From assembly GCA_020049775.1 (NCBI GenBank), contig JAGVLO010000008.1, positions 147,790-211,789 on the forward strand: a stretch of DNA of 64,000 nt, given 5' to 3'. Position 1 is the stretch's first letter. Every line of letters starts with the position of its first letter. Of this stretch, positions 1 to 64,000 are shown one piece after another. The position numbers were made by a program, and so were the translations under genes. The notes under the pieces were generated by a model. It was not told where the DNA came from. It was given only the letters and a program-made list of their open reading frames with translations, and searched no databases. Source of the DNA: Alphaproteobacteria bacterium (GTDB taxonomy: Bacteria > Pseudomonadota > Alphaproteobacteria > Rickettsiales > SXRF01).

Positions 1-918
1 ACACCGGTAATTCCGGCAGCACCCGCCCCTGCAATTGCTGCTCCGGCGACCAAACCGGCGGCAAAAACGGCTGATGTAAAGCCCGCTGTTGTAGAAAAAT
101 CAGCAACACAGGCCAATAAGTCAGAAAACTCTGAGCCAAAAGCCACTCTTTCCAACGAAAGCAAGAATATACTCAACAAAATACCGGCTAATATAGATAC
201 GCCGGCAAAAAAATCTGTTGAGCCAATCGCTGTAGATCGGTCTGCCCCCAAAGACACCGCCAAGGACAACGCATCCTCGCCCGCCAGCGTAAAGCATGAA
301 GCCATGGGCATAAAGATTGAAGTAAAGTCTCCTAAACTTGACCTCAGCTATGAACTTGAAAAAGCCTATAACGCCATGACCGCAGGCCAAAGCGAAACCG
401 CCATTGGCATATACAAAAACATTCTGGACAATGATCCGGATAACAAGAACGCACTTTTTGGCCTCGGCACGCTTTATCACCGCGCCGGACAAATTGACAG
501 CGCCCGCAAGCTTTACGCCAAGCTGCTTTCCATTGACCCGACAAACCGTGACGGACTGAATAACTTCCTTGTGCTGCTTGCAGACGAAGCGCCGGAAGCC
601 GCACTCACACAACTCGAAAAGCTGGAGAAGCGCGATCCCAAGTTCAGCCCTATTCCTGCACAGATGGCCATCATCCATGAAAAGTTGGGTAACCCCGATA
701 AAGCCACCGAGAAAATGTTCCGTGCCGTTGATCTCTCGCCGGAAAATATGGTTTACCGCTATAATCTCGCGATCATGCTAGATAAGCAGAAAAAGTATGA
801 TGAAGCTGGAAAGCTCTACCGCCAGATTATCGAAGCCTACCATCGCGGCGAAACCATCCCCGGCAATGTACAGCAGATTCAGCAAAGATTAACATATATC
901 AGTTCTAATAGGCCTTAA
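1..918 (+). CDS. TPR protein of the pilus locus, MshN-like (5' partial)
   Basis: The reading frame is open from base 1, so the gene begins left of the window and 305 codons are visible. The first ~100 residues are an Ala/Pro/Lys/Ser-rich low-complexity linker. From about residue 115 to the end there are TPR-type helical hairpins, for example around ALFGLGTLYHRAGQIDSARK. A low-complexity linker followed by C-terminal TPRs is the layout of MSHA-biogenesis MshN-like proteins, which normally also carry an N-terminal membrane anchor (not visible here). The next genes are pilT homologues 35 bp downstream, which supports a role in pilus or secretion assembly. An internal ATG at 304 could be mistaken for the start, but the open upstream frame argues against it. 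The TPR assignment is firm; the MshN assignment is inferred from context. Confidence 0.7.
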   Translation, partial: TPVIPAAPAPAIAAPATKPAAKTADVKPAVVEKSATQANKSENSEPKATLSNESKNILNKIPANIDTPAKKSVEPIAVDRSAPKDTAKDNASSPASVKHEAMGIKIEVKSPKLDLSYELEKAYNAMTAGQSETAIGIYKNILDNDPDNKNALFGLGTLYHRAGQIDSARKLYAKLLSIDPTNRDGLNNFLVLLADEAPEAALTQLEKLEKRDPKFSPIPAQMAIIHEKLGNPDKATEKMFRAVDLSPENMVYRYNLAIMLDKQKKYDEAGKLYRQIIEAYHRGETIPGNVQQIQQRLTYISSNRP

Positions 919-953
919 GGCATAATCTTCTCCCAGACATAAGGCGCTTTGGA

Positions 954-2060
954 ATGGAAATAACCGACCTTCTCATTTTCACCCGCAAGAACAACGCGTC
1001 GGACCTCCACCTCTCCACGCTGAATCCACCTATCCTGCGCATCAACGGTGAAATGCTGCCTTATAAAACCAATCCGCTGACCGCCGATGATATTAAGCAG
1101 ATGCTATATTCCATCATGACCCAGCAACAGCGCTCTGACTATGAGCGTGAGCTGGAGCTGGATTTTGCCATTTCCTTCGGCGAGAATATGCGTTTCCGCG
1201 TCAATGCCTTCAACACACTCAAAGGTCCGGCGGCCGTATTGCGCCATATTCCCAACCATATCCAGTCGCTCGACGAACTCAAATCGCCGGAGCTGCTGAA
1301 AAAACTCTGCTTGATGAATAAAGGTCTTGTGCTGATAACAGGCCCCACCGGCAGCGGTAAATCCACCACTCTTGCCGCCATGGTGGAATTCATCAACGAG
1401 AATGTTAGCAAGCACGTCATCACCATCGAAGACCCCGTAGAGTTCGTGCATACATCAAAAAAATGCCTTATCAACCAGCGCGAAGTGGGTAATAGCACCC
1501 GCAGCTTCTCCAAAGCGCTCAAAAGCGCCCTGCGCGAAGATCCTGACGTTATACTGGTAGGCGAACTTCGTGATATCGAAACCATCCAGCTGGCACTGAC
1601 GGCGGCGGAAACCGGCCACCTTGTCATGGCTACACTACACACCAACTCGGCGCCCAAGACCATCGACCGCATCATCGACGTATTCCCCAGTGACGACAAA
1701 GAAATGATCCGCGCCATGCTTTCCGTATCGCTGGAAGCAGTTATCACGCAATCGCTGCTTAAAAAGAAAGAAGGCGGTCGCGTAGCGGCGTATGAAATCA
1801 TGCTGGGTACGCCTGCCGTGCGCAACCTGATACGCGAAGGCAAAATCCCGCAGCTGCATTCATTGATTCAGGTCGGCAGCAGGCAGGGCATGATCACCAT
1901 GCGCGATAGTATTTGCAGGCTTCTGGACGATGGCGTAATCGCCGAGCAAACCGCCCGCTCGGCGCTAAGCTCTAGCACCAGTGACGAAGCAGAAGACCTG
2001 CTCAACCGCAACCGCGCAGCCGTGGCTGCCGCAACCGCTGCAACCAGCGGTGGATTCTAG
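954..2060 (+). CDS. pilT: Type IV pilus retraction ATPase PilT
   Basis: This is a hexameric GspE-superfamily ATPase that would power pilus retraction at the inner-membrane base. The 368-residue protein has the N-terminal PAS-like domain of PilT and a Walker A motif GPTGSGKST at residues 130-138. It also has the Asp box (HVITIEDPVEFVH), a Walker B region (DPDVILVGELRD), the His box (GHLVMATLHTNSA) and the PilT-specific AIRNLIRE-like motif (AVRNLIREGK). The length is normal for PilT, with a slightly extended Ala-rich tail. It lies 35 bp after the TPR gene and 9 bp before a second PilT-family gene, so the two ATPases are probably co-transcribed. Retraction function is known for the family; here it is inferred from similarity. 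Confidence 0.9.
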   Translation: MEITDLLIFTRKNNASDLHLSTLNPPILRINGEMLPYKTNPLTADDIKQMLYSIMTQQQRSDYERELELDFAISFGENMRFRVNAFNTLKGPAAVLRHIPNHIQSLDELKSPELLKKLCLMNKGLVLITGPTGSGKSTTLAAMVEFINENVSKHVITIEDPVEFVHTSKKCLINQREVGNSTRSFSKALKSALREDPDVILVGELRDIETIQLALTAAETGHLVMATLHTNSAPKTIDRIIDVFPSDDKEMIRAMLSVSLEAVITQSLLKKKEGGRVAAYEIMLGTPAVRNLIREGKIPQLHSLIQVGSRQGMITMRDSICRLLDDGVIAEQTARSALSSSTSDEAEDLLNRNRAAVAAATAATSGGF

Positions 2061-2069
2061 GCATCTCGC

Positions 2070-3167
2070 ATGAGCATCGAACCCGGCGCGCTTTTACAAA
2101 AATTCGTAGAGCTGGGGGCAAGCGATCTCTACCTTACTGTCGATGCACCCGCATCATTCCGTATCAGCGACAATATCAAGCACTACAACACCGATAAGCT
2201 GAAAGAAGCCGATATATACGCTATCCTTAATACCCTGATAAGTCAGGAAGGCATGGAAGAATTCAAATCCACGCTGGAATTCAACACCGCCGTCAACTGG
2301 AACAACAAGGCGCGTTTCCGCATCAATATTTTCCGTCAGCGCCAATTTCCCGGCGCAGTAATACGCCGCATACGCTCCGACATACCCTCTGTCGAATCGC
2401 TGGGTCTGCCGCAGGTTTATGCCGACATGATCATGGAAAAACGCGGATTGGTACTGCTTGTCGGCCCGACCGGTTCAGGTAAATCCACGTCGCTCGCCGC
2501 CATGATTGGCCACCGTAACCTGCATGGTTCCGGCCATATCGTTACTATCGAAGACCCGGTAGAATTCATCCATGATCACAAGAATTGTATCATCACCCAG
2601 CGCGACGTGGGTATTGATACTTATTCTTTTGGCATCGGACTAAAGAATGCCCTGCGTCAGACGCCGGACGTGATTGTGGTAGGCGAAGTACGTGACCGCG
2701 AGACCATGGAACATGCCATCGTATTCTCCGAGACAGGACATCTGTGTCTCGCCACGCTACACGCCAACAATACAAATCAAGCCATTGAGCGTATCATCAA
2801 TTTCTTCCCGGAAGAAAAACACCCGCAGATTCTGCTCAATCTTTCCTTTAACCTGAAAGCTATTCTCTCGCAACGACTGGTTCGCAACCGCAAGGGCGGG
2901 CGCACCATGCTGATTGAAATACTGCTAAACCAAGGGTTGATACGCAACCTGATTCAGGAGGGTCGTATCCGTGAAATAAGAGAATGCATGGAAAAAAATT
3001 TAGACGCCGGTATGCGTACTTTCGATCAGCATTGCTCAGACCTTTTCATAAATAATGTGATTTCCGAAGAGGTGGCACTTGCCGAATCAGACAATGCCGC
3101 CAGCGTGCGCCTTTCCATCAAACGGCTTGAGATTGACGCACAAAACAACCGCAACAAGAAAGCTTAG
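2070..3167 (+). CDS. pilU: PilT-family ATPase, PilU-like
   Basis: This is the second PilT-type motor ATPase (365 residues), directly behind pilT. Walker A is GPTGSGKST at residues 132-140, followed by an Asp box (HIVTIEDPVEFIH), a Walker B region (TPDVIVVGEVRD), a His box (GHLCLATLHANNT) and a GLIRNLIQEGR motif. PilT-PilU tandems are common, with PilU acting as an accessory to PilT during retraction. Tandem order and divergence from its neighbour are the reasons for calling it PilU; a duplicated PilT is the alternative. Its 3' end overlaps the convergent ABC ATPase gene by 4 bp. Confidence 0.8.
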   Translation: MSIEPGALLQKFVELGASDLYLTVDAPASFRISDNIKHYNTDKLKEADIYAILNTLISQEGMEEFKSTLEFNTAVNWNNKARFRINIFRQRQFPGAVIRRIRSDIPSVESLGLPQVYADMIMEKRGLVLLVGPTGSGKSTSLAAMIGHRNLHGSGHIVTIEDPVEFIHDHKNCIITQRDVGIDTYSFGIGLKNALRQTPDVIVVGEVRDRETMEHAIVFSETGHLCLATLHANNTNQAIERIINFFPEEKHPQILLNLSFNLKAILSQRLVRNRKGGRTMLIEILLNQGLIRNLIQEGRIREIRECMEKNLDAGMRTFDQHCSDLFINNVISEEVALAESDNAASVRLSIKRLEIDAQNNRNKKA

Positions 3168-3898
3168 GCGGGTTCGTTTTCAATAGCGTGTAAAAACGCC
3201 TTTTCCAGCGTATCGTCCGCTGCCTGCCGGTATTGCTTCCTGAATTCGGCTGGCTCACCGGTATATAGTATTTTCCCGTTATGGATGACGCCGATGCGGC
3301 TGCACACTTCTTCAACATCCGAAAGTATATGCGAACTAAAAAAGATGGTGTGACCAGCCTGTTTTTCCTCAAGCAACATATGTTTTAAATGAATACGCGA
3401 TCGCGGGTCCAGCCCGCTCATCGGTTCATCCAGCAAAAGCAGCGGAACATCTGTCATAAACGCTGCAAGTAGCCCCAGCTTTTGTACCATACCCTTGGAA
3501 TAGTTTCCTACACGCATGCTAAGGACGTGCGGCTCAAGATCCAGCCGTTTTGCCAGCATTTCTGCACGCGCCATGTCATATGCCTTGCCATAATAGGACA
3601 AGGTGAGATCCAGATACTCGCTGCCCTTCAAATATCGTGAAGGCTGGAATTTTTCAGGTAGGTAAATGATGTGTTTGCGTGCATCCGGCTCATGCGTGCT
3701 TTTGCCCATGCAATACACGCTGCCGGAATCAACACGTACAAGATCAAGTATCGCTTTTATAAGTGTAGTTTTTCCCGTGCCATTCAGTCCTATCAGCCCG
3801 AATACTTCTCCCTGCGCCAGCGCAAGGCTTATATCGCACAATATTTTATGTTCGCCATATGATTTTGATACATGCTCTACGCGAAGCATTTCCTGCAT
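3164..3898 (-). CDS. ABC transporter ATP-binding protein (CcmA/NatA type)
   Basis: This is the nucleotide-binding subunit of an ABC transporter, 244 residues. It has Walker A GLNGTGKTT, a signature motif degenerate as NYSKGMVQKL, Walker B LLLLDEPMSGLDP and the H-loop histidine in FFSSHILSDVEE. It starts 6 bp after the PilP-like gene, so it is the last gene of the pilus assembly operon. No permease partner is visible in the window. In Myxococcus xanthus an ABC transporter (PilGHI) is required for type IV pili, so a pilus role is plausible but inferred. The start could be at 3898 or at a second ATG at 3889. Confidence 0.85.
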   Translation of the reverse strand: MQEMLRVEHVSKSYGEHKILCDISLALAQGEVFGLIGLNGTGKTTLIKAILDLVRVDSGSVYCMGKSTHEPDARKHIIYLPEKFQPSRYLKGSEYLDLTLSYYGKAYDMARAEMLAKRLDLEPHVLSMRVGNYSKGMVQKLGLLAAFMTDVPLLLLDEPMSGLDPRSRIHLKHMLLEEKQAGHTIFFSSHILSDVEEVCSRIGVIHNGKILYTGEPAEFRKQYRQAADDTLEKAFLHAIENEPA

Positions 3899-3904
3899 CG
3901 CTAC

Positions 3905-4798
3905 TTACTTTTTGGATGGCAGGGTGCTACTCACCTTGCCCATAAGTTCGTCCAGAAGATTACTGTCTGCTGATTTAGGCACTGCCTTGTCTATACTTTC
4001 TGCTGCCGTTTTATCGCTGCCCTTGGCAAGGTCTATCACCATCGGTACGACTTTGCCCTCCAGTACACGCATGACATAAGACGAAAATGTCTGGTTGGGA
4101 CGCAGGGTAAAACGCACCAGATTGCTTTTGGTGTTCACTTCAATCGTATCTGTAGGTGCTACGCTCCACACTTCCACGACTTTCTGCATATCAGTGGGAA
4201 TCCACTCAACCGTAATCTTGTCCTTGTCCACCGACGTTACTTTGATATTCGACTTTCCTTCAGGGCTTGCGGGCGTCATTTTCTGTTTGTTTATGCGCAC
4301 GCTCCAGTCTTCGCTGTTATTATAGACAAGCGATTCCAGGTGGAACTGTGGATATACAAAATAGCGTACATTTGCCTTGGGCTTATCCCCGCCCTGCAAA
4401 CGGCGCAAGAAATCCATGGCTTCGTTGGACTCCCCTTCCCCGGACATGACTTTTGCATATACATTAAGGGCTTTGCGCATGGAGAGTATTTCTTCCTGTG
4501 TAAAGAACAAACTTTTTACCTGCGGTGTATCTGGAGCTGTTGAGGGCCTGTCTGCTCTCGATACCAGCGATTTGCCGCCAATCATTACGCTCGGCGCACC
4601 CGCAGGTGTTTCAATTGCCGGCTGGTCGGGCTGCAATACACCAGCGCCACCCGCTGCTATAGTGGGTGTTTTCTTATCAGGTACCGCCTGCGCATAGAGC
4701 GCGTAAGGCACGCCAGACATTACCACCGCGATGCATGTCAGCATGGCAAGAAATAGGCGAAAATAGGCGGGCTTGTTAGCGGGAAGTATCTGCTGCAT
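3905..4798 (-). CDS. PilP/MshK/GspC-like periplasmic assembly protein
   Basis: The product has 297 residues and probably joins the inner-membrane alignment complex to an outer-membrane secretin. An N-terminal hydrophobic stretch (LFLAMLTCIAVVMSGVPYAL) ends in a likely signal peptidase site ALYAQA. A Pro/Ala-rich linker follows, then a compact domain beginning near YPQFHLESLVYNNSEDWSV. Its closing part, IKVTSVDKDKITVEW, resembles the small beta domain of PilP, GspC and MshK. I chose the ATG at 4798 because AAGGGGG lies just upstream; an in-frame ATG at 4831 is the alternative. The gene overlaps the PilO-like gene by 23 bp. The family call is moderate because sequence conservation in this group is low. 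Confidence 0.6.
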   Translation of the reverse strand: MQQILPANKPAYFRLFLAMLTCIAVVMSGVPYALYAQAVPDKKTPTIAAGGAGVLQPDQPAIETPAGAPSVMIGGKSLVSRADRPSTAPDTPQVKSLFFTQEEILSMRKALNVYAKVMSGEGESNEAMDFLRRLQGGDKPKANVRYFVYPQFHLESLVYNNSEDWSVRINKQKMTPASPEGKSNIKVTSVDKDKITVEWIPTDMQKVVEVWSVAPTDTIEVNTKSNLVRFTLRPNQTFSSYVMRVLEGKVVPMVIDLAKGSDKTAAESIDKAVPKSADSNLLDELMGKVSSTLPSKK

Positions 4799-5432
4799 TA
4801 GCTGCACCCCCTTCCGGAGATCTGATACCAAACCACTGGAATCTCACCTCGCAAACCACCAGAGGAAATGACCCTTTCTGGCTGATTACACGTAAAATAT
4901 CATCCGAAAGCGTTCTCTGACGCTGCATGCTGATACGTGTAATCTTAGCCGTACCCGGCAACTGCAGCATCATGGCATTAATCATCTCATAAATATGCTC
5001 GTCTGACACCGCCTCAAAATTAACACTGACATCACTGCTTACAATGGTGCCGTTTGTCCGCTGGTAATTGGGGCCACTGAGTGGCTCGATTCCGGACATA
5101 GTAAGACGCAAATTGCCAAGAAAATATTCCTCGTTCAACTGGTTGAACTTATCGCGCACGCCCTGACGGGTAATGGACAGACTGCCTTGCGATTGCTTCT
5201 CTAGCGCTTCCTGATATAAGCCGGCATTCTGTTGCACTTTTGAGAATTTTTCCTGCAGTGACGTAGTTTCCTGCTCCAGCACATCTGCCTCACGGCGAAG
5301 TACACCTATCTGCGTTTCATAATTCTCTTTCATGCCAGAAAGAAAATAGAGTACACCAAATGCAATGAGTGTGGTACCCGCAATAAGGCCGCTTTCTGTG
5401 ACAACACGCTTCATCAGCTCATTGTATTTCAT
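4776..5432 (-). CDS. PilO/MshJ/GspM-like alignment-complex protein
   Basis: This is a 218-residue bitopic protein. A single transmembrane helix (about residues 15-33, SGLIAGTTLIAFGVLYFLSG) is followed by a coiled coil (about 35-80) and a C-terminal globular domain. This is the layout of PilO, MshJ and GspM, which dimerise with PilN/GspL-type proteins in the inner membrane. Its start overlaps the stop of the PilM/PilN-like gene by 4 bp and its end overlaps the PilP-like gene, reproducing the pilM-N-O-P order. The call rests on architecture and gene order more than on sequence identity. Confidence 0.6.
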   Translation of the reverse strand: MKYNELMKRVVTESGLIAGTTLIAFGVLYFLSGMKENYETQIGVLRREADVLEQETTSLQEKFSKVQQNAGLYQEALEKQSQGSLSITRQGVRDKFNQLNEEYFLGNLRLTMSGIEPLSGPNYQRTNGTIVSSDVSVNFEAVSDEHIYEMINAMMLQLPGTAKITRISMQRQRTLSDDILRVISQKGSFPLVVCEVRFQWFGIRSPEGGAANAADTSR

Positions 5433-7189
5433 GGCACGCTCCCCTGAGTAACCGGGGCGGCCTGCGGCAATGCAGCCGGCATAGCAGCAGACGGCGCAAG
5501 CGACGCAGTAATTGCAGCACTGCCCTTAATGGTCAGAATAACATCCATGGACTGACTGGCCACCGGATTCTGTGGGGTTGCCTTGCTGGCTCCAAATGTC
5601 ATGTCCAGCTTTTCATCCTCTGAAAAAATACTGGGCAATCGCGAAAAGAATATTTCATATCCCGGTAATGATTTTTTTAGATCTGCTATCAACTGGCCTG
5701 ATATGGGTTTGAAGGATTCAAGAGTGTTAACACCGGAAAATTCAATTGTAAAATTAGCTACCACCTGCATCAATGGAGCAAGTTTTTCATTCGCCTTAGA
5801 GGTAACTTCAGCGGCGCGTGGCGCCGCTGCCTTCGGATCTGTTTTGGCACGGTCCTCATAGGCAATTTCAACGCCCTTTACCACAATAGAAGGCTTCATC
5901 GCCTCCTGTACTTTATTTAGCAGCGGTAGCGGCGTATAGCGCTCTTCCAGCAAACGGCTGTAGAGATCGATAGTGTCATTGGTTTTTTCCACATCCATGG
6001 CTGATTGCTGGATAGCTACGCGCACAGAATTGAGTTTCTGTTGCTGCGTGGTCTTGCGTTCTTCCTGCGAGCTGGCATCGAGATACGTGGCATACATGGC
6101 AAGCAGCACAAACAGGCCGTACAACCCGCCTGCTACCGCAACTGACGCGCCTACGGCGCGCTGCGCCTGCATCATCTGGTATAGCTGGTTGAGCTTGCCT
6201 GATTCAGCGGTATGCAGCGTGAGTATATGTTGCTCGGTCTTGCCGATACAGGCAGCCAGCACCACATCACCAAACTGGTCTGCCGGCTGTGTGGCACCTT
6301 CGATGTCCAGATACTGTGCCACTTCGTAGGGCGTAAATACATTGATATTCTTTGCCACATTCATTTTGGATGTGTCCAGCACACTGCGTATCGCTGCCGA
6401 AGTAACGATGTAGATATCAAGACCTGCCTGCGGATCAAAGGACAGGCGGCGCATATACTCGATGGTACTGAGCATTTCCTGCTCGATATTACCTGCCATC
6501 ACTTCCGGCGTCGCTTCACCCACCGGTTGCGCCATACGGGTGAATACCACCCTGCCATTGCGTAATATCACCTGACGGAAACCGCTGACCTTGTTATGAC
6601 TGACAAGGAATTTCCATTCCGCGTGACCGGTAACAACCGCCCTGTCCAGCCCTTTAATGATATATTCGGCTTCCGCTGCAACCAGATAAAAACCCTGAAA
6701 GCGATTAGGCAGTGACTCGATAAATTCAACCCATGTCGCCAGAAGCGGGGTCTTTTCCAGCGATATCATCATGAAATTCCAGTCTTTGCGACCTGAAGCC
6801 TCACGTCCCAGTACAACGGCGCCCTTGATATCGTTAGCGCCAAAATCGCGGTCCAGCCTACGCTTGATAAGCTTTTTAATGCTAAGAGAGCTTACCGGTG
6901 GCAATGTTTGCTGGCTGTAAGATTGGTCAATCGTATCGACTACGACAAGCAGTGCTGCCTTGGGATCGCTGGAAAAGCTATCGCGCAACTCGGAGAGTCG
7001 CTGCGGTTCGGTATCAGCTACAAACTGGCGGCTCTTGACCACGCCGTCCTTGATATAAACGAGAATAGCCCCTTCATCGCCAATAAAAAGAACGAATTTC
7101 GGTCCCGTTGGAAAGAATTGCGCCTTTTTACGGGCAACCGTATCCAGTATCGTTTTCTGAAGTTTTCGTAAGGGCCGCGGAATATCCAT
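5429..7189 (-). CDS. PilM/PilN-like fusion (MshI-like) assembly protein
   Basis: The 586-residue protein appears to join two pilus components. Residues 1-340 are soluble and begin with a beta strand pattern (FVLFIGDEGAILVYIKDGVV) like the actin-like fold of PilM, MshI and GspL. A single transmembrane helix (about 347-370, AVAGGLYGLFVLLAMYATYL) is followed by a coiled coil and a periplasmic domain of ~200 residues, as in PilN. The C-terminus is Ala/Pro-rich. In most type IV pilus loci PilM and PilN are separate genes, whereas GspL has the fused order cytoplasmic-TM-periplasmic. Its neighbours are the PilC-like gene (52 bp upstream) and the PilO-like gene (overlapping). The individual domain calls need structure prediction. 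Confidence 0.6.
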   Translation of the reverse strand: MDIPRPLRKLQKTILDTVARKKAQFFPTGPKFVLFIGDEGAILVYIKDGVVKSRQFVADTEPQRLSELRDSFSSDPKAALLVVVDTIDQSYSQQTLPPVSSLSIKKLIKRRLDRDFGANDIKGAVVLGREASGRKDWNFMMISLEKTPLLATWVEFIESLPNRFQGFYLVAAEAEYIIKGLDRAVVTGHAEWKFLVSHNKVSGFRQVILRNGRVVFTRMAQPVGEATPEVMAGNIEQEMLSTIEYMRRLSFDPQAGLDIYIVTSAAIRSVLDTSKMNVAKNINVFTPYEVAQYLDIEGATQPADQFGDVVLAACIGKTEQHILTLHTAESGKLNQLYQMMQAQRAVGASVAVAGGLYGLFVLLAMYATYLDASSQEERKTTQQQKLNSVRVAIQQSAMDVEKTNDTIDLYSRLLEERYTPLPLLNKVQEAMKPSIVVKGVEIAYEDRAKTDPKAAAPRAAEVTSKANEKLAPLMQVVANFTIEFSGVNTLESFKPISGQLIADLKKSLPGYEIFFSRLPSIFSEDEKLDMTFGASKATPQNPVASQSMDVILTIKGSAAITASLAPSAAMPAALPQAAPVTQGSVP

Positions 7190-7241
7190 GTGCGCCTATT
7201 TTATTGTTATCAGAGTTAGTTGTAACATATTTTTTTTACAC

Positions 7242-8444
7242 CTAAAATTTTATTTTACTGAATGATTCATAGAGCGGACCGAATACTGCCGCAATAACCC
7301 AGAATACCAGAATACCCATAATTACCGTCAATATCGGCTGGATTGCACCCAACATGGCGTCCACCGCGTCTGCCACCTCACGGTTGTAGAAGAAGTTCAC
7401 ATTCTCCAGTGCCTCGGTCATATTACCGCTGTCTTCGCCGACCTTGAACATGCGTATGACAAGGTTGGGAAACTGGTTGGACACGCGCAACGATGCAGCC
7501 AGCGTGCTGCCTTCCGTTACGTTAATCCGCACGGCAGTGATCGCATCCTTAAGCACGCGGTTGCTTACCACGTTTTTTGCCGCGTCCAGCGCCTCAAGCA
7601 TATCGATACCGCTATTGAACATAATGGCAAAGAAATGCGTAAAACGCGCCATGTCTATCTTGCGCAGCACCGGCCCGATAAGTGGCAGGCGCAGCAAAAC
7701 CCAGTCTATCTGGTAGGCAAATAAATCAGATGTCCGGTACAGGAACAGCAACGTCATTATAAATGCTGCAGGCGCACCAAGTATCAAGTACCAGTAGTCC
7801 TCAAATGCCGAGGAAACTGCAATCAGCGCCCGTGTATGCCATGGCAGGCTGAAGCCCTGCGCCATGATGAAATCAATCAGCTTGGGTACGACAAATAGCA
7901 TCAGCACGCTGATAACCACGGCAATCACCGCCAATAATACCAATGGATAAGTCGTCGCTTTTTTCAATTTGCGGCGTATATCAGCCATCCACTTCAAATG
8001 TTCCGCAAGATGATGGAAAGAATCAGCAAGATTGCCGGTTTTTTCACCTGCCGCCACCAACCCTATAAACACATGGCTAAAAACACGCGGATGCTCCGCA
8101 AAGGCCTTTGACAATATATTACCGTTTTTTACGGATTCGTACACACCGGACAGCACGTCGCGCAGTTTCATGGATTCGCTGGCATCGCGCACATCCGCCA
8201 ACGCATCATGTAATGGCACACCGGCGCGCTCCAGCTGCTCAAGATGCAGGCAAAGTACAATTAAATCGCGCAGGCGAATAGCAGAGAAGCGCGAAGCGCG
8301 GCGTTCCCTGACCGGCTTGGCATCCACCAGATCAAGCCCCATATGCTTGAGCCGTGCCTCTAGGTCCAGTTCGTTATCAGCAATGATAAGACCCCTGCTC
8401 TTGCGGCCAGTTTGGTCGATTGCTGTGTAGTTATACGATGCCAT
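7242..8444 (-). CDS. Type IV pilus/T2SS inner-membrane platform protein (PilC/GspF/MshG)
   Basis: This is the polytopic platform protein on which the motor ATPase acts; at 400 residues it has normal family length. It contains two T2SSF repeats, beginning near LCLHLEQLERAGVPLHDAL and near ARFTHFFAIMFNSGIDMLEA. Each is followed by hydrophobic segments (LLAVIAVVISVLMLFVVPKL; ILTVIMGILVFWVIAAVFGP). The N-terminus MASYNYTAIDQTGRKSRGLI matches the conserved start of the family. It lies 9 bp downstream of the PilB/MshE-type ATPase gene, the usual pairing. Confidence 0.88.
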   Translation of the reverse strand: MASYNYTAIDQTGRKSRGLIIADNELDLEARLKHMGLDLVDAKPVRERRASRFSAIRLRDLIVLCLHLEQLERAGVPLHDALADVRDASESMKLRDVLSGVYESVKNGNILSKAFAEHPRVFSHVFIGLVAAGEKTGNLADSFHHLAEHLKWMADIRRKLKKATTYPLVLLAVIAVVISVLMLFVVPKLIDFIMAQGFSLPWHTRALIAVSSAFEDYWYLILGAPAAFIMTLLFLYRTSDLFAYQIDWVLLRLPLIGPVLRKIDMARFTHFFAIMFNSGIDMLEALDAAKNVVSNRVLKDAITAVRINVTEGSTLAASLRVSNQFPNLVIRMFKVGEDSGNMTEALENVNFFYNREVADAVDAMLGAIQPILTVIMGILVFWVIAAVFGPLYESFSKIKF

Positions 8445-8453
8445 GGTCTGTTC

Positions 8454-10262
8454 CTAGAGCCTGTCTGTCAGGTCAACGACGCTGATAAGTTCTTCAAGAT
8501 CGATTTCACCCGCCAGCACACGGTCAATGCCATCTTGCTGCATGGGTACAAAACCGTTGGCCAAGGCATAATCCATCATTTGCTTGCGCGTAGAGCGTGT
8601 TGCAATAAGCTCATCCATGCCGCGGTCAATGCGCAGTACCTCGATAATCGCCATGCGGCCTTTGTAGCCTTTTTGTTTACATTTTTCGCAACCGGCCGGC
8701 TTATAAATCGTCGGCGGCTTGGAACTGTTCACACCTAGTATCTTGCATTCTTCCGGCGTCGCCGTATGCGCCTGCTTACAGTGCGTACATAATTTGCGCG
8801 TCAGCCTTTGCGCAAGGCAGCCAATCAGCGATCCGGCCAGCAAATGTGCCGGCACGCCAATATCACCCAAACGCGGGATAGCGCCCAGCGCGTCGTTGGT
8901 GTGTAGCGTGGTATAAACCTGATGTCCGGTCAGCGATGCACGCACGGCCATCAGCGCCGTGTCTTCATCGCGCACTTCACCGATGAAAATAATGTCAGGA
9001 TCTTGACGCATCATCGAGCGTATGCCGTTGGAAAAATCAAGGCCGGTGCCTTCGCGCACTGCGCTTTGGCGAATCAGCGGCAGCTGATATTCCACAGGAT
9101 CTTCCAGCGTCATGATGTTAGTATCAATCGCGTTGATATATCCCAGCACCGAATAGAGCGTGGTCGTTTTACCGCTGCCGGTCGGACCGGTAACAATGAT
9201 GATACCCTCAGGGCGTTTAATCAGTTTTTTAAGTAGCGTGATATTATGTTCAGTAAAGCCTAGGTCTTCGAGCTTCACCAGCGACTTTGCTTTGTCGAGA
9301 AGGCGCATCACGATATTTTCACCATGGATTGTCGGTTGTGTCGCCACGCGGAAATCCACCTCGCGGCCCAGCACGTTGTAGGTGATGCGGCCATCCTGTG
9401 GGTTGCGCGATTCGGCAATGTTCATACCGGACATGATTTTGATACGCACCACCATCGCCGACCAGTAATCGCGGTGAAAAGTACGCACCTGTACCATCTG
9501 CCCGTCAATGCGGTAACGCAGGCGCAGGAATGAACCTTCCGGTTCAAAATGGATGTCGGATGCACCGGACTTGATGGCGTCCACCAGCAGCGCATTGACA
9601 AGGCGTACCGTCGGGTTGACATACCCTTCCTGCTTGCCGTCTAGCTTAGCGTTGTCGCGTATGCCGGTTTCGATTTCACGCAAAATACCATCTACGGAAA
9701 TTTCATAATCGTAATACTGGTCTATCAACTCAAGTATTTCACTGTCGGTGCAGTAAATAGGCACAATCTTGCTGCCGCGCGGCATGTGGCGGCGCACCTG
9801 GTCAATGGCCAGCACGTTATACACATCCGCCATGGCCAGCTGCAGGTTGTTATCTTCAAATGATACGGGAATCACCTTGTAGCGCAGGGCCACTTCCTTA
9901 GGCACCATACGCACCACGGCAGAATCGAGCATGCTTGATTTGGGGTCGAATTTGCGCGTACCGGATGATTCCGCCAATACTTCACCCAGCGCGCTTTCGG
10001 TGATGAAGCCCATTTCTACCATAATGGCACCGAGCAGTTTCTTCGCGCTCTTCTGTTCGGTTAGCGCCACCTGCAACTGGTCGGAAGAAATCAGGCCAAG
10101 CGACAACAGGCGTTCACCCAGACGCATTGGCTTGGCCGCTTCAGCAGCAGATTCCTGCGTGTCAGCGGCAGGCATTTTATCGTCAGCCACCAGCGGCGTT
10201 TTCGCTTCCGTAGCAGCAGACGCAGCATCACTATTTTCAGGTGTTGTTTTATTGGTCAGCAT
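8454..10262 (-). CDS. Type IV pilus/T2SS assembly ATPase (PilB/GspE/MshE)
   Basis: This 602-residue motor ATPase would drive pilin polymerisation. A low-complexity Ala-rich N-terminus (1-45) precedes an MshEN-type N-terminal domain (about 46-190, with RLGERLLSLGLISSDQLQVA). The catalytic domain has Walker A GPTGSGKTT at 359-367, Asp box IMTLEDPVEYQ, Walker B DPDIIFIGEVRDED and His box GHQVYTTLHTND. A CxxC...CxxC zinc module sits at C492, C495, C525 and C528. It is the first gene of the leftward assembly operon. The 244 bp upstream (10263-10506) hold no gene; I see a TTGAACATTCAA dyad at 10362-10373 but no convincing promoter and no clear Shine-Dalgarno. Confidence 0.9.
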   Translation of the reverse strand: MLTNKTTPENSDAASAATEAKTPLVADDKMPAADTQESAAEAAKPMRLGERLLSLGLISSDQLQVALTEQKSAKKLLGAIMVEMGFITESALGEVLAESSGTRKFDPKSSMLDSAVVRMVPKEVALRYKVIPVSFEDNNLQLAMADVYNVLAIDQVRRHMPRGSKIVPIYCTDSEILELIDQYYDYEISVDGILREIETGIRDNAKLDGKQEGYVNPTVRLVNALLVDAIKSGASDIHFEPEGSFLRLRYRIDGQMVQVRTFHRDYWSAMVVRIKIMSGMNIAESRNPQDGRITYNVLGREVDFRVATQPTIHGENIVMRLLDKAKSLVKLEDLGFTEHNITLLKKLIKRPEGIIIVTGPTGSGKTTTLYSVLGYINAIDTNIMTLEDPVEYQLPLIRQSAVREGTGLDFSNGIRSMMRQDPDIIFIGEVRDEDTALMAVRASLTGHQVYTTLHTNDALGAIPRLGDIGVPAHLLAGSLIGCLAQRLTRKLCTHCKQAHTATPEECKILGVNSSKPPTIYKPAGCEKCKQKGYKGRMAIIEVLRIDRGMDELIATRSTRKQMMDYALANGFVPMQQDGIDRVLAGEIDLEELISVVDLTDRL

Positions 10263-10506
10263 GGCAATAAGTAATTCGTATTCCTACAGCAGACTGTTAC
10301 AGGCACACACAATGGCCCATTCCAGTATTACCCGGAAAAGATTGATTTTGGGTTAAAGTGTTGAACATTCAAGTTTTTAATGTTTTGCCACTGGTGCAGA
10401 ATGAGCCACATAAAATACGCTTTCTGACTCTGCTGAGCGCCACCGTTCCACAGCCATGAAGAATGGAGCAGATTTTATCAACACAAAATTAATATTGATT
10501 AACAAA

Positions 10507-13500
10507 TTAGGCTGCGGACTGGCGCCATTGCAGATGCTTCAGGCACGAGTCAATCCATTGTGCTGTAAGCTTTTCTTGCACTGAATTCTGTTTCAGCCGC
10601 TCACCCAGATGCGCAAAAGACACGGTATCGAGTAGCTGGTCCTGATTGAAGCAGGAATAAACATACGTCTCTTTGCCGGTTACCGGATCAATATGTTTCT
10701 GTAGGCACTGCGCACAAATTTCTTTCATCATGCACTGCATGGGCGAGTTGATGCTACCGATGGCCACATGGTCGGGCCGCAAATGCGGGTGCAACACGCC
10801 ATGGCGCGCAGCGGCCACTGCCTGCATCATGCGGTCGGAACCAATGGCAATAATATGCTGGATGGTAGAAAGCGGAATGTTTGCCTCACCCAGCTTGCCC
10901 TCGCCGTAAGCACGGATGGCTTCCACGATATTGCCGTGGAAAGCCCTGTCCTGCGGCCTGCCGGGGGTGAAGCTGGCTTCATCACAGCACCAGACAATAA
11001 CATCGGCGGCTTTTTCGATTTCCTCAATCTTGTAGCGGTCTATCGCTTTTTTATAACCGGCGAAATAAAGTACTTTTGACCCGCGTTCGCGCATCGCCTT
11101 GCCGATGGAAAATAGCACGGCATTGCCCAGCCCGCCGCCCACAAGCATCACCTGCTCACCCTTGGGAATATGTGTCGGCGTACCTGTCGGACCCATCAAT
11201 ATCACCGGCTCACCCGGCTTCAGATGCGCGCATAAATCCGAAGAACCGCCCATCTCGAGCGTAATCACCGAAATCAGGCCTTGTGCCTTATCCACCCATG
11301 CGCCCGTCAGGGCAAGACCTTCCATGGCCAGCACCGTCGGGCTGCCGTGATGCGCCACACGCACGGCATTGGCTTCAAAATTCTGCAGGCGATAAAACTG
11401 TCCGGGCTCAAACCCACCCGCCGCCAGCGGCGCTTTGATAATCACTTCCACTATGTTGGGTGTCAGGCGATTTACTTGATGAACGCGCGCGCGCAATTGT
11501 TCATTGATGGTATTTATGAAAGCATCGGCAGGTTGGTTGGTTTGCAGGGGGGTTTTGGCAAGTACGCGCGACACCACCGGATAGCCCAGCTTGGCGCTGC
11601 CCATGGCTTTGACCACATTACCGGCAAATGATGGGTGCAAATCACCAAAGAAACTCGCCGACGCACCTTTGTCTCCCGTTGAAAGCAGCACGCGCACTTC
11701 TTTTGGCTTGGTGCTGCGTTCCGGTTTTACCAGCTGGCCGTTTTCATCCACGGCTTTGAAGTATTTGCCGTCTAACTCAAAATGCAGCGGATCTTCGCGT
11801 TGTAACACGGTGTTGGGATTCGTTCCTGCTGCCACCAAAATCGTACGCGCGGGAAGTGTAATAATGTCCTGCGTACCTGCTTTCTTCAGGCCAATGGCGC
11901 TGGCATGGCCGAAGCTATCAACATCTACATGCGCAGGCTCGAATAATTCAGAGAAGAAAATACCTTCTTCAAATGCCTTTTCCACTTCCTCATGGTTCAG
12001 ACGGTAGCTGGGCGCATCAATCAGCCGCTTGCGGTACACCAGTTTAACACCACCCCATTTATCAAGTAATGACCAGACAGCCGGCGTGCGTTTTTCTTTC
12101 TCGGCCTTTTTACGCTCATCGCGAATAGCACGCCCGTGAGCAATGAATTCTTCGGCTATCTGTGTATCTTCTTCGCTCCAGCTGGCGCGCACAATTTTCT
12201 CGCCACGCTCGGCCACCAGCGCTTCGTAACGCGCAAGGAATTTTTCCACCTGCACCGGATAGTAAGCCAGCGATTCAGTGGCCGTATCTATGGCCGTCAG
12301 CCCGCCGCCAATCACCACTACCGGCAGGCGAATCTGCAAATTGGCGATGGAATCTTTTTTAGCAGCACCCGTCAGCTGCAAACTCATCAGGAAATCAGAT
12401 GCCGTGCGCACGCCACGCGCCAGCCCGTTTTTAATATCAAGTATGGTTGGCTTGCCCGCGCCCATGCACAGCGCCACATGATCAAAACCGAGTTGATGCG
12501 CTTTTTCATAAGTAATCGTTGAGCCAAAACGCACACCGCCAATCATGGAAAATTGCGTGCGGCGCTCAAGCAGCAGACGAATAACTTTCAAATAATTCTT
12601 ATCCCAACGCACGGTAATGCCGTATTCCGCTACACCGCCAAAGCCCGCCAGCACACGCTCGTCGAGCGATTCATAGAGCTGACTGATGTCTTTAATGGGT
12701 TCAAACGGCACGCGACCACCTAGCGGTGTCACGCCGGAAACAGCCTCAGGCAGCGGCTCGATTTTAAGCCCGTCAATACCCACCACCGTGTGGCCGTCAT
12801 TCATCAAATGATGCGCTAGCGTATAGCCCGAAGGGCCAAGACCAGCCACCAGCACCTTGTAACCCTTATCAGCCTTGGGTAGCGGACGCTTCAGGTTCAG
12901 CGGATTCCAGCGCGTAAGCAGGCTGTAAATTTCAAAGCCGTATGGCAGGCGCAACACATCGCGCAGAGTATGGGTTTCCACCAATGGGATATTGACCGGA
13001 TCCTGCTTCTGATAAATGCAAGATTTCATGCAGTCGTTGCAAATACGGTGACCCGTGCCTGCGCACATCGGGTTATCCACCGTCACCACCGCCAGCGCCC
13101 CCAGCGGCACGCCTTCGGATTTGAGCATGTTCATTTCGGAGATTTTTTCTTCCAGCGGGCAACCAGCCAGCGTGATTTCCAACGTGTTCTTTTTAAATTC
13201 TCCGGTTTTTTCCTTCAGGCCCTTGGCGCAGGAATCCTTGCCCTGATTATGGCAAAAGATGCAGTAATGTGCATTATCCAGCGCACCCGCCAGCACGCCG
13301 GCGTCATCGGTCAGCGCAAAACCTTCGCGGTGGCGATAGTGACTTTTGTGCAGGCGCATCACCTGCACGCCATCACGCAGCTCCGTTTCAACCGCCACGA
13401 GATTCTCCGGCTCCGGTTTTCTGGGCTGCTTGAACAGTAGGCCGTGTCCATGTTTTTTGCGACCATCATCGCTCAATAATGCCCATGCGGCATAACGTCC

Positions 13501-14001
13501 GGCGATTTCCAGTAATGATTTATGGTCATCTTCTTTTTCCAGCCAGCCCATCACCATAGTGGCAAAAGAAAGCTCAAAGCCGAGGCCAGCATGTTCTTCA
13601 TGCGTATGCGGCAGCGGCAGCATGCCAAGTAACGCTTCTCCGCTGACGCGCTGCACTTCTTCCGGCTTCAGCAGTTTAGCCGCGCGGCGCTGTACAAATA
13701 GGCGCTTGCAGGCATAGAGCGGCGCAAGTTTCTGATGTGTCTGCGCCAGCTGCTTTATCTCGCTTTCAATACCAAACAGCTTGCCGATAAATTGTTCCAC
13801 TTGTGGTGCAAGATCTAGCAATAGTTGCGAATGGTCTTTATCCGAAAGCGTACTGCTATCAGCGCGCGCAGCCATCAAACGGTTGAAAAGCACTACATCC
13901 GCATTTTTCAGTTCCTCAACAAATGCCGAATCCAGCGATACTAAACCGTCACGCTGGTAAAGTTGATCAAAGCTAATGCCAAAGCCAAACGAAGCAGTCA
14001 T
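10507..14001 (-). CDS. GltD-PyrK-like multidomain Fe-S flavoprotein, candidate electron donor to sulfite reductase
   Basis: This is a 1164-residue soluble redox protein with several cofactor modules. Residues 1-230 are mostly helical and not recognised. Cysteines at 247, 250, 258, 281, 313, 321, 324 and 328 suggest one or two Fe-S clusters of the GltD N-terminal type. A first dinucleotide fold (about 382-410, VLVAGLGPSGYTLAHHL) and a second (about 560-580, VVVIGGGLTAIDTATESL) match the GltD family. Residues 840-1075 resemble a PyrK/ferredoxin-reductase module (FEPGQFYRLQNF; VMLVGGGLGNAVLFSIGKAM). The C-terminal cysteines 1090, 1096, 1099 and 1117 have PyrK [2Fe-2S] spacing. It is the last gene of the cys operon, with start and cysNC stop overlapping as TGATG. 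The electron-donor role is inferred from context, since no cysJ is present. Confidence 0.75.
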   Translation of the reverse strand: MTASFGFGISFDQLYQRDGLVSLDSAFVEELKNADVVLFNRLMAARADSSTLSDKDHSQLLLDLAPQVEQFIGKLFGIESEIKQLAQTHQKLAPLYACKRLFVQRRAAKLLKPEEVQRVSGEALLGMLPLPHTHEEHAGLGFELSFATMVMGWLEKEDDHKSLLEIAGRYAAWALLSDDGRKKHGHGLLFKQPRKPEPENLVAVETELRDGVQVMRLHKSHYRHREGFALTDDAGVLAGALDNAHYCIFCHNQGKDSCAKGLKEKTGEFKKNTLEITLAGCPLEEKISEMNMLKSEGVPLGALAVVTVDNPMCAGTGHRICNDCMKSCIYQKQDPVNIPLVETHTLRDVLRLPYGFEIYSLLTRWNPLNLKRPLPKADKGYKVLVAGLGPSGYTLAHHLMNDGHTVVGIDGLKIEPLPEAVSGVTPLGGRVPFEPIKDISQLYESLDERVLAGFGGVAEYGITVRWDKNYLKVIRLLLERRTQFSMIGGVRFGSTITYEKAHQLGFDHVALCMGAGKPTILDIKNGLARGVRTASDFLMSLQLTGAAKKDSIANLQIRLPVVVIGGGLTAIDTATESLAYYPVQVEKFLARYEALVAERGEKIVRASWSEEDTQIAEEFIAHGRAIRDERKKAEKEKRTPAVWSLLDKWGGVKLVYRKRLIDAPSYRLNHEEVEKAFEEGIFFSELFEPAHVDVDSFGHASAIGLKKAGTQDIITLPARTILVAAGTNPNTVLQREDPLHFELDGKYFKAVDENGQLVKPERSTKPKEVRVLLSTGDKGASASFFGDLHPSFAGNVVKAMGSAKLGYPVVSRVLAKTPLQTNQPADAFINTINEQLRARVHQVNRLTPNIVEVIIKAPLAAGGFEPGQFYRLQNFEANAVRVAHHGSPTVLAMEGLALTGAWVDKAQGLISVITLEMGGSSDLCAHLKPGEPVILMGPTGTPTHIPKGEQVMLVGGGLGNAVLFSIGKAMRERGSKVLYFAGYKKAIDRYKIEEIEKAADVIVWCCDEASFTPGRPQDRAFHGNIVEAIRAYGEGKLGEANIPLSTIQHIIAIGSDRMMQAVAAARHGVLHPHLRPDHVAIGSINSPMQCMMKEICAQCLQKHIDPVTGKETYVYSCFNQDQLLDTVSFAHLGERLKQNSVQEKLTAQWIDSCLKHLQWRQSAA

Positions 14002-15965
14002 CAGATGCCCGTTCCCGTATAATCGCGCACGCCGTCATCACCTTCGATAGCAAGATTTTTGGCTGGAACCACCAGCTGATGCTCGACATAGCTAACCAGT
14101 TGGTTGATACATGTTTCAATGTCATATTGTTCTGTATCAATCACAAGGTCGGGATTTTCAGGTACTTCATATGGTGCGCTGACGCCCGTGAATTCTGGTA
14201 TCTCTCCGGCACGCGCTTTTTTATACAAACCTTTGACATCACGTTTCTCGCATGCTTCCAATGATGCCTTAATATACACCATGTGGAATGCTTCCGGTGC
14301 AATTGAGCGCACACGTCGCCTGTCTTCGCGATAAGGTGAAATAAAGGACGTAATCACAATAGTCCCTGCTTGCGCAAAAAGCGCCGCGGTTTCACCCACG
14401 CGGCGGATATTTTCGCTGCGGTCTTCAGGTGAGAAGCCGAGGTCACGGTTTAAACCTTTACGCACATTGTCGCCATCAAGTGCGAACACATTATAGCCTT
14501 TATCAAACAGGCGTTTTTGCAACAGTTTGGCCATGGTTGATTTGCCTGATCCTGAAAGACCGGTAAACCACAACACGCCACCAAAATGTCCGTTGGTCAG
14601 TGCGCGTTGTTCGGCTGTAACACCAAAATCAACACCAAAAATATTGGTGGATTTCACTTCTGATGGCTTCTTGGCGCGCTGGTCAGAAAAACCTTCAGTG
14701 CTGATGATGCCGCCGCCAGCCACGTCATAGTCCTGCACGATGACAAAGCGGCCAAGTTGCGGATTGTTATTAAAATCATCTATAGCGACTATACCACGCG
14801 CGCGCAGCACCACTTCTGCCACATTGCCTCGCTCTACACGCTCGGCTTTTACCTGCGCCAGCGTGTCTGAATCAATCACATGCTCGATGGTTTTGACCTC
14901 AGCCATGATTTCACTGGCCGCGAGCTTTATCTTATAGCGTTTGCCTGTCTCCAGCGGTTTACGGCCAAGCCAGAAAATACGCGCGCGGAACTGGTTGGTC
15001 AGCATCGGTGCTTTTTCTATGTGGCTTGCCACATGCCCGCGCTCAACAAAAATCTGGTCGGTCAGCGTAATACCTACCGACTGGCCCGCATATGCTTCTG
15101 TAGGTTTATTATTATCCGGCCACGCCTCAATGCTGGCAACTTTCACTTGCGTATTGGTAGGTGAAAAAAGCAGCGTATCACCTACCTTCAGGCTGCCGCT
15201 TTCAATGCGTCCAGCAATAATGCGCCGCTCGTCGAATTTATATACATCCTGAACCGGAAAACGCAGCGGCAGACTGGTTTCCGCAGCAGCGACCTTGAAA
15301 TGGTCAAGCATATCGGTCACGCATTCGCTGTTGTACCACGGCATGTTTTTAGAGTTAGCGGTAATGCAATCGCCTTCGCGCGCGGAAATCGGGATAAAGC
15401 AGCTGGGCGTAACGCCGACGCTGGACAAATATTCGCGGTAGTCTTTCTCAATATCGCGGAAGGCTTTTTCGCTGTAGCCAACCATATCCATCTTATTGAC
15501 CAACACGGCAATCTGGCGCACGCCAAGAAGGTGTAGCAAATACCCATGACGCTTGCTCTGTTCACGTATGCCCTCATGGGCATCAATCAGCACCAGTGCG
15601 GCATCGGCCTGCGAAGCGCCGGTAATCATGTTTTTCAGAAATTCTTTGTGGCCGGGCGCATCAATAATCACGACATCGCGCTGCTGTGTGCGCAGCCATA
15701 TCTGGGTGGTGTCGATGGTGATGCCCTGATCACGCTCGGTTTGCAGCGCATCCATCAGGAAAGACCATTCAAACGGCATGCCGCGTTTTTTGCAGCTGGC
15801 CTGAATCGCTTCCATCTTGCCGTCCGGCAATGAGTGCGTGTCATGCAGCAGACGGCCGACCAGCGTAGACTTGCCGTGGTCGACATGGCCTACAATCACA
15901 ATCTTCAGCTGCTGGCGGCTCTGGTTCATTGCTTCTGCTTTAGGTTTTGCCTGTGTTTTAGTCAT
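14001..15965 (-). CDS. cysNC: Bifunctional sulfate adenylyltransferase subunit 1/adenylylsulfate kinase (CysN-CysC)
   Basis: This is a 654-residue fusion. The N-terminal GTPase (CysN) has G1 GHVDHGKST at 26-34, G3 DAPGHKEF and G4 NKMD. It drives APS formation together with CysD. The C-terminal APS kinase (CysC) starts near residue 450 and has Walker [10 protein letters not shown] at 469-477 and the [16 protein letters not shown] motif. The fused NodQ-like arrangement is common in proteobacteria. The start at 15965 gives a short polar leader; an ATG at 15929 is possible. It lies 14 bp after cysD and overlaps the flavoprotein start by one base. Confidence 0.93.
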
Positions 15966-15979
15966 TTTAAATTCCAGTA

Positions 15980-16813
15980 TTACATATAGCCGTCGGCGCG
16001 CAAGCGCTCAAAGCTTGATTCATCTTCATCGGCGCCCATCGGACGGCCGGAGCGCTCAGACACTTTGGTGGTTTTCAGTTCTTCGATAATGGCATCCAGA
16101 GTGGCAGCTTTGCTTTCAATCGGCCAGGTGATGCCTTTTTCACCAAGGCTGCGGAAGCGCATCATTTTACCACCAAAATCTCGGCCTTCCAGCGTATTAT
16201 AGGGCTTGGCATAATAGAGCGGCACGATAGCAATATTCTCGCGCTGTATATATTGCCAGATGTCGAGTTCCGTCCAGTGCAGCAGCGGGTGGATACGAAT
16301 AGAGGTGCCGGGCGCAAAATCGGTCTTGTATTGATCCCAAAACTCCGGTGGCTGTTCTTTTACGTCCCACTGACCTTCCTGACCGCGCGGTGAAAATACG
16401 CGCTCCTTCGCACGCGTTGCTTCTTCGTCGCGGCGGATACCGGCAATAATGCCGACATAACCGTTCTTATCAATCACCTCTTTCAGGCCCAGTGTTTTAC
16501 GAGCTGCAACGCGCGCAGCATGCGGCAGTGTTGCGTCGGTTGCGTCGATCGGCGGACAGAGATAACTTATGAGGTTGATACCCCACTCCTTGGTATAGCG
16601 GTCACGGAATGCATACACCTCTTCCATTTCCAGCTCGGTGTCGCAGTGAATCAGCGGAAACGGCACTTGCCCGAAAAACGCCTTGCGTGCCAGGTGAATC
16701 ATCACATTGCTGTCCTTGCCGAATGACCATAGCATAGCGAGCTTATCGATAGCGTGGAACGCCTCGCGGAATATGTAAATGCTCTGTGCTTCCAGTTTAT
16801 CCAGATGATCCAT
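15980..16813 (-). CDS. cysD: Sulfate adenylyltransferase subunit 2
   Basis: This 277-residue member of the PP-loop ATPase family is the catalytic half of ATP sulfurylase, paired with CysN. The PP-loop-like motif is [20 protein letters not shown] near the N-terminus. The conserved segments [18 protein letters not shown] and [17 protein letters not shown], and the C-terminal [14 protein letters not shown] and [20 protein letters not shown], are typical of CysD. Length is normal for the family. The start overlaps the cysH stop at 16813 and cysNC follows 14 bp later. Confidence 0.95.
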
Positions 16814-17550
16814 TATACGCTCCAGTTACTCACTTCATCGCTGGACAGATGAATCCCGCACTCTGTCTTTTGCTCGTTTTCAATACCAATCGTATGCGCC
16901 CAGCGGCCTGCGCGTTCGTCCTGCCCTTCAGCGACCGGCTTGGTGCATGGCATGCAGCCGATGGAGGGATACCCTTTAGCTACCAGCGGATGCTCCGGCA
17001 AACCACGGTCTTTAGTTTCCTTTTTCTGGCGCTCCTTGTCCCACAGTGCCACCGGATTGATGCGGAAGATGCCTTCTTCATCCAGCTCGATGGTTTCCAT
17101 CTTTGCGCGCTCACTAGTCTGGTAGCGCTTGCGTCCGGTAATCAACGCTTTGATGCACAGCTGCGCAACGGCGCGGTTGAGCGGTTCAACCTTACGCAAC
17201 CAGCAGCAGCGGTTGGGCTGGGTTTTCCATAGCTCACCATCTGAATCAATACGCTCAAGCATTTCCTTATCCGGCGTCAGCCAGTGAACATTCGTAAGCC
17301 CGAGACTATTGGTAAGCGTACGCGCATAATCGAGTGTTTCAGGAAAATGTTTTTGTGTTTCCAGAAATAGTACAGGTGTAGCCTTATCCACTTCTGCCAC
17401 CAGCGAAAGCATCAGTGCTGCGTCTGCACCAAAGGAAGAAATCAGCGCCGCTTCTCCTTTGAATTCTTCGCGCAGGATAATGCGTAGCAGCGGCAGGGCG
17501 TCCAGCTCGCCGTAAAACATTTGCAGGCGTGTGAGTGATACTTCGCTCAT
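16813..17550 (-). CDS. cysH: APS/PAPS reductase with Fe-S cysteine pairs
   Basis: This 245-residue protein reduces activated sulfate to sulfite. It has the PP-loop fold segment ALISSFGADAALMLSLVAEV. The C-terminal catalytic cysteine lies in KTECGIHL (C231). The additional pairs C115-C116 (NRCCWLRK) and C199-x2-C202 (GCMPCTKP) are the [4Fe-4S] ligands that characterise the APS-reducing bacterial and plant-type enzyme rather than the PAPS-only enterobacterial CysH. The substrate is therefore more likely APS, although an APS kinase domain is encoded two genes downstream. The start overlaps the cysG-like stop (ATGA). Confidence 0.9.
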   Translation of the reverse strand: MSEVSLTRLQMFYGELDALPLLRIILREEFKGEAALISSFGADAALMLSLVAEVDKATPVLFLETQKHFPETLDYARTLTNSLGLTNVHWLTPDKEMLERIDSDGELWKTQPNRCCWLRKVEPLNRAVAQLCIKALITGRKRYQTSERAKMETIELDEEGIFRINPVALWDKERQKKETKDRGLPEHPLVAKGYPSIGCMPCTKPVAEGQDERAGRWAHTIGIENEQKTECGIHLSSDEVSNWSV

Positions 17551-18125
17551 GCCGCTTTATCCTTATCGGTAAGCCAGCCTTTTTCAGCAAGATGTGCTTC
17601 AGTGGCGTCAATAACCTCTTTCATGCTGGAGCCACGCGATTTCAACGATAGGCGTAGTTCCGACAGTTCGCGCACATAGCCCGCCCATTCCACGCCAAAA
17701 CGTGCGGCTATGGCATCGCGTACTTTGCGCGCGAGTGTCGGTGAAGCACCGCTAGTGGAAACAGCAATCACCAGCTCGCCACGGCGCACATTGGCGGTGA
17801 AATAAAAATCGCACAAATCATTGATATCTTCGACATTGATAAGTTTACCGGCAGCACGCGCCCAGCGGGCAATTTCTTCGGCCTGCGCGCGCTCTAATGC
17901 AACGGCAAGCACTATACTTGCCGAGCTGACTTCCGCCTGTGTAGGCATTCGTTCTGTAAGGCGGTCACCTGCTTTTTCTTTCAGCTCGGCTGAAGCCTGG
18001 GCAGAAAATACGCGCACATGTGCTGCTGCGTCTTCATCGAGGTACGCAAGCCTGCGCAGTAACAGATCTCCCTGCCCTACGAGCAGAATGGGTATATGTT
18101 TTAGATTGAGCGCTACGGGTAACAT
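17547..18125 (-). CDS. cysG: Precorrin-2 dehydrogenase/sirohydrochlorin ferrochelatase domain (Met8p/CysG N-terminal type)
   Basis: The 192-residue protein corresponds to the N-terminal half of CysG and would make siroheme from precorrin-2. The nucleotide-binding segment ILLVGQGDLLLRRLAYL replaces the usual GGGxVAxRK pattern with GQGDLLLRR, so one glycine and the lysine differ. The downstream dimer region contains INVEDINDLCDFYFTANVRR and the family signature AVSTSGASPTLARKVRDAI. The uroporphyrinogen-III methyltransferase half of CysG is absent here and must be encoded elsewhere. Its position between cysI and cysH fits siroheme supply to sulfite reductase. Confidence 0.85.
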   Translation of the reverse strand: MLPVALNLKHIPILLVGQGDLLLRRLAYLDEDAAAHVRVFSAQASAELKEKAGDRLTERMPTQAEVSSASIVLAVALERAQAEEIARWARAAGKLINVEDINDLCDFYFTANVRRGELVIAVSTSGASPTLARKVRDAIAARFGVEWAGYVRELSELRLSLKSRGSSMKEVIDATEAHLAEKGWLTDKDKAA

Positions 18126-18128
18126 AAA

Positions 18129-19880
18129 CTACTTCGCCCAATCCTTACCTGAAAGCGCATCAACAGCTTTCTGTTTTACCGCAGCCACGCCGTAACGCTG
18201 GCAGAAATCGCCAAAACTTTCGCCCATGCGGCGCTTTTCTTTCCACAGTGCAAACATAGGTTCCAGCACTTCAGATATGGCTTCATACGGCACTTTTTCA
18301 AATACTTTTTCATTCAGGCGCGTGCCTTCAAAATCACCACCGATATAGAGCGCATAATGGTCGGGGGTGCGGCCGACAATACCAATATCGCCGCCGTAAG
18401 GGCGCGAGCAACCATTGGGGCATCCGGCAAGGCGGATGGCGATATTATCACTCAGCACTCCCTGACGCTGCATGGCTTTTTCAATGCCATCCAGCATCGG
18501 CAGCTTCACGCGCTCTGCTTCCGCTAAGGCCTTGCCGCAGGTGGGGTAGGCAACGCAGGCCAGCATGTTGCGGTAAGCGGCCGTCACATCTTCACGCAGC
18601 TTGATGCCGTGCTTGCGCAGTTTCTGTTCAATGGCAGTTCTCTCGCCCATTTCAATATCGCAGAGGATGATATTTTGGTCGGCAGTTAAGCGCAAATCCA
18701 TGCCATATTCCATAATCACTTCACGCAGGCCGGTGCGGATAGCCTCATTTCCACGGTCGATGATACGACCGCTGGAAACGGGAATGCCAAGAAACCATTT
18801 GCCGTCACCTTGCTCATGCCAGCCGGTATGTTCCTCTACGCCGAATTTTCCCATCGGACGCGGGGCATCCATCTTGCGACCCAGATAGCCTTCGAGTGTT
18901 TGTTTCACCCATTCAGTACCATTTTCCTGCACCACATATTTCAGGCGTGCGTGCTGGCGGTCACCACGGTCACCGTGGTCACGCTGCAATTTGATGACGG
19001 CTTCGGTAGCCGGAATGAATAGTTCCGACGGCACATACATGACGGGTGTTGCAACGCGCGGATACGTCTTAGCCGAATTATGCTTCATCCCCATGCCGCC
19101 GCCGAGCGCAAAATTATAGCCTGCATGCTCCTGCCCGTTGAAGAGCGATAAAATGGCAAGGTCGTGCGACAGCACATCGATGCAGTTATCTTCCGGCGTG
19201 CTGATGCCGATTTTGAATTTGCGCGGCATGTACGTATCGCCGTAAAGCGGCTCGGCTACGCCGGAATCATTTGACGTAGGCGCAAACGGATAGTCATGCA
19301 CTTTTTCGCCGTCCATCCACACTTCGTAGTAAGCACCGGTTTTCGGCGCGCAGTGGCGTGCGAGCAAAAATGCGTCCTGCTCCAACTTGTCATGCAGCTT
19401 GTCTTTAACAGGTGCGGGGCATGTCATGATATTGCGCACCACGTCACCGCAACCACCCAGCGTGGAAAGCAGCAGGCGGTTGATATCGGCAATCAGCAGT
19501 TTCATGCCCACTTTTTTGATGCAATGGAACTGGAACGTCTCGCGGGTGGTGATACGCAGCGTACCGTTGGCGTATTTATCCACCAGCGCATCAAGGGCAA
19601 TATACTGCGCGGCGTTCAGGCGGCCGCCCGGGCATTTCATACGCACCATGAATTCCCACTCTTTATCCAGCCCCTGCTTTTTTCGCTCGGTCGCCGAATC
19701 ACGGTCATAGCCGAAATAGCTGCCGTGGAATTTCAGCAGCTCGTACGTTTCATCGGTCACTTCCGGCGTAGACAAATCTGCCAATTCCTGCGCAATCTTG
19801 CCCTTGAGATGCTGGCTTTCGCGCTTGATGCCTTCCTGTCCGGAGTGCTTTTTAGGTGCGGCTGTGGTTGAATCGGTCAT
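18129..19880 (-). CDS. cysI: Sulfite reductase hemoprotein beta-component
   Basis: This 583-residue siroheme/[4Fe-4S] enzyme carries out the six-electron reduction of sulfite to sulfide. It has two nitrite/sulfite-reductase half repeats. Its cluster ligands are in CVAYPTCGKALAEAE and RLAGCPNGCSRPY (C-x5-C and C-x3-C), as in enterobacterial CysI. The siroheme-binding basic segment (RITTRETFQFHCIKK) is present. The family normally works with the NADPH flavoprotein CysJ, which is not encoded in the window. It is the first gene of the cys operon, and a perfect inverted repeat lies ~95 bp upstream. Confidence 0.95.
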   Translation of the reverse strand: MTDSTTAAPKKHSGQEGIKRESQHLKGKIAQELADLSTPEVTDETYELLKFHGSYFGYDRDSATERKKQGLDKEWEFMVRMKCPGGRLNAAQYIALDALVDKYANGTLRITTRETFQFHCIKKVGMKLLIADINRLLLSTLGGCGDVVRNIMTCPAPVKDKLHDKLEQDAFLLARHCAPKTGAYYEVWMDGEKVHDYPFAPTSNDSGVAEPLYGDTYMPRKFKIGISTPEDNCIDVLSHDLAILSLFNGQEHAGYNFALGGGMGMKHNSAKTYPRVATPVMYVPSELFIPATEAVIKLQRDHGDRGDRQHARLKYVVQENGTEWVKQTLEGYLGRKMDAPRPMGKFGVEEHTGWHEQGDGKWFLGIPVSSGRIIDRGNEAIRTGLREVIMEYGMDLRLTADQNIILCDIEMGERTAIEQKLRKHGIKLREDVTAAYRNMLACVAYPTCGKALAEAERVKLPMLDGIEKAMQRQGVLSDNIAIRLAGCPNGCSRPYGGDIGIVGRTPDHYALYIGGDFEGTRLNEKVFEKVPYEAISEVLEPMFALWKEKRRMGESFGDFCQRYGVAAVKQKAVDALSGKDWAK

Positions 19881-19974
19881 AATGGTGGAAATTCCGTGGT
19901 AAGTAGTTCAGAAATGCCTGCTTACACGGAGTATGACACATTTTCAACATTTTTCATGTGTAATTTCACATTTA

Positions 19975-19993
19975 TACACAAATATTTTGTGTA
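19975..19993. promoter_or_regulatory. Perfect inverted repeat upstream of the cys operon, candidate operator
   Basis: TACACAAA-N3-TTTGTGTA is a perfect 8-bp dyad about 95 bp upstream of the cysI start. Related TGTGTAA/TTACACA half-sites occur at 19923-19928 and 19957-19963. The surrounding 80 bp are AT-rich. It is placed as an operator for the cys operon, although it also lies just after the pilD stop. The binding protein is unknown. Confidence 0.5.
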
Positions 19994-19999
19994 AATTTA

Positions 20000-20755
20000 T
20001 CAATTACCATTATTTCTTAAAATGTTAGCTAGATCTGGCCATAAAACACAGAGTAGCAGTGAAGCCGCCAGCGCGGGTGCAAACGGGAATTCCGGCCCCC
20101 TGCCCAACGCCCGCCACAGCAGGCCGGTCATGACGCCGAAAACGCCAATCATGAATAAAAACACCACCAGCCCCAGCGGCCCAAGCCATGCGCCTGCCAC
20201 CGCAAAATACTTCACATCGCCATATCCCAGCCCGTCGCGCTTGCGCAGCGCATAGTAGCCGTGATGCAGCACCAGCCCAAGCAGCGCCGCCAACGCAAAG
20301 CCGTATGCTACCTGCTCATCGAACGTACCTGAAAGTACATGATACGCCAGCGCACACGACAGAAGTGCTACATGGATGACATCAGGGATAATGTAATGTT
20401 CCACATCCACCACTACCATTACCATCAACGTCACCGCCATCAGGTACAGCGGCATCGCAGGCAATGTCAGCCCGTGCTGCGAATAAACGAGAAGAAATAA
20501 TGAAGCTGTAGATATTTCTATCAGCGGGTAGCGCATGCCGATGGCGGCATTACACTGGCGGCAGCGGCCTTTTGAAAACAGCCACGACAGCAGTGGCACA
20601 AGGTCACGCGCGGCAAGCGTTGTTTTGCAGGAAGGACAGCGTGAACGCGAAAAACCCATGCGTTCCTCGCGCGGAAGGCGGTGCGCAACCATAGTCACAA
20701 AGCTGCCAAAACACAGCCCCGCAACAACTACAATTAGCAGTTCCCAAATAAACAT
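20000..20755 (-). CDS. pilD: Prepilin peptidase/N-methyltransferase (A24 family)
   Basis: This 251-residue polytopic aspartic protease cleaves and N-methylates prepilins. The N-terminal A24 domain contains FGSFVTMVAHRLPR and a zinc-type tetracysteine (CPSC...CRQC) in a cytoplasmic loop. The catalytic aspartates are in VDVEHYIIPD and GLGYGDVKYF. There are six to eight hydrophobic helices. It is the enzyme needed by the pilus system at 1-10262, although it lies ~10 kb away between the fatty-acid oxidation and cys genes. It follows the acyl-CoA dehydrogenase gene by 40 bp on the same strand. Confidence 0.92.
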   Translation of the reverse strand: MFIWELLIVVVAGLCFGSFVTMVAHRLPREERMGFSRSRCPSCKTTLAARDLVPLLSWLFSKGRCRQCNAAIGMRYPLIEISTASLFLLVYSQHGLTLPAMPLYLMAVTLMVMVVVDVEHYIIPDVIHVALLSCALAYHVLSGTFDEQVAYGFALAALLGLVLHHGYYALRKRDGLGYGDVKYFAVAGAWLGPLGLVVFLFMIGVFGVMTGLLWRALGRGPEFPFAPALAASLLLCVLWPDLANILRNNGN

Positions 20756-20795
20756 AATGTCACAGATGGTTGAGAAACAATGTCAGGCTAGCAGA

Positions 20796-22574
20796 TTAGA
20801 GATGCGCCTGCATCATGCTTTTGCTGCCAGCCGTCAATGACGAAAGGAGCGAAATAGTAGAGGGAAGTATTTTCTGCATGTAGAAACGCGCAGTGGTAAT
20901 TTTAGCCTCAAAGAATTCCTTATCGCCACTTGCTTTCAGTTTTTCCTGCGCTATTGCCGCCTGACGCGCCCAGATATAAGCCAGCAAAACATGGGCGAAG
21001 AGTTTCTGGTATTCCACGGCGCCACCCGCCGCATCATCGGGATTGCTCAGGCCATTCATCGCCAGCCAGATAGTGCCTTTCTGTAAATACTCAACATGCT
21101 TGGACAGCGGCTTGATAAACTCCTGCATCTCGGCATTGTCTTTATGTTTGGTTATAAAGGCATCCACCGGATGAAAGAAGGCACGCAGGTAGCGGCCTGT
21201 GCGATACGGCAGCTTGCGACCAACAAGGTCCAGCGCCTGGATACTGTTAGTGCCTTCGTAAATCATGGTGATGCGCGCATCGCGCACATACTGTTCCACG
21301 CCATATTCCTTGATGTAGCCATAACCGCCATGCACCTGCACAGCGAGGTTAGCCATGTCAAAGCCGCCGTCCGTCAGGTAGGATTTGGTAATCGGTGTAA
21401 TCAGTTGCACGAAATCATCCGCCTGCTCGCGCATTTCTGCGTCCGGATGGCGGTGCGCCAAATCATTCATCAGTGCCATTTCCAGCGCAAGCGCCCGCCC
21501 GCCTTCACAAAACGCGCGCATGGTAAGCAGCATGCGCCTTACATCGGCATGTACAATAATCGGGTCGGCGGGTTTGTCAGGGAACTTAGCGCCGGTAACA
21601 GCACGCATCTGCACGCGGTCACGCGCATAGGCCAGTGCATTCTGGTACGCAATTTCCGCCACACCCAAACCCTGCACGCCCACATACAGGCGGGCGGCAT
21701 TCATCATAGTGAACATGGCACGCATGCCTTTATGCGGTTCACCTACCAGCCATGCGGTTGCCCCATCATACTGCATCACGCAGGTCGGCGACGCATGCAG
21801 CCCCATTTTATGCTCTACGCCTTCACAGCGTATTTTGTTGCGCTCGCCAATCTTGCCATTGTCATCGACAAGGAATTTTGGCGAAATAAACAGGCTGATG
21901 CCCTTGATTCCTGCTGGAGCGCCCGGAAGGCGCGCCAGCACCAGATGGATAATGTTTTCGGTGAGTTCATGCTCGCCCGAGGAAATGAAAATCTTGCCGC
22001 CGGTCAGCGCATAGCTGCCGTCTGTGTTGGCTTCCGCCTTGGTGCGTATCAGCCCGAGGTCAGTGCCTGCCTGCGGTTCGGTAAGGCACATCACGCCCGA
22101 CCAGTGACCGGAAACAATCTTGGGCGCGTATTTCTTTTTGAGTTCGTCATTGGCATGCAGCATGATGGCATTGTAAGCGCCATGGCTGAGGCCCGGTGTC
22201 AGACCAAAGGAAAGGTTGGACGAACAGACCATTTCCATCAGCGGCATGTTGAGTACTTCTGGCAGCCCCTGCCCGCCATATTCCGGATCGCAGGTGAAGG
22301 ACGGCCAACCGCCATTGACATAGGTGTCGTAGGCTTCCTTGAAGCCGTCAGGCATAATAACGCGGCCATTGTCATAGCGCAGGCCCTGCTTGTCACCACT
22401 CTGGTTGAGCGGAAACAACACTTCCTCACATAACTTGGCGGCTTCATCAAGCACGGGGGTCATGAGTTCAGGGCCGCAATCGGCAAAACCGGGTACGGAT
22501 TTATACTGCTCAATCTTCAGGTAATCCTGCAGCAGAAACTGGAAATCGCGAATGGGAGCTTTATATTGAGGCAT
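20796..22574 (-). CDS. Acyl-CoA dehydrogenase (long form, FadE-like)
   Basis: This 592-residue FAD enzyme would catalyse the first step of beta-oxidation. It has an acyl-CoA dehydrogenase N-terminal extension (residues 1-40) and the flavin-binding segment CLTEPQAGTDLGLIRTKA. The middle domain begins at GGKIFISSGEHEL. The C-terminal helical domain contains QVHGGYGYIKEYGVEQYVRDARITMIYEGTN, which includes the glutamate typical of this long subfamily, and there is an extra C-terminal domain. It is transcribed with the thiolase and hydroxyacyl-CoA dehydrogenase genes. There is no evident Shine-Dalgarno; a 10-bp hairpin ends six bases before the start codon. Confidence 0.9.
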   Translation of the reverse strand: MPQYKAPIRDFQFLLQDYLKIEQYKSVPGFADCGPELMTPVLDEAAKLCEEVLFPLNQSGDKQGLRYDNGRVIMPDGFKEAYDTYVNGGWPSFTCDPEYGGQGLPEVLNMPLMEMVCSSNLSFGLTPGLSHGAYNAIMLHANDELKKKYAPKIVSGHWSGVMCLTEPQAGTDLGLIRTKAEANTDGSYALTGGKIFISSGEHELTENIIHLVLARLPGAPAGIKGISLFISPKFLVDDNGKIGERNKIRCEGVEHKMGLHASPTCVMQYDGATAWLVGEPHKGMRAMFTMMNAARLYVGVQGLGVAEIAYQNALAYARDRVQMRAVTGAKFPDKPADPIIVHADVRRMLLTMRAFCEGGRALALEMALMNDLAHRHPDAEMREQADDFVQLITPITKSYLTDGGFDMANLAVQVHGGYGYIKEYGVEQYVRDARITMIYEGTNSIQALDLVGRKLPYRTGRYLRAFFHPVDAFITKHKDNAEMQEFIKPLSKHVEYLQKGTIWLAMNGLSNPDDAAGGAVEYQKLFAHVLLAYIWARQAAIAQEKLKASGDKEFFEAKITTARFYMQKILPSTISLLSSLTAGSKSMMQAHL

Positions 22575-22579
22575 ACCAG

Positions 22580-22606
22580 AATCTTAGCATGCGCCTTGCT
22601 AAGATT
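22580..22606. promoter_or_regulatory. 10-bp inverted repeat immediately upstream of the acyl-CoA dehydrogenase start
   Basis: AATCTTAGCA and TGCTAAGATT form a perfect 10-bp dyad around a 7-base centre. On the transcribed strand the hairpin loop is AGGCGCA, and the structure ends five bases before the start codon at 22574. No T-tract follows, so it does not look like a terminator. It could be a repressor operator or an RNA hairpin that controls initiation. Confidence 0.5.
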
Positions 22607-22645
22607 TGGTTAATGCGCGTTGTTTTCAGCAAACTTTAAACCCTG

Positions 22646-23668
22646 CTAACCCGCTATTGTGCGACCATTTTTGCGGTTATGCTGCATGGAAGAAAGCAGC
22701 GACAAGCCAATGAAGGTGACGCCGATTAATCCGGTGATAACTTCTGATACATGCACAAACATGCTGAACAGCATGATGACTGCCAGCGCACCGATGCCAT
22801 AATGCGCGCCATGCTCAAGATAAATATAAGCATCCAGCGTGCCTTTGCGTACCATATAAATCGTCATCGAGCGCACGAACATCGCACCAATACCAAGACC
22901 CAGCATGATAACCACCACGTCCTTGCTCATGGCAAACGCGCCAATCACGCCATCGAGCGAGAAAGAGGCATCCAGCACCTGCAGATACATGAACCCCATG
23001 AAACCGGAATAAGCAGCCGCCTTGGCAGTATCATGTCCCGCATCATGGCTTCCCGACATCAGTGTGGTCAGGCCGGTCATGGCCACATAGAGCACCACGC
23101 CAATCACACCCGAGGTAACAGCATGGGCACGGTCGGCTTCCGGCAGCCAGTATTGCAACGTCAACATCAACGATAACGCAAATATCACTTCCACCGATTC
23201 CAGCTTGCCGACTTTTACCAGATGTTCTTCAATCCATTTCACCCAGTGTATGTCTTTTTCATGATCAAAGAAGTAATGCAGGAACACCATCAGCAAGAAC
23301 ATGCCGCCAAAGGCTGCGATATCGATATGTGAATTGAGCACATGGCGGCTATATTCATCCGGCGAGTTCAGTGCCAGATGCCCGACATCCATAATCGAAA
23401 GGCCGGTGGCGAATGATACAATCGCCAGCGGGAATAGCAGGCGCATGCCGAACACGGCAATCAATATACCCCATGTCAGGAAGCGGTCCTGCCATTTCTT
23501 GCTCATGTCCTTGAGCACCACGGCATTGACCACGGCGTTGTCGAATGACAGCGTCACTTCCATGATGGTAAGCAGCACGGCAATGCCGAAGCCCTCCCAG
23601 CCCGCCCACAGATAGGCAAGCCACAAACCAACGGCAGTAACGATATTAGAGACGACGAAATATTGCAT
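22646..23668 (-). CDS. DUF475 integral membrane protein (TerC-related)
   Basis: The product is a polytopic membrane protein of 340 residues with about nine hydrophobic segments. Two related acidic motifs inside membrane helices, EVTLSFDNAVVNA near residue 37 and DASFSLDGVIGAF near residue 230, are the internally repeated signature of the TerC/DUF475 group. That group is linked to metal-ion transport or tellurium resistance. It starts 8 bp after the hydroxyacyl-CoA dehydrogenase gene, so it is part of the beta-oxidation operon for no obvious biochemical reason. Function is not established. Confidence 0.8.
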   Translation of the reverse strand: MQYFVVSNIVTAVGLWLAYLWAGWEGFGIAVLLTIMEVTLSFDNAVVNAVVLKDMSKKWQDRFLTWGILIAVFGMRLLFPLAIVSFATGLSIMDVGHLALNSPDEYSRHVLNSHIDIAAFGGMFLLMVFLHYFFDHEKDIHWVKWIEEHLVKVGKLESVEVIFALSLMLTLQYWLPEADRAHAVTSGVIGVVLYVAMTGLTTLMSGSHDAGHDTAKAAAYSGFMGFMYLQVLDASFSLDGVIGAFAMSKDVVVIMLGLGIGAMFVRSMTIYMVRKGTLDAYIYLEHGAHYGIGALAVIMLFSMFVHVSEVITGLIGVTFIGLSLLSSMQHNRKNGRTIAG

Positions 23669-23676
23669 AAATGAAA

Positions 23677-26031
23677 TTAATTCCTGAGGGGTTTACCGGT
23701 TTCCAGCATGTGTTCGATGCGCGCTAGCGACGCTTTGGTCTTCACCAGCTCCATGAAGTTTTCATGCTCGAGGTCAAGCAACTGCTGTTCGGTAAGCTCT
23801 TCCGACATGTCGGTATCGCCGCCGGATAGCACGTTGGCCAGCGCCTTGCACACCACCGCATCATGCGGCGAGGCTTTGCCTGCGGCAACGAAACCATCCA
23901 CCGCCATGGAAAGCGCAACGCGCGCCGTCGGGCCGGGAAGATGCACCGTCTGCCGTTCCATCGGCTTATAGTCTTTGGACATGGCAAGGCAGCGCGCTTT
24001 TGCATCCGCCAGCACACGGGCGCGGTTCATGGTAATGCCATCTCCATCGCGCAGGATTTTCAGGTCACGCGCTTCGTCGGCAGAGCCTCCGATTTTTGCC
24101 ATCGCAATCGTCTCGAATATTTTGGAAAGCGCAGGCATCGCACCGCCGGTAGCCATCAGGTTGCTTATCATACCGCCCTTGGATTCCTTGCCTGCCATGC
24201 CGCGCACCAGCAATTCCTTACAACCGCCCCAGCCGGGAATCAGGCCAACGCCCACTTCCACCAGCCCGGGGTAAGATTCGATATGCGCCTGCACGGCGTG
24301 GCTATGCAGGATGATTTCGCAGCCGCCGCCCAGCGCCATACCGGTCAGTGACGACACCACAGGGAACGGCGCGTATTTCAGCCCCATCATGGCGACCTGC
24401 CCGCGGCGTATCATGTCGCTTATCTGCGCCCATGCCGCCATGTTGGCGGCCATCAGCATCAGCCCGAGATTAGCGCCCACGGAGAAATTATCGCCGTCAT
24501 TGCCAATCACCAAACCCTTAAAATCTTTTTTCACCAGCAGCAGCGATTCTTCGATGAGCGCAAGGATTTCCATATCCACCGAGTTCATCTTGGAGGTGAG
24601 TTCAAGGCAGGCAATACCATCGCCTAAATCCCACAGCGAGGCGGATGCGTTTTTGGATACCGGCTTTTTGGTGAGCTTGATATCGGCCAGCATCAATGAG
24701 CCTTCCGGCGGGATAATCGGTGTGTAATTACCACCCACGCCGAAGGCCTGTTTCTTGCCGCCGTCTATCTGGTAGAGTTTTTTGCCACGCGCCTTTTCCA
24801 GCAGAGCGGGTACTGTTTTGCCTTCCGCTTTCAACTTATCAGCAAACCAATCGACACCAATTTTGTCGATCATTTCAAACGGGCCGTATTTCCAGTTATA
24901 GCCCATGCGCATCGCATCATCGATGCCCGTAATGCCATCGGAAATTTCCGGCACCAGCGATGCCGCGTAATGCAGCGTGCCTGATAACACCGCCCATGCA
25001 TACTGGCCGCCAATATCATCGTGCGACAATAGCGCCTGCATGCCATTTGCCTTGGAGGCATCAAGGCTTGCCAGTTCTACCTTCTTGCCCTGCGTGCTGT
25101 ATTCACCGCTTTTGAGGTCGATGACTTCCTTGATTTTCTTGTCGCCTTGCTTGTTGATACGGTAGAAGCCGCCCTTGCCTTTGCGTCCGGTATAGCCGTC
25201 GGCAATCATTTTGGTGACCAGTTCCGGCTCGTTATAGCGCGTGCGGAAAGCGTCGTCTTTGGGCAACGTTCCCATCATTTCGCGCGCGATCAACGGCATC
25301 AGATCAATACCGATTAAGTCGAACAGGCCAAACACGCCCGTCTTGGGAATACCTACGGGTTTGCCCATCACCGCATCGGCTGCTTCCACGGAAATGCCAA
25401 GGCGCATGGCCTCGAGCAGGCCGAGCGTCATCCAGTACACGCCAATACGGTTGGCGATGAAACCCGGCGTATCCTTGCAATGCACGATGCCCTTACCGAG
25501 TGCTACGTCAGCGAATTTTGAAATACCCTCAAACGCGTCGGCGCGCGTTTTTTCGCCTTTCACCACTTCCAGCAGGCGCATGAAGCGCGGCGGGTTAAAG
25601 AAGTGGGTAATCATGAAATCTTTGGCAAACGCGTCCGGTAAACCCTTGACCAGCTCATGGATAGGCAGCGTCGAAGTGTTGGACGATACCACCGAGCCTT
25701 TTTTGCGCACGGCGTCTATCTTGCGATACACATCTTGCTTCACTTCCAGTTTTTCCAGCACGGCTTCAATAATCCAGTCGCAGTCTTTGAGTTCACCGAG
25801 GCTGTCTTCAAGGTTGCCGCAGGTAATGCGCTTGGCGTTGTTCTTATGGGTGAATCCCGGTGGCTTGTTGGAAAGCTGGCGCTCAACCCCTTTTTCAGTC
25901 AGCGCATTGCGGCCGCCATCTTTTGCCACGATATCGAGCAGCACCACGGGGATGCCAGCATTGGCTACATGCGCGGCAATACCGCTGCCCATAACGCCCG
26001 AACCGAGCACGGCAACTTTTCTAATATCCAT
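23677..26031 (-). CDS. 3-hydroxyacyl-CoA dehydrogenase/enoyl-CoA hydratase (FadN/FadB type)
   Basis: This is a bifunctional beta-oxidation enzyme of 784 residues. The N-terminal NAD-binding domain starts at once with KVAVLGSGVMGSGIAAHVAN. It continues with the dehydrogenase signature ITHFFNPPRFMRLLEVV and KDTPGFIANRIGVYW, and a second C-terminal 3HCDH domain follows. A crotonase-type domain near 470-660 has DNFSVGANLGLMLMA and GMALGGGCEIILHSHAVQ (oxyanion hole and GGGCE). The order dehydrogenase then hydratase is FadN-like, the reverse of E. coli FadB. A strong Shine-Dalgarno AAGGAGG lies before the ATG, within a small ACAAG/CTTGT hairpin loop. Confidence 0.9.
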   Translation of the reverse strand: MDIRKVAVLGSGVMGSGIAAHVANAGIPVVLLDIVAKDGGRNALTEKGVERQLSNKPPGFTHKNNAKRITCGNLEDSLGELKDCDWIIEAVLEKLEVKQDVYRKIDAVRKKGSVVSSNTSTLPIHELVKGLPDAFAKDFMITHFFNPPRFMRLLEVVKGEKTRADAFEGISKFADVALGKGIVHCKDTPGFIANRIGVYWMTLGLLEAMRLGISVEAADAVMGKPVGIPKTGVFGLFDLIGIDLMPLIAREMMGTLPKDDAFRTRYNEPELVTKMIADGYTGRKGKGGFYRINKQGDKKIKEVIDLKSGEYSTQGKKVELASLDASKANGMQALLSHDDIGGQYAWAVLSGTLHYAASLVPEISDGITGIDDAMRMGYNWKYGPFEMIDKIGVDWFADKLKAEGKTVPALLEKARGKKLYQIDGGKKQAFGVGGNYTPIIPPEGSLMLADIKLTKKPVSKNASASLWDLGDGIACLELTSKMNSVDMEILALIEESLLLVKKDFKGLVIGNDGDNFSVGANLGLMLMAANMAAWAQISDMIRRGQVAMMGLKYAPFPVVSSLTGMALGGGCEIILHSHAVQAHIESYPGLVEVGVGLIPGWGGCKELLVRGMAGKESKGGMISNLMATGGAMPALSKIFETIAMAKIGGSADEARDLKILRDGDGITMNRARVLADAKARCLAMSKDYKPMERQTVHLPGPTARVALSMAVDGFVAAGKASPHDAVVCKALANVLSGGDTDMSEELTEQQLLDLEHENFMELVKTKASLARIEHMLETGKPLRN

Positions 26032-26108
26032 TACAAGCCTCCTTGTTGGCTATTTTTGATAGTCTATTCATATTCGGCATTAAGGGAGATGAACAGTATT
26101 TTCTTACG

Positions 26109-26690
26109 TCAGCGCTGTTTGTCGCCGCTATCATGGTTTTTCAGGCGGTCGAAAAGCCCGCCGCTTTTATGCACGCGTGAAGTAACGAGGTCTTCGCCAT
26201 CCGGCGCGGGCATGGTTTTTTTGGGCGCATAGGTGCGTCCCTGATCGAGGTACAACCCGTGGTCGTCCAGCACTTCTGCCAATGCACGGAATGACTGCAA
26301 CACCTGCGAATGCGCTTCAGAGCCCGCGTCAGGAGATTTCTCAATATGCGTGAGTAATGCGTTCATGCGGTGGCCCACCTGCTGTTCGGCACTATGCGCC
26401 GCATCGACAAAGCCTGCTTTACGTTTGGGCGTTTTTTTGAACCGGTTAAGCGGCGGATCGTCTTTGTACAGCACGTCCCCAGCTTCCATTTTTCTGGCGT
26501 CACGCGCCATGGCATCGCGGTATTCCTGCACCATGTAGTGAATATTGCCGATATCGCCCAGCGCCTTTTGACGCCACGCTGTAACTTCTTCGGCATCATT
26601 ACTGCGTATAGCATCCTGAAGTGCTTTAAACGCCAGCCCGATATCGTCTTCGGCTGGTTGCTGTTCCAGGGAAAGCGGTTCGTCGTTCAT
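26109..26690 (-). CDS. Conserved-looking hypothetical protein between thiolase and hydroxyacyl-CoA dehydrogenase genes
   Basis: I do not recognise this 193-residue protein. It is hydrophilic and mostly helical, without signal peptide or membrane segment. It has a basic middle (RFKKTPKRKAG) and a charged tail. The ATG at 26690 overlaps the thiolase stop as ATGA, which points to translational coupling and argues for this start over an in-frame ATG at 26738. Its position inside a beta-oxidation operon suggests an accessory role, but there is no direct evidence. Confidence 0.65.
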   Translation of the reverse strand: MNDEPLSLEQQPAEDDIGLAFKALQDAIRSNDAEEVTAWRQKALGDIGNIHYMVQEYRDAMARDARKMEAGDVLYKDDPPLNRFKKTPKRKAGFVDAAHSAEQQVGHRMNALLTHIEKSPDAGSEAHSQVLQSFRALAEVLDDHGLYLDQGRTYAPKKTMPAPDGEDLVTSRVHKSGGLFDRLKNHDSGDKQR

Positions 26691-27823
26691 CCCACTTTTT
26701 CGAGTACTGTGGCAATGCCTTGCCCGCCCCCGATGCATTGTGTGACCAGCGCATAGCGCTTACCGTGCTTGTGCAGCAGCGCTGCCGCCTTGCCGGTAAT
26801 GCGCGCACCCGATGCACCCAGCGGATGACCGATCGCCAGCGCGCCGCCATCGATATTGACCTTGGACACGTCCAGCCCCAGCTCTTTAATCACCGCCATC
26901 GACTGAATAGCGAAGGCCTCATTGAGTTCAAAAATGTCGATCTCTTTCAAGTCAAGGCCTGCCCGCTTGAGGGCTTTTTTAGATGCCTCTACCGGACCAA
27001 GGCCCATATTTTCCGGCGCCAACCCCACCACCGAAAAGCTTTTGATACGTGCCAGTATGGGCAGGCCGTTTGTCTTGGCATAGGCTTCGCTGGCCACCAC
27101 CACTACTGCCGCACCGTCGGTAATCGGCGAAGACGTTGCTGCCGTCACCATGCCGCTAGCATCAAACGCAGGCGCAAGACCTGCCATCGCTTCAAGTGTC
27201 GTATCGGCGCGTATGCAGCCATCTTTGGTAACATCACCTGCCTTGGCTTTAATGGTAATGATTTCATCTGCCAGATTTGCCGCCGCCGCTTTCTGGTGGC
27301 TTTTGAGTGTGAACTCTTCCTGTTCCTTGCGGCTGATGGCAAAATTCTTGCACAGATGTTCAGCCGTCAGCCCCATAGACATATAAGCCGCAGGCATCGA
27401 GCCATACAAAGTAGGATTCGGCGACGGGTTGAACCCGCCCATCGGGATGCGCGACATAGATTCCACGCCGGCGGCAATAAATAATTCCCCTGCACCGCAG
27501 GCAATTTTACCCGCAGCCATATGCACGGATTCCATAGATGAGCCGCAAAAACGGTTGACCGTGGCGCCAGCTACCATTTGCGGTAAACCTGCCATCAATG
27601 CGACCATGCGGCCAATATTAAGTCCCTGTTCTCCCTCGGGAAATGCGCATCCTGCCAGCAAATCCTCGATGTCTTCGGTTTTCAGGCTGACCTTCGCCAG
27701 CAGCCCTTTAATTACCTGCGCCAGCAGGTCGTCGGGGCGCACCTTCGCCAGCTCGCCCTTATTGGCCGGTGTAAAGGGTGAGCGGGCATAAGCGCAGATT
27801 ACGGCGGTGGTTTTATCGGTCAT
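26687..27823 (-). CDS. fadA: Acetyl-CoA C-acyltransferase (thiolase, FadA type)
   Basis: This 378-residue thiolase would catalyse the last step of beta-oxidation. The acylated nucleophile cysteine is in VNRFCGSSMESV, the catalytic histidine in GGALAIGHPLGASGARI, and the second active-site cysteine in TQCIGGGQGIA. The start at 27823 (MTDKTTAVICAYARSPFT) is preceded by AAGGA at suitable spacing and fits the family; an upstream in-frame ATG at 27865 is unlikely. It appears to be the first gene of the leftward fatty-acid oxidation operon and is divergent from the ferredoxin-NADP reductase gene. Confidence 0.92.
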   Translation of the reverse strand: MTDKTTAVICAYARSPFTPANKGELAKVRPDDLLAQVIKGLLAKVSLKTEDIEDLLAGCAFPEGEQGLNIGRMVALMAGLPQMVAGATVNRFCGSSMESVHMAAGKIACGAGELFIAAGVESMSRIPMGGFNPSPNPTLYGSMPAAYMSMGLTAEHLCKNFAISRKEQEEFTLKSHQKAAAANLADEIITIKAKAGDVTKDGCIRADTTLEAMAGLAPAFDASGMVTAATSSPITDGAAVVVVASEAYAKTNGLPILARIKSFSVVGLAPENMGLGPVEASKKALKRAGLDLKEIDIFELNEAFAIQSMAVIKELGLDVSKVNIDGGALAIGHPLGASGARITGKAAALLHKHGKRYALVTQCIGGGQGIATVLEKVG

Positions 27824-27917
27824 GGCAGTACATCCTTTTGGGGAGTTTTCCTTGCTGGTTGACAATTTTTCGAGTATGCCACAGACAAATTACTTTTTCG
27901 TTACCAGAGGGAAAGAA

Positions 27918-28961
27918 ATGTCTGATTCACAACATGTTACCGATATTGTGATTATCGGTGCCGGACCGGTGGGACTGTTTGCCGTATTCGAGGCAGGCAT
28001 GCTGAAAATGCGCGCCCATGTCGTTGACACGCTGGAAGCCGTCGGCGGCCAGTGCGCGGCGCTTTACCCCGAAAAACCGATTTACGATATTCCCGGCTAC
28101 CCCGCCATCATGGCCGCAGAGCTGGTGGAAAAACTGTCGGCACAGGCCGCGCCTTTTGCCCCCACCTATCATCTCGGCCAGCGCGTAGAGAAGGTCGAAA
28201 AATCTGCGCAAGGCTTTAACGTTACCACTTCGGCAGGCACGGTTATTTCCTGCAAAGCTATTATCATCGCTGCCGGATGCGGCGCGTTCGGGCCCAACCG
28301 CCCGCCGATGGAAGGCCTTGAAGCGTACGAAGGCAAAAGCGTATTTTACTTAGTGAGCAAGCGCGAAGATTTCCGCGGCAAAAAAGTGGTGATTGCCGGT
28401 GGCGGTGACTCCGCCGTTGACTGGGCGATTTCGCTTTCTGAACTCACAGAAAAACTCTACGTCATCCACCGCCGCGATAAATTCCGCTGCGCGCCGGAAA
28501 GCTCCGACAAGCTTAAATCACTTGCCGCCAGCGGCAAAATCGAGCTGGTGATTCCCTACCAGCTTTCGGGACTGGAAGGAACAAACGGCAAGCTGTCACA
28601 TGTCGTGGTTGCCACCATGGAAGGTGAAACGCGTAAGCTGGAAGCCGATGTACTGCTGCCCTTCTTCGGCCTTGCCATGGAGCTGGGGCCGATTGCGCAG
28701 TGGGGGCTTAACCTCGAACATAACCACATCACCGTCAACCCCGCCACTTGCGAGACCAGCACGGCAGGCATTTTCGCTGTCGGCGATATCGCCTCATATG
28801 CGGGCAAGCTTAAACTCATCCTCTGCGGTTTCTCGGAAACGGCCATGGCCTGCCACGCAGCTTATGCGCTGGTACATCCGAACGAAGCGCTGCATTTTGA
28901 ATATTCGACCAGCAAGGGAGCGCCTTCAGCCTCAGCGGCGCATGAGCGTAAAACAGCATGA
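27918..28961 (+). CDS. Ferredoxin--NADP(+) reductase, thioredoxin-reductase-like type
   Basis: This 347-residue FAD enzyme transfers electrons between NADPH and ferredoxin/flavodoxin. The FAD site is [19 protein letters not shown] and the NADPH site is [18 protein letters not shown]. The C-terminal FAD motif is [19 protein letters not shown]. No CxxC redox pair is present between the two domains, which separates it from thioredoxin reductase and fits the TrxB-like FNR group. The ATG at 27918 has AGAGGGAAAG just upstream; longer in-frame starts run into the fadA promoter region. A perfect -35 hexamer TTGACA lies at 27859-27864 but its -10 is poor. Confidence 0.9.
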
Positions 28962-29824
28962 CCACCAAACTGATCGACGGTAAAGCCTTTGCCGAAAAAC
29001 TGCGTGCTGACATCGCGCAGCGCGTAGCAAAACTCAAAGCCGACAACGGCGTCACCCCCGGGCTTGCGGTTGTACTTGTCGGCAATAACCCTGCCAGCGA
29101 AGTGTATGTACGCAACAAGGCCAAACAGACCAAAGAAGTAGGCATGAACAGCTACGAGTTCACCCTGCCGGAAAATACCAGCGAAGCTGACCTGCTCGCT
29201 AAGGTGAATGAATTGAATAACGACAAAAACGTGCATGGCATACTGGTGCAGCTGCCGTTGCCAAAACACATCAATGAAGAATCCGTCATCAACGCCATCT
29301 CGCCCGCTAAGGACGCCGACGGCTTCCATGTCATAAACGCGGGCAAGCTTGCAACAGGACAAGACGGCCTTGTACCCTGCACACCGCTGGGCTGTCTGAT
29401 GATGCTCAAAGATCATTTCGGTGATTTGTCAGGCAAACATGCCGTGATTATCGGCCGCTCTAATATTGTCGGCAAACCCATGGCGGCACTGCTGCTCAAA
29501 GAAAGTTGTACGGTTACTATTGCTCATTCCAAAACAGTGGATTTATCTGCCATGGTAAAGACCGCTGATATTGTCGTAGCCGCTGTCGGCAAGCCGGAAA
29601 TGGTCAAAGGTTCGTGGATAAAGTCCGGCGCAGTTGTTATCGACGTCGGCATCAACCGCCTGCCGCTGGAAGGCGGCAAAAGCAAATTGGTCGGCGATGT
29701 CGCAACAAGTGAGTGCATTGGTATTGCCTCCGCTATTACGCCCGTACCCGGCGGCGTCGGCCCGATGACCATTGCCTGTCTGCTGGAAAACACCTACCGC
29801 GCCTGCGTTGCCGCGCTTAAATAA
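28958..29824 (+). CDS. folD: Methylenetetrahydrofolate dehydrogenase/methenyl-THF cyclohydrolase
   Basis: This 288-residue bifunctional enzyme of one-carbon metabolism contains the signature regions [32 protein letters not shown], and the NADP-binding [15 protein letters not shown]. It also has the C-terminal [18 protein letters not shown]. The catalytic lysine lies in YVRNKAKQ. Length is standard. The ATG overlaps the stop of the ferredoxin-NADP reductase gene (ATGA), so the two are translationally coupled. The ATP-grasp gene follows immediately. Confidence 0.96.
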
Positions 29825-29825
29825 T

Positions 29826-30824
29826 ATGAAGCCCTCCTTCGTCACGCCGGTACTGAAGAAGGTCGCAAAAAAAGCCGGTGTAAAAATCCTTGTCGAACCC
29901 AAGTATCAATACGCAGGGCAAATCATTTTTCCTGATGGCAGGCGGCATTATTTCAAAGGCGCGTTTATTGACCTGAACTCTGTGGGTGCTGCAGAAATCG
30001 CACGCGACAAAGCCTATGCCAGTTTTTTTATGAAGGCGATGGGATATTCTACTATCGAAGGCCGCGAATTTTTTACACCGCGCTGGTGCAAAGTTATCAA
30101 AAGCAAAAACGGCCTCTTGGAGGCTTGCAAATACGCAAAAAAAATTGGCTATCCGGTCGTCGTTAAACCCAATGATTTAAGTCAGGGCATCGGTGTTTGC
30201 AAAGTGTACAGCGAAAAGGAATTGCGCTTAGCCGCAAGCGCTATCCCTGCGCGCTGCCGCGCCTTTCTGGTGCAGCGCGTGGTGGAAGGCAGCGATTACC
30301 GCGTCGTGGTACTCGACGGAGAAATCATTTCCGCCTACCGGCGCCTGCCACTATGCGTGATCGGTGACGGAAAATCCTCCATTCTTTTCTTGCTCAAACA
30401 CAAGCAAGCATGGTTTGAAAAAAGTGGGCGCGACACCGTTATCAACCCCGCCGACCCACGCGTTGCATCAAAACTCAAACGCCAGAAACTCTCCCTTGCC
30501 AGCATCCCTGCACGCGAGGAGCATGTTGTGCTGCTGGATAACTGCAATCTCTCCACCGGAGGCGACGCCGTGGATGTCACTGCGATTATGCATAATGACT
30601 ATAAAAAACTGGCCGCCAATATTGCGCGCGACATGGGGCTGCGGTTATGCGGCGTGGACATCATGACAGAAGGCGACATCGCCAAACCCTGCAAAGATTA
30701 CCATGTTCTGGAAGTCAACGCCGCACCAGGGCTGGACCATTACGCTGACCTTGGAAAGGCGCAGCAGAAAGTAGTGGAAGATTTATACCTGCGCGTATTG
30801 CTGGCGCTGAAAAAATTGCGCTAG
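29826..30824 (+). CDS. ATP-grasp ligase related to cyanophycin synthetase/GshAB ATP-grasp domains
   Basis: This 332-residue ATP-grasp protein has the nucleotide-binding lysine segment GYPVVVKPNDLSQGIGVCKV, the acidic and basic core FLVQRVVEGSDYRVVVLDG, and the C-terminal metal-binding part GLRLCGVDIMTEGD...HVLEVNAAPGLDHY. These resemble the ATP-grasp domain of cyanophycin synthetase and of bifunctional glutathione synthetases. The Mur-ligase half of CphA is absent, so cyanophycin synthesis itself is unlikely. The substrate is unknown; amide or peptide ligation is inferred from the fold. It starts one base after the folD stop. The 3' end overlaps the convergent mltG stop by 4 bp. Confidence 0.75.
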   Translation: MKPSFVTPVLKKVAKKAGVKILVEPKYQYAGQIIFPDGRRHYFKGAFIDLNSVGAAEIARDKAYASFFMKAMGYSTIEGREFFTPRWCKVIKSKNGLLEACKYAKKIGYPVVVKPNDLSQGIGVCKVYSEKELRLAASAIPARCRAFLVQRVVEGSDYRVVVLDGEIISAYRRLPLCVIGDGKSSILFLLKHKQAWFEKSGRDTVINPADPRVASKLKRQKLSLASIPAREEHVVLLDNCNLSTGGDAVDVTAIMHNDYKKLAANIARDMGLRLCGVDIMTEGDIAKPCKDYHVLEVNAAPGLDHYADLGKAQQKVVEDLYLRVLLALKKLR

Positions 30825-31807
30825 TTGCTTTTGCCGGACATCACGGCGCGGTAAAGCCGCACATTGTTGTTATGCTCATCGAGCGACTTGGCAAAGCGGT
30901 GGCCTCCCGTGCCGGTTGCTACAAAATACAGGTAATCGCTCTGCGGCGGGTTTAGCACAGCGGCAATAGAGGCTTTTCCGGGGTTGGCAATCGGCGCCGG
31001 AGGCAAGCCGTCAATCACATACGTATTGTAGGGCGTCACGCTTTCCAAATCGTCATAGGTCAGTGCGCGCTCCATAGGTTTTCCCAGCTTTTGCTCGATA
31101 CCATAAACAGTTGTCGGGTCGGACTGCAGGCGCATGCTTTTGCGCAAACGGTTGACGAAGACCGACGCCACCAGCGGACGCTCATGGGCAACGCCCGTCT
31201 CTTTTTCCACGATAGATGCCAGCACAATCGCTTGCTCCGGCGTAGAAATAGGCAGGTTAGCGGCACGATTCGGCCATAACTGGTCTATGGTTTTTTTCAT
31301 ATCGGCCTGCATGCGCTTTACAATATCCTGCCGCTTGTCACCGCGCATGAACAGGTAGGTTTCCGGAAGCAAACTGCCTTCTTTGATGTCACCGGAAATT
31401 TCGCCTTCCAGCACAGGATGTTTTTCAATCAGCGCAAGCGCCTCGCGCACGGTGAGGCCCTCGGGCAATGTCACCTTGTGTTGCATCACCCTGCCGGATT
31501 CCAGCAAATCCACCACCTCTTGCGCACTCATACCGGGAGAAAATTCATATTCACCCGCCTTGAAGCGGCGGTATTTATTCAACACCACCGCCATAAACCC
31601 AAACGTGTAGGGATCGCGGATAACATCTTCCTTGTGCAAGTGCAGCACCACAGCAACAAAACCCTGCTTGCGCGGAAAATGGATGGTTTTGGCGGCAGCC
31701 AGCGGCCCTTGCGCACGGTACTGGTCAACCAGATAATAAGAAGCGCCCGCCGCCAACACTACCAGCAACGCAATAAACCCGCAGAAACGTGACAGCCACT
31801 TAACCAT
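30821..31807 (-). CDS. mltG: Endolytic murein transglycosylase MltG (YceG-like)
   Basis: This 328-residue inner-membrane lytic transglycosylase is thought to terminate nascent glycan strands. It has a short cytoplasmic N-terminus and one transmembrane helix (FCGFIALLVVLAAGASYYLV). A LysM-like subdomain precedes the catalytic YceG domain, which contains LPEGLTVREALALI, the catalytic glutamate in ASIVEKETG, and SDPTTVYG. The C-terminal NPGKASIAAVLNPPQSDYLYFVA is family-typical. It sits last in the fab-mltG cluster, usual for alphaproteobacteria. Its start overlaps the MEKHLA gene stop as TGATG. Confidence 0.94.
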   Translation of the reverse strand: MVKWLSRFCGFIALLVVLAAGASYYLVDQYRAQGPLAAAKTIHFPRKQGFVAVVLHLHKEDVIRDPYTFGFMAVVLNKYRRFKAGEYEFSPGMSAQEVVDLLESGRVMQHKVTLPEGLTVREALALIEKHPVLEGEISGDIKEGSLLPETYLFMRGDKRQDIVKRMQADMKKTIDQLWPNRAANLPISTPEQAIVLASIVEKETGVAHERPLVASVFVNRLRKSMRLQSDPTTVYGIEQKLGKPMERALTYDDLESVTPYNTYVIDGLPPAPIANPGKASIAAVLNPPQSDYLYFVATGTGGHRFAKSLDEHNNNVRLYRAVMSGKSN

Positions 31808-32298
31808 CAGATTCCTTCATCCCTTATCCATTCCCAGCGGTCAAACATCGCCGCCTGACCGATGACACGATTACGCATATCCATCACGTTCCACACCGTG
31901 CAACGACGGATTTTAAACCGTTTTCCGTCAGAGGTCACGCGGATACCCTGATAGTCATCGACATAGCCTTTTTCGTTCACCTTATCCAGCAGACGCTGGC
32001 GTTCTTCACGCTCATGTGCATCGGCAGAAAGGCGTGAAGGCAGCAGGGTAAAATCATCCCAACTGCGGCTCCACAGGCGCTGCGCCGAGAGATTGGCATA
32101 GCGGAACATGGGGTCGATTTTGCCGTCATGCGACAGCAGTACAAAAGGCGCATGGTAAAGCCGCTCGGCCAACGCATAGCCTTCCGCTTCCGGAAAAATG
32201 ATGTTGCGGCCCGTCCAGTGCGTATAGCTCTGTGACATAGCGTCGGCAAAATCAATCATGGACGGGATAGCAAAGGGAGATGGCGGGGGGGCCGTCAA
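31807..32298 (-). CDS. MEKHLA (PAS-like) domain protein
   Basis: The 163-residue protein consists almost entirely of one MEKHLA domain, a PAS-related module. Recognisable parts are FVLLSHDGKIDPMFRYANLSA, LPSRLSADAHEREERQRLLD and KGYVDDYQGIRVTSDGKRFK. The ligand is unknown. The most likely start is a TTG at 32298, because AGAGGG sits ~7 bases upstream and the fabF stop is adjacent. An ATG at 32259 lacks a ribosome site. It lies between fabF and mltG with no gaps, so it is probably co-transcribed with fatty-acid synthesis genes. Confidence 0.8.
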   Translation of the reverse strand: MTAPPPSPFAIPSMIDFADAMSQSYTHWTGRNIIFPEAEGYALAERLYHAPFVLLSHDGKIDPMFRYANLSAQRLWSRSWDDFTLLPSRLSADAHEREERQRLLDKVNEKGYVDDYQGIRVTSDGKRFKIRRCTVWNVMDMRNRVIGQAAMFDRWEWIRDEGI

Positions 32299-33555
32299 CT
32301 ATACCCTCTTGAACAGAACGGAGGCGTTGGTGCCACCGAAGCCAAAGCTGTTGGAAAGCGCCACATTGATAGTACGCTGCTTAGGTTTGTGCGGCACAAG
32401 ATCGATATCGCAGCCATCAGAGGGGTCATTCAGGTTAAGTGTCGGCGGCGCAACATTGTCGCGGATGGCAAGAATCGAGAAAATTGCTTCCACAGCACCG
32501 GCGGCGCCAAGCAAATGGCCAATCGCCGATTTGGTGGACGACATGGAAAGCTTATAGGCAGCATCACCAAACAGGCGCTTTACAGCGCCCAGCTCGATTT
32601 CATCGCCCAACGGTGTTGATGTGCCGTGCGCGTTGACATAGTCAACATCCGACGGATTGAGTTTTGCATGCGCCAGCGCGGATTTCATGGCGCGGAAACC
32701 ACCATCACCTTCCGGCGACGGGGCGGTGATGTGGTAAGCGTCACCTGATAAACCGTAACCCACGACTTCAGCATAAATCTTTGCACCGCGCTTTTTGGCA
32801 TGCTCATATTCTTCCAGCACTACTACGCCTGCGCCTTCACCCATAACAAAACCGTCGCGGCCTTTGTCCCACGGACGGGAAGCCGTTTCAGGAGCATCAT
32901 TGTAGCTGGTGGAAAGTGCGCGTGCTGCGGCAAAACCGGCAAGCCCAAGGCGGCAAATGGTGGATTCAGCGCCGCCGGCAACCATGACGTCAGCATCGCC
33001 ATACTGAATCAGGCGACTGGCATCACCAATCGCGTGTGCGCCGGTCGAGCAGGCAGTCACCACGGCATGGTTGGGGCCTTTGAAGCCGAACTTGATTGAC
33101 ACCTGGCCGGAGGCAAGGTTGATAAGACAGGCGGGAATAAAGAACGGGCTGATGCGCTTAGGGCCTTTTTCCTTTAGCAGCAAGGCGGTTTCTTCAATCA
33201 CCTGCAAGCCGCCGATACCGGAGCCAATAAGCACACCGGTGCGCTGGCGCGATTCTTCGTCTTCGGGCATCCAACCGGAGTCCTGCACCGCCATGGTCGC
33301 CGCGCCAAAAGCGAAATGAATGAAGTCATCCATTTTTTTCTGCTCTTTGGGGGCAATCCATTCATCGACGTTGAACTGTCCGGCTTCAGTACCACGGGGA
33401 ACTTGCCCTGCGATACGCGCCGGAATGTCCGACACGTCAATGCGCGTGATCGGGGATACGCCGGAACGCGAGGCAAGCAAGTTGTCCCACGCCGTCTTCA
33501 CACCGCAACCAAGCGGTGTAACCAGACCCATACCGGTAACAACAACTCGTCTCAT
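32299..33555 (-). CDS. fabF: Beta-ketoacyl-ACP synthase II
   Basis: This 418-residue condensing enzyme of type II fatty-acid synthesis has its nucleophile cysteine in VVTACSTGAHAIGDAS. The two catalytic histidines are in NAHGTSTPLGD and KSAIGHLLGAAGAVEAIFS. The conserved N-terminus RRVVVTGMGLVTPLGCGV and C-terminal NSFGFGGTNASVLF confirm a complete protein. It follows acpP by 36 bp on the same strand, the standard acpP-fabF pair, and is followed at once by the MEKHLA gene. Confidence 0.97.
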   Translation of the reverse strand: MRRVVVTGMGLVTPLGCGVKTAWDNLLASRSGVSPITRIDVSDIPARIAGQVPRGTEAGQFNVDEWIAPKEQKKMDDFIHFAFGAATMAVQDSGWMPEDEESRQRTGVLIGSGIGGLQVIEETALLLKEKGPKRISPFFIPACLINLASGQVSIKFGFKGPNHAVVTACSTGAHAIGDASRLIQYGDADVMVAGGAESTICRLGLAGFAAARALSTSYNDAPETASRPWDKGRDGFVMGEGAGVVVLEEYEHAKKRGAKIYAEVVGYGLSGDAYHITAPSPEGDGGFRAMKSALAHAKLNPSDVDYVNAHGTSTPLGDEIELGAVKRLFGDAAYKLSMSSTKSAIGHLLGAAGAVEAIFSILAIRDNVAPPTLNLNDPSDGCDIDLVPHKPKQRTINVALSNSFGFGGTNASVLFKRV

Positions 33556-33591
33556 AAAGAACAGGTGATTGTCTGAGTAAAGTGCGCCGAA

Positions 33592-33834
33592 TTACGCAGC
33601 TTTTGCGTTTTGTTGAATATAATTGATAGCATCCTGGAGGGTCAGGATCTTTTCTGCCGCATCGTCAGGAATCTCGATATTGAATTCTTCTTCAAACGCC
33701 ATGACCAGCTCAACTGTGTCGAGGCTGTCTGCGCCGAGATCGTCAATGAAGCTAGCTTCGGGTACAGCCTTGGCTTCGTCAACGCCGAGGTGTTCAACCA
33801 CGATTTTCTTCACGCGTTCAGCAATATCACTCAT
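33592..33834 (-). CDS. acpP: Acyl carrier protein
   Basis: This 80-residue acidic carrier has its phosphopantetheine attachment serine in [18 protein letters not shown]. The N-terminus [17 protein letters not shown] is typical, so the ATG at 33834 is preferred over one three codons upstream. It is preceded by a good sigma70-type promoter ~60 bp upstream and followed by fabF. Confidence 0.97.
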
Positions 33835-33893
33835 GATGTCCATCCTATAAGTAGTTTAGTAACGTATCGTCTGGATACGGGTAAGAGCGGGGA

Positions 33894-33921
33894 ACAATAG
33901 TGCCCCTTTTAAAAAGGTCAA
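33894..33921 (-). promoter_or_regulatory. Predicted sigma70-type promoter of acpP
   Basis: On the minus strand, TTGACC (33916-33921) and TATTGT (33894-33899) are separated by 16 bp. The spacer contains a CCTTTTTAAAAGG dyad. The predicted transcript would start near 33887, about 50 bases before acpP. Confidence 0.6.
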
Positions 33922-33998
33922 GCAGTTCGATGGTGGTAGCACAGGAAAAATACATATGTCCAGAAAAACCTTCATATTATAATTGCCTAGCAGCCTGT

Positions 33999-34745
33999 TT
34001 ATATCATCAGCATGCCACCATTAATATGTAATGTCTGGCCTGTAACGTATCCTGCTTCGCCGCTGGCAAGGAATAATGCACCCGCCGCAATCTCGTCCGG
34101 CGTACCCATGCGGGCTAGAGGTATATTCTGGTTAATGCGTGTTTTCTGGTCATCGGTCAACACTTCGGTCATGCTGGTGGCGATAAAACCCGGAGCAATG
34201 CAATTAACGGTGATGTTGCGTGATGCGAATTCCTGCGCAAATGATTTGCTCATACCTGTAAGACCCGCCTTGGACGCGCAATAATTGGCCTGTCCGGGAT
34301 TACCCGACCAGCCCACCACCGACGTAATATAAATAATGCGACCATAGTGGCGCTTGAGCATGCCGCGGATAGCAGCGCGTGTCATGCGGAAGCTGGCGGT
34401 GAGGTTAACGTCAATCACCTGCTGCCATTCGTCATCTTTCATGCGCATGCTGAGATTATCTTTGGTAACGCCAGCATTACAGATAAGAATATCCAGCCCG
34501 CCCAATTTTTCTTCCGACTGTTTTACCAGCTCTTCCACCGTATCAAGTTTGCTCAAGTCACATGCAACAGCAATGGCCTTGCCGTCGAAGCTGCTGGCCG
34601 AAAGCGCTTCCAGCTTTTCCTGTTTACTGCCGGAAATCACAAGCGTTGCGCCTGCATCATGCAATGTTTTGGCAATCGCACCGCCAATACCACCGGTTGC
34701 GCCGGTCACCAGCGCCTTCTTACCTGCAAGATTAAACATCGGCAT
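33999..34745 (-). CDS. fabG: 3-oxoacyl-ACP reductase
   Basis: This 248-residue short-chain dehydrogenase reduces 3-oxoacyl-ACP with NADPH. The cofactor glycine motif is GATGGIGGAIA, the NAG motif is ILICNAGVTKDN, and the catalytic serine and YxxxK are in ITSVVGWSGNPGQANYCASKAG. The C-terminus GQTLHINGGMLMI is typical. The first ATG overlaps the fabD stop as TAATG; a second ATG two codons in (34739) is also possible. It sits between fabD and acpP in the classical fab order. Confidence 0.96.
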   Translation of the reverse strand: MPMFNLAGKKALVTGATGGIGGAIAKTLHDAGATLVISGSKQEKLEALSASSFDGKAIAVACDLSKLDTVEELVKQSEEKLGGLDILICNAGVTKDNLSMRMKDDEWQQVIDVNLTASFRMTRAAIRGMLKRHYGRIIYITSVVGWSGNPGQANYCASKAGLTGMSKSFAQEFASRNITVNCIAPGFIATSMTEVLTDDQKTRINQNIPLARMGTPDEIAAGALFLASGEAGYVTGQTLHINGGMLMI

Positions 34746-35683
34746 TACTCAACACGTGTAAAAGCTTCGAGGTCGGAAGGCTGGCCAAAATTGGCCGTGA
34801 GCATTTCTGGCTCAATACGCTTGTTGAGGCCGGAAAGCACCTTGCCGGCGCCGATTTCCACCACGCGCGCAACGCCCTGCGTCTTGAGATAGTGAATCGA
34901 TTCCCTCCAGCGCACCATGCCCGTCACCTGTTCAACGAGCAGGCGGCGGATGGTCGCCGGATCAGATTCCATCTTGGCGGTGACGTTAGCCACTACCGGA
35001 ACGCACGGCGCATTGATTTTCGCCACCGATAGCGCTTCTGACATGATACCCGCCGCCGGTGCCATAAGCGGGCAATGGAAAGGCGCGCTCACATCCAGCA
35101 TCAGGGCGCGCTTGGCGCCTTTAGATTTAGCGATTTCCATGGCGCGTTCCACGGCCGTTTTCGTGCCGCTAACCACCACCTGTCCCGGAGCATTATCATT
35201 CGCTACAGCACATACTTCATCCTGCGCGGCGGCCTTTGCAATTTCAGCAGCCACATCATAATCAACGCCCAACAGCGCTGCCATGGCACCGCGACCGGCC
35301 GGTACGGCAGCCTGCATGGCCTGCCCGCGCACGCGCAGCAGACGTGCGGTATCGGTCAGGCTCAGCGCACCAGCGGCACACAATGCCGAATATTCACCCA
35401 GCGAGTGACCGGCCACGCACACAACGTCAGCTATTTTGAACCCGGCCTCCGCTTCCAGCACACGCAGCGCGGCAATCGAGGTCGTCATAATGGCGGGCTG
35501 CGCGTTCTGCGTCAGTGTCAATACATCCTGCGGGCCTTCAAAAATGATGGTTGAGAGTTTTTCGCCCAGCGCGGCATCCATTTCTTCAAATACTTTGCGT
35601 GCCACGGAGAATTGTTCGGCCAGCGCCTTGCCCATGCCGACCACCTGCGACCCCTGACCGGGGAATAAAACTGCTGTTTTCAT
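34745..35683 (-). CDS. fabD: Malonyl-CoA:ACP transacylase
   Basis: This 312-residue enzyme loads malonyl groups onto ACP. It has the N-terminal FPGQGSQVVGMG motif and the nucleophile serine in VAGHSLGEYSAL. The conserved arginine is in RVRGQAMQ and the catalytic histidine in DVSAPFHCPLM. The ATG at 35683 follows GGATAGG and gives the standard MKTAVLFPGQGSQ start; an upstream in-frame ATG at 35731 is not needed. It appears to be the first gene of the fab cluster and has its own predicted promoter. Confidence 0.95.
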   Translation of the reverse strand: MKTAVLFPGQGSQVVGMGKALAEQFSVARKVFEEMDAALGEKLSTIIFEGPQDVLTLTQNAQPAIMTTSIAALRVLEAEAGFKIADVVCVAGHSLGEYSALCAAGALSLTDTARLLRVRGQAMQAAVPAGRGAMAALLGVDYDVAAEIAKAAAQDEVCAVANDNAPGQVVVSGTKTAVERAMEIAKSKGAKRALMLDVSAPFHCPLMAPAAGIMSEALSVAKINAPCVPVVANVTAKMESDPATIRRLLVEQVTGMVRWRESIHYLKTQGVARVVEIGAGKVLSGLNKRIEPEMLTANFGQPSDLEAFTRVE

Positions 35684-35755
35684 TTTTTTCCTATCCTTGT
35701 TGCCTTGACCTTGCGGTAATTTTGACTGCATATCCGCTATCCCAGAAAGGGCAGA

Positions 35756-35784
35756 TTATTAACGGATAGTTACTAATTTGGCAA
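35756..35784 (-). promoter_or_regulatory. Predicted promoter of fabD
   Basis: On the minus strand, TTGCCA (35779-35784) and TAATAA (35756-35761) are separated by 17 bp. The predicted start is about 66 bases upstream of the fabD ATG. Confidence 0.5.
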
Positions 35785-35918
35785 ACACTTAATGCGGTCT
35801 AAGGATGTGATATAGGTCATATAGTTAGGTAAATGCCTGCCCCTGCTCTATATCTTGGGGCGTAAAACAGTGGTGAATTTATGCTTGCTTTCGCTACAAA
35901 AGCGGATATTAGTTATAG

Positions 35919-35988
35919 CCCTTTTTAAAGGGGTCACAGGCCGGTTAACGTAAGCCACACCGGAATGTTTTCTGTTTTTCAGTGGCTT
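35919..35988 (+). promoter_or_regulatory. Structured leader of the rpsF operon, possible S6:S18 autoregulatory element
   Basis: The 326-bp gap between fabD and rpsF (35684-36009) holds no gene. Near its end there is a 7-bp stem, AAGCCAC (35952-35958) with GTGGCTT (35982-35988), ending six bases before the AGGAG of rpsF. A second pairing, CCGGT (35941-35945) with ACCGG (35959-35963), crosses the first, so the two together would form a pseudoknot. A CCCTTT/AAAGGG hairpin lies at 35919-35932. Leaders that bind the S6:S18 complex through a CCG trinucleotide are known upstream of rpsF in many bacteria. A CCG occurs at 35960-35962, but the match to that motif is inferred. Confidence 0.45.
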
Positions 35989-36009
35989 GAATCAGGAGTT
36001 TACAAGAAT

Positions 36010-36411
36010 ATGCCGTTGTATGAAAGCACGTTTATCACTCGTCAGGATCTGTCCCGTCAGGACATCAGCAAGCTGACCGACAATTTCTCTGCCATCATTG
36101 AGCAGGGCGGCGGCAAGGTCGTGAAGAACGAATATTGGGGTCTGCGCAATTTTGCATACCGCATCAACAAGAGTCGCAAAGGACATTACTCCATGCTGGC
36201 CATTGATGCGCCCGCCGCAGCCATCAAGGAAATGGAACGCAACATGAGCATCAATGAAGATGTGGTCCGTTCGCTCACCGTTCGTGTGGAAGAAATCGAG
36301 GAAGGGCCATCCGCGATGATGCAGCAGTCACGTTCACGCGATGAAGGCTACCCGTCGGCGGATATCGAAGCCATCGAACCCGTCGTCGTTAGCGAAGAAA
36401 CCATCAATTAA
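36010..36411 (+). CDS. rpsF: 30S ribosomal protein S6
   Basis: This 133-residue ribosomal protein begins [19 protein letters not shown]. It contains the conserved segment [21 protein letters not shown] with the RNP-like [11 protein letters not shown] strand. The ATG at 36010 is chosen because of family alignment and AGGAG at 35994-35998; a longer frame from 35965 is rejected. The acidic C-terminal tail is usual. It is the first gene of the operon with rpsR, the DUF2232 gene and rplI. Confidence 0.97.
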
Positions 36412-36425
36412 TAGGAAATATCCCC

Positions 36426-36683
36426 ATGGAAAAAGCAGCACAGGACAGCGCAGGCCCAGGCCGCAAAGTTTTCTTCCGCCGCAAGAAAACCTGCCCACTC
36501 ACCGGCACCAACGCACCGAAGATTGACTATAAGGACGTTAAGCTCCTTTCGCGTTTCATCTCCGAGCGTGGCAAGATTTTGCCTAGCCGTATTACTTCCG
36601 TATCACACAAGAAACAGCGCGTGTTGGCCGCCGCTATTAAGCGCGCCCGCAATCTCGCATTGTTGCCTTTCGTTACTAAGTAA
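36426..36683 (+). CDS. rpsR: 30S ribosomal protein S18
   Basis: This 85-residue basic protein has the S18 signature: the segment [19 protein letters not shown], then [19 protein letters not shown] and [13 protein letters not shown]. The RRKKTCPL region near the N-terminus is typical of alphaproteobacterial S18. It follows rpsF by 14 bp. Confidence 0.97.
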
Positions 36684-36757
36684 AAGCGGGTTCGCGCACG
36701 TCTGCCAACCGGCAAGCCAAACTTAGTGCCATCAGGCAGCACCATCAAGGACGTTTT

Positions 36758-37693
36758 ATGTCCAAGCAACTGAAGTCCGTATTTATTGCCGGTATTCTTG
36801 CCGCGCTGATCTTCATTTGCATTCTGATGCTCGGCCTTGGCGTCGTCTTTATGTTTCTGCCTACCTTGCCGCTTTTCTACCTTGGCCTACAGGGTATCCG
36901 GCAAGCTCCGCTGCGCGCCACTGCAATTGCCACGCTTATTATCCTGTTCACGATCGGCATTTCATCGGCTATCGTATTTTTCCTGTTTTTTGCCCTGCCC
37001 GCCTGCCATATCAGCAACCTAAGTATGCGCTGGCGACCCACAGAAGACGGTATGAACAAAGACTGGTTTCCTGTCGCCTATATCTTTACTAACCTTGCGC
37101 TCTATGCTGCTGCCTTCATCGCTATCACTACACTTTATTATTCCGGAACCCCCGGTGGCCTGCCTGAAATCATGGGCCAAAATATCCGCGAAACCTTCAA
37201 GGATCTCGGGGATGAATATGCCGATGTCGTCGAGTTGATGGCACGCGACTGGTCGTTCTTCGTGTTTCCTGTCACTATCTGGCTGTGGGCCATCGGGTTA
37301 TTTGTGCATGCGTGGCTGGCCAACCGCCTGCTGGCAAAAAACAAACTCAATATGCGGCCCGATTTCGCCATTCATGTATTTACCATGCCCGGCTGGATGC
37401 TCTACCTTCTGGCGCTTAGTGCGCTGGCCTCGCTGATTGGCAGCCCGTCCATGCAGTTTTTGGGGAAAGCCTGCCTTATTACCCTGCTTTTGCCTTATTT
37501 TTTCTTAGGAGCGGCACTTACGCACCGACATAGCCAGAAATGGCCCAGCCGTAAATTTTTCCTGTTTTTTCTGTATTTTATGATGTTCAGCCAGCTTTGG
37601 CCGGCACTGGCCATGGCCGCAGTTGGCATTGGTTATCAGGTTAAAAACCTAAACAAACGCTTGCCTCAGGGCGGAAGTTCGTCTAATAACTAG
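36758..37693 (+). CDS. DUF2232 membrane protein
   Basis: This 311-residue polytopic membrane protein has about eight hydrophobic helices, starting with VFIAGILAALIFICILMLGL. The RAPLRATAIA-like segment (RQAPLRATAIATL) and the overall helix pattern match DUF2232 (YybS-like) proteins. Alphaproteobacteria usually carry such a gene between rpsR and rplI, as here. The function is unknown; the family is sometimes compared with membrane transport components. Confidence 0.8.
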   Translation: MSKQLKSVFIAGILAALIFICILMLGLGVVFMFLPTLPLFYLGLQGIRQAPLRATAIATLIILFTIGISSAIVFFLFFALPACHISNLSMRWRPTEDGMNKDWFPVAYIFTNLALYAAAFIAITTLYYSGTPGGLPEIMGQNIRETFKDLGDEYADVVELMARDWSFFVFPVTIWLWAIGLFVHAWLANRLLAKNKLNMRPDFAIHVFTMPGWMLYLLALSALASLIGSPSMQFLGKACLITLLLPYFFLGAALTHRHSQKWPSRKFFLFFLYFMMFSQLWPALAMAAVGIGYQVKNLNKRLPQGGSSSNN

Positions 37694-37742
37694 CTCCCTT
37701 AAATTTTGGCCTCAAAAGCCCTTATAATCAGGAGTAAAGACC

Positions 37743-38201
37743 ATGGAAGTAATTTTGCTTGAACGGATTGCCCGTCTTGGTGGCGTAGGCGATGTAGTTA
37801 AGGTTCGCGATGGCTATGGCCGCAACTTCCTTATCCCGGAGAAAAAAGCGCTGCGTGCAAGCGAAACTAATAAAAAGGTGTTCGAAGAACGCCGCCACAT
37901 TATCGAACAGCAGAATGCTGAAGCGAAAGCTGCAGCAGAAGTTAAGGCAAAGAAGCTGGAAGGCGTTAAAATAACGCTCGTACGCCAGGCCAGTCAGGAA
38001 GGCAAGCTGTATGGTTCTGTTACCGTGCGTGACATTGCCGATGCACTGGAAGAAGCAGGCCACGAAGTGCCAAGAAGCCAGATTGTTATGTCCGGCACCA
38101 TCAAGACCACTGGCGAGTACACTGTGCGCATTACTATGCACGCTGAAGTTATCATACAGGTTGCTGTAAACGTTGTCCGTCTCGAGACCGAAGCCGCATA
38201 A
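37743..38201 (+). CDS. rplI: 50S ribosomal protein L9
   Basis: The 152-residue protein starts with the L9 signature MEVILLERIARLGGVGDVVKVRDGYGRNFLIP, which includes the RNA-binding N-domain. The long connecting helix (about 40-75) and a C-domain containing GKLYGSVTVRDIADAL follow. A predicted rho-independent terminator lies 20 bp downstream, closing the rpsF operon. AGGAG precedes the start. Confidence 0.97.
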   Translation: MEVILLERIARLGGVGDVVKVRDGYGRNFLIPEKKALRASETNKKVFEERRHIIEQQNAEAKAAAEVKAKKLEGVKITLVRQASQEGKLYGSVTVRDIADALEEAGHEVPRSQIVMSGTIKTTGEYTVRITMHAEVIIQVAVNVVRLETEAA

Positions 38202-38220
38202 TGTAATAAATATTATACAA

Positions 38221-38249
38221 AAAGGCAGCTGCAAGGCTGTCTTTTTTAT
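38221..38249 (+). terminator. Rho-independent terminator after rplI
   Basis: AAGGCAGC and GCTGTCTT form a 7-8 bp stem with one G-T pair and a TGCAAG-type loop. A run of six T follows. Confidence 0.7.
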
Positions 38250-38262
38250 TTTGGACAATATA

Positions 38263-38469
38263 ATGCGTTTTTATTTCCTACCCGCAATTTTATTATTGAT
38301 GCTCGCGATTGGAGCGTGCGCAGAGCAAACCACCGCCATCGACTGGAACCGTATGCGTTACGCGGACTCTTCTGCGTACTCCGGTTGCCACAGCCTTAGC
38401 GAATGTTCCGAAGGCCATAGTGGCATGAATAATCGTGGCGGCATACACAGTCACAGTAAAGGCCGTTAA
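38263..38469 (+). CDS. Possible small lipoprotein
   Basis: The 68-residue product begins MRFYFLPAILLLMLAIGACAEQ, a short signal peptide ending in a plausible lipobox (IGAC). The mature part is polar and rich in Ser, His and Gly (GGIHSHSKGR). No Shine-Dalgarno is visible, and a terminator lies only 14 bp upstream, so expression is uncertain. I recognise no family. Confidence 0.45.
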   Translation: MRFYFLPAILLLMLAIGACAEQTTAIDWNRMRYADSSAYSGCHSLSECSEGHSGMNNRGGIHSHSKGR

Positions 38470-38512
38470 TCTAAAGCCTTACGCCCCTGAAATACACATC
38501 TGAAATATAAAT

Positions 38513-38541
38513 TTGCCCCGCCCGTTAAACCCTGTTAATTT
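38513..38541 (+). promoter_or_regulatory. Predicted promoter of dnaB with almost no leader
   Basis: TTGCCC (38513-38518) and TAATTT (38536-38541) are separated by 17 bp. The dnaB ATG is at 38551, nine bases after the -10, so the transcript would carry a leader of zero to three bases. Confidence 0.45.
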
Positions 38542-38550
38542 GTTTGGGCT

Positions 38551-40044
38551 ATGACATCCCTTCTTATGAATGCTAACCCCGAACTGCTCGCAAACGATGC
38601 AGGCATTGAAACGCCGTATCGCGAAGCGCCTTGCAATATCGAAGCCGAACAGGCGCTGCTCGGCGCATTGCTGGTGAATAACGACACCCTGCAGCATATC
38701 GGTGACAAACTGCGCGCGCAGCATTTCTACGAACCGTTGCACCAGCGCATTTTTGAAGCTATCCAGAAATTCAATGACAAGGGCCTTATCGCTAACCCTG
38801 TTACGCTCAAACATTATTTTGATCAGGATGCAGCGCTGGCAGATATCGGCGGCGGCGCCTACCTCGCCAAGCTCGCAGGCGCTGCCATCACCGTGTTCAA
38901 TATCGCTGACTACAGCGAAATGATTTATGACCTCGCACTCAAGCGTGAACTCATCATGCTGGGCGAAGAAGTGGTCAACGTCGCCTACCTGCATAAAATT
39001 GATATTCCGGCGCAGGAGCAAATCGAAAGCGCCGAACAAAAGCTGTTCAATCTGTCATTGGAAGGCACGGGCGACAAAGGCTTCAAAGCCATCCGTCATT
39101 CCGTCATCAATGCCATCAAGAACGCAGAAAACGCCTTCCGCAACAGCGGTCTTTCCGGCCTTACCACCGGTTTGAATGACCTCAATAACCTGCTGGGCGG
39201 ACTGCAGCGCTCCGACCTCCTGATTCTCGCCGGACGTCCCTCCATGGGTAAAACAGCACTGGCCGTGAACATCGCTTATAACGCCTGCCTTGCACTAGCC
39301 AAAGAAGCGCGCGACAAAAACATAAATGCCAAGGATTCTGGCAGCGTTGGTTTCTTCTCGCTGGAAATGTCGTCGGAACAATTATCCACACGTATGCTCT
39401 CCAGTGCCAGCGCCATTAATTCCGCCAAAATTATCCACGGTAAAATTTCGTCTGACGATTTCGCGCATCTGGTGCGCGTCAGCAATGAAATGTCGCAGCT
39501 TCCCTTTTTCATCGATGATACCCCCGCCCTTTCCATCTCCGGACTGCGTACCCGCGCGCGGCGCCTGAAGCGCTTGCATAACCTGAAGCTGCTGGTGGTT
39601 GACTATCTGCAGCTCGTACGCGGCAACACATCATTGTCGATGAACAACCGCGTGCAGGAAGTATCGGAAATCACACAAGGCCTGAAGGCCATTGCCAAAG
39701 AACTTGATATACCTGTCATTGCATTGTCACAACTTTCACGCGCCGTAGAACAACGCGATGACAAGCGCCCGCTTCTGTCGGACCTGCGCGAATCAGGTTC
39801 TATTGAGCAGGATGCCGACGTGGTGATGTTCATTTACCATGAGGAATATTATATGTCACGCCGCGAACCTCAGCCCGGCACCGACAAATATACCGAATGG
39901 CAAAATGATATGGAGAAAGTGCATAACGTCGCCGAAGTAATCGTAGCCAAGCACCGTAACGGCCCCATCGGAAACGTTAAACTGCGCTTCGATAGCAACC
40001 TCACCCAGTTCGACAATCTTGCAGAAGGTTATTCACCACACTGA
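38551..40044 (+). CDS. dnaB: Replicative DNA helicase
   Basis: This 497-residue hexameric helicase has an N-terminal DnaB domain (NIEAEQALLGALLVNNDTL) and a RecA-like C-terminal domain. Walker A is GRPSMGKTALAVNIAYNA, Walker B is LKLLVVDYLQLV, and the DnaB signature is ALSQLSRAVEQRDDKRPLLSDLRESGSIEQDADVVMF in positions near 385-425. No intein or truncation is seen. The stop overlaps the alr start as TGATG. No Shine-Dalgarno is visible before the ATG. Confidence 0.95.
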   Translation: MTSLLMNANPELLANDAGIETPYREAPCNIEAEQALLGALLVNNDTLQHIGDKLRAQHFYEPLHQRIFEAIQKFNDKGLIANPVTLKHYFDQDAALADIGGGAYLAKLAGAAITVFNIADYSEMIYDLALKRELIMLGEEVVNVAYLHKIDIPAQEQIESAEQKLFNLSLEGTGDKGFKAIRHSVINAIKNAENAFRNSGLSGLTTGLNDLNNLLGGLQRSDLLILAGRPSMGKTALAVNIAYNACLALAKEARDKNINAKDSGSVGFFSLEMSSEQLSTRMLSSASAINSAKIIHGKISSDDFAHLVRVSNEMSQLPFFIDDTPALSISGLRTRARRLKRLHNLKLLVVDYLQLVRGNTSLSMNNRVQEVSEITQGLKAIAKELDIPVIALSQLSRAVEQRDDKRPLLSDLRESGSIEQDADVVMFIYHEEYYMSRREPQPGTDKYTEWQNDMEKVHNVAEVIVAKHRNGPIGNVKLRFDSNLTQFDNLAEGYSPH

Positions 40045-41102
40045 TGCAGCCCACACTTGCTGTTGACCTTAAAGCACTCTGTTCTAATTACCGCTTGCTA
40101 CGCGCGCGGCACGAGCGTCAATCCTGCTCCGCTGTCGTAAAAGCCAATGCTTACGGCCTTGGTGTTGCCGAGGTCAGCAAGGCATTATGGAGGGAAGGCT
40201 GCCGCGAATTTTTTGTCGCCACCCTCGTAGAAGCCACCGAGCTGCGCACAATCCTGCCGCAAGCGACCATTGCTGTATTCAACGGTTTGCCCGCAGGCGA
40301 GGAAATTGCATTCATCGAGCATAAGCTCTACCCTGTACTCAACAACACAGGGCAGGCCGAGCGCTGGCTGAAAGCGTCTGACTCGGCGCCCGCCATCCTG
40401 CATATAGACACCGGCATGACGCGCCTTGGTTTCACCCAGCCGGAGCTGGCAACCTTTGTCGAAAAGCACGGCGATTTTGCTTCGAAGCGCGTAGCGCTGC
40501 TGATGAGCCATCTCGCCTGCGCCAATGAACCAGCGCATAACAAAAATGCCGAACAGCTGGAGCGCTTCAAAGACGCAAAGAAATTATTGCCCAAGGCACG
40601 TGGCAGCCTGTGCAATTCATCCGGCCTGTTTCTGAATGCTGATTTTCATTACGACCTCGCGCGCCCCGGCTGCGCACTGTACGGCATCAACCCGACAGAA
40701 CACATAAATCCGATGCAGCATGTCGCCACCCTGTCTGCGCCATTGCTGCAGGTACGCACCTTAGATCGCAACGAAGCAATCGGGTACGAAGCTACCTACA
40801 ATGCCAAACAAGGAAGTCGCATTGCCATCACGTCGCTGGGATATGCCGATGGGTGGATGCGCTGCCTGAGCAATAACAGCTACGCTTATATATGCGGGCA
40901 GCGTGCGCCAGTGGCAGGGCGTATTTCCATGGACATGGTCGCGCTGGATGTGAGTGTATTACCAGAGGCATCGCTGGCAGAAAACGCACGCGCGGAGTTC
41001 ATCAATCTCCAGCAACCGGTAGATGTCATTGCCAAGGTCTGCAATACAATTGGCTACGAAATTTTTACTCGTTTGGGACGGCGCGTTGAAAGAAAATATT
41101 AA
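40044..41102 (+). CDS. alr: Alanine racemase
   Basis: This 352-residue PLP enzyme supplies D-alanine for peptidoglycan. The PLP lysine is in SAVVKANAYGLGV near the N-terminus. The racemase tyrosine region is IGYEATYNAKQGSRIAITSLGYADGW, and the substrate-binding segment is VAGRISMDMVALDV. Length is typical. It is translationally coupled to dnaB. Confidence 0.94.
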   Translation: MQPTLAVDLKALCSNYRLLRARHERQSCSAVVKANAYGLGVAEVSKALWREGCREFFVATLVEATELRTILPQATIAVFNGLPAGEEIAFIEHKLYPVLNNTGQAERWLKASDSAPAILHIDTGMTRLGFTQPELATFVEKHGDFASKRVALLMSHLACANEPAHNKNAEQLERFKDAKKLLPKARGSLCNSSGLFLNADFHYDLARPGCALYGINPTEHINPMQHVATLSAPLLQVRTLDRNEAIGYEATYNAKQGSRIAITSLGYADGWMRCLSNNSYAYICGQRAPVAGRISMDMVALDVSVLPEASLAENARAEFINLQQPVDVIAKVCNTIGYEIFTRLGRRVERKY

Positions 41103-41128
41103 ATATAAAACAATATGTTAATATTTTT
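41093..41128 (+). terminator. Weak terminator candidate after alr
   Basis: AAAATATTAA (41093-41102) pairs perfectly with TTAATATTTT (41118-41127), then one more T. The stem is all A-T and includes the alr stop codon, so its strength is doubtful. Confidence 0.3.
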
Positions 41129-41162
41129 CTCCACAGGTCATTAACCATTTTTTAATACAATC

Positions 41163-41192
41163 TTAACAATCCACACACAGCCTGTGTATTAT
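41163..41192 (+). promoter_or_regulatory. Predicted promoter with internal dyad upstream of the XRE-like orphan
   Basis: TTAACA (41163-41168) and TATTAT (41187-41192) are separated by 18 bp. The dyad ACACAG-C-CTGTGT (41175-41187) fills the spacer, the classical place for a repressor operator. Confidence 0.5.
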
Positions 41193-41236
41193 ACTGGCCT
41201 GCATATTTACATTTACCCTATTTCAGGAGTACTGCA

Positions 41237-42946
41237 ATGCTGCCAGCAATTGATGACATTTCATACGGATTTGGTGCAACACTAGTATCCGCGATGGACG
41301 CCCGCGAGCTGTCACGCGTACAATTAAAAAACGCACTAAACACCATTGGCCAGCGTGAAAGCGTCGGTTTGCAGCAGGAAATGGAACGTAGCCGCGCAGC
41401 AGCAGCCAAACGCGTAGAAGAACTTGAGCAGGCAAAGAAAGATGCCGAGGCTCTCAAAACCATCACAGCAAAAGATATCCGCCGCTGGGAAGAAGATGAC
41501 GCCAACGTCAGCCCCACAGCGCTCAACGCCATTATAGAAGTGCTTAACAGCCATAAAACCCTGACCACCGATGAAATCGACCAGCTGCGTGAACGTGCCG
41601 AACGTTTGAACGAGCTGGTGGAAAAAGGCCATAAGCCGCAAAAAGACAAATTCAGCTCTCTGCTGAAAGATTTGATGGACGACCGCGATATTGGCCGCCC
41701 GCAACTGGCAACGGCTCTTGTCGCCGCCGCATCACCGGATAAGCTGAATGAAGAACTGACAAGCGCACGCCAGCAAGCAGATGCCGCGTCACAACCGGTT
41801 GCAACCAAAAGCTACAGCATCACCCTGCGCCGCAATAGCACCTCGCAGGATTTGCAGATTATCAACCTCATCCCCGGAAGTATCACCGCCGAGCATATGC
41901 ACCTTATTGAAGCAGGCGCACTGCCATCACCCGACCTCTACGACTTACTGAGAAAAGGCTTAGAAGAAACCAAGATGCTGGAAACGCACGAAGCAAAAGA
42001 TTTCGACCGCAACTATGCAAAACTGCGTGAAACCGCTACCCACACAAATGTTGTCACTGTAACCGAAAGCGTTGCGACCACACCCATGCCGGATGAGGCA
42101 AATGATGTAGTGGTTATTCCAGTCAATGCTACCGACATTACTATGGACGTCGGCGCCACACCCACCACTCCCCCAAGTCTGGCGGCAAACCTTGGCCTTG
42201 CGCCCAGAAAACATACGGAACGCAAGACACCCGGAATAGATCTTACCGATCCGGTCACGCGATACACCGAAGCTTATATGCGTGTCTTTACCGATATGAA
42301 TCTTGTGCCGCCACCTTCTGAAGACGGGAAGGAAAACAACGGCGCACGCACCGATCTTGCCGACCGTGCCTTTGGCATCAGCGGCAAAGCCACCATGGCT
42401 CCCGACCCGGTGCGTACGCTGCACCCAAAACTGGTGCGCATGCTGCGCCCGCTGACCTTTGATAAAGTCAGTGACGAGGTGCTGGATAATATAGGCTCCA
42501 CCCGTATCAGGGAAAATCTTGTACGCCTCAACGAGGCCATTGATGGGCTGCGCGATCATGTATTCAACCATTCACGCGCAGGCATCGACACAAAATTTGC
42601 CCTCGGTGAAGCCAAGCGCTGGCTGCTGCAGCATGGCGTCCGCAGCGACGGGGAGATAAGGTCGCTGAATAACGGCGATTCGCTGGATGAAATGGTTACG
42701 CCGCATGAACTAAAGAAAAATATGGATGTACCAGAGCAAATGAAGCGTTTTGCCACCCGCCTGCAGGCACAATATCCGAAGGTAGCAGAGGAAGGCACAC
42801 AAACCCCCATGGAGCTTGTCAGCTTCGGCCGCGAGGCAACGAGGCTACAGGATTACTATAGGGGCCTGTACCAACGTTTTAATTCGCAACTTGAACAATT
42901 GCAGGCTGATCGCACCATCGGCAGGTTTGCTGGCAGCACGAGTTAA
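41237..42946 (+). CDS. Orphan 569-aa protein with two split XRE-like helix-turn-helix repeats
   Basis: I do not recognise a family for the whole protein. It is soluble, highly charged and without signal peptide. Two segments at 12-34 and 139-161 share 10 of 23 positions, including DxR/DR, RxQL and AL. Each is followed after an insert (about 41 and 54 residues) by a segment starting ITA (76-105 and 216-248). Those segments contain RWEEDDANVSP and LIEAGALPSPDL, like the helix 3 to helix 4 part of XRE domains. The first insert is a coiled coil rich in Glu, Ala and Lys. Residues 260-380 are low in complexity; the C-terminal 190 residues are helical. AGGAG precedes the ATG. It stands alone between alr and mlaE. 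A regulator or a structural DNA-binding protein is inferred. Confidence 0.75.
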   Translation: MLPAIDDISYGFGATLVSAMDARELSRVQLKNALNTIGQRESVGLQQEMERSRAAAAKRVEELEQAKKDAEALKTITAKDIRRWEEDDANVSPTALNAIIEVLNSHKTLTTDEIDQLRERAERLNELVEKGHKPQKDKFSSLLKDLMDDRDIGRPQLATALVAAASPDKLNEELTSARQQADAASQPVATKSYSITLRRNSTSQDLQIINLIPGSITAEHMHLIEAGALPSPDLYDLLRKGLEETKMLETHEAKDFDRNYAKLRETATHTNVVTVTESVATTPMPDEANDVVVIPVNATDITMDVGATPTTPPSLAANLGLAPRKHTERKTPGIDLTDPVTRYTEAYMRVFTDMNLVPPPSEDGKENNGARTDLADRAFGISGKATMAPDPVRTLHPKLVRMLRPLTFDKVSDEVLDNIGSTRIRENLVRLNEAIDGLRDHVFNHSRAGIDTKFALGEAKRWLLQHGVRSDGEIRSLNNGDSLDEMVTPHELKKNMDVPEQMKRFATRLQAQYPKVAEEGTQTPMELVSFGREATRLQDYYRGLYQRFNSQLEQLQADRTIGRFAGSTS

Positions 42947-42958
42947 GCGGCTTACCAT

Positions 42959-42987
42959 TTGAGCTTACGAGACCATTTACATTTAAT
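42959..42987 (+). promoter_or_regulatory. Predicted promoter of mlaE-mlaF
   Basis: TTGAGC (42959-42964) and TTTAAT (42982-42987) are separated by 17 bp, 24 bases before the mlaE ATG. Confidence 0.45.
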
Positions 42988-43011
42988 CGCGGGTAGCGTA
43001 AAACTGGGCGC

Positions 43012-43785
43012 ATGAATTTTTTTGCCCCTATCGGACGTGTGTTTTTACGCTTCCTTGCGGCTGTTGGCCGCGTGGTTTTGTTCGTATGGGCATGTTTCAA
43101 CGGCTTTTTCCGCCCGCCTTTTTACACCAAGCAGCTGCTTCGCCAGCTGATTGAAATCGGCTATTACTCGCTGCCGGTCGTAGGCCTTACCGCCCTGTTC
43201 ACCGGAGCGGTTCTGGCGCTGCAAAGCTATTCCGGTTTTTCACGTTTTAATGCCGAAAGCTCGATTGCCATTGTGGTCGTGCTTTCCATCACCCGCGAAC
43301 TTGGCCCCGTCATGGCAGGCCTGATGGTGGCCGGACGCATCGGCGCGTCCTACGCCGCCGAAATAGGCACCATGCGCGTCACCGAGCAAATCGACGCGCT
43401 GACCACCCTGTCCACCGACCCGCATAAATATCTTGTATTGCCGCGCCTGCTGGCTGGCCTGTTGATGCTGCCTTGCCTCGTGCTGATTGCCGACATTATC
43501 GGCGTATTCGGCGGCTATCTTGTTTCCATCCATGTGCTGGATTTTGCACCCGGACCATATCTTAAAAGCACGTTCGATTTTCTGGAGACCAAAGACGTCG
43601 TCTCCGGCCTTATCAAGGCTTCGGCTTTCGGCTTTATCATCACACTGATGGGCTGCTACCACGGCTTCCACTCGCGCGGCGGCGCGCAGGGCGTAGGTGC
43701 GGCCACCACCCATGCGGTTGTTTCCGCCTCGATACTCATATTGCTTGCCAACTATTTCCTCACTGCCGTGCTGTTTGCCAAATGA
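43012..43785 (+). CDS. mlaE: MlaE-type ABC transporter permease
   Basis: This 257-residue inner-membrane permease belongs to the Mla/Mce family, which moves phospholipids between membranes. It has the family motifs SYSGFSRFNAESSIAIVVVL, RELGPVMAGLMVAGRIGASYAAEIGTMRVTEQIDAL and GCYHGFHSRGGAQGVGAATT, with five to six hydrophobic helices. The mlaF ATPase gene overlaps by 4 bp. No mlaD (MCE) gene follows within the window. Confidence 0.92.
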   Translation: MNFFAPIGRVFLRFLAAVGRVVLFVWACFNGFFRPPFYTKQLLRQLIEIGYYSLPVVGLTALFTGAVLALQSYSGFSRFNAESSIAIVVVLSITRELGPVMAGLMVAGRIGASYAAEIGTMRVTEQIDALTTLSTDPHKYLVLPRLLAGLLMLPCLVLIADIIGVFGGYLVSIHVLDFAPGPYLKSTFDFLETKDVVSGLIKASAFGFIITLMGCYHGFHSRGGAQGVGAATTHAVVSASILILLANYFLTAVLFAK

Positions 43786-44543
43786 CCGCGAAAATTGAAC
43801 TTAACGGTGTTTATAAAGCGTTCGGCCCCAAGAAGGTGCTGGAGGGCATCGACCTGTCGGTGCAAAAAGGCGAATCGCTGGTGGTTATCGGCGGCTCCGG
43901 CTCCGGCAAATCGGTGCTGATTAAAAGTGTGCTGGGCATTGTCACGCCCGACAGAGGCAGCATCAAGGTGGATGGCGAGGAAGTGACTGGCCTGTCCTTC
44001 CGCCAGCGCCAGCCCATCATCCGCAAATTCGGCATGTTGTTTCAGGGCGGTGCGCTGTTCGACAGTTTACCCGTGTGGGAGAACATCACCTTTGCGCTGT
44101 TGCAAAACAAACTCGTCACCCGCACGCAGGCCAGGGAACTGGCGGTGGAAAAACTCAAATCCGTTGGCCTTGGGCCGGACGTCGCCAAACTGTCACCATC
44201 AGAACTTTCCGGCGGTATGCAGAAACGCGTAGCACTTGCGCGTGCCATTGCCGCCAATCCTGAAATCATTTTTTTTGATGAACCGACCACCGGCCTTGAC
44301 CCCATCATGGCCGACGTCATCAACGATCTGATTGTCAAATGCTCGAAAGAGCTGGGCGCTACGACCGTTACCATCACGCACGACATGAGCAGCGTGCGCA
44401 AAATCGCCAGTCGCGTAGCGATGATTTATAAGGGCAAGCTCATCTGGCAGGGCGACGCCAAGGCCATCGATAATAGCGGAAGCCCGCATGTTGACCAGTT
44501 TGTGCATGGCCGCGCCGAAGGCCCGATTACGGCGGGCGTGTAG
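43782..44543 (+). CDS. mlaF: MlaF-type ABC transporter ATP-binding protein
   Basis: This 253-residue ATPase partner of MlaE has Walker A GGSGSGKSVLIKSVLG, signature LSGGMQKRVALARAI, Walker B IIFFDEPTTGLDP and H-loop ITHDMSSV. The SGS-G Walker motif followed by LGI is usual for MlaF. It overlaps the mlaE stop, so the two are co-translated. Substrate-binding components (MlaD, MlaC, MlaB) are not next to it; the next gene is convergent. Confidence 0.93.
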   Translation: MTAKIELNGVYKAFGPKKVLEGIDLSVQKGESLVVIGGSGSGKSVLIKSVLGIVTPDRGSIKVDGEEVTGLSFRQRQPIIRKFGMLFQGGALFDSLPVWENITFALLQNKLVTRTQARELAVEKLKSVGLGPDVAKLSPSELSGGMQKRVALARAIAANPEIIFFDEPTTGLDPIMADVINDLIVKCSKELGATTVTITHDMSSVRKIASRVAMIYKGKLIWQGDAKAIDNSGSPHVDQFVHGRAEGPITAGV

Positions 44544-44544
44544 T

Positions 44545-44567
44545 GATTAGCGTATTCTAATCTTTCT
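44545..44567 (+). terminator. Weak hairpin after mlaF
   Basis: GATTAG (44545-44550) and CTAATC (44557-44562) form a perfect 6-bp stem with a 6-base loop, followed by TTTCTTT. It overlaps the stop of the convergent 53-aa gene, so it might serve either direction. Confidence 0.35.
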
Positions 44568-44718
44568 TTCGCCACCCCATGCGGATGAGTTCTGACAAGA
44601 TACCCTTATTGGGTCCGCCTTTATAATTTGGAGCATGGATTTTTGAAGCAGCTTTATAATCTTCCTGCAATTCCTCTAAAATGGGCTGTAAATCTTCTGA
44701 CAATTTAGTATCGGCCAT
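44557..44718 (-). CDS. Small 53-aa hypothetical protein downstream of secA
   Basis: The product begins MADTKLSEDLQPILEELQED and is charged and helical, ending in IRMGWRKKD. AGGAG 11 bases before the ATG at 44718 supports this start. The in-frame extension to 44832 would read through a palindromic element and is unlikely. It has no signal or membrane segment. I do not recognise it; it may be co-transcribed with secA, which ends 145 bp upstream. Confidence 0.6.
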   Translation of the reverse strand: MADTKLSEDLQPILEELQEDYKAASKIHAPNYKGGPNKGILSELIRMGWRKKD

Positions 44719-44752
44719 TCTAAATACTCCTATAAATATGCTGGCATTTTCG

Positions 44753-44855
44753 CTGGACTGAGCTGAATGCGAAGCCATGTGAGAACCGCACTGGAGTGTA
44801 GCAACGCTACATGAAGCGCGGAAGCGCAGCATGGCAAGTAAGTCAGCCAGCCCAG
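44753..44855. repeat. Multi-hairpin palindromic intergenic element
   Basis: An outer imperfect stem pairs CTGGACTGAGCTGA (44753-44766) with TCAGCCAGCCCAG (44843-44855). An inner stem pairs GCCATG (44774-44779) with CATGGC (44830-44835). Inside are CACT-GG-AGTG (44789-44798), overlapping and so alternative to TGTAGC-AAC-GCTACA (44797-44811), plus GCGC-GGAA-GCGC (44816-44827) with a GNRA-type tetraloop. It fills most of the gap between the secA stop and the 53-aa gene. It resembles dispersed palindromic repeats or a structured RNA; no second copy was noticed in the window. Confidence 0.55.
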
Positions 44856-44862
44856 TAGAAAA

Positions 44863-47535
44863 TTACGCTAAAGCGCCGTGGCAGTGTTTGAATTTTTTCC
44901 CCGACCCACACGGACACGGATCATTGCGACCGGTCTTCTGACCAGCACTGACAGGCCCTTGCGGTTTTTCTTCACCTGTGGCCAGTGCCGGATCCTGGCG
45001 AGTCTCAAACATTTTTTTAGGCGCGCCCGACTGCGGAAACATCGGCGGTGTTTCAATGTGGATTTCAAGATGCGACAGGCGGCTTATCACCAGTTCACGC
45101 AGCTGTGAAAGCAATTGTTCAAACAGCGTGAAGGCTTCATGCTTATATTCATTGAGCGGGTCGCGTTGGCCATAGCCGCGCAGGTGGATGCCTTGGCGCA
45201 GGTAATCAAGCGCCAGCAAATGCTCTTTCCACAACTGGTCAAGCGTTTGCAACAGGATACGCTTTTCCGCCATGCGCATCAGCGGCTCGCCATACTGCTC
45301 TACCTTAGCGTTAAAATGCTCCGTAGTAGTGCCATTGATACGCTTGATGAGTTCCTCGTCGGCAATGCCTTCTTCCTTTGCCCAGTCCTCAACAGCCAAG
45401 TGCAGGCCATATACGCGGAAGAGTTCTTTCTGCAAATCTTCCGTTTGCCATGCGTCAGCATAAGAGTGCGGCGGAATATAAAGTGTGACCATATCGTGGT
45501 TGATTTCCTCGCGCATGGACACAATCGTTTCCGCCACTTCTTCTGCTTCCATCAGCTCGATACGCTGCTCGTAAATCACCTTGCGCTGGTCGTTCATCAC
45601 GTCGTCGAACTTGAGCAAATTTTTGCGGATTTCGTAGTTGCGCGCTTCCACCTTCTGCTGGGCGCGTTCAATCGCCTTGGTCATCCACGGGTGGAAAATC
45701 GCCTCGTCTTCCTTCATGCCCAGTTTCTGCAGCAGGCCGTCAATGCGCTCGGACCCAAAAATACGCATCAAATCGTCTTCCAGTGACAGGAAGAATTTCG
45801 ACGCGCCCGGGTCACCCTGACGTCCGGAGCGGCCGCGCAACTGGTTGTCGATTCGGCGTGATTCGTGGCGTTCTGTGCCGATGACGAACAAGCCGCCGCT
45901 GGTAATCACATCCTGCTTGGCCTGCGCCACTTCCTCACGGATTTTATTTTCTTTTGCGATGCGCTCCATACCCGGCGGCATGTCGCCGATTTCCTTGAGG
46001 ATACGCATTTCCGCATTGCCGCCGAGCATGATGTCAGTACCGCGGCCTGCCATGTTGGTAGCAATAGTCACCGAACCGGGGCGGCCTGCCTGTGCAATAA
46101 TATAAGCTTCCTGCTCATGGTAACGCGCATTCAGCACCTGATGCTGGATGTTCTCTTTCTTAAGCAATGCGGAAAGATATTCGGATTTTTCAATCGACAC
46201 CGTGCCGACCAGAACCGGCTGCTGACGATCATAGGCTTTTTTGATTTCGCGGATAACGGCGCGGTATTTCTCGTTGGCGGTGCGGTAGATTTCGTCCTGA
46301 TGATCAGTACGCATCACCTGCACGTTGGTAGGAATATCGATCACTTCCAGCTTATAGATATCGTGGAATTCGCCTGCTTCCGTCATGGCAGTACCCGTCA
46401 TGCCCGCGAGTTTCGGGTACATACGGAAATAATTCTGGAAGGTGATGGAGGCCAGCGTCTGGTTTTCATTCTGGATGCGGGCGTGTTCCTTCGCTTCCAG
46501 CGCCTGATGCAGCCCGTCGGAATAACGGCGGCCTTCCATCATGCGGCCGGTGAATTCATCAATGATGATCACTTTATTGTCTTTGACAATATAGTCCACG
46601 TCTTTAGTGAACAGCGTGTGGGCGCGCAGCGCCTGATTGACATGATGCACCAACGAAACATTCTCGATGTCATAGAGAGATGTGTGTTCAGAAGTCATCA
46701 TGCCGGCAGCACGCAGTAATTCTTCCACATGATGCACGCCTCTTTCTGTCAGCGAGACGGAACGATGCTTTTCTTCTTTTTCATAATCCTCTGCAACCAG
46801 CTTTCCCATCAGGCGGTCCACCTGATTATACAGCTCGGAATTATCCTCGGTAGGACCAGAAATGATCAGCGGTGTGCGAGCTTCGTCAATAAGGATAGAA
46901 TCCACTTCATCGACAATCGCGTAATTGAACGGACGGTGTACCATTGAATCGCGCACGAATTTCATGTTGTCGCGCAGGTAATCAAAGCCCAATTCGTTAT
47001 TCGTGGCATAGGTGATATCGCAGTTATAAGCTGCTTTACGTTCCTGATCGTCCATACCATGCACGATGCAGCCAACCGACAGGCCAAGGAACTGGTGCAG
47101 CTTGCCCATCCATTCAGAGTCGCGCTTGGCGAGGTAGTCGTTAACCGTCACCACATGCACGCCCTTACCGGACAATGCGTTCAGGTACGCCGCTAGCGTA
47201 CAGACCAGCGTTTTACCTTCACCGGTCTTCATTTCCGAGATCATGCCTTTATGCAGCACCATACCGCCAACCAGCTGTACGTCGAAATGGCGCATATTGA
47301 GTACGCGCTTGCCCGCTTCACGCACCGTGGCAAATGCCTCAATCAGCAGTGAGTCGAGTGATTCACCGCCATTCAGCCTTTCACGCAACCACGTTGTACG
47401 GCCTGCCAGCTCTGCATCGGAGAGGCGTTGCAGTTGCGGCTCTAACGCATTGATCTGTTCCACTTTTCCATGCAATGTACGGACAAAGCGGTCGTTGGCA
47501 GAGCCAAAGATTTTTTTGGCAAGCATTCCTAACAT
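44863..47535 (-). CDS. secA: Preprotein translocase ATPase SecA
   Basis: This 890-residue motor drives proteins through SecYEG. Walker A is [20 protein letters not shown], the DEAD-like box is [20 protein letters not shown], and motif VI is [26 protein letters not shown] complete C-terminal zinc-binding SecB-interaction tail is present ([19 protein letters not shown]). Length is typical. It is divergent from the parvulin gene and ~200 bp separate them. Confidence 0.97.
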
Positions 47536-47651
47536 TCTAGGCGTGGTCTTTCTAAAAGTGATCGAATATGGCGGTCAAATATGCCCGCAGCCCATAACGG
47601 AACAGGCACCCGAGAGATAAGGCTTTATCCCCTGTAAGTCAATGGCAGCAC

Positions 47652-47680
47652 TTGCCAATGTTCAAAGAATATGCCATAAG
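47652..47680 (+). promoter_or_regulatory. Possible promoter of the parvulin gene
   Basis: TTGCCA (47652-47657) and CATAAG (47675-47680) are separated by 17 bp, about 53 bases before the ATG. The -10 is weak. Confidence 0.3.
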
Positions 47681-47733
47681 GCAGAATTACAGCAATTTCA
47701 AGCAACATTAGCCAGCAAAAAAGGATACACATC

Positions 47734-48714
47734 ATGAGATTAGCTCGCCGCACCCAGCTGCTTGCCGCCACCGCGCTCATCAGCCTGCCACTTGCCACCA
47801 GCGCCTTCGCTGAAACTCCGGCGCAAACTCCAACCGCAGAAACAGCAGCTGCAGCCGCTCCTTCTGCTGCTGGCGCTGCCGCTACCAAGCCAATTGAAGA
47901 GCTTGCCAAAGACTACACCATCATCAAAATCGGCGCCGATGAAATCAGGAATTCCGAAGTAGTGGAAATCTGGAAGGGCCTGTTTCCGGGTGGCGCTGCG
48001 CCTGATTTCAACAATTTCGATGAAAACATCCGCCAGAACGTGCTGCGCGGCATGGTTTCCGAAAAACTGATTTTCCAGGAAGCCCAGAAGGGCGGCTTCG
48101 ACAAAAACGAAGAAGTGAAGAAACGCCTAGCTATGCTGGAAAAGCAGGTCATCATGCAGGCTTTCATGGACCAGAAAGCAAAAGAACTGGTAACCGATGA
48201 CCAGCTCAAGGCCGCTTATAACGAAAAACTCAATGCCGCCAAGGGTCAGGAAGAAGTAAACGCCCGCCACATTCTGGTTGCGACCGAGGAAGAAGCCAAG
48301 AAAATCGCTGAAGAAGCCAAAAAGAACGCTGATTTTGCGAAGCTGGCCAAAGAAAAATCCACCGACAAGGGTTCAGGTACTAATGGCGGCGAACTCGGCT
48401 GGTTCACCAAAGACAAGATGGTGCCTGAATTTGCCGAAGCCGCCTTCAAACTGCAAAAAGGCGAAATTTCCGGCCCTGTGAAGTCGCCGTTTGGCTACCA
48501 CGTCATCAAAATTGAAGACCGCCGCGCGGTAAAAATCGGCAGCTTTGACGAGTTGAAGGAAAGCCTGAAAGGCGATGTAGCCAACAAGATGATCCAGAAC
48601 TATCTGGAAGGCATGCTCAAGGCCGCCAACATCAAATATTTCAGCGCTGATGGTAAGGAAAAGCCCTTTTCCACCTCGCTGACCCCGCCGACTGACGGCG
48701 CGGTGGCTAACTAA
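47734..48714 (+). CDS. Periplasmic parvulin-type peptidyl-prolyl isomerase
   Basis: This 326-residue folding catalyst or chaperone has a clear Sec signal peptide (LLAATALISLPLATSAFA, cleavage before ETPA). An Ala/Thr/Pro-rich linker and a SurA-like helical N-domain with Lys-rich helices follow. The rotamase domain (about 170-265) contains VNARHILVATEEEAKKIAE, GSGTNGGELGWFTKDKMVPEF and SGPVKSPFGYHVIKIED. Alphaproteobacteria often place this gene between secA and argJ. AAGGAT lies upstream of the ATG, and a strong terminator lies downstream. Confidence 0.93.
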   Translation: MRLARRTQLLAATALISLPLATSAFAETPAQTPTAETAAAAAPSAAGAAATKPIEELAKDYTIIKIGADEIRNSEVVEIWKGLFPGGAAPDFNNFDENIRQNVLRGMVSEKLIFQEAQKGGFDKNEEVKKRLAMLEKQVIMQAFMDQKAKELVTDDQLKAAYNEKLNAAKGQEEVNARHILVATEEEAKKIAEEAKKNADFAKLAKEKSTDKGSGTNGGELGWFTKDKMVPEFAEAAFKLQKGEISGPVKSPFGYHVIKIEDRRAVKIGSFDELKESLKGDVANKMIQNYLEGMLKAANIKYFSADGKEKPFSTSLTPPTDGAVAN

Positions 48715-48732
48715 TCACTGAAAGTAAAAAAC

Positions 48733-48770
48733 CGCCCGCTTGCGTTAATGCGTAGGCGGGCGATTTTTTT
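48733..48770 (+). terminator. Strong rho-independent terminator between parvulin gene and argJ
   Basis: CGCCCGCTTGCG (48733-48744) pairs over 12 bp with CGTAGGCGGGCG (48751-48762), with two G-T pairs and a six-base loop. Seven T (48764-48770) follow. The argJ ATG is only seven bases further on. Confidence 0.85.
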
Positions 48771-48777
48771 ATCCGCC

Positions 48778-50004
48778 ATGCAGGTTTCACCTTTTGCCCC
48801 CACATCTTACCCCGAGTTACCGCCCATCGATGGCGTGCGGCTTGCCACAAGCTCCTGCGGCATACGCTACAAGGAACGCACCGACCTGCTGGTGGTAGAG
48901 CTATGCGAAGGTACGCAAGCGGCAGGCGTTTTTACCCGCTCCCTGACCGCATCCGCCCCCGTACTTGCGGGCCGCAAAGCCCTTAAAGACGGCAGCGCCC
49001 GCGTGCTGGTAATCAATTCCGGAAATTCCAATGCCTTTACCGGAAAATCCGGTGTGCATGCAGTCGAACAGGTATGTGCATCCGCCTGTGATGTATTTAA
49101 ATGCAAGCCGTCACAATTCTACATGGCCTCCACAGGCGTGATTGGCGAAAAACTGCCATATGAAAAAATCACCGGCGCATTGCCGCAACTTGTTCCTGCG
49201 CTTTCCGAAAAGTCATGGGGCAACGCCGCGCACGCCATCATGACCACCGACACCTACCCGAAAATGGCCACGCGCAAAGTCATGCTCGGCGGCAAACAGG
49301 TCACCATAAACGGCATCGCCAAAGGCTCGGGCATGATAGCGCCCGACATGGCAACAATGCTAGCGTTTGTGTTCACCGACGCCGCCATCCCCTCGCCCGT
49401 GCTGCAATCACTGCTCACAAAGGCTAATGATAAAAGTTTCAACTGCGTCACCGTCGATGGCGACACTTCCACCAGCGACACACTGCTGCTGTTCGCCACC
49501 GGCAAAGCAGGCAATGCCGCCATTAAAAATGCTTCCGACCCCTCGCTATCGGGGTTCGCCGAAGCGCTGGAAAGCTTGCTGAAGGAACTCGCCTTGCATG
49601 TGGTAAAAGACGGCGAAGGCGCAGAAAAACTGGTGACCATCACCGTCACGGGCGCTGCGTCTGATAATGCCGCCAAGCGCATTGCCATGAGCATTGCCAA
49701 TTCACCGCTGGTAAAAACCGCACTCGCCGCGTCTGACGCCAACTGGGGGCGCATCGTCATGGCCGTGGGCAAAGCGGGCGAACAGGCCGACCGCGACAAA
49801 CTCACCATCAAAATCGGCGGCGTAGTGGTGGCAAAAAACGGCGAAGCCGACCCCAGCTACCGCGAAGAACAAATCACCGGCCACATGAAGGGCCGCGAGA
49901 TTTTGATTGAAACCGATGTCGGCATTGGCAGCGGCAAGGCCACCGTATGGACCTGTGATCTCACCCACCGCTATATCGACATCAACGGCAGCTATCGCAC
50001 ATGA
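48778..50004 (+). CDS. argJ: Bifunctional glutamate N-acetyltransferase/amino-acid N-acetyltransferase
   Basis: This 408-residue self-cleaving enzyme of arginine biosynthesis recycles acetyl groups from N-acetylornithine. The family start PFAPTSYPELPPIDGVRLAT, the segment RTDLLVVELCEGTQAAGVFTRS, and the autocleavage site KGSGMIAPDMATMLAF (A-T, Thr becomes the nucleophile) are present. The C-terminal IDINGSYRT is typical. The ATG at 48778 fits the family; an upstream ATG at 48748 lies inside the terminator loop and is rejected. There is no Shine-Dalgarno, and the start is directly behind a terminator. Confidence 0.94.
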   Translation: MQVSPFAPTSYPELPPIDGVRLATSSCGIRYKERTDLLVVELCEGTQAAGVFTRSLTASAPVLAGRKALKDGSARVLVINSGNSNAFTGKSGVHAVEQVCASACDVFKCKPSQFYMASTGVIGEKLPYEKITGALPQLVPALSEKSWGNAAHAIMTTDTYPKMATRKVMLGGKQVTINGIAKGSGMIAPDMATMLAFVFTDAAIPSPVLQSLLTKANDKSFNCVTVDGDTSTSDTLLLFATGKAGNAAIKNASDPSLSGFAEALESLLKELALHVVKDGEGAEKLVTITVTGAASDNAAKRIAMSIANSPLVKTALAASDANWGRIVMAVGKAGEQADRDKLTIKIGGVVVAKNGEADPSYREEQITGHMKGREILIETDVGIGSGKATVWTCDLTHRYIDINGSYRT

Positions 50005-50095
50005 TTTATTGTTTCCTGCTTCGGTCTGCTGACCTCCGCAATGAAACAGGGCTCAGGGCTGGGCAGCCTACTGGCTGCATCTTACGGGGAGCGTT

Positions 50096-50515
50096 ATGAC
50101 AATATTGCTGGTTGTTGCCGTTGCGCTGGTAAATAGCAAAAATGAAGTGCTGCTGGCGCAAAGGCCGGAAGGCAAGCGGCTTGCCGGAAAGTGGGAATTC
50201 CCCGGCGGCAAGGTGGAAAACGACGAAACGCCGGAAGCTGCCATGGCGCGTGAAATCAAGGAAGAGCTGGATATCGACGTGGCCGTGAACGACCTCGAGC
50301 CGTTCTGGTTTTTATCACATGATTACGTGAAAGATTACGGCTTCCATCTTCTGATGCCAGTGTATCTCTGCCGCACATGGAAGGACACGCCGCGCGCCGT
50401 GGAACATGCCGCCATCACATGGAAACATCCGTCAAAAATGCACGAGCTGGACATGATAGAAGCCGACGCCGAGCTGATAACCCGTCTTGCAAGCAGCTTA
50501 CGCGCCGCCACCTAA
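50096..50515 (+). CDS. mutT: 8-oxo-dGTP diphosphatase, MutT-like Nudix hydrolase
   Basis: This 139-residue Nudix protein likely removes oxidised dGTP. The Nudix box is GGKVENDETPEAAMAREIKEELDI. The N-terminal strand VALVNSKNEVLLAQRPEGKRLAGKWEFPGG is typical of MutT. GGGGAG precedes the ATG. A GCAGCC-TACT-GGCTGC hairpin lies in the 91-bp gap after argJ (50063-50078), without a T-tract. The last 18 bp overlap the convergent methyltransferase gene. Confidence 0.92.
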   Translation: MTILLVVAVALVNSKNEVLLAQRPEGKRLAGKWEFPGGKVENDETPEAAMAREIKEELDIDVAVNDLEPFWFLSHDYVKDYGFHLLMPVYLCRTWKDTPRAVEHAAITWKHPSKMHELDMIEADAELITRLASSLRAAT

Positions 50516-51376
50516 TACGTCTTTCAGGTTTACTTTCCCGCTGCCGCGCTTTGCCGGTTGCTGCTGCGACGGGTGCGGCTTCCACGCTGTCATGGTCACC
50601 AGCTCGAATGTGGCAGGAATGCGCCCCTCGTCATCCGAGAATTCACGCAGGTAAATATCTGCCGCCAGCATCATCACCGCACAGGGCGTAAAGCCTTTAC
50701 TGCTTTGTGCCAGCGCATTGGCCTCGCCCATATTACGTAAATCATGCATCAGCTTCAGCGGGTGCGCGTAAGACACGTTCAGCAATTCGCTATCCACCAC
50801 CGGCAGCGCAAATCCTGCGCGTTGCAGCAGGCTTCCGGCATCGCGCACATCCACAAAGGGAGATATGCGCGGGCTAACGCCGCCGCTTATTTCCATCTCG
50901 GCCTTTTCCAAGCAATGGCGGAGTTCCTTCAGCGTCTGGCCGCCCGGCAGCATGGCCAAAAAAAGGCCGTCAGGTTTAAGCGCGCGCTGTGCTTGCACCA
51001 GCGCACCCGGTAAATCATTGGCCCAGTGCAGCGCCCCGACGCTTAAGGCAGCATCAAAACTATTATCGGCAAAGGGCAGGTATTCCTCATCGGCCACCAC
51101 GCGCATGCCGGATGCTTTGGCCAGCATGGCCTGCGACAATTCGGCCTGCACGACATGCTCAATACCTGCCCTGCCCTTCACATATTCGGCCAAAATACCG
51201 TGATGCGCCCCAAGGTCGAGTACGAATGGAAATGTGTGCATCATATCGAGCAAGCGGTCGGCCAGACGCTCGGCCATTTCGCGCAGCAGAAAATCCGGTG
51301 CATCGCTTGCCTTTACGGCGCGCATTCTGTGAGTTCGCACGCGGTTACGGTCAAATATCTGTGGTACTTCATTCAT
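50498..51376 (-). CDS. SAM-dependent methyltransferase, NDUFAF5/BioC-like
   Basis: This 292-residue class I methyltransferase begins with MNEVPQIFDRNRVRTHRMRA, a start shared with alphaproteobacterial and mitochondrial NDUFAF5 (complex I assembly) proteins. Motif I is FVLDLGAHHGILAEYV, and post-motif segments include ADEEYLPFADNSFDAALSVGALHWANDLPG. The substrate is not shown by the sequence; BioC is the other close group. The gene is divergent from comF, 54 bp apart. Confidence 0.82.
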   Translation of the reverse strand: MNEVPQIFDRNRVRTHRMRAVKASDAPDFLLREMAERLADRLLDMMHTFPFVLDLGAHHGILAEYVKGRAGIEHVVQAELSQAMLAKASGMRVVADEEYLPFADNSFDAALSVGALHWANDLPGALVQAQRALKPDGLFLAMLPGGQTLKELRHCLEKAEMEISGGVSPRISPFVDVRDAGSLLQRAGFALPVVDSELLNVSYAHPLKLMHDLRNMGEANALAQSSKGFTPCAVMMLAADIYLREFSDDEGRIPATFELVTMTAWKPHPSQQQPAKRGSGKVNLKDVLGGGA

Positions 51377-51430
51377 GAGTGGCAGCTTATAACGGTTTTA
51401 TTTTTGCCGCCATCCTTCTATGATGGGGTC

Positions 51431-52141
51431 ATGCTTACCAAGATATTAGATATTGTTTTTCCGCCGCAATGCTTAAGCTGCGACAGCATGGTTACGGCGC
51501 AAGGCACGATGTGCCAGACCTGCTGGCAGCAGGTGCATTTCATTACACCGCCATTCTGCCGCTGTTGCGGCCTGCCTTTTGATTTTGCCATGGGCGAGGA
51601 CGCGCTGTGCGCCGAATGCATACAGCAGCTGCCCACCTTCGCGCAAGGCCGCGCCGCGCTGCGCTATAACGAACACAGCAAGGGGCTGGTGCTGAAACTT
51701 AAATATGCCGACCAGACGCAGCTTGCCGCCACTTACGGCCCATGGCTGGCGCGTGCAGGCGCGGAGCTGGTGGCCATGTCGGATGTGATTATTCCCGTGC
51801 CGCTGCATTATTGGCGCTTTGTTGGCAGGCGTTATAACCAGTCAGCGCTTCTGGCTTACGCGCTGCATAAGCAATGCGCATTGCCCGTAATTCCCGATGC
51901 ACTCATCCGCCTGCGCCACACCGCACCGCAAACGGGGCTTTCGCGACGGGCGCGCTACGACAATGTCAAAGGGGCTTTCCGCACCAACCCGCGCCACAGC
52001 GAGGAGCTCAAAGGAAAAATCATTTTACTGATAGATGATGTAATGACCACATCCGCCACCGCCAGCCAGTGCAGCAAGGCACTGCTTGCCGCAGGTGCTA
52101 TGCAGGTAAATGTGTTGACGCTGGCGCGCGCAACAGCCTAG
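51431..52141 (+). CDS. ComF family phosphoribosyltransferase-like protein
   Basis: This 236-residue protein has the ComF layout. An N-terminal double zinc-binding region (QCLSCDSMVTAQGTMCQTCW, then FCRCCGLPF and ALCAECIQQ) precedes a type I PRTase domain with the PRPP motif ILLIDDVMTTSATASQC. ComF proteins are involved in DNA uptake in naturally competent bacteria. A link to the pilus system of this window is possible but unproven. The ATG at 51431 has GGGG just upstream; a much longer upstream frame overlapping the methyltransferase gene is rejected. Confidence 0.88.
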   Translation: MLTKILDIVFPPQCLSCDSMVTAQGTMCQTCWQQVHFITPPFCRCCGLPFDFAMGEDALCAECIQQLPTFAQGRAALRYNEHSKGLVLKLKYADQTQLAATYGPWLARAGAELVAMSDVIIPVPLHYWRFVGRRYNQSALLAYALHKQCALPVIPDALIRLRHTAPQTGLSRRARYDNVKGAFRTNPRHSEELKGKIILLIDDVMTTSATASQCSKALLAAGAMQVNVLTLARATA

Positions 52142-52144
52142 GCT

Positions 52145-52897
52145 TTAGTTATTCAAATAATAATCCAGCGTGGTTACAACGCGCACGCGCTTGTTGATGT
52201 CCGAGGTTTTACCGCAAGCGCCGTCATCAGCGCCTTCTGCCGCGCGGTCACGGTCCACCACTGAAAACACACCCTGATTCGCCTGACGTATTTCACCCAC
52301 CTTGCTGCCGGAGCTGACAGCAAACTGTTCAGCAACCTGCCGCGCATTTTTGGTGGCTTCGGCCAGCATATCCGGCTTTATTTCATTGAGTTTGGTGAAT
52401 GAATAGATAGGGCCGAGGATGCAGCCTTCCTGCTCAAGCGCAATGCCCTGGCTTACCAGCGCGCTGGTTTTCTGGCTGGCGCGTTGAATGGCAGTTACAT
52501 CATTACTGCGAGCGATGATGGTGGATTTGATATTGTATTTCGGCTGGCCCACGTTGGTGTTGCCATATTCTACCGCTTCGCGGTTAAATACGGACAGGCC
52601 GGAATTGGTGATGTCTTCGGGCTTGATGTCGCTTGCTTGCAAAAAGGTTTTTACCGCCGCCTGCTGCTGCTCCACCTGCTGCTGCAACACAGGCAGGTCG
52701 TTACCTGCCACGCTGAAGCGCAGCGGCCACACGGCAAGGTCTGTCTGCACATCGCGCTCGACTAATCCTTTTACGGTTACATAACGGTCCATGTTTTTAT
52801 ATTTGAGTACAAACGTACCCAGCACAAAGCTGCTGGCCACAAGCCCGACTGCTATAAATAACCCTGCGCCTGCCGTGCCGCCTGAACCATTTTTCAT
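52145..52897 (-). CDS. SIMPL (DUF541) domain protein
   Basis: This 250-residue protein is anchored by an N-terminal hydrophobic helix (GAGLFIAVGLVASSFVLGTFVL). It is followed by a SIMPL domain (about 36-245) with YVTVKGLVERDVQTDLAVWPL and KPEDITNSGLSVFNREAV. Family members (YggE-like) are periplasmic and linked to envelope or oxidative stress; the biochemical role is unknown. It starts 24 bp after the metH cobalamin-half gene on the same strand. Confidence 0.85.
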   Translation of the reverse strand: MKNGSGGTAGAGLFIAVGLVASSFVLGTFVLKYKNMDRYVTVKGLVERDVQTDLAVWPLRFSVAGNDLPVLQQQVEQQQAAVKTFLQASDIKPEDITNSGLSVFNREAVEYGNTNVGQPKYNIKSTIIARSNDVTAIQRASQKTSALVSQGIALEQEGCILGPIYSFTKLNEIKPDMLAEATKNARQVAEQFAVSSGSKVGEIRQANQGVFSVVDRDRAAEGADDGACGKTSDINKRVRVVTTLDYYLNN

Positions 52898-52921
52898 TTT
52901 ATATTCTCCTAAATATTGAAA

Positions 52922-54673
52922 TCAGATATTAAAATATTTGGCCTGCGGATGATGCACCACAATAGCAGACGTCGATTGTTCAGGATGCAGCTGAAATTCT
53001 TCCGATAGCTCCACGCCGATGCGCTCTGCGCCCAGCAGTTGCAGTAGCAATTTCTGGTCTTCCAAACGCGGGCAAGCGGGATAACCAAAGCTGTAGCGCG
53101 AACCGCGGTAGCCTTGCTTGAGCAGCTTTTTCATTTCGCGGTCATCTTCATGGCCGAAGCCCAGCTCGGAGCGGATACGTTTATGGATATATTCTGCCAT
53201 GCCTTCGGCGATTTCAACGCCCAGTCCATGCAAATACAGATAATCCTGATAGCGGTTATTGGCAAACCACTCCCGCGCCACATCAGCTACTTTTTGTCCG
53301 GCGGTCACCACCTGCAACCCGATGACGTCGCGCTCACCGGAATCAATATCGCGGAAGAAATCCGCCACGCAGATGCCGCCGTCCTTGTCCTGACGCGGCA
53401 GGCGGTAGCGGCCTACTTCCTTGTTGCCACTTTCATCAAACAGCACAATATCGTTGCCCTGCGCCGCACATTTGAAATAGCCGTACGCCGCCTTGGGCTG
53501 CAGAATATTCTCGCGCTCGCACTCTTCAAGCAGGCGTTTTAAAATCGGTTTTACCTCGGCATCCACCCATTTCCAATATTCATCTAGCGACTTGCCCGCC
53601 TTCTTGAAACCCCAGTGGAACGTGTAGAGCATCTGTTCGTTGAGATAAGGAATCAGGGCCTTCACCGGCACGTTATCAATGATTTTTGCACCCCAGAACG
53701 GCGGCGTTGGCACGTCCACCTGCTTGGCGAGTTCGGCGCGTTTGAGCTTGATGGCTTCGACTTCGATGGGGCGCAATTCCTTGGCTGCCTGCTCAGCGCC
53801 CATCACGTCATTCTGCGACCAGCGCTGCTTGGCCTTGGCATTGCTCGGGCGGTTATGTTTGCGTTTCTTGACCTCGGTAAGGTAGTCGTCAAATTTTCCG
53901 TCGGCGAGCTTGTTCATCAAATCCAGCCCGTCGAACGCATCTTGCGCGTAGGCCACACGGCCGCTACCATACGCCGCTACACAATCTTCCTCCACGTAGG
54001 CGCGTGTGAGCGCAGCCCCTCCAAGCAATACCGGCAGTTCGTAACCAAGCACGGTGAGTTCTTCCAAATTTTCGCGCATTACCACGGTAGATTTCACCAG
54101 CAGGCCGGACAACCCCAGCGCATCGGGTTTATATTCCTTAATCGCTTCGATAATGCTGTTGATAGGCTGCTTGATACCAAGATTGACAACCTTGTAGCCG
54201 TTATTGGTAAGAATGATATCCACCAGATTTTTTCCGATGTCATGCACATCGCCTTTTACTGTCGCCAGCACGATAGTACCCTTTTGCTGGCCTTCAATTT
54301 TTTCCATGAATTGCTCAAGATAGGCGACTGCTTTCTTCATCGTCTCTGCCGATTGCAGCACGAAGGGAAGCTGCATCTTGCCCGCGCCAAACAGCTCGCC
54401 AACTACCTTCATACCTTCAAGCAAGATGTTGTTGATGATATGAATCGGCTGGTGTGTTTTCAGCGCGACGGCTAAGTCTTCTTCCAGTCCTTTTTTATCG
54501 CCGTCAATAATGCGGTCTTTGAGTACGCCTTCGATGGTGTCGGCACGCTGCTTCTTTACCGCCGCTATTCCTTTGCGCCCTTCGAATAACGCAATGTAAT
54601 ATTGCAGCGGATCATACGGGTCATCCGGCGTACCTGCAGGCTTTGGGAGGATATTGTTTTTATCGTCAGTCAT
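52922..54673 (-). CDS. metH: Methionine synthase, cobalamin-binding and activation half
   Basis: This 583-residue protein carries the second half of MetH. The helical cap domain (about 40-120) is followed by the B12-binding Rossmann domain with the DxHxxG motif TVKGDVHDIGKNLVDII and ALGLSGLLVKSTVVM. The SAM-dependent reactivation domain follows (about 300-583, with KQGYRGSRYSFGYPACPRLEDQ). It must act with the catalytic half encoded at 56537-58393. The two halves are separated by three unrelated genes. There is no obvious Shine-Dalgarno. The 222-294 bp upstream are AT-rich. Confidence 0.93.
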   Translation of the reverse strand: MTDDKNNILPKPAGTPDDPYDPLQYYIALFEGRKGIAAVKKQRADTIEGVLKDRIIDGDKKGLEEDLAVALKTHQPIHIINNILLEGMKVVGELFGAGKMQLPFVLQSAETMKKAVAYLEQFMEKIEGQQKGTIVLATVKGDVHDIGKNLVDIILTNNGYKVVNLGIKQPINSIIEAIKEYKPDALGLSGLLVKSTVVMRENLEELTVLGYELPVLLGGAALTRAYVEEDCVAAYGSGRVAYAQDAFDGLDLMNKLADGKFDDYLTEVKKRKHNRPSNAKAKQRWSQNDVMGAEQAAKELRPIEVEAIKLKRAELAKQVDVPTPPFWGAKIIDNVPVKALIPYLNEQMLYTFHWGFKKAGKSLDEYWKWVDAEVKPILKRLLEECERENILQPKAAYGYFKCAAQGNDIVLFDESGNKEVGRYRLPRQDKDGGICVADFFRDIDSGERDVIGLQVVTAGQKVADVAREWFANNRYQDYLYLHGLGVEIAEGMAEYIHKRIRSELGFGHEDDREMKKLLKQGYRGSRYSFGYPACPRLEDQKLLLQLLGAERIGVELSEEFQLHPEQSTSAIVVHHPQAKYFNI

Positions 54674-54848
54674 GGGCGTTAGCTATATCGCAAGAAGCTG
54701 TAATTTTGCATCGAAATTTTGCGCTTTTAGTGCTATTTCACCTGTTTCAGGCAGGCTTCGATTTAAACAGCAGCCTAAATTTGCCGCGCACCCATATACA
54801 ATGTTGTAATATAACAATATTATAAATTAATAGTTGTTAATAACCGCA

Positions 54849-54877
54849 TTGACTTAGACTAACCAGTATGAGATTAT
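54849..54877 (+). promoter_or_regulatory. Predicted promoter of the 81-aa orphan
   Basis: TTGACT (54849-54854) and GATTAT (54872-54877) are separated by 17 bp in an AT-rich stretch. Confidence 0.45.
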
Positions 54878-54967
54878 TCTGGCCAAGGTACTTTTTTGTG
54901 GGATCTGGGATTTCACAGTGAAGTTTCAGGCCACCTCATGATTGAGCGCCTTGTTCGGAGAAACGCC

Positions 54968-55213
54968 ATGCGCGTTTACCTCATCCTCGAAGTGGACAGC
55001 ATTTCGCTGGACACCGCCCAAACCGAAGCCGTGCGAGCTTATGCCGCACAAGCTTTCGAGGCCGGCGTGAAGGTCGTCAAACCGGCCAACATGCAAGAGG
55101 AAGAGTGGAAGGAGGAAGACCGCGCCAGGCCCAGCCCCTACGCCCCGCGATGGGACGAAGAGCTGCAGGCATGGATCGACCCGTTCGGCAATTGGCTGGT
55201 CAACTACGGTTGA
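54968..55213 (+). CDS. Hypothetical 81-aa protein
   Basis: I do not recognise this acidic protein, which starts MRVYLILEVDSISLDTAQTE and ends with a Trp/Pro-rich tail (PFGNWLVNYG). GGAG lies nine bases before the ATG at 54968, a promoter lies ~90 bp upstream and a terminator ~40 bp downstream, so it looks like a complete single-gene unit. Its codons are more GC-rich than the AT-rich surroundings, which suggests a different origin. In-frame starts upstream (TTG 54896, ATG 54938) are possible. Confidence 0.6.
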   Translation: MRVYLILEVDSISLDTAQTEAVRAYAAQAFEAGVKVVKPANMQEEEWKEEDRARPSPYAPRWDEELQAWIDPFGNWLVNYG

Positions 55214-55251
55214 TGCACAAACAGCCAGTGAGCAGTAAGCAGTAAAAGATG

Positions 55252-55285
55252 AACCCCGGGCAAGCGCCAGGGGTTTTCTTTTTTT
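55252..55285 (+). terminator. Rho-independent terminator after the 81-aa orphan
   Basis: AACCCC (55252-55257) pairs with GGGGTT (55270-55275). A T-rich tract (TTCTTTTTTT) follows. Confidence 0.65.
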
Positions 55286-55303
55286 ATGCAAGTTTTTAAA
55301 AAA

Positions 55304-55669
55304 TTATTCTTTAGGGTAATTCTTCTCGCACCATTCGCGCCAGCCACCCGCCATGGAAAATACGTTGGTATAACCCATCTTTTGCAAGCTATCCGCCGAC
55401 AACGCCGAGCGGTAACCGCCACCGCAATACAGCACGAGTTTTGTACCTTTGTCGGGAATAGCATTCTCGATATCACGCTCGATGATGCCACGGGCCATAT
55501 GCACCGCTCCTTTGATCCGCGACGCCTGCCATTCACGGTCTTCACGCGCATCTATCAGCGTGAAGGTATGGCGCTTTTCGAGTAAAGCCAGTACATCATC
55601 CGCACTAATTTCGCGGATACGCGGCATCACCTCTTCCACCAGTTTTAAAAATGCGGCAGCGTGTTTCAT
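55304..55669 (-). CDS. Rhodanese-like domain protein
   Basis: This 121-residue single-domain rhodanese has its active-site loop in LVLYCGGGYRSALSADSLQ (Cys followed four residues later by Arg). The structural segments TLIDAREDREWQASRIKGAVHMARG and NVFSMAGGWREWCE are typical. Substrate may be thiosulfate or a persulfide. It lies 7 bp after the 2OG-Fe(II) oxygenase gene on the same strand, so the two may be co-transcribed. Confidence 0.88.
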   Translation of the reverse strand: MKHAAAFLKLVEEVMPRIREISADDVLALLEKRHTFTLIDAREDREWQASRIKGAVHMARGIIERDIENAIPDKGTKLVLYCGGGYRSALSADSLQKMGYTNVFSMAGGWREWCEKNYPKE

Positions 55670-55676
55670 AAAATAA

Positions 55677-56513
55677 CTATTTTTTATTGCTAAGCTTTTT
55701 AAGCAACTTGCTTACAGCGTCGTCATTAATACGCAATATGCCTTTCAATTGATTATAAACTATCAGCATACATTTATCGATTTTCACCAACATATGCTTA
55801 AGCAAGCTCTCATTTGGCCGCGCCTGATAATTAGTCGCTCGCTTCAAGGGTTTTTCTTCTTCTGTAAAATAATACAGGGCAATCGATTTGCGCGTCCATC
55901 CGTCCGGACATATAATCGGGTCAGGATGCCCGTGGAAAGAATCTCTGTCGGTATTAAAAATAACGCAGCGGTTTATGACAGGCAGCACTTTTTCAAAACA
56001 TTCGCTCATATCCCGACGCCACAGCTCTAAATGCCCCCCATATTCTTCGCGCCAGTCTTTGTTCAAATATACAAGCACGTTTACTCTCCGGCGCCAATTA
56101 CGGTGGTGAGGATGAGCAGTAAAGTCCGCATGTATATTCAAAAAACCACCCTTAGGAATCTGATGAAGTCCGCCACCTTCAAGACCTGGGTCTGCTATCA
56201 AATTCTTAATACCCGTGATATTCTCAAGCATAGAAACAAACTCGGGTGAATTTAGGTATTGAATAACCATTTTAAGCGCCCCGGGAATGTTCTCAATTTT
56301 AGTCATCCCATATTTTTTTTCATTGTAATGCAGATAATTTAGCCAATGCTCGCCATCCAGTTTTGGAAAATCGCCATAGCATTCTTCAATTGTTTTTGTA
56401 TTTAAAAAATTATCGATAACCACATGGGGAAATTCTGTGGCATTGCAGAATTTTTGTTTGCTGCTTTCATTCCTGAACAATGCAACACTGCTGTCACTTA
56501 GGATATTTTGCAT
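55677..56513 (-). CDS. 2OG-Fe(II) oxygenase family protein
   Basis: This is a dioxygenase of about 278 residues. The facial triad reads HAD in GGFLNIHADFTAHP and the distal histidine is in DRDSFHGHPDP. The 2-oxoglutarate-binding arginine follows in WTRKSIALYYF. The surrounding pattern (VLVYLNKDWREEYGGHLELW) is typical of prolyl-hydroxylase-like oxygenases acting on proteins or sugars; the substrate is unknown. I prefer the ATG at 56513 because AAGGA precedes it; an ATG at 56528 lacks one. The gene is clearly more AT-rich than its neighbours and sits between the two metH halves, suggesting transfer. Confidence 0.83.
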   Translation of the reverse strand: MQNILSDSSVALFRNESSKQKFCNATEFPHVVIDNFLNTKTIEECYGDFPKLDGEHWLNYLHYNEKKYGMTKIENIPGALKMVIQYLNSPEFVSMLENITGIKNLIADPGLEGGGLHQIPKGGFLNIHADFTAHPHHRNWRRRVNVLVYLNKDWREEYGGHLELWRRDMSECFEKVLPVINRCVIFNTDRDSFHGHPDPIICPDGWTRKSIALYYFTEEEKPLKRATNYQARPNESLLKHMLVKIDKCMLIVYNQLKGILRINDDAVSKLLKKLSNKK

Positions 56514-56536
56514 GACAAAATCCTTCATTAAATAAG

Positions 56537-58393
56537 TTAGGCTACCTGCGCTTCCGGGCTGCGACGGTCATAAATCAGATCTTCGGCTGCGGCCACTTCA
56601 TGCGCAGGAATTTTATGAAGCGGCGCAATTTTCGAGATATGGATGATTGCGCCCGTCATGCCGCGTTTGCTGGCATGGTCAAGATATACCGAGTTCAGCA
56701 CGTGACGCGCCGGCGGATTAAGCCCGAAGGAAATATTGGAAAGCCCAAGGATAATCTGGATATCCGGCAGCTCCTTGTGAATGCGCTCGATAGCTTCCAG
56801 CGTCCACAAACCAAGCTTGCGGTCGTCCTCGTTACCCGTGCAGATGGTGAAGGTCAGCGGATCAATCATCAGGTCTGACGGCGGCAAGCCGTAACCCTCG
56901 CAGCAGAATTTATGCAGGCGGTGGGCAATCGAAACCTTGCGTTCTACATCCTTGGCCATGCCTTGTTCGTCAATAGTCAGCGCGATTACTGCCGCGCCGT
57001 ATTTTTTGGCAAGCTGCATACGTTTGTGCGCCGGCTCTTCCCCGTCTTCAAAATTGATGGAGTTGATAATCGCCTTGCCGCCATAGAGCTTAAGTGCTGC
57101 TTCAAGAACAATCAACTCAGTGGAGTCAATCACCAGCGGCGCCGTAACTGAACCACGAAGGCGCGAAACCATTTCGCTCATGTCGCGCACTTCGTCGCGG
57201 CCGACAAAGGCTGTGCAAATATCCAGCGTGTGCGAGCCTTCGCGTATCTGTTCCTTGGCCATATCCACGCAAGCGTCCCAGTCTTCATTGTCCTGCGCTT
57301 CGCGGAATTTCTTGGAACCGTTGGCATTGCAGCGCTCGCCGATGGCAAGGATAGCGTTATCCTGACGCAGTTCCACCTGCTGAAACAACGACGCTACCGC
57401 TGGCACCCAGTGATGTGTACGTGCAGCAGGAGCGGGCCGGCGTTTACTCACATTTTTATTGTTAAGATTGGCCTGCCGCTCGAGCATGGCATTAAGTGAA
57501 GCGATATGGTTTTCATTCGTACCACAACAGCCACCGATAATGTTGATGCCGTCCTCTTTCAGAAAACGCTCCATCCAGCGCGCCATTTCATCTGGCGACA
57601 ACGGAAAATGCACTTTGCCCTGATGCATTTCAGGCAATCCGGCGTTAGGCAGCACGGAAAGCCCGCGCGGCCAGTTTTTGGAAAGCCAGTGTATGTGGTC
57701 TGCCATTTCCTGCGGGCCGGTGGCGCAGTTTAGCCCCATGACATCCGCACCCAGTGATTCCACAACCGTGGCGGCTGCCGCAATATCGCTGCCCACCAGC
57801 AAAGTACCCGTAGTTTCCACTGTCACTTGCACCATAAGTGGCATGGTAATGTTTTTTTGTTTCATGGCCAGCTTAGCACCGTTTACAGCAGCTTTTATCT
57901 GCAGCGGATCCTGCGCCGTTTCAATCAGGAAAACATCGGCGCGGCCTTCGATGAGACCTTCTGCCTGCTGCATAAATGCTGCTTCCAGTGCATCGTAATG
58001 AATATGGCCGAGGCTGGGCAGCTTGGTACCCGGGCCGATAGCGCCGATAACAAAACGCTGGCGTCCGTCATGCGCAAATTCGGCAATCGCTTCATGCGCC
58101 AACTCACAGGCGCGGCGGTTGATTTCCAGTGTTTTATCCTCAAGGCCGAATTCAGCCAGCGTCAGCGTAGAGCCGCCAAACGTGTTGGTTTCCACGGCGT
58201 CACTGCCAGCGGCAAAATATTTCATATGCACATCACGGATAAAATCCGGGCGCGACAGGTTCAGGATTTCCGAGCAGTTTTCCTGCCCCCAGTAATCTTT
58301 TTCCACCTGCAGGTCAGCGCCTTGTATCTGCGTACCCATGGCGCCGTCCATGAGCAGCACCTGCGAATCGATAAATTCTAGAAATTTACTCAT
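56537..58393 (-). CDS. metH: Methionine synthase, homocysteine- and folate-binding half
   Basis: This 618-residue protein carries the first half of MetH. The homocysteine methyltransferase barrel (1-310) has LLMDGAMGTQIQ and zinc-ligand cysteines in MGLNCATGPQ and GGCCGTNENH. The pterin-binding domain (about 345-610) has AIGERCNANGSKKFREA, SHTLDICTAFVGRDEVRDM and ILGLSNISFGLNPPARHVLNS. The cobalamin half is encoded at 52922-54673. Dividing MetH between its folate and B12 domains keeps each catalytic module intact. A good promoter lies upstream. Confidence 0.94.
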   Translation of the reverse strand: MSKFLEFIDSQVLLMDGAMGTQIQGADLQVEKDYWGQENCSEILNLSRPDFIRDVHMKYFAAGSDAVETNTFGGSTLTLAEFGLEDKTLEINRRACELAHEAIAEFAHDGRQRFVIGAIGPGTKLPSLGHIHYDALEAAFMQQAEGLIEGRADVFLIETAQDPLQIKAAVNGAKLAMKQKNITMPLMVQVTVETTGTLLVGSDIAAAATVVESLGADVMGLNCATGPQEMADHIHWLSKNWPRGLSVLPNAGLPEMHQGKVHFPLSPDEMARWMERFLKEDGINIIGGCCGTNENHIASLNAMLERQANLNNKNVSKRRPAPAARTHHWVPAVASLFQQVELRQDNAILAIGERCNANGSKKFREAQDNEDWDACVDMAKEQIREGSHTLDICTAFVGRDEVRDMSEMVSRLRGSVTAPLVIDSTELIVLEAALKLYGGKAIINSINFEDGEEPAHKRMQLAKKYGAAVIALTIDEQGMAKDVERKVSIAHRLHKFCCEGYGLPPSDLMIDPLTFTICTGNEDDRKLGLWTLEAIERIHKELPDIQIILGLSNISFGLNPPARHVLNSVYLDHASKRGMTGAIIHISKIAPLHKIPAHEVAAAEDLIYDRRSPEAQVA

Positions 58394-58432
58394 AACCTAT
58401 TGAAATATATAAATCATAAATCGAAGATTGGC

Positions 58433-58462
58433 AGTATAGCCGCAGACACACGCTGTGGCCAA
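58433..58462 (-). promoter_or_regulatory. Predicted promoter of the metH catalytic half
   Basis: On the minus strand, TTGGCC (58457-58462) and TATACT (58433-58438) are separated by 18 bp. The leader would be about 35 bases. Confidence 0.55.
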
Positions 58463-58489
58463 GGTTTTTATGGATTTTTGCGGATTTTT

Positions 58490-58942
58490 TTAGCGCGAGC
58501 GGGCAGTCTTTTTCTCAACTGCCACCGGCTTCCAGTATTTATCACCCTGCGCGTGCATATCTTTGGACATCGCCTCGGCAATTGCGTCCGCAGGCAACTC
58601 TATGCCGAATCTTTTGGCATCCTGTGTAAAGTTGCGAAGCCAGTCGGACATCACCATGCCTTCGCCAGGAATGTTAATCAGCGCAATCGTGCCATCTGCC
58701 TGTATCGCACGGGCATCGCCGCCATGCTTGAGCGTAAATTCCTGCGGCGTAATACCTTCCGGCATTTTCAGGAAAAGCGGATAGCGACGGCAGAACAAAT
58801 CTTCGCCGCTGACACCCATGTTTGAATCATAGGCGCGCACCACAATCGAAAAACCCTCATTACAAGGTATTTCTGCAATGACCGGATAATCATTAAGGTC
58901 AGGCTGTTTTTTTCTTTTAAGCAAACTATCCAGAAATCCCAT
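58490..58942 (-). CDS. Hypothetical 150-aa protein
   Basis: I do not recognise this protein. It starts MGFLDSLLKRKKQPDLNDYP, a short amphipathic and basic N-terminus, and continues with a mixed alpha/beta region (YPLFLKMPEGITPQEFTLKH; IALINIPGEGMVMSDWLRNF). There is no signal peptide or transmembrane helix. The tail is basic (VEKKTARSR). It lies upstream of the metH promoter on the same strand and is divergent from radA. Confidence 0.7.
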   Translation of the reverse strand: MGFLDSLLKRKKQPDLNDYPVIAEIPCNEGFSIVVRAYDSNMGVSGEDLFCRRYPLFLKMPEGITPQEFTLKHGGDARAIQADGTIALINIPGEGMVMSDWLRNFTQDAKRFGIELPADAIAEAMSKDMHAQGDKYWKPVAVEKKTARSR

Positions 58943-59067
58943 CTCTTACTCCCGTATCATGTGTATTTTATGCTTTATGGCTATCCAACATCTTTCAAAT
59001 AGGCGTAAAGTCAACCTTGCTAACGCTGGCTGGAAGATGCTGCTTTTGTTTTCAATACGTTAGCCTC

Positions 59068-59095
59068 TGGACAATCGCGCGCAAGCCTCTATACT
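59068..59095 (+). promoter_or_regulatory. Predicted promoter giving leaderless radA mRNA
   Basis: TGGACA (59068-59073) and TATACT (59090-59095) are separated by 16 bp. The radA ATG at 59102 is seven bases after the -10, the expected transcription start. No Shine-Dalgarno is present. Confidence 0.5.
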
Positions 59096-59101
59096 GCGGT
59101 T

Positions 59102-60505
59102 ATGGCAAAGCCCACATCCAATTTCATCTGCCAGTCCTGCGGTGCTGTCCACCCTAAATGGTCAGGCAAGTGCGACGCCTGCAACAGCTGGAACAGCATC
59201 GCGGAAGAAGCCATCGAAGCCACCCCCAAGGGACTTAGCTCAGGCAAAGGCAAAAAAATCGAATTTGTAGCACTGGAAGCAGACGCGCAGGAAGCCGCAA
59301 GGAATTCATCCGGCATCGGCGAACTCGACCGCGTACTCGGCGGCGGACTGGTGGCCGGTAGCGCCGTACTGATTGGCGGCGATCCGGGTATCGGCAAATC
59401 CACGCTGCTTCTGCAAATGGTTGCCACCATCGCCGGTAAAGGTATGAGCTGCGCTTATGTTTCCGGCGAGGAATCCGTGGCGCAGGTGAGTTTGCGCGCC
59501 AAGCGCTTAGGCCTTGCCAGCAAGCATGTGCAGCTTGCAGCGGCCACCTCAGTGCGCGACATCATCGCTACACTGGACACACCCAATCCGGCCGATGTCG
59601 TTATCATCGATTCCGTGCAGACCATGTATCTCGACAATCTCGACGCCGCGCCCGGCACGGTAAGTCAGGTGCGCGCCGCCAGCCACGAACTGATAAAACT
59701 GGCCAAGAAGCGCGGCATCACCCTGTTCCTCGTCGGCCATGTCACCAAGGACGGGCAGATAGCCGGACCGCGCGTGCTGGAGCATATGGTTGACACCGTA
59801 TTGTATTTCGAAGGCGAGCGCGGCCACCAGTTCCGCATCCTGCGCGCAGTCAAAAACCGTTTCGGCGGCACCGATGAAATCGGCGTATTTGAAATGGGAG
59901 ATGGCGGGCTGAAGGAAGTGCCAAACCCGTCCGCGCTCTTCCTTTCCACCCATGAACATCCGGTCAGCGGCGCTTGTGTTTTTGCTGGCATGGAAGGTAC
60001 GCGACCGCTGCTGGTGGAAGTGCATGCACTGGTAGCACCGTCCTACATGAGTTCCCCGCGCCGCGCCGTCGTCGGCTGGGATACAGGCAGGCTTGCCATG
60101 GTGCTGGCCGTGCTGGAAACGCGCTGCGGTATCCGTTTTTCTGACAAGGAAGTCTATTTGAGCATCGCAGGCGGCATCCGCGTGAATGAGCCTGCTGCTG
60201 ACCTCGCAGTAGCGTCAGCGTTGCTGTCTGCGCTATACGACATGCCGCTGCCGACATCATCCGTTATGTTTGGTGAAATCGGGCTGTCGGGCGAAATACG
60301 CAGCGTTTCACGCATGGAAACACGATTGAAAGAATCTGAAAAGCTAGGATTTAAAGTCGCTTACATTCCAAAAACCAGCGCATTTAAAGGTTTGACGATG
60401 CCGCTAAAACATGTAGAAACTGTATCCGCTCTGGCGCGAGAATTATTTGGCGCGCAGGCCAGAAAGAAAGCCATGCAAGCAACCGAGGTGGCCGCCTATG
60501 ATTGA
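59102..60505 (+). CDS. radA: DNA repair protein RadA
   Basis: This 467-residue RecA-related branch-migration ATPase has an N-terminal zinc finger (FICQSCGAVHPKWSGKCDAC). Walker A is GGDPGIGKSTLLLQ, Walker B is DVVIIDSVQTMYL, the RadA-specific motif is KNRFGGTDEIGVFEM, and a C-terminal Lon-protease-like domain has GEIGLSGEIRSV. Length is normal. It is the first gene of a rightward cluster with cvpA, purF, an SDR gene and an EI24 gene, and overlaps cvpA by 8 bp. Confidence 0.96.
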   Translation: MAKPTSNFICQSCGAVHPKWSGKCDACNSWNSIAEEAIEATPKGLSSGKGKKIEFVALEADAQEAARNSSGIGELDRVLGGGLVAGSAVLIGGDPGIGKSTLLLQMVATIAGKGMSCAYVSGEESVAQVSLRAKRLGLASKHVQLAAATSVRDIIATLDTPNPADVVIIDSVQTMYLDNLDAAPGTVSQVRAASHELIKLAKKRGITLFLVGHVTKDGQIAGPRVLEHMVDTVLYFEGERGHQFRILRAVKNRFGGTDEIGVFEMGDGGLKEVPNPSALFLSTHEHPVSGACVFAGMEGTRPLLVEVHALVAPSYMSSPRRAVVGWDTGRLAMVLAVLETRCGIRFSDKEVYLSIAGGIRVNEPAADLAVASALLSALYDMPLPTSSVMFGEIGLSGEIRSVSRMETRLKESEKLGFKVAYIPKTSAFKGLTMPLKHVETVSALARELFGAQARKKAMQATEVAAYD

Positions 60506-61166
60506 AGCGCAACTGAGTGTATTTGATGCCAGTGTTTTTGCTGTGCTTGCCCTTTCGTGTCTTTTTGCGTTTTTCCGTGGTTTCGTTCGTGAGGTGCTTT
60601 CGCTGGGTGCATGGATTGGTGCTGCCATCGTCACCATTTATTATTTCCCTATGGTCGCTGAAAAAATACGCCCGCATTTCAAAAACCCCATCGGCGCTGC
60701 CGGTGTCGGTACGCTGGGTATTTACACCACGGCGCTTATCTGTTTTTCCATTATCAATACCATCATCCTCAAATTCATCAAAAGCGGTAGTGATGTCGGC
60801 ATGCTCGACAATCTGCTTGGGCTTTTCTTTGGCGCATTCCGCGGCGGTGTGATTATCGCGCTGGCATTTTTTCTCTACACAATCGTCGAGCCGGACGAAA
60901 AAAAATACCCCGACGAAATTAAGAAAGCCCACACCTATCCGTATGTGGAAAGGAGTGCGGCCATGCTGGCCAAGATAGCGCCGGAGTATTTGCGCGAAGT
61001 TTCGTCGTTGCAGAAAAAACTGCAGCAGGACGAGGCTAACCGACCCAAGATAAGCAGCAGCGAGTTAGACGCCGCACTCAATAACGCAAATAAGCCGGCC
61101 TCCGGTACAACAGGCAGCGCCGTAAGCCTCGGCAATAGCATTGCCGCAGAAACACCCAAACCATAA
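60498..61166 (+). CDS. cvpA: CvpA family membrane protein
   Basis: This 222-residue protein has four hydrophobic helices in the first 150 residues. The family pattern is FAFFRGFVREVLSLGAWIGAAIV, then LDNLLGLFFGAFRGGVIIAL. A helical, polar C-terminal tail of ~70 residues follows. CvpA proteins are needed for colicin V production in E. coli and otherwise relate to envelope function. The gene stands directly before purF, the conserved pairing. The ATG at 60498 overlaps the radA stop; a longer frame into radA is rejected. Confidence 0.9.
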   Translation: MIEAQLSVFDASVFAVLALSCLFAFFRGFVREVLSLGAWIGAAIVTIYYFPMVAEKIRPHFKNPIGAAGVGTLGIYTTALICFSIINTIILKFIKSGSDVGMLDNLLGLFFGAFRGGVIIALAFFLYTIVEPDEKKYPDEIKKAHTYPYVERSAAMLAKIAPEYLREVSSLQKKLQQDEANRPKISSSELDAALNNANKPASGTTGSAVSLGNSIAAETPKP

Positions 61167-61180
61167 GAAGAACAATAACA

Positions 61181-62662
61181 ATGACTGCAACTGATATCAG
61201 CAACCTTCCCTTCGACGACGACAAGCTACATGAAGAATGCGGTGTATTCGGCGTATTCGGCCATAGCGACGCTTCGGCGCACACCGCGCTGGGCTTACAT
61301 GCACTACAACACCGCGGGCAGGAAGCGGCAGGCATCGTCAGCTATGACGGCCAGCATTTTTATACCCACCGCGCGCTTGGGCTGGTAGGCGACAATTTCA
61401 ATTCCGCTGATGTGATTGGCAAACTCAAAGGTCATATCGCCGTCGGCCACAATCGCTATTCCACTACCGGCGACACGCTGCTACGCAACGTGCAGCCTCT
61501 CTATGGTGATTTTTCCTTCGGCGGGCTAGCGGTAGCGCATAACGGCAACCTCACCAACGCCATGACGCTGCGCAAGCAGCTCATCGAAAATGGCTGCCTG
61601 TTTCAATCCACCTCAGATACAGAAGTGATTATACACCTCATCGCCCTGTCTAAGAAAACCTCGGTCGAGGACCGGCTGGTGGACGCACTGACGCGTGTTG
61701 AAGGTGCATATTCGTTGGTCGCCATGGCAGATGATATGCTGATTGGCGTACGTGATCCGCTGGGTATCCGACCGCTGGTCATGGGCAAGCTGGGCGACAC
61801 TATCCTGCTTGCGTCCGAAACCTGCGCGCTTGATATTTGTGGCGCCGAATTCGTACGCGATATTGAACCGGGAGAAATCGTTATCATCACCGCGCAGGGC
61901 ATGCGCTCTATCAAGCCGTTCCCCAAAGTACAAAAACGCTTCTGCATCTTTGAATATATTTATTTTGCCCGTCCGGATTCCTCCACCGAAGGCCGCAACG
62001 TCTATGAAACACGCAAGCGCATCGGCGCACAGCTGGCGCAGGAATCACCGGTAGATGCCGATGTGGTAGTGCCGGTGCCAGACTCGGGCATTCCCGGTGC
62101 GCTCGGTTATGCCAACCAGTCGGGCATTCCCTTTGAACTTGGCATTATCCGCAACCATTATGTAGGCCGCACGTTCATCGAACCGAGCGATCAGGTGCGC
62201 CACCTCGGCGTAAAGCTCAAGCATAACGGCAACCGCGCCATGCTCAAGGACAAGCGCGTTATCCTTGTTGATGACAGTATCGTGCGCGGCACCACCTCGA
62301 AAAAAATCGTCAACATGGTGCGTGACGCCGGTGCCAAAGAAGTGCATATGCGCATCGCAAGCCCGCCAACCACTCATTCCTGCTTCTATGGTGTGGATAC
62401 GCCGACGCGTGACCAGTTGCTGGCCGCACGTTATGACGTAGCGGAAATGGCAAAGCTGATACATGTAGATAGCCTTGCCTTCATCTCACTGGACGGCATG
62501 TACCGTGCCGTGGCCGACGTTAAGCGCAATAATAAGTCCCCGCAATTTTGTGATGCCTGTTTCTCCGGTGAATATCCGGTGCCGCTGACTGATTTTGACG
62601 GACAATCCACCAACACCAGTAAGCAGAAAGACCTCATTACGCTGGTATCGGGGCAGAAGTGA
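61181..62662 (+). CDS. purF: Amidophosphoribosyltransferase
   Basis: This 493-residue enzyme catalyses the first committed step of purine synthesis. A short propeptide precedes the expected N-terminal nucleophile cysteine (KLHEECGVFGVFG, Cys 20). The glutaminase domain has LQHRGQEAAGI and GHNRYSTTGD. The phosphoribosyltransferase domain has the PRPP motif RVILVDDSIVRGTTSKKIV and PDSGIPGALGYANQSG. Cysteines near the C-terminus (CDACFSGEYP) fit the Fe-S-containing group. The stop overlaps the GTG start of the next gene. Confidence 0.97.
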   Translation: MTATDISNLPFDDDKLHEECGVFGVFGHSDASAHTALGLHALQHRGQEAAGIVSYDGQHFYTHRALGLVGDNFNSADVIGKLKGHIAVGHNRYSTTGDTLLRNVQPLYGDFSFGGLAVAHNGNLTNAMTLRKQLIENGCLFQSTSDTEVIIHLIALSKKTSVEDRLVDALTRVEGAYSLVAMADDMLIGVRDPLGIRPLVMGKLGDTILLASETCALDICGAEFVRDIEPGEIVIITAQGMRSIKPFPKVQKRFCIFEYIYFARPDSSTEGRNVYETRKRIGAQLAQESPVDADVVVPVPDSGIPGALGYANQSGIPFELGIIRNHYVGRTFIEPSDQVRHLGVKLKHNGNRAMLKDKRVILVDDSIVRGTTSKKIVNMVRDAGAKEVHMRIASPPTTHSCFYGVDTPTRDQLLAARYDVAEMAKLIHVDSLAFISLDGMYRAVADVKRNNKSPQFCDACFSGEYPVPLTDFDGQSTNTSKQKDLITLVSGQK

Positions 62663-63366
62663 CGATTACGGCTAACACGCGCATTGCCCTGATTACCGGT
62701 GCTTCAAAAGGTATTGGCGCCGCTGTGGCAAAGCGCTTCGCGCTCGAAAACATGCATGTCATCCTCACCGGTCGCGATATGAAAGGGCTGGTAGCCACCG
62801 ACGACGCTATACGCGCTCAGGGCCACGCCGCCACACTAGTAGAAATCGACCTCACCGATTACGAGAAAGTCGAGATGCTGGCCGCACAGGTTGCACAGCG
62901 TTTCGGCAGGCTCGATGTGTTGATAGGTAATGCCGGATTGCTTGGCGAGCTTTCGCCGCTAGCACATCAAGCTCCCGCCGATTGGGAAAAAGTCATGGCC
63001 ATCAATGTCAACGCCAACTGGCAACTGATACGCTGCTTCGACGCGCTTTTGAAAGCAAGCAATGCGCCGCGCGCCATGTTTGTTACCTCAGGCGTCACCA
63101 AGCGTGTGCATCCCTATTGGGGTGCTTACGCCACCAGCAAGGCGGCGCTGGAAATGATGGTTCAGATATACGCTGCAGAAAATGCCAAGACCCCGCTTAA
63201 GGCAAATCTTATCGACCCTGGTGCTGTGCGCACGCGCATGCGTGCATCTGCCTTCCCCGGTGAAGACCCGATGACATTGCCGGCACCGGAAGACATCACC
63301 GATATTTTTGTTACGCTAGCCAGCCCGTCGCTACAGGAAACCGGCGTCAAATTCAATGCGAGGTAA
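62659..63366 (+). CDS. Short-chain dehydrogenase/reductase
   Basis: This 235-residue classical SDR has its cofactor motif in ALITGASKGIGAAVA and its NAG motif in VLIGNAGLLGELSP. The catalytic Ser is in MFVTSGVTKRV and YxxxK in WGAYATSKAALEMM. It resembles YciK-like oxidoreductases; the substrate is unknown. Translation starts at a GTG that overlaps the purF stop (GTGA), so expression is coupled to purF. The EI24 gene begins directly after its stop codon. Confidence 0.9.
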   Translation: MTITANTRIALITGASKGIGAAVAKRFALENMHVILTGRDMKGLVATDDAIRAQGHAATLVEIDLTDYEKVEMLAAQVAQRFGRLDVLIGNAGLLGELSPLAHQAPADWEKVMAINVNANWQLIRCFDALLKASNAPRAMFVTSGVTKRVHPYWGAYATSKAALEMMVQIYAAENAKTPLKANLIDPGAVRTRMRASAFPGEDPMTLPAPEDITDIFVTLASPSLQETGVKFNAR

Positions 63367-64000
63367 ATGATGGAACCCCTAATTATTGCCCTGTTACGTG
63401 CGCTGCGCTCTTTGCTTGCGCCCGGCATGTTCGGTATTTTTATCCGCTCGGTGCTGATTACTGTTGCCGCGCTCATTGCCTTTATATTTCTTACCAGCAC
63501 CATCTTCAGCGTGATGGCAAGCTTCATGAGCGACGACAACGCATGGAAATATTTCCTGCCATGGATCGGCGGTTTCGGCTCCGGCATTCTGGCGTGGTTT
63601 TTATTCCCGGGCATCATGCCGATTATTGTCAATTTCTTCGATACCCGTATAGCCACCATCATCGAAAAACACGACTACCCGACCGCGATGCCCGCCGCTC
63701 CTACTGATTTCTGGGCAGAGCTGAAACATGATGCAAAATTTTCTGCGATGGCGATTGGACTCAATATCCTTATCCTGCCGCTCTATTTATTAATGCCGGG
63801 GTTGCACCTGATACCGTTTTATATGCTCAACGGCTACCTGCTGGGGCGCGAATTTTTCATGATGGTAGCCAAGCGCTATGTGTCCGTCGGTGCCGCCGCC
63901 GCCATACGTGAACAGCACTCGCGCAATATATTCATTGCCGGTGTTATTCTGGCCATCATGGCAACTCTGCCCTTCCTCAACCTAATCGCCCCCTTCTGGG
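63367..64000 (+). CDS. EI24/CysZ-like membrane protein (3' partial)
   Basis: The gene runs past the right edge; 211 codons are visible. It starts ATG-ATG directly after the SDR stop. The protein has several hydrophobic helices (FIRSVLITVAALIAFIFLTS; FLPWIGGFGSGILAWFLFPG; NILILPLYLLMPGLHLIPF). The family-typical segment NGYLLGREFFMMVAKRY is followed by a further helix ending in LPFLNLIAPFW. This matches EI24-domain proteins, which include the sulfate transporter CysZ. Whether it transports sulfate is not shown; a link with the cys operon of this window is only a possibility. Confidence 0.82.
   Translation, partial: MMEPLIIALLRALRSLLAPGMFGIFIRSVLITVAALIAFIFLTSTIFSVMASFMSDDNAWKYFLPWIGGFGSGILAWFLFPGIMPIIVNFFDTRIATIIEKHDYPTAMPAAPTDFWAELKHDAKFSAMAIGLNILILPLYLLMPGLHLIPFYMLNGYLLGREFFMMVAKRYVSVGAAAAIREQHSRNIFIAGVILAIMATLPFLNLIAPFW

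Follow-up and report, generated by a model that had tools for sequence, protein, structure and literature searches.

A giant Nfn- and GltD/PyrK-like flavoprotein as candidate electron donor to sulfite reductase in a sulfate assimilation operon without cysJ

Introduction

Which protein supplies electrons to the sulfite reductase of a sulfate assimilation operon that ends in the gene of a giant Fe-S flavoprotein? The question is raised by a window of 64,000 nucleotides, i.e., the whole stretch of DNA analysed here, and a sequence-only reading had answered that this flavoprotein (FUS in the following) could take the place of CysJ and pass NAD(P)H electrons to CysI, or bifurcate them. Sulfate assimilation pathways without cysJ can get scored as incomplete, and in the accessible text of PMC9352585 the pathway of the Mitibacteraceae is called partial. 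FUS is a concrete candidate for filling such gaps, in Rickettsiales as well as in Nitrosomonas-type bacteria. With somewhat more confidence than doubt we favor a role of FUS as a single-chain, NAD(P)H-oxidising flavoprotein of the Nfn/GltD-PyrK kind, which delivers low-potential electrons to the sulfite reductase of its operon in place of CysJ, probably by way of ferredoxin.

Results

The operon and the donors encoded in the source genome

The six open reading frames cysI-cysG(N)-cysH-cysD-cysNC-FUS were confirmed as one tight leftward operon (Table 1). According to their coordinates, adjacent genes either share 1 or 4 bases or are separated by 3 or 14 bases, and at the cysNC/FUS junction, which reads TGATG as had been noted, FUS overlaps the cysNC stop codon by one base. 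All gene names match the Pfam and NCBIfam assignments. No matches were obtained in tRNA and Rfam scans of the window.

Table 1. Features of the operon and of FUS (window positions).
Feature	Position	Strand	Description
cysI	18129..19880	-	sulfite reductase hemoprotein, 583 aa; Pfam/NCBIfam
cysG N-terminal domain	17547..18125	-	siroheme synthase-type NAD-binding domain, 192 aa; Pfam/NCBIfam
cysH	16813..17550	-	PAPS/APS reductase, 245 aa; Pfam/NCBIfam
cysD	15980..16813	-	sulfate adenylyltransferase small subunit, 277 aa; Pfam/NCBIfam
cysNC	14001..15965	-	sulfate adenylyltransferase large subunit fused to APS kinase, 654 aa; Pfam/NCBIfam
FUS	10507..14001	-	Fe-S flavoprotein, 1164 aa; relative of NCBIfam PRK06567, score below cut-off
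FUS residues 1-190	13432..14001	-	all-helical N-terminal domain, no PDB match
FUS residues 191-820	11542..13431	-	GltD/NfnL/DPD-like module, two [4Fe-4S] sites, FAD and NAD(P)H sites
Codons of C247, C250, C258, C281, C321, C324, C328	13018..13263	-	cluster ligands, invariant in 28 aligned FUS
FUS residues 830-1164	10507..11514	-	PyrK/NfnS-like FAD/NAD/[2Fe-2S] module
Codons of C1090, C1096, C1099, C1117	10651..10734	-	[2Fe-2S] site, all Cys, C-x5-C-x2-C-x17-C
FUS residues 955-967	11101..11139	-	PyrK-type nucleotide motif GGGLGNAVLFSIG, lost in two symbiont lineages

A CysJ-type FAD domain (PF00667) was not found anywhere in the 2.54 Mb of the source genome (15 contigs, rated 100% complete); as a control, the same search was applied to 14 known genomes and was positive in 3, including E. 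coli. Likewise, the genome gave no match to the plant-type FNR domain PF00175, a search that covers ferredoxin reductases of the PF00175 type only. As a candidate donor of the ferredoxin type it encodes one stand-alone ferredoxin with a Fer2 domain, in a frame of 119 aa.

Domains and conserved residues of FUS

The domain content of FUS proved to be as first read, with seven cluster cysteines in a GltD/NfnL-like middle module and four cysteines in a PyrK/NfnS-like end module. By far the strongest match in the two scanned libraries is PRK06567 (NF005128), which is colinear with FUS over a best stretch of residues 5-981 and scores 783.5 bits at a cut-off of 1072, i.e., the threshold set by the curators leaves FUS outside the family. 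For the N-terminal domain of about 190 residues no match was found in the PDB (best E 3.2, best VIA Z 3.9), which is no proof of a new fold. This domain occurs in at least 15 of 299 genomes, at most 11 first-look candidates being scored per genome, and in every case a FUS-like frame begins with it.

The middle module contains an insert near residues 580-650 and keeps its FAD and nucleotide motifs, the cofactors being predicted from sequence and fold. The cluster cysteines are invariant in the 28 aligned FUS sequences, including those from genomes without cysI. The same is true for E342, which is encoded outside the interval 13018..13263 and aligns with Glu126 of NfnL (5jca_L), a ligand of the proximal [4Fe-4S] cluster according to the accessible text of PMC9503767. 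E342 is no proof of bifurcation, since a plain GltD might carry that Glu too. The PyrK nucleotide motif is gone in the Rickettsia-like group g18 (three aligned members) and in the group f16, and both keep the cluster cysteines; in f16 those of the [2Fe-2S] site were seen in two of three sequences, the third of which ends at a contig edge.

The FUS tree comprised 28 sequences of the order and 56 of the 80 loci of a wider scan; 22 unaligned loci were left out, as were L121 and L153, which are identical with G036 and G053 of the order. The structure alignments A2 and A3 included the window and 58 or 37 of the 80 scan loci, respectively.

The sulfite reductase of the operon

CysI had been taken for a type that normally receives its electrons from CysJ, and this proved to be wrong. 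In a tree of CysI, which covered 37 of the 40 cysI genomes (all but G011, G071, and G074) and nine outside sequences, with supports for selected nodes, 8 CysJ-linked sequences are separated from 29 on the FUS side (support 0.996 and 0.919). The window CysI belongs to the clade apart from the CysJ-linked enzymes and scores slightly better as ferredoxin-dependent, with 549 bits on the ferredoxin-dependent and 511 bits on the NADPH model (+38), both below their cut-offs. In CysJ-linked CysI the NADPH model is favored by 250-253 bits (5/5), in FUS-clade CysI the ferredoxin model by 12-44 bits (4/5). The order is reversed in the CysI of L062 (ferredoxin 496 vs. NADPH 509 bits, 13 for NADPH), and the FUS-linked, divergent CysI of G003 shows 264 vs. 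322 bits, i.e., 58 for NADPH. Among solved structures the window CysI is closest to the ferredoxin sulfite reductase of maize (416 bits, E. coli 370). All four cysteines of the [4Fe-4S]-siroheme centre are present (CVAYPTC and GCPNGC; CxxxxxC motif), and the alignment shows them also in the CysI of G003 and G008. Judged from these comparisons, the clade of the window CysI leans to the ferredoxin-dependent enzymes.

FUS and cys genes in the order and beyond

FUS was found in 67 of 90 genomes of the order, which is probably the Rickettsiales; G046 (E 8e-4, 16 bits) was left out of this count, giving 67 instead of 68. Five of the 90 genomes, taken to be Rickettsia-like, lie above the PRK06567 cut-off. 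The gene order cysI-G-H-D-NC-FUS recurs in seven families. Neighborhoods were obtained for 46 of 68 FUS genomes, in addition to three short ones, two more and the window, and in 24 of the 46 loci with flanking sequence the cys gene next to FUS is cysNC, 16 times at a distance of no more than 15 bases.

In genomes that carry FUS within a cysI operon, cysJ is never next to cysI (0/18), compared to 10 of the 22 other cysI genomes (Fisher P = 0.0008, kinship ignored), and with any PF00667 protein counted the numbers are 1/18 and 10/22 (P = 0.011, kinship ignored). G009, with FUS in its cysI operon, encodes on another contig a protein of 375 aa with the reductase domains of CysJ and no flavodoxin domain. 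PF00175 proteins occur in 13 FUS genomes and none is Fpr-like: six are cysJ genes, and the seven others, which were scanned, are flavohemoproteins (G001, G038), oxygenase-type ferredoxin reductases (G010, G013, G067), and CysJ-like reductases (G009, G023). An Fpr-like FNR is present in two of five genomes that have a FUS-side CysI and neither FUS nor CysJ; a FUS-clade CysI without FUS, CysJ domain, or PF00175 is found in G037, a genome rated 100% complete, and in G025. The Fpr-like proteins of G035, G055, and G078 reach 119-129 bits on the Fpr model, the cut-off of which is 390.

In the wider scan FUS lies near sulfite reductases of other families in 8 of 80 loci, four of these with cysH-D-N. 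The Nitrosomonas-type loci have the order sulfite reductase-cysH-D-N followed by FUS, with sulfite reductases of two other families. The remaining 72 loci showed no sulfite reductase in the flanks obtained, which were often short. CysJ-type and NIR_SIR domains were counted for 48 of the 80 loci and 11 further genomes. CysJ-type domains occur in 9 of these 59 FUS genomes and in 40 of 219 genomes of a phylum sample; their absence is uninformative alone because the phylum sample is about as poor, and after this control it was dropped as support. A NIR_SIR domain is present in 56 of the 59 genomes, which supports a link to sulfite reductase weakly, as this domain is also found in nitrite reductases and was counted in FUS genomes only. 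A search of the open-licence PMC literature, judged mainly from titles and the beginnings of abstracts, found no report of a link between FUS and sulfite reductase.

Probable clients of FUS other than CysI

FUS is not dedicated to CysI, because no cysI was detected in 36 of the 67 FUS genomes, some of them incomplete, and the presence of the two genes shows no association (FUS in 31/40 genomes with and 36/50 without cysI, P = 0.63). This rules out FUS as exclusive partner of CysI. A majority of homologues in genomes without cysI had been named as an argument against the role, and within the order this is in part what was found. FUS has at least one other client, since it persists where no sulfite reductase was detected in the genome.

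FUS could therefore be a housekeeping NAD(P)H:ferredoxin reductase or Nfn-like transhydrogenase, which resides in the cys operon since NADPH or reduced ferredoxin is required to assimilate sulfate, and has its main client elsewhere, in Fe-S cluster building or other ferredoxin enzymes. The FUS genomes without cysI speak for it, as do the invariant cysteines and their persistence in g18 and f16. In cysI-less genomes no common functional neighbor of FUS was seen among the few neighbors scanned, which were unrelated (psd, rlmE, ABC transporter genes). Taken alone, however, this explanation accounts neither for the repeated placement of FUS in cys operons with different families of sulfite reductase nor for cysJ being all but excluded from genomes that have FUS-cys operons, and we regard it as possible but on the unlikely side.

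FUS might also serve another step or client of the operon, e.g., keep the redox balance when PAPS is formed or reduced, and be tied to cysD-cysNC and not to CysI. Its tightest link is indeed to cysNC, G031 carries cysD-cysNC-FUS and cysI-G-H on different contigs, and G023 keeps cysD-cysNC-FUS with no cysI found. However, neither ATP sulfurylase nor APS kinase requires electrons, enzymes of the CysH type use thioredoxin as donor, and the Nitrosomonas-type loci repeat the gene order with a sulfite reductase upstream, which makes this role improbable.

Discussion

The proposal that FUS passes NAD(P)H electrons to CysI is strengthened by the lack of a CysJ domain in the genome, the recurrent operon, the near-exclusion of cysJ, and the Nitrosomonas-type loci. 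It had to be amended in that CysI is not of the CysJ type and FUS is not reserved for it. Against the proposal speak the missing association between FUS and cysI in the order, the CysJ-like reductase of G009, the FUS-clade CysI of G037 and G025 with none of these donors, the preference of the CysI of G003 and L062 for the NADPH model, the cysD-cysNC-FUS of G023 with no cysI found, and the 72 scan loci that showed no sulfite reductase in their often short flanks. From the operon and its conservation, the predicted fold and ligand residues of FUS, the absence of CysJ-type and plant-type FNR domains and the CysI clade, we infer electron delivery, its direction, and ferredoxin as carrier. NAD(P)H bound at the GltD-like site would reduce the middle FAD, and the electrons would pass out of FUS through the pair of [4Fe-4S] clusters, through the [2Fe-2S] site in the PyrK-like module, or through both. 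The one-electron acceptor would most likely be the [2Fe-2S] ferredoxin of the cell, which in its reduced form could then reduce the [4Fe-4S]-siroheme of CysI. In genomes that lack sulfate assimilation, FUS may be kept for its other clients.

A more far-reaching version sees in FUS a third way of supplying assimilatory sulfite reductase, in addition to CysJ and FNR/ferredoxin: a single-chain enzyme of the Nfn type that would split the electrons of NADPH by bifurcation between NAD+ and a ferredoxin with a potential suited to sulfite. FUS would be the ancestral supply in free-living Rickettsiales and kept after loss of sulfate assimilation, and in two symbiont lineages it would have been stripped of its second nucleotide site and become a plain ferredoxin reductase. 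We consider this version unlikely.

The name given by the database, glutamate synthase beta subunit, or a glutamine-splitting function, as proposed in the accessible text of PMC5481527 for a Neorickettsia protein of the same database name, is hardly credible for FUS. It would fit the weak matches to GltD models and the GltD-like fold of the middle module. However, FUS contains no glutaminase domain detectable with Pfam or NCBIfam, and several FUS genomes have only weak PF01645 matches in short frames (e.g., G021, 495 aa), none of GltB size. A role as glutamate synthase is ruled out because the source genome has a separate GltBD, i.e., gltB (1511 aa) and the adjoining gltD (476 aa, above the TIGR01318 cut-off). 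Equally remote is a PyrK role as electron-transfer partner of dihydroorotate dehydrogenase, to which the PyrK-like C-terminal module with its all-Cys [2Fe-2S] site would be suited, as PyrK lacks a GltD-like module and FUS is linked to cys genes in the window and in 24/46 loci. The name glutamate synthase/polyprenylphenol hydroxylase, which has been carried into pathogen genomes, is put in doubt by FUS, and the question arises why a three-cluster flavoprotein persists in genomes without a detected sulfite reductase.

Comparison with known systems

Both modules of FUS have NfnAB/NfnSL, the electron-bifurcating NADH-dependent ferredoxin:NADP+ oxidoreductase (PDB 5JCA, 4YLF), among their nearest folds. 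The middle module aligns with NfnL (5jfc_L) at Z 23.8 and an rmsd of 2.5 over 434 residues and with GltD (2vdc_G) at the same Z and an rmsd of 3.0 over 417 residues; the end module aligns with NfnS (5jca_S) at a TM-score of 0.85 on the target. FUS shares with NfnL the two [4Fe-4S] sites and a Glu at the position of Glu126. In difference to NfnAB it is one chain with the GltD-like part first, has an insert of about 60 residues and an extra N-terminal domain, and is linked in the window to assimilatory sulfate reduction. The [2Fe-2S] site of NfnS is D-x4-C-x2-C (VDGTGMCGAC), in which the Asp is presumably a cluster ligand; this ligand is missing in the all-Cys site of FUS, where C1090 starts C-x5-C-x2-C. 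The two first acceptors in NfnAB each have an Asp or Glu ligand, the Glu being on a [4Fe-4S] cluster (accessible text of PMC9503767).

Fused Nfn homologues of 'pattern C' from Actinobacteria, Alpha- and Gammaproteobacteria are described as uncharacterised in their properties in the accessible parts of PMC6405883, the main text of which never mentions sulfite. Like FUS they are single chains with NfnA-like domains at the C-terminus, but FUS scores 783 bits on PRK06567 and 78 on PRK12779, which we take to be the 'pattern C' family. NF005128/PRK06567 itself, the 'putative bifunctional glutamate synthase subunit beta/2-polyprenylphenol hydroxylase', is a colinear homologue below whose cut-off FUS remains; the three aligned FUS of g18 differ by the lost PyrK nucleotide motif. 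FesR (PMC8957926, accessible text) was weighed as a possible relative and dropped.

With CysJ, the flavodoxin-FNR type subunit of NADPH sulfite reductase, FUS would share the job of supplying a CysI-type hemoprotein with electrons from NAD(P)H, but the PF00667 and PF00175 domains of CysJ have no match in FUS and the two proteins have no Pfam domain in common. Supply of sulfite reductase by an FNR and ferredoxin is described, as far as the accessible texts go, for Corynebacterium glutamicum (fpr2-cysIXHDNYZ; PMC2580772) and Ruegeria pomeroyi (SPO2637/SPO2377 with SPO2634; PMC13188885), the reductase gene being co-regulated or near in locus number. Those reductases are annotated as ferredoxin-NADP reductases, whereas FUS is a three-cluster chain of the Nfn type.

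Organization of the cys operon in the window

The six ORFs of the sequence-only reading, cysI, cysG(N), cysH, cysD, cysNC and FUS (the 1164-aa Fe-S flavoprotein), proved to be real and colinear when ORF coordinates and Pfam/NCBIfam names were compared. Their junctions are overlaps of 1 or 4 bases or gaps of 3 or 14 bases, and a sequence check verified that the cysNC stop and the FUS start have TGATG in common. The operon sits within a type IV pilus cluster, with a prepilin peptidase gene (pilD-like) on one side and genes for a pilB-like ATPase and a pilC-like protein on the other. A prepilin peptidase gene adjoins cysI in locus L101 too, and ORF lengths suggest the same pilus/cys arrangement in further genomes of the window's family.

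Coordinates of genes and conserved residues
Feature	Location	Strand	Remark
FUS	window 10507-14001	-	closes the cys operon
Pilus flank	window 7242-10262
Pilus flank	window 20000-20755
CysJ-like reductase of genome G009	L227:1056-2183 (G009:C7)		375 aa; CysJ reductase domains, no flavodoxin domain
FUS cysteines	C247, C250, C258, C281		unchanged across 28 aligned FUS
FUS cysteines and glutamate	C321, C324, C328, E342		unchanged across 28 aligned FUS
FUS cysteines	C1090, C1096, C1099, C1117		unchanged across 28 aligned FUS; all-Cys [2Fe-2S] set

FUS and cysJ in the cysI genomes of the order

Profile searches detected FUS in 68 of 90 relatives (67 if one 16-bit match is left out) and CysI in 40. 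Flanking sequence was retrieved for 46 FUS loci. In 24 of these the cys gene next to FUS is cysNC, 15 bases or less away in 16 cases, and the complete cysI-G-H-D-NC-FUS order occurs in seven families (f1, f6, f8, f9, f17, f23 and f27). With the window counted, FUS lies within the cysI operon in 18 cysI genomes. None of these has cysJ beside cysI, whereas 10 of the remaining 22 cysI genomes carry a cysJ-type gene, nine adjoining cysI and one (G088) on a separate contig (P = 0.0008, relatedness not controlled). G009, one of the 18, encodes the CysJ-like reductase of the table on a separate contig from its cysI-FUS operon; with it included the contrast is 1/18 versus 10/22 (P = 0.011). Six genomes have FUS as well as cysJ; there FUS lies on a different contig from cysI, and no cys gene was seen adjoining it, although in three of them FUS is located at a contig end or close to one.

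The co-occurrence survey proposed earlier bore out the absence of cysJ beside cysI where FUS lies in the operon, but not a dependence of FUS on cysI: FUS is present in 31/40 genomes with and 36/50 without a detected cysI, i.e., independently (P = 0.63). In G031, D-NC-FUS is separate from I-G-H. In G018, G023, G036 and G053, FUS adjoins cysNC and no cysI was detected; three of these genomes are below 90% completeness, and G023, rated 95% complete, shows cysD-cysNC-FUS at L078 (G023:C17). The CysJ-type cysI genes at L033 (G050:C17) and on G074:C21 contain three and one in-frame TAA, respectively, a sign of decay or assembly error; both genomes keep FUS.

The sulfite reductase of the operon

The CysI tree (46 sequences) separates eight CysJ-linked sequences (support 0.996), 29 FUS-side sequences (0.919) and nine outside sequences (1.0). 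All five CysJ-linked CysI tested score 250-253 bits higher on the NADPH model, and four of five from the FUS clade score 12-44 bits higher on the ferredoxin model. The order is reversed for L062 (13 bits) and for the divergent CysI of G003 (58 bits). The window CysI had been taken for the CysJ type; this assignment has to be revised, as it falls in the FUS-side clade and leans to the ferredoxin model by 38 bits. Its closest solved structure is the maize ferredoxin sulfite reductase.

Five genomes with FUS-clade CysI have neither FUS nor CysJ, and two of them (G035, G078) encode an FNR resembling Fpr (277-283 aa). A further protein of this kind (270 aa) occurs in G055, which lacks FUS and a detected cysI. 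No Fpr-like FNR was found among the PF00175 proteins of the 13 FUS genomes having this domain; these are six cysJ, two flavohemoproteins, three oxygenase-type reductases and two CysJ-like reductases. For the remaining three of the five genomes, G025, G037 (rated 100% complete) and G076 (53%), the families searched gave no candidate donor.

G003 and G008 carry a divergent CysI with the four cluster Cys retained and no adjoining cysG/cysH, yet their FUS is 72% identical. At L101 and L106 (genus g3) a strongly diverged CysI is accompanied by diverged cysD and cysNC, with cysG and cysH absent there and the adjoining FUS well conserved.

Structure of FUS

The predicted structure is of good quality, with a mean pLDDT of 87 and a pTM of 0.89. 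In structure comparisons of this model, residues ~191-820 match NfnL, a subunit of bifurcating Nfn (5jfc_L, Z 23.8, rmsd 2.5 over 434 residues), and equally GltD (2vdc_G, Z 23.8, rmsd 3.0 over 417), and the C-terminal third matches NfnS (5jca_S, TM 0.85 on target) and PyrK (5ksw_B, Z 14.0, rmsd 2.4 over 254). FUS E342 aligns with NfnL Glu126, described as a cluster ligand (PMC9503767). In contrast to the all-Cys [2Fe-2S] set of FUS, the NfnS sequence has D-x4-C-x2-C at this site. Residues 1-190 modelled alone give a confident fold (pLDDT 94) with no match in the PDB. This domain was found in 15 of 299 phylum genomes; in 13 it starts a 1142-1204-aa frame, and of the two shorter frames the one in G156 is a FUS divided between contigs.

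FUS beyond the order

FUS is rare in the phylum sample (13/219). Public genomes were scanned for further copies; at least 570 stretches encode one, and the 80 best were taken (60-65% identity in the best segment). Their titles, as deposited and many of them MAGs, name Alpha-, Beta- and Gammaproteobacteria, Acidobacteria and Planctomycetes; two loci come from the FUS-bearing order. A SiR-like gene lies inside the fetched flank in eight of the 80, on the same strand in seven. L188, L192 and L199 show SiR-cysH-cysD-cysN-FUS-pnt, L198 the same with extra genes interposed, L194 a SiR near FUS with cysHDN missing there, and L122 and L145 a SiR directly or nearly upstream. In G190 of the phylum sample SiR-cysH-cysD-cysN is followed by a sensor kinase, a response regulator and FUS. 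At L188, L192, L198, L199 and L174, FUS is followed by apparent pntAA-pntAB-pntB transhydrogenase genes; pntA was identified in L188 only, and the next two genes are named from size and order.

The Nitrosomonas-type SiR form two families (578-582 and 704-720 aa) that are distant from the window CysI, with 24-26% identity where BLAST matched, whereas the five corresponding FUS in the tree are ~60% identical to the window FUS and form one clade (support 1.0). The partner SiR thus varies while FUS persists. We take this as pointing to electron transfer by ferredoxin or another carrier rather than through a tight interface between FUS and CysI.

Family and history of FUS

The nearest NCBIfam model, PRK06567, is passed at its curated cut-off in five of the 90 genomes (1.2-2.0 Mb, four single-contig). 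A Neorickettsia protein sharing the database name of FUS is labelled '2-polyprenylphenol hydroxylase/glutamate synthase', and a glutamine-splitting role was proposed for it (PMC5481527). FUS as a glutamate synthase subunit is ruled out, because the window's genome (2.54 Mb, 15 contigs, completeness rating 100%) has its own pair, gltB (1511 aa) adjoining a gltD above its curated cut-off; this also makes the role of the Neorickettsia protein doubtful. Together with PMC9352585, which describes free-living Rickettsiales with sulfate assimilation, the PRK06567 matches and the Neorickettsia label indicate that the FUS-bearing order is probably Rickettsiales, and we infer that genus g18 is 'Rickettsia-like'.

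The FUS tree, which is unrooted, places the 17 aligned non-cys-linked sequences of the order in one clade (1.0) and 56 outside sequences in another (0.999), with 11 cys-linked sequences between. If the root lies on the outside sequences, symbiont FUS would descend from cys-operon FUS, in agreement with PMC9352585, where a loss of sulfate assimilation is inferred.

The PyrK nucleotide motif has disappeared from FUS in three g18 genomes (L082-L084) and in family f16; the g18 sequences also lack a stretch of the PyrK-type domain but retain all cluster cysteines. Both groups keep the [4Fe-4S] cysteines and, on the GltD side, the nucleotide motif, in which two f16 sequences show one G-to-C change. 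The [2Fe-2S] cysteines are likewise kept in every sequence that extends this far, G075 being truncated by a contig end. By these motifs the retained core comprises a single nucleotide site, FAD and three clusters, which fits a reductase better than an obligate NAD/NADP transhydrogenase.

Proposed role and comparison with known systems

We lean, if only slightly, towards FUS being an NAD(P)H-to-Fe-S reductase that serves sulfite reductase here and other clients elsewhere. NAD(P)H electrons would pass through FUS to an Fe-S carrier, with ferredoxin favoured, and on to the sulfite reductase of the operon. The window's genome encodes a ferredoxin in a 119-aa frame. Against the sulfite-reductase role count its independence of cysI in the order, the small share of scan loci with a SiR nearby, the divergent CysI of G003/G008 and the similar rate of CysJ-type domains in FUS genomes elsewhere (9/59) and in the phylum sample (40/219).

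Reductases paired with SiR have precedents in fpr2-cysIXHDNYZ (PMC2580772) and in SPO2637/2377 with SPO2634 (PMC13188885). Searches of the open-licence PMC literature turned up nothing that connects the FUS-type build with assimilatory sulfite reduction. The single-chain build itself is already known from fused Nfn homologues (PMC6405883).
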